Shown piece after piece: positions 1 to 27,519 of a stretch of DNA of 27,519 nt. Under the pieces are notes generated by a model, which did no database searches, was not told where the DNA came from, and worked only from the letters and a program-made list of their open reading frames with translations. Every line of letters starts with the position of its first letter. Positions within the stretch are counted from its first letter, which is position 1. The DNA comes from a virus: positions 1 through 27,519 of the IMG/VR virus record IMGVR_UViG_3300017528_000368. The stretch is one strand, 5' to 3'. A program made the translations under genes and the position numbers.

Positions 1-2
1 AA

Positions 3-80
3 CCACCAGCCTCCGGCGTCGAGCACTCCGAAGCCACCGCCACGCCGGGCGTCAAAGTCAACACGCCGCCGGCTGCCTGA
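3..80 (+). CDS. 3' end of a virion or tail gene, cut by the window edge
   Basis: An open frame enters from the left edge and stops with TGA at 78-80. That stop overlaps the ATG of the next gene in a TGATG arrangement, the same junction seen at 1269 and 3188 further along this tail operon. Only about 25 residues are visible, ending ...GVKVNTPPAA, with no recognisable domain. Reading this frame as coding rests on the junction type and on its position upstream of tail genes. The alternative is that the next gene's frame, which is also open to the left edge, starts outside the window. Confidence 0.5.
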   Translation, partial: PPASGVEHSEATATPGVKVNTPPAA

Positions 81-523
81 TGGCGGGCGTTGAAAGCCTG
101 GCCCTCGTCAACCAGCCGGGCGCCGCGGGCGGGCTCTGGACACACACGCCGGTGGACTGGCGCGGCAACGAGACCGGTGGTAAGCCGGCCAACTGGCCCA
201 CCGACGCGGTCCTCGGCCAGCCAGGCCTGGGCACGCGGCCCGGGACGGTGCTGCCCGCGCCGGGCCTGACCGCGCTGGCGTCGACGCCAGGCTCAGGTAC
301 GGTCACCATCACCTGGACCACCAGCATCCCGACGGACTCCAGCGTGGACCTGGGCGTCACCACCAGTTACGGCCAGCACTACTACGACCCGACAATGGTG
401 ACCGCACACTCGGTGGCGATCAGCGGCTTGATCCACTCCCAGCTCTACAACTACCGCGTCACCTCGAGCGGCGGTGGCTACACCAGCACGAGCGCGCCTT
501 CGACGTTTACGACGCTGGTGTGA
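80..523 (+). CDS. Fibronectin III / purple-acid-phosphatase-N-like virion protein
   Basis: This 147-residue protein has a low-complexity N-terminal part and, from about residue 60, a single beta-sandwich-like domain. Strand patterns such as GTVTITWTT, then VDLGVTTSYG, then HSVAISGL and YNYRVTSS are typical of Fn3 and the N-terminal domain of purple acid phosphatases (a YxYRV strand near the end). Such domains are common carbohydrate-adhesion decorations on tail proteins. It starts at the ATG overlapping the upstream stop (TGATG), and the next gene starts 1 base after its stop. The frame is open to the window start, so a longer protein cannot be excluded. The fold is recognised by pattern only; a role in host-surface binding is inferred from position. 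Confidence 0.6.
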   Translation: MAGVESLALVNQPGAAGGLWTHTPVDWRGNETGGKPANWPTDAVLGQPGLGTRPGTVLPAPGLTALASTPGSGTVTITWTTSIPTDSSVDLGVTTSYGQHYYDPTMVTAHSVAISGLIHSQLYNYRVTSSGGGYTSTSAPSTFTTLV

Positions 524-524
524 C

Positions 525-905
525 ATGAGCCATCGCATGGGTTGCACGTTCGGACCGGGTCTGTACCGCATCGTCCTGTCGAGCGGCGAGCGCCGCTTCG
601 TCGACAACGAAGCTCAGGTCGAAGCGGTGCGGCGTCTGCTGCCGCCTGGCGCCATGCTCAAGGTCCAGCGCGACGGGTACTGTCTCGACCAGGACGACCT
701 CGAGTCGCCGGACATCATGGACGGACGGCGATTCCTCGACCTGCCCCAGGCTGAGGCGATGCGCGAGCTAGGCATCCAGAGCGAGGACGACTACACGCGC
801 GCGTACCGCCAGGTCGAAGAGGCGGTCCTGGCCAACGACCGTCGCGGCGGTCAGGCGTCGGTGGTCATCAAGAAGAAGGGCAAGCGGGTCCTGGACGCCG
901 CATGA
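525..905 (+). CDS. Hypothetical tail-operon protein, 126 aa
   Basis: I recognise no family. The protein is charged and soluble, begins MSHRMGCTFGPGLYRIVL and ends with a basic tail (VVIKKKGKRVLDA). The middle (residues 75-105) looks helical and acidic. The start is the ATG one base after the upstream stop. A longer in-frame start at 474 lies inside the previous gene and is less likely. Its place between an Fn3-like protein and a small beta protein in a tail operon suggests a virion or assembly role, but nothing in the sequence proves this. Confidence 0.6.
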   Translation: MSHRMGCTFGPGLYRIVLSSGERRFVDNEAQVEAVRRLLPPGAMLKVQRDGYCLDQDDLESPDIMDGRRFLDLPQAEAMRELGIQSEDDYTRAYRQVEEAVLANDRRGGQASVVIKKKGKRVLDAA

Positions 906-909
906 ACCA

Positions 910-1269
910 ATGGCCGATCCGAAACACATCCAGGGCTTCCTGACCGGTGGGACCGTGGCCGCGCCGAATGCCGAGCAGGTCCTGGCCGTGATGGTCGCGT
1001 GCGCGCCAGGCCAGATCCGCACCGTAGCCTGCGCCTCGGCTTCGGGGACGGGTGGCAACGCCACGATCATCGACGTTCGCAAGAACACGGTCAGTGTCTA
1101 CGCCAACCCCGCGCACCGTCCGACGCTGCCGGCGGGCCAGACCGGTAAGTTTTCCAGCTACAAGCCAGACAACAGCACGGTCCAGCCAGGTGACGTGCTG
1201 GCCGTGGTGTGTGCCCAGGCCGGCGGTCACGCCAACGTCATCGCGACCCTGGCGCTCGAGGAGCCCTGA
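910..1269 (+). CDS. Small beta-rich virion protein, 119 aa
   Basis: A 119-residue protein of alternating short beta strands, rich in Gly, Ala, Val and Thr (for example NATIIDVRKNTVSVYANP and PGDVLAVVCAQAGG). The layout resembles small head- or tail-decoration beta-sandwich domains encoded next to tail fibres. No membrane segment or signal peptide is seen. The ATG follows the upstream stop by 4 bases. The stop TGA shares its last base with the ATG of the tail-spike gene (TGATG), suggesting translational coupling. The structural role is inferred from composition and position; no family is recognised with certainty. Confidence 0.6.
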   Translation: MADPKHIQGFLTGGTVAAPNAEQVLAVMVACAPGQIRTVACASASGTGGNATIIDVRKNTVSVYANPAHRPTLPAGQTGKFSSYKPDNSTVQPGDVLAVVCAQAGGHANVIATLALEEP

Positions 1270-3188
1270 TGACCGAGACGTCTACGCCCTCGACGCCAAT
1301 GCAGGCACCACCCCTGGCAGCCCTGGGCACCCCCGGCTGGCAAGGTGAACCCGGTCCGCCAGGGCCACCGGGCCCACAAGGTCCGCCCGGTGGCCCTGTG
1401 CCGGTCGGCGGAGCGCCGCTCACGGTACTGACCAAAAATTCCGCGACTGACCTCGATGCGTCCTGGAAAAACACCGTCCAGGCAGCTATTACCGATACTG
1501 GCGGTCAGGTCTACAACGTCAGAGCCTACGGCGCCAAGGGCGATGGTGTGGCCGATGACACCGCCGCGATCCAGGCTGCCATTGACGCCTCGACTGGTGC
1601 GGCCGATCCGGCACACAACATTCGCTATCCCACTGGCACCGTCTTCCTGCCAGCCGGCACTTATTACGTACGCGCTGACTCACTAACGATCCGTTCCGTT
1701 CAGGGCTTCCATTTCGAGGGAGTCAACGCCTGGCAGACCCAGATCCGCGTACACGGCACCACCGGCACGTCGGGACTGCTGATTGACGGGTCGGCGCACT
1801 CGCTGTACGAGAATTTCAGCATCTACATCGACGCGACACTGGTGACCTCCGGGATTGATGTGCGCTGGAATGGACCCTCCGTTTCCGCGCGAGGCACCTT
1901 TGCGAACACCTTCCGAAACATAGGGGTCGCCTATGGGGCTGGCGACTTCGTCTACGGTTTTGGCGTTGGCCTCAACGACAACAGTTTGCAAAATGACGGC
2001 AACACGTTCTATGACTGTGACGTTGCCGGCCGACGCACCGTAGGGAGTGGTGACACTACAACCAACCAGGCCGCCTGGCGTCTTGGGACTGGTGGAGCAG
2101 GCAACAACCTGAACCATTATTTCTATGGTTGCAATGGCAGTAGTTGCCGATATTTCATCGACTCGGAGAAAGCGAATTTCTTTCTGTACGGCACCGAAGC
2201 GGTGGTATTCGACACGGTCTTTAATATCGTGCCGTGGCAGAACTACTACATCTCCGGTGTCAACACCGAGTCGAGCGGCCAGCTGCTGAACTACTCCAAC
2301 GGGTCATCGGCACATACCAACTTCACGATGACCGAGGTGCTGTTTCGTCCAAACTCATTGCAATCCGACGGCAGGTGGATAATTCTCCAAGACGTTGGCT
2401 CGGCGTGGCTACAGAACGTCGAGTGTTCGGGGGGTGCGCCCGCTGGAGTTGTACCGAATATCTGGGTAGGTAATGGACACCACTACCTGCAAGGCATCGT
2501 TTCCACGGCTCACCCGGACAACGGTGGCCTGGTGATGACCAATAGTCCAGCGAACACTTCGTGCGACATTGGTAGCTGGAATCAGATAAACGAGATCGGT
2601 CAGGTTCTTGCGCGTGTCGAGAACCGACGAGTGAATGTCGCGGGACTCAGCAGTACGATCACGCCCGCCAGGAACCTGCGGGGAAGCGCCGTACTATCAG
2701 GCGGCACGGCAGCCGTCGTGTTCGGGACTGCTGAGGTCCAGTCGTTAGTCGCAACTGGTGCAGCGAGCGGGACGTTCAAGCTGCAGTTCGACGAGGGGAT
2801 TACGACGGCTCTCAACTGGAATGCCACAGCTGCTCAGGTGCAGGCGGCGCTTCGCGCACTAGCGACCATTGGTGGGACCAATGTGACGTGTACCAACGGA
2901 CCGCTGCCCAACACCGCTGTGACGATCACCTTCAGTAGCGCGATGGGCAGCGGACCGCAGCGACTCATCACCGCGACACAATCCACTCTTTCGGGCGGCA
3001 CGGTGGCTGTTAGCCGAACCGCGGCGGGCACCGGCAATCTCCCTGAGACTGACGTGGCCTATTTCCTTACCCTCGCGGGTAACGCGAACGAGACCTTCTC
3101 CTGGGCGACCAAGACAATAACTGGCTTCACCGTCAACTCATCGAACGCAGGCAGCACAGCGACGGTGGACTGGCACCTGATTCGCTGA
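1269..3188 (+). CDS. Tail spike: collagen-like linker plus pectate-lyase-3 beta-helix
   Basis: A 639-residue tail fibre or spike. Residues 1-26 form an anchor (MQAPPL..LG.P.WQG) shared with the next gene. Residues about 27-43 are Gly-X-Y collagen repeats, and residues 52-66 carry the fibre motif LTKNS...D.SW. From about residue 82 there is a right-handed beta-helix of the Pectate_lyase_3 type, with signature [19 protein letters not shown] at 87-105. The C-terminal part (roughly 490-600) contains a beta-repeat domain seen in many phage and surface proteins (EVQSLVATG...[11 protein letters not shown]). Beta-helix spikes of this class bind or cleave host polysaccharide; no catalytic residues can be assigned here. 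The ATG at 1269 overlaps the upstream stop, and a longer in-frame start at 1209 lies inside the previous gene. Confidence 0.88.
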
Positions 3189-4690
3189 TGTCTGAGACGA
3201 TCCCGCCCAACCCCGCACAGATGCAGGCACCCCCCCTGGTACCGCTCGGCGCCCCCGCCTGGCAGGGTGATCCCGGCCCGCCTGGTCCAGCAGGACCACC
3301 CGGTCCGCCAGGTCCGGCCTCGACGATTCCCGGTCCCGCGGGTGCCACCGGGCCAGCAGGGCCGCAAGGTAGCACGGGTGCGGTTGGTCCTCAGGGCCTG
3401 ACAGGCCCTGCCGGACCTAACGGTGCCACCGGTCCTCAAGGGCAGGCGGGGCCGCCTGGGCCAAATGGCGTCACCGGTCCACAAGGACCCCAGGGTGCGG
3501 TCGGTGTGCAGGGTCCGCAGGGTCCGCCGGGGCCAATTGGGCCCCAGGGGACCGGCATCCCGACCGGTGGCACCACTGGCCAGACACTGACCAAGAACTC
3601 GAATGCGAACTACGACTACGGCTGGCTGACGCTGACTGGAGCCACCCTACCGCTCACCCAGAGCCTGTTGTGGAGTACGGATAACACCTTCGACGTAGGC
3701 GCAGGCGCGGCGAGCAGACCACGGACGGTCTATGCGGGCACGAGTGTCATCACGCCGTTGGTCAGTGCCACTACGATCTATCCGGGGACTACCACTACTA
3801 ACCCGAACGTAGCCGCTGCGCCGCTGGCGTTCCCGGGTGCGGTTGGGCTCAAACTCAATCTGTTCGACGTCGGCGCTGGCAACTCATATGGAGTGGGCAT
3901 AGCCAATAGTGAGTTGTACCTGACGGCACCTGGCGGCGCTGTCCTGAGCCTTCGCTCCAACAGTGGCGCCGGAACCCAGGTCTGGAAGGTATCGGCAACC
4001 GACGGCAGCATGGGGTGGCCGACCATCGGCATTCTCACGCCCACCGGCAACATCATCGAGCAGCGTAACGCCACCTCAGCGCAGACCCTGCGCATCTACA
4101 ACACGTACACCGACGGTTCTAACTACGAGCGGCTAAGCCTGTGGTGGCAGGCCAATGTTGCCGATTTGCGCCTCGAAGCGGCTGGTACCGGCGTGACCAG
4201 TCGCAATATGCAGATCGGCACAATGGGCAGTGGCAGCATCACTTTCTACAACGGTGCCACTAGTCGTTGGCAGATCGGGGTTGGCGGAAATCTGCTTGCG
4301 GCGGCTGATGGTGCCTACGACATCGGCGCCGCCGGAGCGAGCAGGCCGCGCAGCTTGTACGTGTCAGCCCTGGCCGACACTGGCGGCTTGCGAGCCACCG
4401 GCCTAAATGCAGGCGCCAGCGGGGCGGGGATCGAACTCGTCTACAACAGCGCTGGCGGCGTTGGGACGCTGGATGTCTACGATCGCACGGCGGCCGCGTA
4501 CAAGGACCTCACCATCGCTGCCAAGAACATCACCATCACTCCCAACAGTGGAGGAGCGCTAGGGTTCTACGGTTCGGCCGGTGTGGTCAAGCAGGCCGTT
4601 TCGGGCTCACGGGGCGGCAATGCTGCGCTGGCATCGTTGCTTGCCGCTCTCGCTGCTATTGGCCTTGTCACGGACTCCAGCACGGCATGA
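3188..4690 (+). CDS. Collagen-like tail fibre protein
   Basis: A 500-residue fibre. Residues 1-26 repeat the anchor of the upstream spike ([16 protein letters not shown]). Residues 27-122 are almost uninterrupted Gly-X-Y triplets, an expected trimeric collagen-like stalk. Residues 129-148 carry the linker [11 protein letters not shown]....YGWLT common in tail fibres. Two later copies of a fibre motif, D(N/G)x(F/Y)D(V/I)GAxxASRPRxxY, lie near residues 165-185 and 375-395. They mark repeated distal beta modules. The start ATG overlaps the upstream stop in TGATG. With the spike next door it probably forms a two-part adsorption apparatus using one anchor type; that is inference. Confidence 0.88.
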
Positions 4691-4728
4691 TCCGCATCGA
4701 CTCCATGTTTTTAGAGAGGGGCGCATAG

Positions 4729-4992
4729 ATGGCTCAATACGTGGTAGAGACTTCGGCGAGCGAGGAGGAGGCGCTTCACTGGGTTGCTAGTAACGCTGAC
4801 CCGCCACAGGATGCCGCAGTTTATTTCGATCAGCGCATGCACGAGGTGCTGCATTCCTATGAGCAGCAGCACGCCGTGCAGACCGCCGTGGCCCCGGTCG
4901 ACGACGTGGCCGTGGCCTACGCCAGCGGTACCAGCGAGCAGCAGGCCCAGGTGGCCACCATCCTCGGCGTGGAGACGACCAAGTCCGCATGA
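4729..4992 (+). CDS. Hypothetical small acidic protein, 87 aa
   Basis: An 87-residue protein with no family I recognise. It is acidic and probably helical (ASEEEALHWVASN near the N-terminus, then VLHSYEQQHAVQ). A purine-rich stretch (AGAGAGGGG, about 4713-4720) precedes the ATG at a usable distance. The 38-base gap before it is the largest so far in this operon. Its last codons overlap the ATG of the next gene (ATGA). It is co-transcribed with tail genes; its function is unknown. Confidence 0.65.
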   Translation: MAQYVVETSASEEEALHWVASNADPPQDAAVYFDQRMHEVLHSYEQQHAVQTAVAPVDDVAVAYASGTSEQQAQVATILGVETTKSA

Positions 4993-5171
4993 CCCAGCCC
5001 CAACCGTCGCCGTACACCACCAACGATCTGCTGCTGCTGCTGGGCCAGTGCACGGTCGAGCTGGCCTACCTGCGCGGCCAGGTGACGCAGCTCCAGCAAC
5101 GAGTGGCCGAGATCGAGCGATCGCCGAATGGTCAGGTCGAAACGCCTGCCGACGTGTTGACCGTCTCCTGA
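4989..5171 (+). CDS. Short coiled-coil protein, 60 aa
   Basis: A 60-residue protein whose residues 10-45 form a predicted helix with heptad-like Leu/Val spacing (LLLLLGQCTVELAYLRGQV then QLQQRVAEIE). No transmembrane character is seen beyond the Leu run. The ATG overlaps the previous stop (ATGA). Short coiled-coil proteins in tail operons often assist assembly or oligomerise, but no specific role can be claimed. Confidence 0.6.
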   Translation: MTQPQPSPYTTNDLLLLLGQCTVELAYLRGQVTQLQQRVAEIERSPNGQVETPADVLTVS

Positions 5172-5178
5172 TTGATTG

Positions 5179-6219
5179 ATGCCCAGCCTGGCCGAGTACC
5201 GCTCCACGTTCAGCGTTGAAGCAGGTCCTTTTATTGGTCCCGACTCGTACTTGGTGCGCGCGACGGGTGGCAGCTCGACGACGAAATTGTTCTGCGCGGC
5301 CTACCCCATCCAGTCGGGTATCCCGCAGCAAGACCAGTTGATCGATCGTCCGTTGTATCGCCCGAACGCCATACAGGAGACCGATAAGCACCGCTACGTG
5401 CAGGCCTACGATCCCGCCCAGGGGCTGATCACGCCCGACCTGGCCTGGGCCGTGTCGCCGCTCGCCGATCCCGGTGTCGGGACGCAGTATCAGAATCTCG
5501 AAGCCTTCACATACGCCGGCCTGGAAAGCCTGATCTACCAGGACATGGAAAACACCGGCTTGGCCGGCTTCGGCGAGCGCTTCGAAGTGCTTGGGCCCTT
5601 TGACGTGCCGACGACCCACCGCCTGATCAATGACGGCCTGAAGCAGTGCTGGTTGATCGTCGAGGTGGCGTGCGTCCCGACGTACCTCACGAGTCGTCAC
5701 AACCTGTCGGTGGTGTGCCCCTGGTTGCAGGACCCGAGTGACGTGCTCCAGGTCGGCACCATCAAGAACTACCAGGACCGCAACCTGACCGACCCATTCG
5801 AGAACGTCGTTCGCGGCATGGTCGAGCGCGACGGCGGCGACTTCTACCTGAACACCGGCACCACCACCTTTGTGGACAGCGACATCCTCTGGCTGCGCGT
5901 GCTCAAGCGCGCGTACGACCACTGTCGCACCTCTGGCGGCGTCTTCGGCGAGCAGAGTGGCCTCAGCCTCGAAACGGACGAGGCGCCGTGTGAGCGCGAC
6001 TGGGTGGCGTCCTCGGCCCTGGTCATCGCTTGGCGGCGTTTCGCCCACCTGCTCGAGCCGATGGCCAACCAGCGCCTGGTGCGCGACCAGGCTGCAGCCG
6101 CCGCGTGGTTCACCGATCGCTGCCGCGAGCACTTCACCGCGCCGCTGCCGCAGCGCACCCTGCATCGTCGGCGGTACTTCGGTCCGCCGCGCCAACTCGC
6201 CGGGCAGTACTGGGGATGA
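5179..6219 (+). CDS. Virion structural protein with N-terminal SLAEYR segment
   Basis: A 346-residue soluble protein beginning MPSLAEYRSTFSVEAGPF. This opening (SLAEYR..., followed by a Ser/Thr-rich turn and hydrophobic strands) resembles a conserved phage protein I recall from tail and baseplate regions, but I cannot name it. Middle residues hold IND-type helices (THRLINDGLKQCWLIVEV). The C-terminus is helical and basic (ERDWVASSALVIAWRRFAHLL, ending in an RRRYFGPPR-type tail). I chose the ATG at 5179; an in-frame TTG at 5176 is also possible. The next gene follows within 8 bases. Virion assignment rests on position and partial pattern memory. Confidence 0.6.
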   Translation: MPSLAEYRSTFSVEAGPFIGPDSYLVRATGGSSTTKLFCAAYPIQSGIPQQDQLIDRPLYRPNAIQETDKHRYVQAYDPAQGLITPDLAWAVSPLADPGVGTQYQNLEAFTYAGLESLIYQDMENTGLAGFGERFEVLGPFDVPTTHRLINDGLKQCWLIVEVACVPTYLTSRHNLSVVCPWLQDPSDVLQVGTIKNYQDRNLTDPFENVVRGMVERDGGDFYLNTGTTTFVDSDILWLRVLKRAYDHCRTSGGVFGEQSGLSLETDEAPCERDWVASSALVIAWRRFAHLLEPMANQRLVRDQAAAAAWFTDRCREHFTAPLPQRTLHRRRYFGPPRQLAGQYWG

Positions 6220-6226
6220 GGCGCGC

Positions 6227-8176
6227 GTGAGCCTGTACGCCAAACGCGCGCCCTGGCCTTTTCATATCCGCATCGCAAACAACGGGTTTTTGATCGGCTC
6301 GCCTGGTCCTGGACAGCCGGCGCTGATCAGCTCCAAAGCCGAAGATATCTCGAGCGTCGATCCGCCCGACTTCGACTACGCCAACCTGTCGCCGCTGGCC
6401 GACCGCGAGGAGCCGTATGAGTCGCTCACGATCGGCCAGGGCATGCGCACCCAGCACAAGTGGCGCGACTACCGCTACCAGGAGGCGATGGGTGTCGACC
6501 TGAGCGTGCATCCCTGGTGCAAGGGTCCCGAGGTCCTCGATTCGACCGGCCAGGCCAACGGTGAGATCGTTGATTTCTTCGAGCTGGGCGGCACGCTGTA
6601 CGCCGCCGGCGGCTCGCAGATCCTGCGGTACACGCCAGCCACCAACACCTGGGCGGTGGCCCACGATTTCGGCGCCGGCTACCAGATCCTAGCCGCGACG
6701 GTGTTCTCTTCCAACTTCGACGGCGTCCCCAAAGCCTGGGTCGCCTTCGGTGCGGCGCACCCCGCGGCGTACTCCATCGACGGAACGACCTGGACGCCGA
6801 TGGCTACCTTCACCGCGCTGGCGTTCATCCACATCGCCCGCGAGTGGTGGTGGGCCGACAGCACGAACCGCTTGCGCAAGTGCGACACCAACGCCGACCC
6901 GACGGTTGAGGCCAATTACACCAACCTGATCTTCCGCGTCGGCGACCAGAGCTCGCCGATCGTCAGCCTGGTGGCCACCGCCGGCGGCGTGCTGATCATC
7001 GCCAAGACCGACGGGTTGTACACCCTGGACCAGGCCGGCGACGACCACCCACTGTTTCCGTTTCTGCAGTACGCCACCAACATCCGCAACGGGCGCTGCC
7101 GCGGCCAGTTTCTGAACGACGTCTATTTCGGCTACGGCACCAACCTGTCGCGCATGGGCCCGGACCTGTCGCTCGAGGAGATCGGCCCCGAGACCCTGCC
7201 GGACTACGACGGACCGGTCCGTGGCCAGATCACCAGCTTCGTCGGCGTGGGCGCGCTGTTCGGCTACACCGGTGTCTGGAATCCGGACACCTCGACCAGC
7301 TACTTGCTCAAGTTCGGCGCGTACATCATCCAGGGCACCTTCTCGACCTACCAGACCCTGGCCAACGTCCTGGCCAACCCCGAACGCATCGACGCCTGGA
7401 ACGGCAGTCTGGTCCGTGGCTGGGCCGGCAAGTACCCTTCGCGCCTTTTCACCACCGCCATCGGCGCGCCGGCTGGGCACACCTTCACCCTGATTGGCTT
7501 CAGCGATGGCACGGTGTCTCGCCTGGTCAATCCGTGCGTGTTCAACCCGCTGGCGTGCAGCCAGTATCGCTTCGTGGTCGGCGACGACTGGGTCCGCCTG
7601 CCGCAGTGGCACGGCACCTATCAAGCCACCCGCAAGACCCTGCGCTCCTGGAGCGTGACCGGTCCGAAGGTCGACGCGAACGACTTCATCACGCTCGAGT
7701 ACAAGACCGCGCCCAGCCAGACGACCTGGACCGACTTCGGGTACTCCTTTCAGTACGGCACCTTCGATCGCCAGCCATTTCCGATCGGCACGGTGGCCAT
7801 CCTGGCCGAGTTTCGCGTCCACCTCCACAACACGGCCAACACCAGCTCGCCCGCGATCGCCTCGGTGTCGATCGGCCATGCGCTGCGTCCCTCCAGGATC
7901 ATGACGTTCGAGGGCGACATCCTGTGCGCCGACGGCCTGGTGCGGCGGGACGGCGTGCCCGTCAGGATGGGGCGCACCATGATCCGCCAGACGATCGAGG
8001 CCGCGGTGGACAACCCCGGCGCGGTCGCGGTAGTGCTACCGGACGAGACCAACGCGTATCTGAGCTTCGTCGATTACCGCGTGTCGCAGGCGTTCGACGA
8101 GGTCGGGCGTCAATGGAGAGGTTCCCTTCACATAAAAGCCGTCCAATGGACCGCGGTCGAACCGCCGCCGAGTTAG
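6227..8176 (+). CDS. Large beta-propeller-like tail/virion protein, 649 aa
   Basis: A 649-residue protein starting at GTG 6227, preceded by GATGAGG. Residues about 95-400 contain repeated beta-strand units with Gly-Trp and Asp-Gly turns (LGGTLYAAGGSQILRYTP, then TPATNTW, then AYSIDGTTWTPMA, then GGVLIIAKTDGLYTLD). This is the look of propeller blades in phage tail and receptor-contact proteins. The remainder is beta-rich (YKTAPSQTTWTDFGYSFQYG), resembling a jelly-roll or baseplate domain. An upstream in-frame start at 5870 would sit deep inside the previous gene and is rejected. It overlaps nothing and ends just before a strong ribosome site for the next gene. The exact virion location is unknown. 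Confidence 0.65.
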   Translation: MSLYAKRAPWPFHIRIANNGFLIGSPGPGQPALISSKAEDISSVDPPDFDYANLSPLADREEPYESLTIGQGMRTQHKWRDYRYQEAMGVDLSVHPWCKGPEVLDSTGQANGEIVDFFELGGTLYAAGGSQILRYTPATNTWAVAHDFGAGYQILAATVFSSNFDGVPKAWVAFGAAHPAAYSIDGTTWTPMATFTALAFIHIAREWWWADSTNRLRKCDTNADPTVEANYTNLIFRVGDQSSPIVSLVATAGGVLIIAKTDGLYTLDQAGDDHPLFPFLQYATNIRNGRCRGQFLNDVYFGYGTNLSRMGPDLSLEEIGPETLPDYDGPVRGQITSFVGVGALFGYTGVWNPDTSTSYLLKFGAYIIQGTFSTYQTLANVLANPERIDAWNGSLVRGWAGKYPSRLFTTAIGAPAGHTFTLIGFSDGTVSRLVNPCVFNPLACSQYRFVVGDDWVRLPQWHGTYQATRKTLRSWSVTGPKVDANDFITLEYKTAPSQTTWTDFGYSFQYGTFDRQPFPIGTVAILAEFRVHLHNTANTSSPAIASVSIGHALRPSRIMTFEGDILCADGLVRRDGVPVRMGRTMIRQTIEAAVDNPGAVAVVLPDETNAYLSFVDYRVSQAFDEVGRQWRGSLHIKAVQWTAVEPPPS

Positions 8177-8190
8177 GAGGTTTTCTTAAA

Positions 8191-8805
8191 GTGGCACGTA
8201 CCACCGCAACCAACTTCGCCGGGACCCTGCAGTTTCCGTACGCCACCGCGGGCACGGACATTTTCAGGAAGGAGGATGTGCAGACGCTGGCGCAGGCGGT
8301 GGACCAGCACGATCACTCCGCAGGTAAGGGCCTGGTCCTGTCCGCCGCCTCGATCCCAGCCGGCTCGATCACTTCCGCGATGATCGCCGACGGGGCGATT
8401 GGCACCGCCGACATTGCGAACCACGCGGTCAGTGCCGCGCACATCGCGCAAGGATCGGCCAGCGGTCCAACGACCACCTCCAGCACACCAGTCGATATGC
8501 CCGACATGACCACGACCTTCACTACGACGGTCGCTACCGATCTACTGTGCATGTTCAGTGGGTCATTCAGCCTGACGGGCGCTGGCGCGATTGGAGTATT
8601 CAGTGTCCAGCTCGACGGCTCCTCGCCGCTAGTCGCATACGTCCAGCAGGTCGGAATCAACTTAACCGTCTCGGTCGCGTACGTTGCTGGGAGCGTTGGT
8701 ATTGGCGCACATACCGTCAAGGTCCAGTGGTGGCTCATCGCGGCCGGGACATTGAGTTCCAGCTTGACCTACCGCTCGTTGAGCGTGCTGGAGATGCGCA
8801 AATGA
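8191..8805 (+). CDS. Tail/fibre protein with imperfect hexapeptide-like repeats
   Basis: A 204-residue protein starting at GTG 8191, 10 bases after a strong AGGAGG at 8175-8180. That site decides the start, since the open frame runs back to 7534. Residues 26-40 include HDHSAGKGL, a motif often seen in phage fibre and needle proteins. Residues 52-80 are imperfect repeats of the (S/T)AMIADGAI / TADIANHAV type that form beta-helical fibre shafts. The C-terminal 110 residues are beta-rich and end LSVLEMRK, like a head or knob domain. A tail-fibre or needle component is likely. Its stop overlaps the next start (ATGA). Confidence 0.7.
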   Translation: MARTTATNFAGTLQFPYATAGTDIFRKEDVQTLAQAVDQHDHSAGKGLVLSAASIPAGSITSAMIADGAIGTADIANHAVSAAHIAQGSASGPTTTSSTPVDMPDMTTTFTTTVATDLLCMFSGSFSLTGAGAIGVFSVQLDGSSPLVAYVQQVGINLTVSVAYVAGSVGIGAHTVKVQWWLIAAGTLSSSLTYRSLSVLEMRK

Positions 8806-9143
8806 CGACGTCCACCAGTGTCGGTCAGGCGACCGGTGGCAAGCCCATCAACCTGCTCCAACTTCAGAGTGAGTGCACCACGCGCGGCGTCAGCGTCGCG
8901 GGTTTGGGCATGGCTGAGGGCTATGTCTACACGTATGACGCCAACGGGGCGCCGGCGGACTTTGCCGCGGGTGACCAGCCGATCGTCGATCAGTGCATCG
9001 CCGACCACGTCGCCCTGCGCGACAAGACCAGTGCCGAGTACGCGGCCGAGTTCCAGGACCCCAATACGACCGCGGCCCGCAAACAGGAAATACGCGACAT
9101 CCAGAACGGCCTGATGCCGCCTGAGCAGGTGCCGATGACATGA
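8802..9143 (+). CDS. Hypothetical protein, 113 aa (fibre-associated)
   Basis: A 113-residue protein with ATGA overlaps at both ends, so it is tightly coupled to its neighbours. The N-terminal half (LLQLQSECTTRGVSVAGLGM) precedes a beta turn region with DANG. The C-terminal half is charged and helical (YAAEFQDPNTTAARKQEIRD). Several phage proteins following fibres have similar size and may act as chaperones or assembly factors. I recognise no domain, so no function is assigned. Confidence 0.6.
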   Translation: MTTSTSVGQATGGKPINLLQLQSECTTRGVSVAGLGMAEGYVYTYDANGAPADFAAGDQPIVDQCIADHVALRDKTSAEYAAEFQDPNTTAARKQEIRDIQNGLMPPEQVPMT

Positions 9144-9370
9144 CCGACGTCAGCCAGTATTCCGACGATCAGGCCGCGCAGATCACCGTGTTGCAGCAGC
9201 AGCAGAGCCTGTTCACCCAGGCGCTGAAGGCCGCCGTCGAGGGCCGCTGGGTGGGCGCCGGCAGCGTCGAAGCGTTCCTGTACGCGCTGGATCCGAATTT
9301 GCAGGGCAGCGTCACCCCGGATCCGCCGGTGCTGGAATCGGAGGACGCTGGAGAAAGCCCAAAAGCGTAA
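9140..9370 (+). CDS. Hypothetical small protein, 76 aa
   Basis: A 76-residue acidic protein, start overlapping the upstream stop by ATGA. Residues 8-30 are Gln-rich and likely helical (AAQITVLQQQQSLFTQAL), followed by a Pro- and Glu-rich C-terminus. No membrane segment is seen. It is the last gene before the lysis-like cassette. Function is unknown. Confidence 0.6.
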   Translation: MTDVSQYSDDQAAQITVLQQQQSLFTQALKAAVEGRWVGAGSVEAFLYALDPNLQGSVTPDPPVLESEDAGESPKA

Positions 9371-9390
9371 CGTGGGACCCGAACTGGTTC

Positions 9391-9837
9391 ATGCCGGCGC
9401 AGGCCTATAACTGGACTTGCTCGGTGTGCTCCGCGACGTGGGTGCTGCAGGCAACGAGCACTGCCTATCAGGACTCTGATGTGTACGACGCGCGCTACGC
9501 GGTCGGCGAACGCATGGGGTACCCCAGCTGCGTCAATCCGACGTACGGGTGCATGTCGCCGCAGTGCGTCATCGACTGTTTGGCGAGCTACGGCCTGGTG
9601 GCGCGTCAGGCGTGGTGCAGCTTCGACGAGGCGTTCTCGATCGCCAGGATGAATACGGGCGTGATCAATCCGCAAGGCATGTATCACTTCATGGGGTTGC
9701 GTGGCATCAGCGGCTCGGACATCTGGGTGGCCAATTCCGCCACGCCCGGCTACATGGGCGTGTACGACACGCTCTCGCGCAGCCAGTTCAACGCGCTGGG
9801 GCCGGTGTCAGTGATTTACGTGGAGGCGCGTTCCTGA
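9391..9837 (+). CDS. Papain/C39-like cysteine peptidase, possible lysis enzyme
   Basis: A 148-residue protein with the pattern of a small papain-fold peptidase. The N-terminal Cys pair CSVCSATW (Cys10 or Cys13) fits the nucleophile. MYHFMGLRG provides His99, and WVANSATPGYMGVYD provides Asn115, giving the Cys-His-Asn order of C39-like enzymes. It has seven cysteines, unusual for so small a protein. No signal peptide is seen, so export would need a holin, and two small membrane proteins follow directly. The frame is open upstream (WDPNWF before the ATG), so a slightly longer product from an atypical start is possible. Peptidoglycan peptide cleavage is inferred; a virion protease is the main alternative. 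Confidence 0.6.
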   Translation: MPAQAYNWTCSVCSATWVLQATSTAYQDSDVYDARYAVGERMGYPSCVNPTYGCMSPQCVIDCLASYGLVARQAWCSFDEAFSIARMNTGVINPQGMYHFMGLRGISGSDIWVANSATPGYMGVYDTLSRSQFNALGPVSVIYVEARS

Positions 9838-9873
9838 TGCTCGTGGCTCGTGTGATGCACTGAGGAGGTACTT

Positions 9874-10035
9874 ATGCCTGCTTTTGCTGTTGGTACGTAT
9901 CCCTGGACGATTGGCGCGATCATCGCCATTGTTGTCTTGTTGCTGGCGATTCTCGGACTCCTGGGCGTGCTGCCGATGAGCCAGACGGTGGTGTTTGGCC
10001 TCGTGGCGGGGCTGGCTATCGCCCGCCTGACGTGA
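9874..10035 (+). CDS. Tiny two-helix membrane protein, holin candidate
   Basis: A 53-residue protein whose ATG at 9874 is preceded by GAGGAGG at 9862-9868, one of the best ribosome sites in the window. Residues about 11-33 form one membrane helix (AIIAIVVLLLAILGLL inside it) and residues 36-51 a shorter second one (TVVFGLVAGLAIA). There is little outside the membrane. Size, two helices and position right after a candidate cell-wall enzyme fit a small holin or holin partner. No name-giving motif exists for such proteins, so the role is inferred from context. Confidence 0.65.
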   Translation: MPAFAVGTYPWTIGAIIAIVVLLLAILGLLGVLPMSQTVVFGLVAGLAIARLT

Positions 10036-10039
10036 GCGT

Positions 10040-10258
10040 GTGTTGAGCGAGCCCGCCAGTGAACCAGAGGCTCAGGCAGTCTCGATCACTCGACTGGTGT
10101 GCCTCACGCTCGTGATCCTGACAGTGCTGGTCGGCGCCGGCTCGCTGCTATTGCTGCGGCCCGAGTATTCCAACGTCGCCATCACGCTGATCGGTGTGGT
10201 CATCGGCGCCGCCCTCGGCCTGGTGTCGACCGCCCGCCCGCGACGTAGCCGTAGCTAG
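10040..10258 (+). CDS. Second small two-helix membrane protein, holin/antiholin candidate
   Basis: A 72-residue protein read from GTG 10040, with TTG 10043 as alternative. After an acidic N-terminus (SEPASEPEAQ) come two helices, residues about 18-39 (LVCLTLVILTVLVGAGSLLL) and 46-63 (VAITLIGVVIGAALGLV). The end is strongly basic (RPRRSRS). The paired helices, acidic N-terminus and basic C-terminus are a common holin-like topology. It starts 4 bases after another two-helix membrane gene, so the pair could act as holin and regulator. This is inferred, not shown. Confidence 0.6.
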   Translation: MLSEPASEPEAQAVSITRLVCLTLVILTVLVGAGSLLLLRPEYSNVAITLIGVVIGAALGLVSTARPRRSRS

Positions 10259-10260
10259 AC

Positions 10261-10473
10261 ATGTCCGGGGCTGGGGAATCTTCAGAAAGGACACCCTACC
10301 GAGAGCAGAGTGGCCTGGATGAAGTGGAGGAGGACAGAACCCCCAACCTCAGTCCTGGGCGCCCGCACCGCCCCGTACGCGGCAAGGCTATCTGGATCTG
10401 CGCCAGCTGCCGCATCCGCTGGCCCTGCCTGGCCGTCCAGATCGACATCTCGAAACGCCTGAGGCCGAACTAA
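10261..10473 (+). CDS. Small zinc-knuckle-like protein, 70 aa
   Basis: A 70-residue basic protein starting 2 bases after the previous stop, without a clear ribosome site. It carries WICASCRIRWPC near residues 45-56, a compact CxxCxxxxPC pattern that may bind a metal, set in a polar Arg/Pro-rich sequence. Its last 4 bases overlap the end of the convergent minus-strand gene. The coding call is moderate because length and composition alone could arise by chance in GC-rich DNA. Confidence 0.45.
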   Translation: MSGAGESSERTPYREQSGLDEVEEDRTPNLSPGRPHRPVRGKAIWICASCRIRWPCLAVQIDISKRLRPN

Positions 10474-10613
10474 CGGCACTTAGTTGGCTCAAGATCTGCT
10501 CGCAACCAGAGAGCCTCGAACTGATAGTGTTCCCAAGCTTTTTTACAAGCTGGACAGATCACGTAAAGGCTAATGATCACGCGACCCCCGCACAGCGGGC
10601 ATTTGTCAGTCAT
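10470..10613 (-). CDS. Tiny zinc-ribbon protein, 47 aa
   Basis: A 47-residue protein beginning MTDKCPLCGG. Two CxxC pairs (Cys5/Cys8 and Cys20/Cys23) lie 15 residues apart with a hydrophobic strand between, the layout of a rubredoxin-like zinc ribbon. The longer open frame (to 10856) is ignored because it overlaps the DUF7694-like gene. An alternative ATG lies two codons upstream at 10619. It is the last gene of the minus-strand operon and converges, with a 4-base overlap, on the plus-strand gene ending at 10473. Confidence 0.6.
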   Translation of the reverse strand: MTDKCPLCGGRVIISLYVICPACKKAWEHYQFEALWLRADLEPTKCR

Positions 10614-10621
10614 ACCCATCT

Positions 10622-11065
10622 CTACCAAGGATCTTCGGACTGCCACGCCTGGGGCATTTCGACGACGTGAAACACCTGGCGTGACCGACCGCGCCGCTGC
10701 TCTTCGACCGCACCGTGGATGAACGCCTCCTCGCGCGGAATCGGCATCATCGTGTCGATATCTTCTCCGAACACCGCGCGCGTCACGGCATAGATCAGAT
10801 CCCAGTCCGGGTAGCCCCTCGGCAGGCTCAGGCTCATGTGGAGCGTTTCGCCCCACGGCTCCCCACGATCATCAAGAGAGACGATGACGGCCAGCCCATT
10901 CGGCCCACGATAGACCTTGCCTGTCGTGCTGGCGATCGGCGTCATTTGTTCGTACTTCAGCAGCGCACCGCTCTTGAGCTTCAGAATGTCGGGCGGAGGC
11001 CACTTGTCGCGGCCGAGAGCGCGCTTGACGCCAGGTGGCAGTACGAGCTTGGTAGAGCTAGCCAT
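10622..11065 (-). CDS. DUF7694-like protein, 147 aa
   Basis: A 147-residue protein whose ATG at 11065 follows AAAGGTG by 4 bases, favouring it over the longer frame to 11095. The core reads LHMSLSLPRGYPDWDLIYAV, then FGEDIDTMMPIPREEAF, then FHVVEMPQAW. The order LHxSxSxPxxYPxWD, then a helix with FGxDxDxMxxxP, then a His/Trp-containing end matches a domain I know as DUF7694, frequent in phages and of unknown function. It is the largest protein of the distal half of this operon. The family name is recalled by pattern and should be tested by profile search. Confidence 0.65.
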   Translation of the reverse strand: MASSTKLVLPPGVKRALGRDKWPPPDILKLKSGALLKYEQMTPIASTTGKVYRGPNGLAVIVSLDDRGEPWGETLHMSLSLPRGYPDWDLIYAVTRAVFGEDIDTMMPIPREEAFIHGAVEEQRRGRSRQVFHVVEMPQAWQSEDPW

Positions 11066-11128
11066 CAAGCACCTTTGGCCGGCCGCGTGATCCACGAGGC
11101 GGATGCCTCAACCACATCTTTATCTCGC

Positions 11129-11287
11129 TCAAACGCTGGCACGGCACTTGGGGTAATCGGGGCAGTTCCAGAATCGGTCGCGAGTATCGAGGTTGCGCAG
11201 TCCGCAACCAGCGCAGGCAACGTAGTCAGCCTCGGCATGCTGGCAAGCGTCGCAAAACTCGCGCAGGCATCCAGACTCAGGGCACAT
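11129..11287 (-). CDS. Small double-zinc protein with topoisomerase-type C4 finger
   Basis: A 52-residue Cys-rich protein. The second half, CAGCG (Cys25, Cys28) followed by FWNCPDYPKC (Cys42, Cys48), closely follows the C4 zinc finger at the end of type IA topoisomerases (CxxCG...F..CxxYPxC). The first half has four further cysteines (Cys2, Cys7, Cys12, Cys15). I chose ATG 11287 because GAGGT lies 7 bases upstream and it overlaps the previous gene's end by only 11 bases. ATG 11308 is the alternative and adds seven residues. Nucleic-acid binding is plausible; nothing else can be said. Confidence 0.55.
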   Translation of the reverse strand: MCPESGCLREFCDACQHAEADYVACAGCGLRNLDTRDRFWNCPDYPKCRASV

Positions 11288-11507
11288 GTCCCATACCTCG
11301 CGGGCCATCTTTATCGCGGCCAAGTACCTTGCTGATCTCATTCCGCCAGTAGGCCCCATCCGCTGCTGAGGCCATGTGATCCCACTCGTACAGTCGTCGA
11401 AGCAAGGCCCGCAGCCGCTCGTTCTCGTCGCGCAGAGTCACGTTGTCGTCGTACAGATCTTCGACGTAGATAGCGTCCTGTTTGGTCGACTTATGCACCT
11501 TAGTCAT
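11277..11507 (-). CDS. Short coiled-coil protein (RLRALL type), 76 aa
   Basis: A 76-residue protein beginning MTKVHKSTKQDA. Residues 17-40 contain DDNVTLRDENERLRALLRRL, a leucine-zipper-like helix. A polar C-terminus follows with DGAYWRNEISKVLG. The ATG overlaps the end of the upstream 64-residue gene by 8 bases. The helix is similar to those in the two genes upstream (NERLRALLRRL, IERLRALFRHI, NQRLRAALEKI). This suggests local duplication of a small family. No enzymatic feature is visible. Confidence 0.6.
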   Translation of the reverse strand: MTKVHKSTKQDAIYVEDLYDDNVTLRDENERLRALLRRLYEWDHMASAADGAYWRNEISKVLGRDKDGPRGMGHVP

Positions 11508-11694
11508 GCACCATAAGTCCGCGCCGTGCGACCTTGCCGATCCACGCCGGAACGTCGCCCTCGGGTTCGTTATCCACGATGTGCCGAAAAAGCGCCCGCA
11601 GCCGTTCGATCTCAGAGTTGCGCTTGAGCACCAGTTCCACCAACTCGTCATACGTCAGCGGCGGGACGATCTCGTCTTTGGCCGACTTATGCAC
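11500..11694 (-). CDS. Short coiled-coil protein (RLRALF type), 64 aa
   Basis: A 64-residue protein starting at GTG 11694, with a strong GGAGGTGATG just upstream that decides the start. Residues 15-41 (YDELVELVLKRNSEIERLRA and on) form a heptad-patterned helix, followed by a basic tail. It belongs with its neighbours on both sides to a set of small coiled-coil proteins sharing the (E/Q)RLRA(L/A)(L/F) core. Function is unknown; homo- or hetero-oligomerisation between the set is a reasonable guess. Confidence 0.65.
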   Translation of the reverse strand: MHKSAKDEIVPPLTYDELVELVLKRNSEIERLRALFRHIVDNEPEGDVPAWIGKVARRGLMVHD

Positions 11695-11706
11695 CCATCA
11701 CCTCCG

Positions 11707-11937
11707 TCAAAGCGCTTGGCGCGCAATGCTGGCGAGTTCCGCCGCCGAGAGTCGCTGATGGCTATAGCCGGCCTCGATCTTCTCCAGTGCCGCCCGCAGC
11801 CGCTGGTTTTCGGCGCGGAGTTCGTCAACGATCTTGCACCGCTCGTCGTCTATCTGAGTGAACCGCGCGATCTTGGCGCGGAGGGCCGTGACCTCTGGTC
11901 GCCAGGTTGCCTCGATGGGGTCGCTCTTGTCAGTCAT
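11707..11937 (-). CDS. Coiled-coil protein (RLRAAL type), 76 aa
   Basis: A 76-residue protein, MTDKSDPIEATWRPEV..., with a long helix over residues 12-55 (VTALRAKIARFTQ, then LRAENQRLRAALEKI). It ends in a short Ser/Ala helix (RLSAAELASIARQAL). The start at 11937 is chosen by composition. The frame continues upstream to an in-frame ATG at 12009 that would add a Trp/Leu-rich segment (LWFWRLWHILF), but neither start has a clear ribosome site. It shares the RLRA core with the next two genes in the operon. Confidence 0.55.
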   Translation of the reverse strand: MTDKSDPIEATWRPEVTALRAKIARFTQIDDERCKIVDELRAENQRLRAALEKIEAGYSHQRLSAAELASIARQAL

Positions 11938-12026
11938 AACGCCACGGCAGCGGTGGCCGCGGGGGCTTTCGTGAAACAGGATGTGCCAGAGGCGCCAGAA
12001 CCACAGCATCGGGTCGGTGGCAACGA

Positions 12027-12046
12027 CCCCCGCTCCGCAACGGGGG
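12027..12046 (-). promoter_or_regulatory. GC hairpin in the largest intergenic gap of the operon
   Basis: The 157-base gap between the genes ending at 12095 and starting at 11937 contains a perfect 6-bp stem (CCCCCG at 12027-12032 with CGGGGG at 12041-12046) and an 8-base loop. No T-run follows on the minus strand, so it is not a canonical terminator. It could reduce or stabilise distal operon mRNA. No other clear gene or site is seen in this gap, apart from a possible N-terminal extension of the downstream gene. Confidence 0.35.
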
Positions 12047-12094
12047 CCCTGCCTGGTGTGACGGGGGGCCGTCCGCTCCAAGTGTAGTGTGCCC

Positions 12095-12370
12095 TCAAGT
12101 AATCCAGCCTCGTCGACGCATCTCGGCGAATCCAGCGCGGAGTTCCTTTGCTTCAATTGGGTTCACATGGTGGCATGCTTGGCAACGGCAGCCGATGACC
12201 GCGTTCTTGGGGATGCTGGCCAGGACCGTCTCGTGCAGGTGGTCGATGTTGCCGCACGCCGAGCACTGGATGTCGATCATGTGCGATCCGTCATGGCAAG
12301 CCGGCGTCAACGGCCTGGGCGTTAGACCGGCGTAGGTTGGATTGTCTGTGAGCCGATGGCGTCTCTTCAT
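12095..12370 (-). CDS. Zinc-ribbon protein, 91 aa
   Basis: A 91-residue protein with two Cys pairs, CSAC (near residue 36) and CQAC (near residue 63), about 27 residues apart. His residues (HLHET, CHHVN) are interspersed, followed by a basic helix (AKELRAGFAEMRRRGW). The fold is likely a treble-clef or ribbon zinc finger with a C-terminal helix, often nucleic-acid or protein binding. The ATG at 12370 overlaps the previous stop (ATGA), supporting it over the internal Met31. Confidence 0.62.
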   Translation of the reverse strand: MKRRHRLTDNPTYAGLTPRPLTPACHDGSHMIDIQCSACGNIDHLHETVLASIPKNAVIGCRCQACHHVNPIEAKELRAGFAEMRRRGWIT

Positions 12371-12618
12371 GCACCACGCTCAGCCAGGAGTGCCGTAGCC
12401 TGACGCCTGGCATCGGATAGTGGTCCACCGTCTTCAGCCAGGCGCTTGAGTGCCAGATACAAGCGGCCGATCTCTACTTGCTGATCGATAGTCAAGTCGG
12501 TGGCCTCCTTGTCATGCTGACGGAGTTGTTCGAGCTCGGCGCGGAGTTCGGCTATCGCGCGGTCGCGCGGGTCTCCCACACCAGCGGCACTGATCATTCG
12601 AGTACCCACTTCAGCCAT
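12367..12618 (-). CDS. Helical/coiled-coil protein, 83 aa
   Basis: An 83-residue, mostly helical protein. Residues 20-60 have a heptad character (AIAELRAELEQLRQHDKEA, then QQVEIGRLYLALKRL). It resembles the RLRA coiled-coil proteins further along but lacks the exact core. The ATG lies 24 bases inside the end of the OB-fold-like gene and the stop overlaps the next ATG (ATGA), so it sits in a tightly coupled series. Function is unknown. Confidence 0.6.
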   Translation of the reverse strand: MAEVGTRMISAAGVGDPRDRAIAELRAELEQLRQHDKEATDLTIDQQVEIGRLYLALKRLAEDGGPLSDARRQATALLAERGA

Positions 12619-12938
12619 GAGTCGGCGATCCTGAGCACGTCGGCGGAGCGGATGTCGGTACGCTCGGCAGCGAACTGCGCCGCGGCCTTGAGCACGGCCA
12701 GGCGTGTAATGGTCTCGTTGCGCGACACACTAGCTGTCACGGGCGTGTCGAGCACCTCCAGGTCCTTGATATAGCCTTTCGAGTCGACCCCGAGCCGCAC
12801 GTGGGTGCCGGCTTCGGGCAGCTCGACCGGGTGAAAACGTGAAACGTTCAACCACGCGCCGCCGATCTTGAGGCCGGTGGAGTTGACCGCTTCGACTGTG
12901 CCCTCGACGTCCTCGGTCTGCACGCGTCCGTTCATCAT
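12594..12938 (-). CDS. OB-fold-like protein with C-terminal helical domain
   Basis: A 114-residue protein starting at the ATG of TGATGATG at 12938, where it overlaps the upstream stop and has GAGGT 9 bases before it. Residues 8-62 alternate short strands (VEGTVEAVNSTGLKIGGAWL, then HVRLGVDSKGYIKDLEVL) in an OB-fold-like order. Residues 72-113 are helical (ITRLAVLKAAAQFAAER, then ADVLRIADSWLKW). That combination is known in small phage ssDNA-binding proteins, so nucleic-acid binding is my best guess. The longer frame to 13439 overlaps the next two genes and is rejected. Confidence 0.6.
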   Translation of the reverse strand: MMNGRVQTEDVEGTVEAVNSTGLKIGGAWLNVSRFHPVELPEAGTHVRLGVDSKGYIKDLEVLDTPVTASVSRNETITRLAVLKAAAQFAAERTDIRSADVLRIADSWLKWVLE

Positions 12939-13213
12939 CAGAACGCGACCTCGACGACGTCGAATTGCGGGCGCGGGCGGAAATCGGTGCGGCGCAGCAG
13001 GTCCTCGACGCGGCCGTCCTCGATCAGGCACAGCAGCTCGCGCAGCAGCGGCGCCAGGTCGACGAGGCGGGCGCTGTCCTGCAGTGCAGCGCGGCCGCCG
13101 GCACGCCAGGCGGCGCCCCACACGGCGGCCGGGTCCTCGGCCTCGTGTGGATGATGGTGGCGCCAGGCGAAGTAGTGGCTGGCGGCGCTGGTGAGCTGGA
13201 GCGGGGCTGGCAT
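12938..13213 (-). CDS. Hypothetical Ala/Arg-rich protein, 91 aa
   Basis: A 91-residue protein of mostly helical composition with Trp- and His-containing N-terminal residues (YFAWRHHHPHEAED) and a Leu-rich middle (LVDLAPLLRELLCLIEDG). A GGGAGG overlapping the upstream stop gives a good ribosome site for ATG 13213. Its stop overlaps the next start. I recognise no family. Position between a SWIM protein and an OB-like protein suggests a DNA-related role only by association. Confidence 0.6.
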   Translation of the reverse strand: MPAPLQLTSAASHYFAWRHHHPHEAEDPAAVWGAAWRAGGRAALQDSARLVDLAPLLRELLCLIEDGRVEDLLRRTDFRPRPQFDVVEVAF

Positions 13214-13216
13214 GGC

Positions 13217-13606
13217 TCAGTCCTCCCGCTCGATGAGGGCGGCGGGGATGACGCCGCGGCGTGGGCGACCAAGGATACGGCTGAGGTCTGGCGTGGGCAG
13301 CGGGCGGTCGTCCTGCTCGAAGCGGGTGAAGATGTCGCCGTACTTCGCCACGGCTTCCTGCTCGGCGACCAGCGCGCAGTGCAGTTGGACGGCGAGTTGG
13401 TGCTTGCAGGTGCGGCGCTGGCCGTCGTAGCAAGTGCACGAGGTGCGGGTGACGAAGTAGACCTGCTCGCTGTCGGCGCTCGAGCGGATGCCGTAGGCCT
13501 TACGCCCGTCGCGGGTGCGGCACTTGAGCCACTGGCCGGCGTTGGTGGCGATGGCCACGGCCTTGGCGCCGCGTGGGTCGGTTTCGGGAAGCAGTACGGT
13601 TGTCAT
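13217..13606 (-). CDS. SWIM zinc-finger protein, first gene of the reverse operon
   Basis: A 129-residue protein starting at ATG 13606, which has CAGGAG 8 bases upstream. This is preferred to the longer frame to 13687. Residues 57-69 read CTCYDGQRRTCKH, the CxC-x7-CxH signature of a SWIM zinc finger, a DNA- and protein-binding motif first seen in SWI2/SNF2 and MuDR proteins. Here it stands nearly alone, with a beta-rich N-terminal segment. A 9-bp hairpin lies in its leader and a TTGCAC/TATACT promoter drives it. As first gene under a repressor-adjacent promoter it is likely an early protein. The SWIM assignment is firm; its partner is unknown. Confidence 0.8.
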   Translation of the reverse strand: MTTVLLPETDPRGAKAVAIATNAGQWLKCRTRDGRKAYGIRSSADSEQVYFVTRTSCTCYDGQRRTCKHQLAVQLHCALVAEQEAVAKYGDIFTRFEQDDRPLPTPDLSRILGRPRRGVIPAALIERED

Positions 13607-13642
13607 TGGTCGGACTCCTGGTCTCTTCAGGGGTTTGGCCTC

Positions 13643-13675
13643 GAGCAGGCCGGCGTCACTAGCGCTGGCCTGCTC
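13643..13675. terminator. 9-bp hairpin in the operon leader; plus-strand terminator-like
   Basis: GAGCAGGCC (13643-13651) pairs perfectly with GGCCTGCTC (13667-13675) across a 15-base loop. On the plus strand it is followed by TCTTTT, making a terminator-like element that would block leftward-gene antisense readthrough toward the XRE promoter. On the minus strand it lies in the 5' leader between the promoter at 13694-13722 and the SWIM gene start, where it could act as an attenuator or mRNA-stability element. Confidence 0.55.
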
Positions 13676-13693
13676 TCTTTTGGTCACGTCCTA

Positions 13694-13722
13694 AGTATAC
13701 TGGCAGTGATACGCTAGTGCAA
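13694..13722 (-). promoter_or_regulatory. Sigma70-like promoter of the reverse-strand operon
   Basis: On the minus strand TTGCAC (13722-13717) and TATACT (13699-13694) are separated by exactly 17 bases, a good match to the sigma70 consensus. It points toward the SWIM gene, leaving a leader of about 80 bases. It overlaps the region upstream of the divergent XRE gene, so that regulator could control both directions. Confidence 0.65.
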
Positions 13723-13730
13723 CTATACTG
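13696..13730 (+). promoter_or_regulatory. Divergent XRE promoter with repeated TATACTG, possible operator
   Basis: TATACTG occurs twice in direct orientation, at 13696-13702 and 13724-13730, 28 bases apart. The second copy contains a -10-like TATACT ending 7 bases before the XRE start codon, so the repressor mRNA may be leaderless. A -35 element is weak (TGGCAG at 13701-13706, spacing 17). Both copies overlap -10 elements of opposite promoters, the arrangement expected for repressor binding sites. Operator function is inferred. Confidence 0.5.
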
Positions 13731-13736
13731 ACCAGC

Positions 13737-13952
13737 ATGACAAGCACTACTGAGTCATTCGGTCGGCGGCTTCGCCTCGAGCGGCACCGTCAGGCGCTCT
13801 CCCAGGACGAGCTCGCGACGGTAGCCGGAATCTCGCGTATCACGGTCGTTCAACTCGAGTCTGATGCGAATGCGCGCCAGCCGCGGCCATCGACCGTTCG
13901 CAAACTTGCTCGCGCGCTCGGTGTCAGGCCGGCGCAACTCACTGACCGGTGA
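13737..13952 (+). CDS. XRE-family helix-turn-helix regulator, repressor candidate
   Basis: A 71-residue single-domain Cro/CI-type DNA-binding protein. The HTH lies at about residues 19-50 (ALSQDELATVAGISRITVVQ), with the typical LSQ...LA...G.S....V..E pattern. It continues to VRKLARALGV, the last helices of the fold. It has no oligomerisation or peptidase domain. The ATG is only 7 bases downstream of a TATACT box. It is paralogous to the regulator at 17094-17360 (shared LALSQ/ALSQ and SxVRKLARAL). Placement next to the integrase and divergent from an early operon suggests lysogeny control. Confidence 0.82.
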   Translation: MTSTTESFGRRLRLERHRQALSQDELATVAGISRITVVQLESDANARQPRPSTVRKLARALGVRPAQLTDR

Positions 13953-13970
13953 GTCCCAGTAAAAAAGGGT

Positions 13971-14003
13971 TGCCCCGCGCTGCGAGTCTAAACAGCCGGG
14001 GCA
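13971..14003. repeat. Imperfect inverted repeat upstream of integrase, attP candidate
   Basis: TGCCCCGCGCTG (13971-13982) and CAGCCGGGGCA (13993-14003) form an imperfect palindrome around CGAGTCTAAA. It sits 43 bases upstream of the recombinase ATG. Large serine recombinases usually have attP, an imperfect palindrome of about 50 bases, beside their gene. The A-run at 13961-13966 would be a T-run on the minus strand, so a minus-strand terminator is the alternative, but no minus-strand gene ends here. The arms are closer together than in known attP sites, so confidence is modest. Confidence 0.35.
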
Positions 14004-14046
14004 GTGGCAGATCTTAGGAGTGGTTGAAAGGACTGATAGACCTGCG

Positions 14047-15747
14047 ATGACAATCGTACCGCCAGCTGCTGCTTTTTATGAGCGCGTCTCGAATGACGAA
14101 CTCGTCGAGCGCAACACGATCCGTAATCAGGACACCTCGCTGCACAAAACCTTCGACCAGCACTTCGGACTTGAGGCGAGCGAGCCCTGGACGTTCGTGG
14201 GTACGTTCGCTGATGATGGCGTCTCGGGCACGATTGACTTGGACCAGCGGCCCGACGGCGCGCGCCTTATGGCACTCATTCGCCGTGGCGAAGTCGACAT
14301 TGTGTGCGTGACCCGCGGTGATCGACTAACGCGCGATCGCGCCGGCGCGGAGGTCATCGCCGACGAGTTCTGGGGTCGCGATGTCACTATTCGCGCGGTC
14401 AGCGAGCACATCGACCTGACGACACCCGCAGGACGCTTGCAGTTCGCGCTAATGTGCGCTTTCGCCCACTACGAGCGCGAGCTTATTCGCGAGCGCACTA
14501 TGAATGGGCGCGCGCGCGTGGCCGGCGAGGGCAAGTTCATCAACGGCCCCATCCCTTTCGGCTATGACGTCGTAGACGGAATGCTGGTGCCCTCGCAGCA
14601 CGAGATCGAAGTCCTTGGTTGCACTGAGGCCGAGTTCGTCGAGCAGATGTACACACGCGTCAAGGCGGGTGAGAGCGCGCGCGCGTTGTGGGCGTGGCTG
14701 ATGGATTCGCGATTGCCCTCCGTTTATCGCTACTACAACAAGAAAGCGGAACGGCATCGCGTCAAGGTGTATCCACAATGGAAATACGCACGCGTGCGCG
14801 ACATTTTGCGGAGTACGACTTATTACGGACAGCGTGTCTTGAAGTACAGCCGTCCAGGCGCCGGGCGACTCAAGAAGCAACTCGAGCCGGTCGTCCAGGC
14901 CGTGCCGCCCCTCGTCAGCCGGCAGTTGTGGAACGACGTCGAACAGGCGATGCAGGGCCACACTGCGAATTTCCACAGTGATGACACTGACGGTTTCGTC
15001 TATCTGCTGAGTGGCAAACTCGTGTGTGGCTACTGTGGATTCAAACTCGGTGGCAATTACATCAAGCGCAGCAACGGACGGACCTATCTCTACTACGCGT
15101 GCACGCTCAAGTCACCGTCGCAGATGAACGCGCGCCGTCTCGGCACATCCTGTCCCGATGCGCCGCGACTCAACGGATTTGTATTCGAGGAGCGCGTACT
15201 CGAGATGATCGACGAGGTGGTGGCACATCCTGAGCAGATCCTCGATGCTCTGGCCGCGGAACAGCAGGTCCAGCGCGGTGCGGTCGATAGTCACACTCAG
15301 CGCATGCGTACCGTTCAGCAGCGCATTGCTAGGCTGCAGCGCGGCAGAGCGGAGTTATTGCGGAGTCTGCGTCAGGGCGATATCACCGCGGACGAGTTCC
15401 GTGAGCAATCGACGGCCACGACAATGGACCTCGCCGATGCACAGCAGGAGCTCGCGGCACTCGAGGCCGACAGCAACGTCGTACGCACGCTTGAGGAGCA
15501 GCTCAGCGAAGCACGTCAGGTAATCGACCTGCTAGCTGAGGAGTGGCCCAGGGCACGCGCCGAATGCGACCGCGTGACACTACGGGCGATGGTGCAGCCG
15601 CTCATTCAGAAGATTGTCGTGCGCAGGGACGAGTACGAGTACACCATTCTGTTTCACCGTTCTAGCAATACTGCCCAGTCCTGCGATTGCCCATCAATCA
15701 CTAGAACCATTCCGCTCGAACTCGGTGGCGGGCACGCAGCGGCCTAG
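14047..15747 (+). CDS. int: Large serine recombinase (phage integrase)
   Basis: A 566-residue recombinase from ATG 14047 (GTG 14020 would abut the AGGAG and is less likely). The resolvase domain, residues about 6-150, has FYERVS with catalytic Ser15, DDGVSGT, and the Arg motif RGDRLTRDRAG, then HYERELIRERT. A Recombinase domain follows (about 165-290; PFGYDVVDG...). Then comes a zinc ribbon with CGYCG at about 337 and a second Cys pair (YYACT, TSCPDA), and a coiled coil (about 400-500) with dense Gln/Arg/Glu heptads. The domain order is that of large serine integrases acting on attP/attB. Continuous phage genes on both sides argue that the genome is not integrated at this point. Confidence 0.95.
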   Translation: MTIVPPAAAFYERVSNDELVERNTIRNQDTSLHKTFDQHFGLEASEPWTFVGTFADDGVSGTIDLDQRPDGARLMALIRRGEVDIVCVTRGDRLTRDRAGAEVIADEFWGRDVTIRAVSEHIDLTTPAGRLQFALMCAFAHYERELIRERTMNGRARVAGEGKFINGPIPFGYDVVDGMLVPSQHEIEVLGCTEAEFVEQMYTRVKAGESARALWAWLMDSRLPSVYRYYNKKAERHRVKVYPQWKYARVRDILRSTTYYGQRVLKYSRPGAGRLKKQLEPVVQAVPPLVSRQLWNDVEQAMQGHTANFHSDDTDGFVYLLSGKLVCGYCGFKLGGNYIKRSNGRTYLYYACTLKSPSQMNARRLGTSCPDAPRLNGFVFEERVLEMIDEVVAHPEQILDALAAEQQVQRGAVDSHTQRMRTVQQRIARLQRGRAELLRSLRQGDITADEFREQSTATTMDLADAQQELAALEADSNVVRTLEEQLSEARQVIDLLAEEWPRARAECDRVTLRAMVQPLIQKIVVRRDEYEYTILFHRSSNTAQSCDCPSITRTIPLELGGGHAAA

Positions 15748-15903
15748 CAAACGTGCGCGAAGGAATGCCCGTACGGCAGTCACGAGCGCGGCCTGGTCGG
15801 GCTGCTCGATGATGACTACGCGGACCGCTCCTTGCGGTGTGGCAACGGATGGGCCTGGCGAGGGTGCTGGATCGCCCACGCGTGCCAGTGTGCGGCCACT
15901 TCC

Positions 15904-15936
15904 CCGGAACAAAAAAGGGTGGTGAATCCGGAAGTT
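15904..15936 (+). repeat. Copy A of a 33-base A-tract/GGG repeat
   Basis: The motif begins CCGGAAC, continues with six A then GGG, and ends GAATCCGGAAGTT. It matches 26 of 33 positions with copy C at 17422-17454 on the opposite strand. It is bracketed by CTTCC (15899-15903) and GGAAG (15930-15934). The last two bases overlap the stop region of the PAS gene. It lies in the 187-base gap between the recombinase and the PAS gene, in which I see no credible gene. It may be a terminator or binding site for the convergent genes. Confidence 0.5.
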
Positions 15937-16861
15937 ACGCGTCCGCTTTTCTTTCGTCCATGTCGCGCTGAGCGGCATCCGCGAGCTCGGCCATGTAGCG
16001 CTCGAGCTCGCCTGGCGCGGGCTTGATGATCGTGTGCGTCAGGGTCCCGTTGAGCACGCTGCCGTTCAGTCGCTCGCGTCCGACGTTGATCCCGTGCAGT
16101 TCTCGTTTGACGATGAGCGCGGGTGGCCTGATGAGGTACGGCTCGACGTTGAAGGTCTGTTCGTCCCTGGTCGTCGGGCCTGGCGGCACGTAATCAGGCA
16201 GGGCGCGCACGTAGTCATCCAGCGTGAGTCGTACGTGCCCGTCACGATCTGCGGCGGCTTTGACGGTCGTGTCGACCGAGCTGAGGACAGTGGCCTGCGT
16301 GTACCAGGCGTGGCTGCGTTCGCCATAGCCAGCGCGGAGCTGGACTGGGACCAGGTGTCCGTCGCGGTGGACCATGTGGGCAGGTGGTGGAGCGGCGTGG
16401 GCAAGTGTGCCGTCGCGCAACGCCCGGAAGTCGGCACACAACTGCGGGTCGGTCTGGTGTGGATCACGCCCGGCGGAGAGTGCCTCGACAGCTGCTCGTC
16501 CGACCAACTCCCATCGCTCGAAACCCAGCACATCGCGGACGTTGGCTGAGATCCATAACAACGTGCCTGCGACATCGATGAGATGCACAATGATCGGCCG
16601 TCGCTGGTCGTCGATCGCGGGCACCAGTGGGTAATCCATGGCGTAGCCCTTGCGCCAGGTACGCAACTGGTGTTCCGACAGCGTGTGACCGTCTTCGGTG
16701 CGCGTCGTCCGAATTTGTGCGGTCCGCAGGAAGCCCCCCTGGGTTGGTTCGTGCGTGGACCGCTCATACTGTTCGGCCTTCTCGAGCAGGTCAGCCGCCG
16801 TCAGTCCGAATCCCGGTCGCCGACCAGCAGCCGCCTGTCCCCATGATCGAGTACCTGACAC
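15935..16861 (-). CDS. PAS-domain protein in the lysogeny region
   Basis: A 308-residue protein starting at GTG 16861, with GGGAGG 8 bases upstream. That site supports the full length over the internal ATG at 16639. Residues about 88-198 form a PAS fold: HLIDVAGTLLWISANVRDVLGFERWELVGR, then the HRDGHLVPVQLRAG strand region. PAS domains sense ligands, redox or light, or mediate dimerisation. The helical N-terminus (about 20-75) and C-terminus (about 200-308) have no recognised output domain: no kinase, GGDEF or HTH is visible. PAS proteins are unusual in phage lysogeny modules, so it may sense host state; that is inference. Confidence 0.75.
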   Translation of the reverse strand: MSGTRSWGQAAAGRRPGFGLTAADLLEKAEQYERSTHEPTQGGFLRTAQIRTTRTEDGHTLSEHQLRTWRKGYAMDYPLVPAIDDQRRPIIVHLIDVAGTLLWISANVRDVLGFERWELVGRAAVEALSAGRDPHQTDPQLCADFRALRDGTLAHAAPPPAHMVHRDGHLVPVQLRAGYGERSHAWYTQATVLSSVDTTVKAAADRDGHVRLTLDDYVRALPDYVPPGPTTRDEQTFNVEPYLIRPPALIVKRELHGINVGRERLNGSVLNGTLTHTIIKPAPGELERYMAELADAAQRDMDERKADA

Positions 16862-16965
16862 TTGATGGTCCTCCCGCCCCTTCTGGCGCGAGGCAGCGGG
16901 CGGTGTGCGGGGAAACCGTCGCTTGTCTCTGGAATACCGGCAGTGTGCAGCAGGCTGCCCGGTCG

Positions 16966-16983
16966 TAAAAAGGGAAGAAAATC
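16966..16983 (+). repeat. Copy B, shorter version of the A-tract/GGG repeat
   Basis: TAAAAAGGGAAGAAAATC matches copy C at 16 of 18 positions. It lies in the 232-base gap between the PAS gene start and the second XRE gene, about 105 bases upstream of the PAS start. I see no other gene in this gap, only an unsupported small open frame. Its place upstream of a regulator fits a binding site better than a terminator. Confidence 0.4.
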
Positions 16984-17093
16984 TACAACTTATTCCTGAA
17001 CAACAGAACTGCCGCTGTGTACCGTATCGGCATGGTAACGTGTCGTCTACTGGTTGTCTTCATATTGCCGGCGGTTGCGTGACGGCTAAACGG

Positions 17094-17360
17094 TTACACA
17101 GACGGGTCGTCTGGTCGCTGCAGATCCCAGGGGGTTACCTTCAGCGCGCGCGCCAGCTTCCTGACGCTTGATGGGCGGATCGGCAATCCGCGCTCGCCGC
17201 GGGCAACGGTCGTACGGCCGACGCCGGCCTTTTCGGCGAGATCCTCTTGGCTGAGGGCCAGACGTCTGCGTTTTGACCTCAAACTGGGCACTAGCACCTC
17301 GCCAGATGATCCGTCGTGAGACACTAGACGAACAGGCGGTCTAACGGCGCTCTCGTGCAT
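17094..17360 (-). CDS. Second XRE-family regulator
   Basis: An 88-residue protein with an HTH_3 domain at residues about 27-80. LRSKRRRLALSQEDLAEKAG and VGRTTVARGERG are the expected helix 2/3 elements, followed by SSVRKLARALKVTPWDLQ. It shares much of its sequence with the XRE protein at 13737-13952, so the two are paralogs flanking the integrase and PAS genes. The ATG at 17360 lacks a clear ribosome site, and an AACTAGGTGTT near-palindrome sits just upstream (17361-17371). It diverges from the early operon at 17480. A Cro/CI-like pair is plausible but untested. Confidence 0.78.
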   Translation of the reverse strand: MHESAVRPPVRLVSHDGSSGEVLVPSLRSKRRRLALSQEDLAEKAGVGRTTVARGERGLPIRPSSVRKLARALKVTPWDLQRPDDPSV

Positions 17361-17421
17361 AACTAGGTGTTGCCTACGGTACCAGAATCGGGCCCCTATC
17401 AGCGGCGGCGCCGGGCATAAG

Positions 17422-17454
17422 AAATTCCTGATTCTCGTCCCTTTTTAGTTCCCG
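17422..17454 (-). repeat. Copy C of the 33-base A-tract/GGG repeat
   Basis: On the minus strand it reads CGGGAACTAAAAAGGGAC and ends AGAATCAGGAATTT, 26 of 33 identical to copy A. It is bracketed by a different short inverted repeat, CCTGA (17427-17431) and TCAGG (17455-17459). It sits in the 119-base divergent gap between the second XRE gene and the 17480 gene. Copies A and C are inverted relative to each other and enclose the PAS-XRE pair. Operator, terminator or recombination site are all possible. Confidence 0.5.
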
Positions 17455-17479
17455 TCAGGGGCATGCAGAGTGGGTGGGC

Positions 17480-17677
17480 ATGACCCAGTCCACCCCGCAC
17501 AGGACACCTCGCTGTGTGCGCCTGGGCGACCTCGAGCTTGACGAGGATCGCTGGCGCAAATTGTCTGATCTCGCGGCCGACGACCGCCGCGACCCGCGCG
17601 CCTATGCGCTGATCGTGGTCGAGTCGCACATCGATCGGCAGTGGGCGCGGCTCGCACGAAAGAAAGTTCTTGCCTGA
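17480..17677 (+). CDS. Ribbon-helix-helix-like small protein, 65 aa
   Basis: A 65-residue protein with a short strand (CVRLGDLEL) followed by two helices (DRWRKLSDLAADDRRD and RAYALIVVESHIDRQW). This is the size and order of RHH proteins. The W..L..LA......DPR.YA pattern in the second part is one I associate with small phage and Chloroflexota RHH-like proteins. ATG 17480 is preceded by GAGTGGGTGGG; GTG 17474 is an alternative. It is the first gene of the rightward early operon, opposite the second XRE gene, so a transcriptional regulator is likely. Confidence 0.6.
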   Translation: MTQSTPHRTPRCVRLGDLELDEDRWRKLSDLAADDRRDPRAYALIVVESHIDRQWARLARKKVLA

Positions 17678-17680
17678 GCC

Positions 17681-17758
17681 GTGAGCCTCTCCATCACCGT
17701 GCAAGACGAAGGCGACACGGCCAAACACGACGCCAAGCAGCTCGAGACGGTCGCTTAG
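17681..17758 (+). CDS. Possible 25-residue leader or micro-protein
   Basis: GTG 17681 opens 25 codons ending with TAG at 17756-17758. The peptide, SLSITVQDEGDT then AKHDAKQLETVA, is well balanced and polar. It fills exactly the gap between the RHH-like gene and the next gene, and starts 3 bases after a stop. No clear ribosome site or family is seen. It could also be untranslated spacer. Confidence 0.25.
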   Translation: MSLSITVQDEGDTAKHDAKQLETVA

Positions 17759-17762
17759 ACCA

Positions 17763-18041
17763 ATGCCAAAGACCACCTCTGGCGAAGCCGTGCCCAGCGT
17801 GGGCGAGGCAGCCGGTAAATCCTGGTACGTCTTCAAGCACTTCAACCCTGGCAGTGCGACCGATCCCCACATCAGCTACGTGGCGGGTTACCGCCGCGCG
17901 GTGGCGGACTGCCTCGCCGACCTGTTCGAGTTCGGCGGCTGGGACCAGATCACGCGTCGCATGCTCGAAGTCTTCGACGACCTGGCCATCCAGCGCGACG
18001 CCGTACGCCAGGTCGCCGACGACGAGGAGATCAAGGTCTGA
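17763..18041 (+). CDS. Hypothetical early protein, 92 aa
   Basis: A 92-residue soluble protein beginning MPKTTSGEAVPSVGE. A compact middle (SWYVFKHFNPGSATD, then YVAGYRRAVADCLADL) and an acidic helical end (DDLAIQRDAVRQVADD) suggest a small globular domain. The stop is shared with the next start (TGATG). No family is recognised. Early position downstream of a regulator-like gene is the only clue. Confidence 0.6.
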   Translation: MPKTTSGEAVPSVGEAAGKSWYVFKHFNPGSATDPHISYVAGYRRAVADCLADLFEFGGWDQITRRMLEVFDDLAIQRDAVRQVADDEEIKV

Positions 18042-18433
18042 TGGAGGAGGCCCTGTTCGGGTTGGCCATGCTCGGTCAGGTAGCGTGCGCCGGCTTCGTC
18101 GACTGCAGTGGTCCACCACCTGAGCCCGAGGTGGCCGCCGAAATGGCGGACGAGCCGCTGGCGGTCGTCCCGGACTGCGGCTTGCCGGTGTGCGGTCCGC
18201 TGGGGGCCACGCTGTATTGCATCGAGGGTTTCGAGAGCCGCCACAACGGCGGCGCAGTCAACCCCAGCAGTGGGGCGCGGGGGTATTTGCAGTGGCTTCC
18301 AGGAACGGCACGGCAGTGGGCGGTGGTCATCGGCGACAGGCAATCCGAGTGGTTGGCAGCGGCGCGTATCGCCAGTCTGGGCGAGGCCTTTTTCAGGTCG
18401 CAATGGGTGCCCCTCCAACGCCACCTCTGCTGA
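18041..18433 (+). CDS. Lysozyme/transglycosylase-like protein, 130 aa
   Basis: A 130-residue protein with a lysozyme-like core in residues 57-130. CIEGFESRHN has the expected glutamate, most likely Glu65 before Ser66. It is followed by NPSSGARGYLQWLPGTARQW and then FRSQWVPLQRHLC, the layout of SLT/Rpf-type muramidases (ES...A.NP.SGA.G..Q). Residues 5-20 are mildly hydrophobic and could be a weak signal-arrest segment, without a clear cleavage site. It overlaps its neighbours at both ends, and a single-helix membrane protein follows. Peptidoglycan glycan cleavage is likely. Its place in the early half, away from the other lysis-like cassette, is odd. Confidence 0.68.
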   Translation: MEEALFGLAMLGQVACAGFVDCSGPPPEPEVAAEMADEPLAVVPDCGLPVCGPLGATLYCIEGFESRHNGGAVNPSSGARGYLQWLPGTARQWAVVIGDRQSEWLAAARIASLGEAFFRSQWVPLQRHLC

Positions 18434-18558
18434 ATGTGTACCTGCATGACGAGTTTGCTCCGCGGCACCGGCTGCGCGTGAGCCTGCCGTTGGTGCTGTT
18501 CGTCGGCCTGGTCGTGCTGCTGGTGGCGCTCATTGTGTGGAGCCTGCGGGAGCCATGA
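18403..18558 (+). CDS. Single-pass small membrane protein, 51 aa
   Basis: A 51-residue protein starting at ATG 18403, inside the end of the lysozyme-like gene (31-base overlap). CAGGT lies just upstream. Residues 1-26 are soluble and contain HDEFAPRHRLR; residues 28-47 form one membrane helix (LPLVLFVGLVVLLVALIVW). An N-out or N-in orientation cannot be set. Coupled to a muralytic candidate, it may be a holin, spanin-like or anchor protein; that is inference. A longer frame back to 18190 is an off-frame shadow. Confidence 0.6.
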   Translation: MGAPPTPPLLNVYLHDEFAPRHRLRVSLPLVLFVGLVVLLVALIVWSLREP

Positions 18559-18577
18559 TGCGGCCGGCGGTGTAGCG

Positions 18578-18844
18578 ATGGGTCGCTTTCTTTTGGTGAC
18601 GCTCGAGGAGGATCTGGCGCGCTGTGGCACGACGCACAACGTGGCCATGCTGAGCATCCAGCATTGCCCGGGCGTGTATGACGTGGTCGATCTGTCGGCC
18701 ATCAGTCCCGAGACGCTGGTGTCGTTCCTAGGCGTTGACCGGGGGATGCGGGCGTTGATCGCCGAGCAGCGGCGGGAAACGACGAGCCCGGATCACATCA
18801 TCCGTGCGTACTGGAAGGGCGTGCGGCAGCCAAAGTTGCTGTGA
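18578..18844 (+). CDS. Hypothetical protein, 88 aa
   Basis: An 88-residue protein starting MGRFLLVTLEEDL at ATG 18578 (longer frame to 18533 less likely). It mixes short strands and helices, including LSIQHCPGVYDVVDLSAI and MRALIAEQRRETTSPDHI, and ends with a basic segment. I recognise no family. It lies between the lysozyme-like/membrane pair and the ssDNA-binding-like gene. Confidence 0.6.
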   Translation: MGRFLLVTLEEDLARCGTTHNVAMLSIQHCPGVYDVVDLSAISPETLVSFLGVDRGMRALIAEQRRETTSPDHIIRAYWKGVRQPKLL

Positions 18845-18907
18845 TGACGGGCTGCCTGCCTAGTGGCTTGCACGCCGCCATAGGCGTGCGTGAGCTGGAT
18901 TCTCAAG

Positions 18908-19438
18908 ATGCCGCAACAACCTGACGCCACGTTCGCCGCCGACATCGACGTCGACGACAGCAAGAAGTGGATTCTCAAGCTGGTCGACTACGACGAGCAG
19001 CCGTCGAAGTTTCGCGACCGCCGCAAGGACGCCATGAGTTGCATCTGGAAGTTCACCGTGCACGACCTCGAGGATGGCGTGGCCATCGTCGACAACGTCA
19101 CCAACGAACTCTATGAGTTGTGGCAATGGACGTCGGACGGGACCTACGACAACCCGACTACCGGCAAGATCGCACCAGGTCGCGAGATCGTCAACGCGCT
19201 GGTGGGGCACCGTACCGACGACGATGAGGTGCGCGAGCTGATCAGCGACGGCTGGGGCAAGGCGTTGCTCGGAAAATCCAGCGTGGCGGACCTGGAATGG
19301 TACTCGCAGCCTGACGGCACCCAGCGCCTGCGCGTGCTGCGCCACAAGCCGTACCGCAAGCCGAAGAAGGAGCCGGAGGCCGTCGCGGCGGCGCCGAAGC
19401 GCTCGCGCCAGTTGGACGACGACGACGAGGACACGTAG
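18908..19438 (+). CDS. Putative ssDNA-binding-like replication protein
   Basis: A 176-residue protein beginning MPQQPDATFAADIDVDD at ATG 18908, with GTG 18890 as alternative. Beta-rich residues 20-75 (KKWILKLVDYDEQ, then WKFTVHDLEDGVAI, then LYELWQWTSDGTY) look like an OB-like or DUF669-type barrel. Residues 78-100 contain KIAPGREIVNALVGH. The end is an acidic, disordered tail (SRQLDDDDEDT). A barrel followed by an acidic tail is typical of phage ssDNA-binding proteins. Its place just before a nuclease and primase supports this. The fold is a guess from pattern. Confidence 0.5.
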   Translation: MPQQPDATFAADIDVDDSKKWILKLVDYDEQPSKFRDRRKDAMSCIWKFTVHDLEDGVAIVDNVTNELYELWQWTSDGTYDNPTTGKIAPGREIVNALVGHRTDDDEVRELISDGWGKALLGKSSVADLEWYSQPDGTQRLRVLRHKPYRKPKKEPEAVAAAPKRSRQLDDDDEDT

Positions 19439-19484
19439 GCCACTCGTCGGTATTGAGAGCGAAAGCCACTTCGAGGAGCGGGTA

Positions 19485-19775
19485 ATGCGCCTGGCTCGGA
19501 TGTATGGGTGGTGTGGTCGGCATGAGCGCGACAGCCGTGACGCGCGCGGCATCCACACGCTGCGGCATGACGACCACGTGTGTGGCTTGGGTTGGCCGGA
19601 CTGGACGTTCGTCAAGCCGGGCCGGCCGCCGAAGTTCCGTGAATTAAAGACCGAGCTGGGCCGCCTGACGCGTCACCAGCGCTACTGGCAACACCTCCTG
19701 CGCGCGGCCGGTGCGGATGTGGGGGTATGGCGCCCGTCCGATATCGAGCAGATCGTCGCGGAGCTTGCCGCGTGA
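19485..19775 (+). CDS. VRR-NUC (PD-(D/E)XK) nuclease
   Basis: A 96-residue nuclease of the VRR-NUC type, often linked to replication forks and Holliday-junction processing. GWPDWTFV supplies the catalytic Asp and FRELKTELGRLT the ExK pair; HQRYWQHLLRAAGADVGVWRP is the typical helix and strand end. VRR-NUC domains begin with a helix bearing a conserved acidic residue. That helix (ESHFEERVMRLARMYGW) is only complete if the frame is read upstream to about 19452, where the codon is ATT. The ATG at 19485 is used here as the conventional start. It overlaps the primase gene by GTGA. Confidence 0.82.
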   Translation: MRLARMYGWCGRHERDSRDARGIHTLRHDDHVCGLGWPDWTFVKPGRPPKFRELKTELGRLTRHQRYWQHLLRAAGADVGVWRPSDIEQIVAELAA

Positions 19776-21949
19776 CGACTGACACCAATGTGCGTCTGGT
19801 CGCGGCGCTCCACTACGCGGCCCTGGGCTGGCCGGTGGTGCCGTTGCACACGCCCGACGAGTTTGGCGCGTGCGACTGCCCGAAACGGACCGACTGCCCG
19901 AGCCCGGGAAAACACCCGCGGACCAGGAAGGGGCTGGACGACGCCACCACCGACGTGGTGCGCATCAAACGCTGGTGGGGCATCTGGCCCGAGGCGAACA
20001 TCGCCATCGATTTAGCCAGGAGTGGTCTGGTCGATATCGCCCCGGACAGCATCGAGTGGTTCGCCGAGTTCACCGCCCGCGGCCTCCCGCAAACCCTGCG
20101 CTTCGCCTCAGGCGGTGGCGAAGGTCATGCGCATCACCTGTTTGCGCGGCCAACTGGCTGCGGCATCCACCGCGACTGCCACACCGGTCAGTACGACGTG
20201 CTCAGCGCCGGCTACGCGGTCATGCCACCCAGCTTGCACGCCAGCGGACGCACGTACACCTGGTTGGAGCCGGCCGACGGCGTCGTGCTGATGTCGCCGA
20301 CGACGCCGGCGCCGGACTGGGCGGTGGACATGCTGACACGCCAGCAGAGGTCCTCCAGCGCTCCGCCAGACGATGTTGACGGTCCACCCGTCGTCCTGCA
20401 CGGCGAGGCAGACGAACGCTGGTACGGGCGTGTGTACCAGCGCAAACCCGATGGCAGCGTCGATCGCAGCTACAGCCTGTGGTGGCTGGCGGTGGTGCTG
20501 CTCGAGGCGGGCTTGCGGCGCGACTACGTCCAGCACGCTCTGGCCGAGCGTGACGTCGCCCTGGGCTGGACGAAGTTCACCGGTCGGCGCGACGCCGCGG
20601 AGCGCTATCGCGTGATCGTCGAGCGTGCCGTGGCTGGTCAGGGACCTGGTCGCGCGGGTCAAGCATCTGCGTCAGGTGGCGTTAGGACGACGCCGCCAGG
20701 CACGCCGGTCATGCCTGATACGCCGTGGCCGGAGCCGCTCGCGGACGTCGCGTTCTACGGGCCGCTGGGCGAGTTCGTCCTGGCGGCGTCACGCCAGAGC
20801 GAGGCGGATCCGGCGGCCATCCTGGCCATGACCATGTCGGCCGTGTCGGCCGTGCTTGATCCGCGAACGGGTGGGTACGCGGCGAACGCCTGGCACCCGA
20901 TTCGCTTGTCGAGCGTCATCGTCGGACCGACGGCCAAGGGGCGCAAGGGTAGCGCCAGCAAGATCGCCGAAGCGGTCGCGCGCCTGGCGGATCCGATCTT
21001 CGTCGACCACATCGTCGAAGGGCTCAGCTCCGGCGAGGGTGTGATCTGGGCGATCCGCGATGCGATCCAGAAGTGGGACCTACGCAAGCAGGAGTGGGTC
21101 ACCGAAGACCCCGGTATCGACGACAAACGCGTGCTGGTGGTGGAGTCGGAATTCGCGAACGCGTTGCGTGTGCTGGAGCGCGAGGGCAACACCCTGTCGG
21201 CGGTGCTGCGGCGTGCCTGGGACCTTCCACCCAACGGCGTGTTGCGCATGCTGACCAAGACCTCGCCGGCGCGCTCCACCGGCGCGCACGTGGTGATCGC
21301 CGGTCACGTCACCCGTGACGAGCTGCTGCATTACGTCGATCAGACCGAACTCGTCAACGGTTTCGCCAACCGCTTCCTGTGGTTCGCGGCACGTCGTCAC
21401 CAGGAGCTGCCCTTCGGCGAGCAGGTCAATCGGGTGCTGATGGGCGAGTTCGCCAGTTGCGTGGCCCAGGCCGCGGCCTGGACTCAAGCAGGTCACCACA
21501 TGGGCTGGGCGTTTGAAACCCGTGCGTCGTGGGAAGAGGCATACCACCAGCTCGGCCGCGCTGGCGCGGGGATGCATGGCGCGGTCACCGCGCGTGGTGA
21601 GCCACAGGTGCTGCGCATCAGCCAGCTGTTCGCGGCACTCGACCAGACCAACCAGATCTCGGTGGCTCACCTCGAGGCGGCCATGGCCATCTGGGACTAC
21701 GTTGATCGCACGTGCCGCTGGATCTTCGGCGACATCGTGGGTGATCGGCACGCGGACGACATCCTGCTTGGTCTGCGGACCGAAGGCCCGAAGACGCGTA
21801 CGGAGATTTCCAGCTACTTGGGCAGGAACGTCAACAGCGCGGCGATCAGCCGTGCGCTCGCGGTGCTGCATCGGGCTGGTCTGGTGGACGTCTCGAGCGT
21901 GTCGACCAGTCGGCGCGGACGCCAAGCAGAAACGTGGAGGGCCCTGTGA
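19772..21949 (+). CDS. Prim-Pol / DUF3987 replicase (primase-helicase-like)
   Basis: A 725-residue protein starting at GTG 19772 (GTGA overlap). Residues 7-130 form a bifunctional primase-polymerase domain: HYAALGWPVVPLHTP, zinc-type Cys34/Cys36/Cys42/His48, then SGLVDIAPDS and GGGEGHAHHLF. The usual DxD is replaced by Asp88-Ile-Ala-Pro-Asp92. Residues about 330-570 form a DUF3987 domain with a loosened Walker A, GPTAKGRKGS (385-394), a Walker B-like VLVVESE (454-460), and later GHVTRDELL and LVNGFANRFLWFAARR. A winged-helix-like end follows. Such fusions initiate replication of phages and plasmids. The active-site changes raise doubt about polymerase and ATPase activity. An AT-rich inverted repeat follows. 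Confidence 0.85.
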   Translation: MTTDTNVRLVAALHYAALGWPVVPLHTPDEFGACDCPKRTDCPSPGKHPRTRKGLDDATTDVVRIKRWWGIWPEANIAIDLARSGLVDIAPDSIEWFAEFTARGLPQTLRFASGGGEGHAHHLFARPTGCGIHRDCHTGQYDVLSAGYAVMPPSLHASGRTYTWLEPADGVVLMSPTTPAPDWAVDMLTRQQRSSSAPPDDVDGPPVVLHGEADERWYGRVYQRKPDGSVDRSYSLWWLAVVLLEAGLRRDYVQHALAERDVALGWTKFTGRRDAAERYRVIVERAVAGQGPGRAGQASASGGVRTTPPGTPVMPDTPWPEPLADVAFYGPLGEFVLAASRQSEADPAAILAMTMSAVSAVLDPRTGGYAANAWHPIRLSSVIVGPTAKGRKGSASKIAEAVARLADPIFVDHIVEGLSSGEGVIWAIRDAIQKWDLRKQEWVTEDPGIDDKRVLVVESEFANALRVLEREGNTLSAVLRRAWDLPPNGVLRMLTKTSPARSTGAHVVIAGHVTRDELLHYVDQTELVNGFANRFLWFAARRHQELPFGEQVNRVLMGEFASCVAQAAAWTQAGHHMGWAFETRASWEEAYHQLGRAGAGMHGAVTARGEPQVLRISQLFAALDQTNQISVAHLEAAMAIWDYVDRTCRWIFGDIVGDRHADDILLGLRTEGPKTRTEISSYLGRNVNSAAISRALAVLHRAGLVDVSSVSTSRRGRQAETWRAL

Positions 21950-21953
21950 TCGA

Positions 21954-22063
21954 ATTAATTCGTATTTTTCCTCGCGCGCGATGTTCTGAAAAACACGCAA
22001 GACCAGCTGACCGGAAAAATGTCGATTTCTGGAGAGTCGCGCGCGAGGAAAAAACGAATTAAT
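21954..22063. repeat. Long inverted repeat, origin or translational switch candidate
   Basis: Arms at 21954-21981 and 22037-22063 are complementary over 27-28 bases with one bulge (ATTAATTCG, a T-run, then CCTCGCGCGCGA). They flank a 55-base AT-richer loop. The left end is also a perfect 12-base palindrome, CGAATTAATTCG (21951-21962). The right arm contains GAGGAA, the likely ribosome site, and reaches the ATG at 22062. The repeat fills the only gap in this operon region, directly after the replicase. It could be a replication origin, an RNA hairpin masking the start, or both. Confidence 0.75.
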
Positions 22064-22622
22064 GGCTAGCTGGGGTCGCTGCAGGCGCTGCGGAGGGCGA
22101 ATCTGGTGGGGTACCAGTCCGTTCAGCACTGGTCGTGCCTTTCCGTTCGACGACGACCAGGAGCAACAATCGCACTTCGGGACCTGCTCGGCACAGGAGT
22201 GGGTCACCGACAGCCAGGGCGGACGCCACAGCGTCAGTACGTGTCGCGCGTGCAACGCCAAGGTGTGGTGGGACACAACGCACAGCGGCAAGCGGCGTCC
22301 GATGGACGTCGAGGGCACTGCGGCGACGTGGACGTGTCACCTGGACACGTGCGTCGGCGTGGCACCGGGCGCAGGTGGCGAGGAGTACGACGCTGCCTGG
22401 GCGCGGCAGCAGCAGGCGCAGGTGCTCGCCATTCCATCGGAGCTGTGGCTGTCCGAGCTGGGTCTGAGCTGGCCGTGCACGCTGGCTGAAGCCACTCGGG
22501 CGTTCCGCCGGCTGGCGCTGACGCACCACCCGGATATGGGCGGCAACGTGTCGGACTTCGTACGCATCCGGCTGGCGTACGACCGGCTCAAGGAGCTTCT
22601 AGCCCAGGAGGTCGAGGCATGA
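22062..22622 (+). CDS. Twin zinc-finger protein with C-terminal J domain
   Basis: A 186-residue protein. Two similar zinc units appear: CRRCGGRIWWGTS...PFD...H...C (residues 7-42) and CRACNAKVWWDTT...PMD...H...C (61-97). Each has CxxCxxxxWWxT and a later His and Cys, giving a CCHC pattern. Residues about 140-180 form a J domain: LAEATRAFRRLALTHHPDMGG with the HPD triad at 156-158, then RIRLAYDRLKEL. J domains stimulate Hsp70 ATPase, so the protein may recruit host DnaK to a replication complex. The start at 22062 lies in the right arm of the upstream inverted repeat. The next gene overlaps by ATGA. Confidence 0.8.
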   Translation: MASWGRCRRCGGRIWWGTSPFSTGRAFPFDDDQEQQSHFGTCSAQEWVTDSQGGRHSVSTCRACNAKVWWDTTHSGKRRPMDVEGTAATWTCHLDTCVGVAPGAGGEEYDAAWARQQQAQVLAIPSELWLSELGLSWPCTLAEATRAFRRLALTHHPDMGGNVSDFVRIRLAYDRLKELLAQEVEA

Positions 22623-23308
22623 CGGCAATCGCGCTCGAATCGCTGGCGTGGGTCATGTTGCTGGTGGATCGCTCGGCCAGCATGGAAGATATCCAGGAAC
22701 CGACGCTGGCTGGCCTGCGGACGTTCATCCGTAGCCATCGTGGTCAACTCAACACACGCCTGAGCGTGGTTGAGTTCGGGACAACTCGCGACGGACAGCT
22801 CGAGATGACGACGTTGTTTGATACCGCGGCGCCCAGGTCGGAATCGCGTGGGCTCGAGCGCTTGGAGTACCGGCCGCGGGGTGATACGCCCTTGCTGGCG
22901 GCGGTCATGGCCGCGATCGGACGCATGGAAAAGTTCGTCCGCCGTCAGGATCGGGCGTTGCTGGTCATCCAGACCGACGGCATCGAGAACGCCAGCCCCA
23001 AGCACATCACGCTGGCTAGCGTCAAGAAGCGCATCGACGACAAGCGGCGCCTGGGTAACTGGACGTTTGCCTACCTGGGCACCGACCTGGATCACTGGCA
23101 TGTGCCGCCGACCGGCCAGGACATGGGCATCGGCCCGTTCCATACGCTGAGCTGGTCGCCGACGCCACAGGGCGTTACGGCCGCGTTCCAGACCACGTCG
23201 GATGCCGTATCGCGCTGGCGGCTGGCGCCCAAGCTGAGCGGCCCTGAGCGCTTCTATCCGTTGCAGTTGCCACCACCGCACAGCGATCAAACCGAGGCGG
23301 GTTCATGA
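22619..23308 (+). CDS. von Willebrand factor A domain protein
   Basis: A 229-residue vWA protein with an intact metal-ion-dependent adhesion site: DRSAS (Asp17, Ser19, Ser21), Thr90 in GDTPLLAAV, and Asp120 in QTDGIEN. The Rossmann-like order (VMLLVDRSAS, then LSVVEFG, then ALLVIQTDG, then WTFAYLGTD) covers residues 10-170. The last 50 residues are variable. There is no signal peptide, so the protein is cytosolic. vWA domains organise complexes, often with MoxR-type ATPases, but none is in the window. It overlaps the J-domain gene and the nuclease gene by ATGA, so the three are probably made together. Confidence 0.85.
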   Translation: MTAIALESLAWVMLLVDRSASMEDIQEPTLAGLRTFIRSHRGQLNTRLSVVEFGTTRDGQLEMTTLFDTAAPRSESRGLERLEYRPRGDTPLLAAVMAAIGRMEKFVRRQDRALLVIQTDGIENASPKHITLASVKKRIDDKRRLGNWTFAYLGTDLDHWHVPPTGQDMGIGPFHTLSWSPTPQGVTAAFQTTSDAVSRWRLAPKLSGPERFYPLQLPPPHSDQTEAGS

Positions 23309-24048
23309 GCCAGGTGCCCCACTGGTCGGCCTCGCGCTTCATGGTCTACGACGTGTGTCCCGAAGAGTTCCGTATCCGTTACCTCGACGACGGCGTGCCG
23401 CAGCTGCAGACCGAGGCGATGTGCTTCGGCAAGGCGGTCCACCAGGGGCTCGAGGCGCACTACCAGGGCGGCGACGGCGAGTTCGTGTTCCGTCGCGCCT
23501 GGCGTGAATACGCCGCGGAGCTGCGCGCCGACGGCCAGTACGTCGACCCGCGTCTGTCGAGCACCGGGCTGTACCTGCTCGACTCCGTCTTCGAGCTGCA
23601 ACTGCAAGGCCAGCCCGAGCACGGCTTCAGTCTGGATACGGAGGCTGAGCTGGGTGCGCCGATCGTCGGTGCCGTCGACCTGTGGGGTGACGGCACTATC
23701 TACGACTTCAAGACGACCGTCGGGGCGTGGAGCCAGATGCGCGCTCAGAAGGAGGTCTGGCAGCCGTGCCTGTATACCTGGGCCTACTGGGACGCCACCG
23801 CGGTGTGGCCCGCCTTCGAGTACGTGGTCCTGAATCGCGCTACGCGCGGGCTCAGCCGCTTCCGGCGCGAGTGGACGGCCGAGGAGTACCTGGCGCACAT
23901 GGACGACGCGTGGGGGCGTATGCGGGCTATCGCATCGGCGGTAGCCGCGGACGCGCTGACGTGCCACGGCCAGCACGGCTTCTGTCTGGAGTGTGGCGAC
24001 CGCTGGAGCCATGGCCACCTGTGCGTGGGCCAGAACATTCGATCGTAG
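23305..24048 (+). CDS. PD-(D/E)XK exonuclease, RecB/Cas4-like
   Basis: A 247-residue nuclease. WSASRFMVYDVCPEEFRIRY is the opening motif of PDDEXK_1 enzymes, GKAVHQGLE holds His46, VDLWGD holds Asp125, and YDFKTT gives Asp134 and Lys136. The QPCLYTWAY helix follows with the expected Gln and Tyr. The C-terminus is Cys/His-rich (CHGQHGFCLECG, then HGHLC), and with Cys18 could form a metal or Fe-S site; this is uncertain. Enzymes of this type act as 5'-3' exonucleases in phage recombination and replication. It overlaps the vWA gene (ATGA) and is followed by a strong AGGAGG. Confidence 0.88.
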   Translation: MSQVPHWSASRFMVYDVCPEEFRIRYLDDGVPQLQTEAMCFGKAVHQGLEAHYQGGDGEFVFRRAWREYAAELRADGQYVDPRLSSTGLYLLDSVFELQLQGQPEHGFSLDTEAELGAPIVGAVDLWGDGTIYDFKTTVGAWSQMRAQKEVWQPCLYTWAYWDATAVWPAFEYVVLNRATRGLSRFRREWTAEEYLAHMDDAWGRMRAIASAVAADALTCHGQHGFCLECGDRWSHGHLCVGQNIRS

Positions 24049-24058
24049 GAGGTGCGGC

Positions 24059-24271
24059 ATGAGACATCCCGACTTGCTCGATGCGGTTGACACATTTCTG
24101 GCGTCGGCGCCGGACGTGCCTGACTTATGTCAGCAGTTCGGCTGCCGTGAGCCGGTCCAGACCTGGTGTCCGCTTTGCCGCGCGTTCTTCTGTGCCAAAC
24201 ACGATCAGCTCACGCCACGGCGCATGCACGATTGTCTGCGCGGCCGTGCGGAAGCCGGAATGACCCCATGA
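24059..24271 (+). CDS. B-box/AN1-like zinc-finger protein, 70 aa
   Basis: A 70-residue protein with a TAGGAGG at 24046-24052 setting the ATG at 24059. Residues 24-60 contain CQQFGC, then CPLCRAFFCAKHDQL, then MHDC. The spacing C-x4-C ... CxxC-x4-C-x2-H ... H-x-C resembles B-box or AN1-type zinc fingers, which usually mediate protein contacts. The longer frame to 23993 is rejected. The next gene overlaps by ATGA, so it may be a packaging or replication adaptor; the role is unknown. Confidence 0.68.
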   Translation: MRHPDLLDAVDTFLASAPDVPDLCQQFGCREPVQTWCPLCRAFFCAKHDQLTPRRMHDCLRGRAEAGMTP

Positions 24272-24654
24272 GCCCGGCAAACCCCACGGCCCAACGTTGC
24301 AAGGCTCATAACCGTGCGGGGAAGATCTGCGGTCAATGGGCGATGCGTGGGCAACGCGTGTGCCAGTTCCATGGTGGCAAGGCACCTCAGGCACTGGCGA
24401 GTGCTGAAGAACGCATGCGCTCGTACGTGCATCCGTCGTTGACGCGCCTGTTGCAGCTCATCCGGCACGCCGATAACGACGCAACGTCGCTCAACGCGAT
24501 CAAGTACGTGCTGGACTACGCCGGGTTCAAGGCAGTGGACAAGGTGACCACCGACGGCCGTCAGGTGATCGAGGTGGAGTACGTCGGGCGCGCGCCGATC
24601 ACCGTGGAGGTGCCGCATCCGAACGGCCACGTCCTGGAGGACCGTTCACCGTAA
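24268..24654 (+). CDS. HGG-motif protein, putative small terminase subunit
   Basis: A 128-residue protein. The N-terminus carries the phage HGG motif (RCKAHNRAGKICGQWAM, then GQRVCQFHGGKAP), three Cys plus His that probably bind zinc. Residues 45-90 are helical (RMRSYVHPSLTRLLQLI, then NAIKYVLDYAG), then short strands follow. HGG-type proteins beside TerL are usually read as terminase small subunits recognising the packaging site. It ends directly at the TerL start codon. The small-subunit role is inferred from position; DNA-recognition by the helices is untested. Confidence 0.65.
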   Translation: MSPANPTAQRCKAHNRAGKICGQWAMRGQRVCQFHGGKAPQALASAEERMRSYVHPSLTRLLQLIRHADNDATSLNAIKYVLDYAGFKAVDKVTTDGRQVIEVEYVGRAPITVEVPHPNGHVLEDRSP

Positions 24655-25899
24655 GTGCCGCGCGTCAGACTGCTCGAGCCGCACCCGGCCCAGTGCGAGA
24701 TCCTCGCCAGTGCCAAGCGCTTCAATGTCGCCTGCCTCGGGCGGCGTACCGGTAAGACCACGCTTGCGCTGAATGTCCTCGCCGAGGACGCCATCCACGC
24801 CCAGCCGGTGGGCTACTTCGCCCCGACGTACAAGCTGCTCGCCGAGTTCTGGCGCGAGGTCAAGCACACCCTGGACGAGGTGATCAAACTCAAAAGCGAG
24901 CAGGACCACCGACTCGAGCTGATCAGCGGCGGCACGCTTGAGTGCTGGTCGTTGGATGATGAGAACCCGGCCCGCGGACGCAAGTACGCCAAAATCGTGA
25001 TCGACGAGGCAGCCATCGTACGCAGCCTCATGGACATCTGGCAGCAGGCGCTGCGACCGACGCTCGCCGACCTGCGCGGTGGCGCCTGGTTCCTGAGCAC
25101 GCCGCGCGGCATGAACGCGTTCCACGAGCTGTACCAGCTCGGCCAGGACCCGCTCCAGGAGCAGTGGGCGTCGTGGCGGATGCCGACCAGCGTGAATCCG
25201 TTCATCGACAAGAATGAGATCGAGGCGGCACGCAGCGAACTGCCCGAGCGTGTGTTCGCCCAGGAGTACCTGGCCGAGTTCCTGGTGTTCGAGGGAGGCG
25301 GCGTGTTCCGTGGCGTCGACAGTGTGGCGTACCTGCAGCCGGAGGGCCCGCGCGAGGGGCACCAGTACGTGTTCGGCGTGGACTGGGGTCGCACCAACGA
25401 CTTCACCGTGATCAGCGTCCTGGACGCCAGCACCAATCAGCAGGTCGCGGTGGACCGCTTCACCCGGCTCGACTGGGAGTTCCAGGCCGAGCGCCTGCAC
25501 CGCTGGGCGGACCTGTACCGTCCGCGGGCGATCGTGGCCGAGACGAATGCGATGGGCAACCCGATCGTGGAACGCCTGGGCCAGGGCTACTCGAGGATGC
25601 TCGGCGACTCGCGGCGCGCGCTGCCGATGCAGCCATGGCTGGCCACCAACGCGAGCAAAGCCGCGGCCATCCAGGCGCTGAGTCTGGCCATCGAGAACGG
25701 CGACATCGCGCTGCTCGAGGACCAGGTGCAGACGTCCGAGTTGCTGGCGTACGAGGCGCAGCGCTTGCCGTCAGGCCTGCTGCGCTACGGTGCCCCGGGC
25801 GGCGCGCATGACGACACGGTGATCGCGCTCGCATTGGCATGGATCGGGTCCATGCGGCCGGCGGTGACAAGCCGCTCGAATTACGCGTTTTCCGGCTAA
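24655..25899 (+). CDS. terL: Terminase large subunit
   Basis: A 414-residue packaging motor and nuclease. The ATPase part has Walker A GRRTGKTT at 29-36 and Walker B KIVIDEAA at 113-120 (Asp117, Glu118). The RNase-H-like nuclease part has FGVDWGRTNDFT (Asp243), AETNAMG (Glu296) and HDDT (385-388). It begins at GTG 24655, immediately after the upstream stop. All key residues are present, so it should be active. At 414 residues it is on the short side for TerL. It cuts concatemers and pumps DNA into the prohead through the portal encoded at 26233. Confidence 0.95.
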   Translation: MPRVRLLEPHPAQCEILASAKRFNVACLGRRTGKTTLALNVLAEDAIHAQPVGYFAPTYKLLAEFWREVKHTLDEVIKLKSEQDHRLELISGGTLECWSLDDENPARGRKYAKIVIDEAAIVRSLMDIWQQALRPTLADLRGGAWFLSTPRGMNAFHELYQLGQDPLQEQWASWRMPTSVNPFIDKNEIEAARSELPERVFAQEYLAEFLVFEGGGVFRGVDSVAYLQPEGPREGHQYVFGVDWGRTNDFTVISVLDASTNQQVAVDRFTRLDWEFQAERLHRWADLYRPRAIVAETNAMGNPIVERLGQGYSRMLGDSRRALPMQPWLATNASKAAAIQALSLAIENGDIALLEDQVQTSELLAYEAQRLPSGLLRYGAPGGAHDDTVIALALAWIGSMRPAVTSRSNYAFSG

Positions 25900-25913
25900 A
25901 AGGAGAAGCGGTG

Positions 25914-25937
25914 AGCCTAGGCCAGTCGACCTAGGCT
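25914..25937. terminator. Bidirectional terminator-like hairpin after terL
   Basis: AGCCTAGG (25914-25921) and CCTAGGCT (25930-25937) form a perfect 8-bp stem with an 8-base loop. It lies 15 bases after the terL stop and contains the stop codon of the convergent small membrane gene. The plus strand is followed only by TTGG and the minus strand by a T-rich CTTCTCCTTTT, so termination looks better for the minus strand. It separates packaging transcription from the reversed gene. Confidence 0.6.
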
Positions 25938-26104
25938 TTGGTCGGTGCCGTTCGGCGCCAGGTCAGAGCGGTGGTGGCGGACAGGACCAGAAACACCAGC
26001 ATGACGACGTACTCGTGGATGCTGAAGAACACGCCGGCGCCGAAGCCAAACCCGGTAAACAGCGCAGCGACGACCAGGCGGTAGGCGTTAGTCTGAGCGT
26101 GCAT
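25931..26104 (-). CDS. Reversed small membrane protein between terL and portal
   Basis: A 57-residue protein starting at ATG 26104, with AAGGA about 14 bases upstream (a long spacing). Residues 8-48 hold two hydrophobic stretches (LVVAALFTGFGFGAGVFF and YVVMLVFLVLSATTALTW). The end is basic. It is transcribed against all packaging genes, has its own terminator hairpin and divergent upstream region, and so looks like a moron: an extra gene inserted in the late region. Such genes often alter the lysogen, for example superinfection immunity. A longer frame to 26164 exists but adds an implausible start. Confidence 0.55.
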   Translation of the reverse strand: MHAQTNAYRLVVAALFTGFGFGAGVFFSIHEYVVMLVFLVLSATTALTWRRTAPTKA

Positions 26105-26178
26105 AGCGAAGCAATATCCTTCGTTGTGTAGGCGACTCGGCCCCATCTCCGGGCCGGGTCGCAACTATACCGGTGAGC

Positions 26179-26201
26179 ATGTTTCACGACGATGTTTCAC
26201 G
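26179..26201. promoter_or_regulatory. Tandem ATGTTTCACG repeats, operator candidate
   Basis: ATGTTTCACG occurs at 26179-26188 and 26192-26201, 13 bases apart, in the gap between the divergent membrane gene and the portal. A minus-strand TATAGT box lies just downstream at 26165-26170, pointing to the membrane gene. The half-site TGTTTCAC equals half of the parS consensus bound by ParB, but here it is direct rather than inverted. Operator use is inferred. Confidence 0.45.
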
Positions 26202-26232
26202 GGTTGCGATTTAGCCCTACACTCGACGCAGC

Positions 26233-27519
26233 GTGGCCTACGACGACCCACCGACGGCGACGTACCTCACCGAGCTCCAGACGGAGATGTACGACCGTTA
26301 CCGTCGCGACGACGTGCAGATCGACGCCACGCGCGCTCAGCGCGAGATGCGCATCCCGGCCATGCACGGCGCCGACCAGAAGTACACCCTAGTGACGGTC
26401 GACCCGCGCGACCCGGACGTCAGCGAGGAAGGCTTTCAGCAGACGGCCATGCTCACGCTCGAGCGGCCCAAACTGCACCTGGACGGTGGCGAGTCGGACA
26501 CGGCACAAACGGCGGCGAGCCTGCGCGAACACTGGACCGAAGAGACGCTGTGGTCGTGCGGCACGCGCACCCCGGGCATGGACACGATGACGTTCATCAC
26601 CGACGCCGCGCTGAATGACGGCGGCGCCTGGAGCAAAATCCTGTTCCTACCCGACGCGTGGGATAAACGCTACGCGTATCCGGTCCCCAATCCTGGCGAG
26701 AGCGCCGAAGCCTGGACGCACTACGACAAGGCCACCGAGGACGTAAAGAAGCAGTGCGGACCACCTTTCGCGTGGGAGTTCGTGGACGCGCGGACCATCT
26801 ACCCGGACACGATGGGCGGGCGGATCTGCGAGGTCATCGAAGTCACCGACCGCCCGCTGCGGACTACGTTCCGTCGCTACCGCCTCGGTCTCGACGACGA
26901 CGGCAACATCGTCCCCGAGGAGATGGGCCAGCCCCAGGCCAGCATCGCCTACGGCGCGAACCAGCGGCCGATCCTCCCGACCAGCATCACGATGATTGAA
27001 CATTGGGATGAGACTTGGGCAAGCTGGTGCGTCAGCGGCACCAACTACCACAACGAGCCCACCGGCGCGATCGTCAAGCAGTTCAAGCACCACTATGGCT
27101 TCCTCCCCTACGACTTCGCACCAGGCCTGTGGATGAACTTCTGGCGCAATCGCAAGGTTGGCTGGGGCGTCTCTCAGACCAAGCTGTGGCTGGTCCAGTA
27201 CCGCCAGTACCTGCGCGCCATGCACGCCCAGTACGTCGCCAGGGACCTGCTGAGCCCACTCGTGACCTACGGTGATTCCAGCGCGGCGCCGGTCATCGGC
27301 GACGACGGCAAGCCGCGAGACCGCGATCCGGGCCCGCTGCCGGGCGAAGTGATCAACCTGGGACCAGGTCGCCAGCTGCAGCGCATTCAGTACCCCGACG
27401 CGACCCCCCTGGAAAAGCACATGTCGCTGATCGACACCGCCATCCGCGAGCTCGAGTCGCCGCGGGTCACCACCCTGTCAGGCATGGAAGGCGCCGGCTT
27501 CGCCATCAGCCAGGTCCTC
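26233..27519 (+). CDS. Portal protein, 3' end outside the window
   Basis: GTG 26233 opens 429 codons running in frame to the last base, so the gene is truncated by the window edge. The N-terminal part is helical and polar (TYLTELQTEMYDRYRRDD, then RMRIPAM-type residues). A conserved-looking core follows: MTFITDAALNDGGAWSKI, then WEFVDARTIYPD, then YGFLPYDFAPGLWM and NRKVGWGVSQTKLW. This order (insert, wing, stem region before the crown) and its position after terL fit a phage portal. The visible part ends in a helix-rich region (LIDTAIRELESPRVTTLSG) typical of the portal stem. An alternative ribosome-less start cannot be excluded. Confidence 0.75.
   Translation, partial: MAYDDPPTATYLTELQTEMYDRYRRDDVQIDATRAQREMRIPAMHGADQKYTLVTVDPRDPDVSEEGFQQTAMLTLERPKLHLDGGESDTAQTAASLREHWTEETLWSCGTRTPGMDTMTFITDAALNDGGAWSKILFLPDAWDKRYAYPVPNPGESAEAWTHYDKATEDVKKQCGPPFAWEFVDARTIYPDTMGGRICEVIEVTDRPLRTTFRRYRLGLDDDGNIVPEEMGQPQASIAYGANQRPILPTSITMIEHWDETWASWCVSGTNYHNEPTGAIVKQFKHHYGFLPYDFAPGLWMNFWRNRKVGWGVSQTKLWLVQYRQYLRAMHAQYVARDLLSPLVTYGDSSAAPVIGDDGKPRDRDPGPLPGEVINLGPGRQLQRIQYPDATPLEKHMSLIDTAIRELESPRVTTLSGMEGAGFAISQVL

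Follow-up and report, generated by a model that had tools for sequence, protein, structure and literature searches.

Known and putative origins 3' of replicase genes

Origins of PICI/SaPI elements are located immediately 3' of rep and contain two iteron sets (PMC6092414, PMC7581432). The putative origin of pRN1 is a stem-loop of ~100 bp (21-nt stem, 58-nt loop) situated 3' of a replicase with Prim-Pol, helicase and winged-helix parts. This stem-loop is required for replication; in stem-loops of this type the structure is kept while the sequence is not, and one was also proposed for phage BIP-1 (PMC4234260). The helicase of pRN1 belongs to SF3, and its authors found neither iterons nor a recognised motif (PMC4234260). 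The alpha protein of phage P4 is a primase-helicase with a winged helix that binds the origin repeats (PMC4234260). DUF3987 proteins, which in mobile elements are found fused to Prim-Pol domains, are predicted to be helicases, and replication of PICMI satellites needs a putative primase, of a family modelled with DUF3987 (PMC5862659, PMC10803314). Phages, islands and cryptic elements all encode replication proteins of DUF3987 type, yet neither an origin nor iterons were found described for them in the open-access literature covered.

An element close in form to some of these was found in the window, i.e. the whole stretch of 27,519 nt that was analysed here (IMG/VR record IMGVR_UViG_3300017528_000368). 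It is an inverted repeat lying between a replicase gene and the gene of a J-domain protein, and it is probably a binding site of the replicase and most likely the replication origin of the phage (probability roughly 0.8 for this reading). Replicase-specific inverted iterons at the replicase stop match the PICI/SaPI origins and the form of the pRN1 stem-loop, and it is from this match that we infer an origin. An earlier sequence-only reading of the same DNA knew of no named element of such form, which is not fully correct, since both the PICI origins and the putative origin of pRN1 come close. The repeat is composed of the following features:

21954..21981, + strand: 5' arm of the inverted repeat (arm comparison)
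21955..21963, + strand: iteron TTAATTCGT, joint best window match to the family motif (motif scan)
21967..21975, + strand: weaker iteron-like unit TTTCCTCGC, rank 19 in the window (motif scan)
21982..22036, no strand: spacer (loop), 45% GC versus 64% for the window (composition)
22037..22063, - strand: 3' arm of the inverted repeat (arm comparison)
22043..22051, - strand: weaker iteron-like unit TTTCCTCGC, rank 19 in the window (motif scan)
22054..22062, - strand: iteron TTAATTCGT, inverted copy, joint best window match (motif scan)

Inverted repeat of the window

The arms (28 and 27 nt) enclosed a 55-nt loop, displayed one bulge and shared a 17-nt core that was 100% complementary. This was the top-scoring inverted repeat of the window (score 17, runner-up 14); in 20 shuffles of the window the best score had a mean of 11.8 and a maximum of 13. 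Folding gave z = -6.1 as RNA and z = -6.7 as DNA, and none of 200 shuffles was equally stable. Coordinates, fold and shuffles hence bore out the arms of 27-28 bases and the 55-base loop of the sequence-only reading. Its layout was also recovered: the repeat begins 4 nt past the replicase stop (21949), directly after the primase gene as had been claimed, and it runs into the next start codon and ribosome site, the 3' arm holding a GAGG and closing with the first two letters (A and T) of the J-domain start codon (22062). The 12-base palindrome reported at its edge is indeed present (CGAATTAATTCG, 21951-21962), but its counterpart in the related IMG/VR contig L004 is TGAATTATTTCG; it is thus not conserved and not the functional unit.

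A strong stem directly past a stop codon could serve as transcription terminator of the replicase gene, and a terminator-like hairpin with a T run is found at this junction in another viral contig, L057. In the window and in L004, however, the stem is built as T-run/GC/loop/GC/A-run, which is the wrong way round on either strand, and a scan for intrinsic terminators (GC stem followed by a T run) found none at the junction. Termination is accordingly a most improbable function. Just as improbable are an artefact of assembly and a degraded small mobile element that has left its terminal inverted repeats behind. The compact 110-bp inverted-repeat form would suit such a remnant, but contigs assembled independently from different metagenomes have the feature at the same place, with arms that had diverged and were yet complementary, and a second copy was present neither in the window nor in the L004 contig.

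Replicase and J-domain genes

The genes on both sides of the repeat displayed the following features:

19727..21949, + strand: replicase gene, with Prim-Pol N-terminus, DUF3987-like MCM-type AAA+ ATPase and C-terminal winged helix (domain searches, model, fold search)
21746..21943, + strand: winged-helix domain of the replicase (residues 674-739), the putative iteron reader (AlphaFold2 model; HTH_20, E=2e-4)
21809..21811, + strand: Ser695 codon, covarying imperfectly with iteron positions 5-6 (z 11.3)
21827..21829, + strand: Asn701 codon, covarying with iteron position 9 (Asn/T, His/C; z 41.7 and out-of-sample loci)
22062..22622, + strand: gene of the J-domain (HPD) protein, with its start codon inside the 3' arm (Pfam, HPD motif)

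The Prim-Pol domain (PF09250, E = 4e-28) confirmed the primase/replicase that had been read upstream of the repeat. A replicase fragment modelled by AlphaFold2 with a 61-sequence alignment (mean pLDDT 93) displayed an MCM-like AAA+ domain and a C-terminal winged helix, with helices and wing at fragment residues 348-413; fold search returned MCM helicases. The same fragment gave no match to Pfam DUF3987 (PF13148), in which it differs from described DUF3987 proteins, while relatives L091, L114 and L145 did match. The gene (19727-21949) appeared to be a mosaic, its Prim-Pol half being like L056 and its C-terminal half like L004.

Compared with pRN1, the window displayed a repeat of similar dimensions (27/28-nt arms, 55-nt loop), likewise 3' of a replicase that carries an archaeo-eukaryotic primase (PF09250) and a modelled winged helix. 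It differed in its ATPase, which is DUF3987-like with an MCM fold instead of an SF3 helicase, and in its arms, which contain iterons matched to the winged helix. No obvious 9-bp iterons were seen by eye in the stem-loop stretch of BIP-1. P4 alpha is distinguished from the window replicase by a primase of Toprim type and by other repeats.

The J-domain gene of the sequence-only reading stood in part: the HPD motif is present, but the Pfam DnaJ match (E = 9e-5) fell under the curated cut-off, so that this assignment is weak. The protein (22062-22622) displays CxxC pairs in addition to HPD and, in those relatives that carry it, is encoded directly 3' of the replicase junction. No relative of it was found in the genome contigs searched. 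DnaJ and DnaK act on lambda P and P1 RepA, and the J-domain protein might likewise bring DnaK of the host to the initiator complex. Elsewhere in the window, a large serine recombinase (14020-15747) suggests a temperate phage.

Distribution across bacterial phyla

A scan of bacterial genomes with the C-terminal half of the replicase found 151 relatives, of which 80 loci from many phyla were read. Host names of these loci are uncertain because they are mostly metagenome bins. Adding the window and the viral contigs L004, L078 and L079 to the 79 of 80 with enough downstream sequence gave 83 loci. The top inverted repeat of the locus was positioned at the replicase stop in 43 of them (~3 expected from length), and the first arm lay within 30 nt of the stop in 84% of the two-armed loci. 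Family junctions were usually composed of tandem 9-bp iterons, TT(A/T)N(T/G/C)(T/G)CG(C/T), often as inverted triplets. Of 82 loci, 45.6 had their best 9-bp array of three copies at the replicase stop, versus 3.1 expected, other periods reaching 2.5-12.5, and 33 of the 54 loci with arrays contained both orientations. With the thresholds used, no top-ranked repeat was located at the stop in about half of the family loci, and about 30 loci had no clean array. Spacers were not AT-rich on average (GC 0.604 versus 0.603 for the locus). The isolate phages P318, Ibantik, Success and Ponzi possess DUF3987-like genes without such an element at the stop.

Two further features were noticed among these loci. 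L098 and L142 may represent a second iteron class, with a period of 11 (12.5 loci versus 3.1 expected). Many bacterial loci (L091, L093, L097, L104, L112, L114 and L115) displayed a small ORF starting with M(S/G)xYLE(M/I)A, located after the inverted iterons or in the spacer.

Like PICI/SaPI origins, the site is found immediately 3' of the initiator gene in the window and in 43 of 83 family loci overall, and the initiator would read its iterons by a C-terminal domain. Where PICI/SaPI origins have two iteron sets, 33 of the 54 family loci with arrays displayed two sets, and each arm of the window contained a strong unit and a weak one. Where they have an AT-rich segment between the sets, the window spacer had 45% GC versus 64% for the window, and the family mean equalled that of the locus. 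PICI/SaPI initiators are of SaPI Rep, DUF927 or Primase_Cterm/D5 type, in contrast to the Prim-Pol and DUF3987-like combination found here. The iterons differ as well, those considered here having a 9-bp period and being present in a tailed phage as well as in hosts from many phyla.

When the window, L004, L078 and L079 were left out of the training, the motif model placed its two best scores, among ~55,000 window positions, at the two arm tips (TTAATTCGT). The same model again gave its two best scores at the arm tips in the 41.9-kb L004 contig. Since the arms are complementary, two tip matches are one event and not independent; the chance that the top match lands in the 110-bp stretch is about 110/27519 by length. 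TTANTTCGY was present at least twice in 5 of 100 shuffles. The window copy is a degenerate version of the family element, as each arm contains one perfect and one weak unit (TTTCCTCGC) with a spacing of 12 instead of 9; no clean array of three 9-bp copies was called.

Covariation between winged helix and iterons

Iteron position 9 covaried with replicase residue 701 (window numbering). Among 55 loci, His was associated with C in 29 of 29 cases and Asn with T in 25 of 26 (Fisher p 8e-15), with a z of 41.7 where the next among 398 columns reached 5.7. GC content was equal between the two classes, and the sole exception, L121, carries at its stop a perfect array of the C type as well. Labels of bacterial loci were automatic array calls; those of the window (taken from its arm tips), L004 and L078 were set by hand. 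Asn701 and Ser695 of the window predict TTNNTTCGT and its arm tips do read TTNNTTCGT, a match that is not independent because of the hand label, the rule resting on the other 52 loci.

On a tree built from the helicase part alone, winged helix excluded, each trait changed about 15 times. Independent pairs on well-supported (starred) branches agreed in four of four cases, a number too small to give significance at 0.05 in a sign test alone. New loci from three phyla (<85% identity to the training set) provided eight His/C and nine Asn/T rows and none against; as two of the eight His/C rows are one locus, 16 of 16 distinct new loci with His or Asn agreed. Array-less loci also followed the residue 701 rule (9/9). 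Residue 695 tended to covary with iteron positions 5-6, Ser being associated with TT and Arg with GT/CG (z 11.3). This tendency is real but had two out-of-sample exceptions, and a position 5-6 code was dropped as a rule.

Covariation of the last iteron base with a winged-helix residue strongly supports the view that the replicase reads the repeats, as judged from sequence, by its C-terminal winged helix. It appears rather probable, moreover, that MCM-like primase-helicase initiators across phyla carry their origin at their own stop as inverted 9-bp iterons, in which His or Asn sets the last base to C or T, respectively, and that this choice was switched many times. A stop-codon motif, together with one residue predicting one base, would allow origins to be located in many elements that are so far uncharacterised, and the match of initiator and origin to be tested directly. 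If the class is real, some 'stem-loop' origins would be inverted iterons and not structures recognised as hairpins. The iterons also offer a possible answer, at least for this related class, to the question raised by pRN1 as to which sequence motif the winged helix reads.

Putative initiation at the repeat

By analogy with the described origins, binding, hexamer loading, melting and initiation may proceed as follows. The winged helix would recognise the 9-bp iterons, of which the clearest pair (TTAATTCGT) is located at the opposed arm tips. A set of replicase would assemble at each arm, the two sets facing in opposite directions. The AT-richer segment that separates them would be opened by the MCM-like ATPase, and priming would fall to the Prim-Pol domain.

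The same binding evidence (motif match, covariation, new loci) fits equally well a regulatory site bound by the replicase, for repression of the J-domain operon or for handcuffing in copy control, with replication starting elsewhere. Control through initiator sites is common in iteron plasmids, and in the window the 3' arm covers the start region of the next gene. The repeat, however, lies 3' of the replicase, and its link to the stop codon holds across phyla whose downstream genes differ. The known elements that most resemble it in form and are placed likewise are origins (PMC6092414, PMC4234260). A purely regulatory role is therefore unlikely. An origin at the repeat, as proposed in the sequence-only reading, agrees with its tracking of the replicase family, the tip iterons and the covariation, but gained no support from the GC-skew check: extremes were found at 11.9 and 26.1 kb of the window and not at the repeat. 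GC skew is not decisive here, as it follows transcription and the sequences are fragments.

Relatives in viral contigs

A DNA search of the junction among phage records gave no match, no annotated phage displaying similar DNA, and a plasmid search gave one weak match. L004 encodes a replicase 69% and a J-domain protein 82% identical to those of the window, with 33-nt arms at the same place. In L078 (replicase C-terminal half 44% identical), arms of ~50 nt and of different sequence occupy the same place at the replicase stop. Conservation of pairing, suggested with the sequence-only reading as a check, was observed, the arms being still complementary in L004 and L078, although a direct comparison of window and L004 gave full compensation for a single pair; two other pairs contain a mismatch in one or the other sequence, and the window lacks one pair (bulge). 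In this weak comparison of two sequences, compensatory change was no better than in shuffles. When viral contigs were examined for a paired TCGCGCGCGA pattern, the L004 contig was the only homologue, the others being chance or unrelated matches.

Phages that share the J-domain gene but are more distantly related carried other replicases, and the junction of L056 contains a 21-bp palindrome. L057 and L061 possess nearly identical J-domain genes, identity starting at the J-domain start codon, behind unrelated replicases and junctions; the junction thus goes with the replicase and not with the J-domain gene. This bears on the RNA form that the sequence-only reading had thought to mask translation, i.e. 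a hairpin in a polycistronic transcript hiding the ribosome site and start codon of the J-domain gene. Such a hairpin is suggested by the very stable RNA fold that is predicted, for both the window and L004, to span the start codon, and by the GAGG and start of the ATG inside the 3' arm. The Shine-Dalgarno-like GAGG is nevertheless GAGA in L004, the L057/L061 pair and the distribution across phyla tie the feature to replicases, and pairing provided one compensated pair. An Rfam search with the junction returned no match at threshold, its sole match being sub-threshold and due to chance. Masking by RNA is accordingly not favoured and very unlikely, and a replicase-bound origin is preferred.

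Other particularities were encountered in these contigs. In L078 (4054-6194), the Prim-Pol and helicase ORFs are in different frames, through a contig error or a real frameshift. A repeated palindromic motif of operator-like appearance, GTGCCCTCGCGCGCGAGGGAGTAAC, was found near 11957 in L023 and near 13626 in L047. L061 (4818-5001) and L068 (4650-4800) encode another replicase type and display, at the same junction, their own iterons (CCCTTCTGTCAC; GGGTTTTGTCGACAG) and a palindrome.
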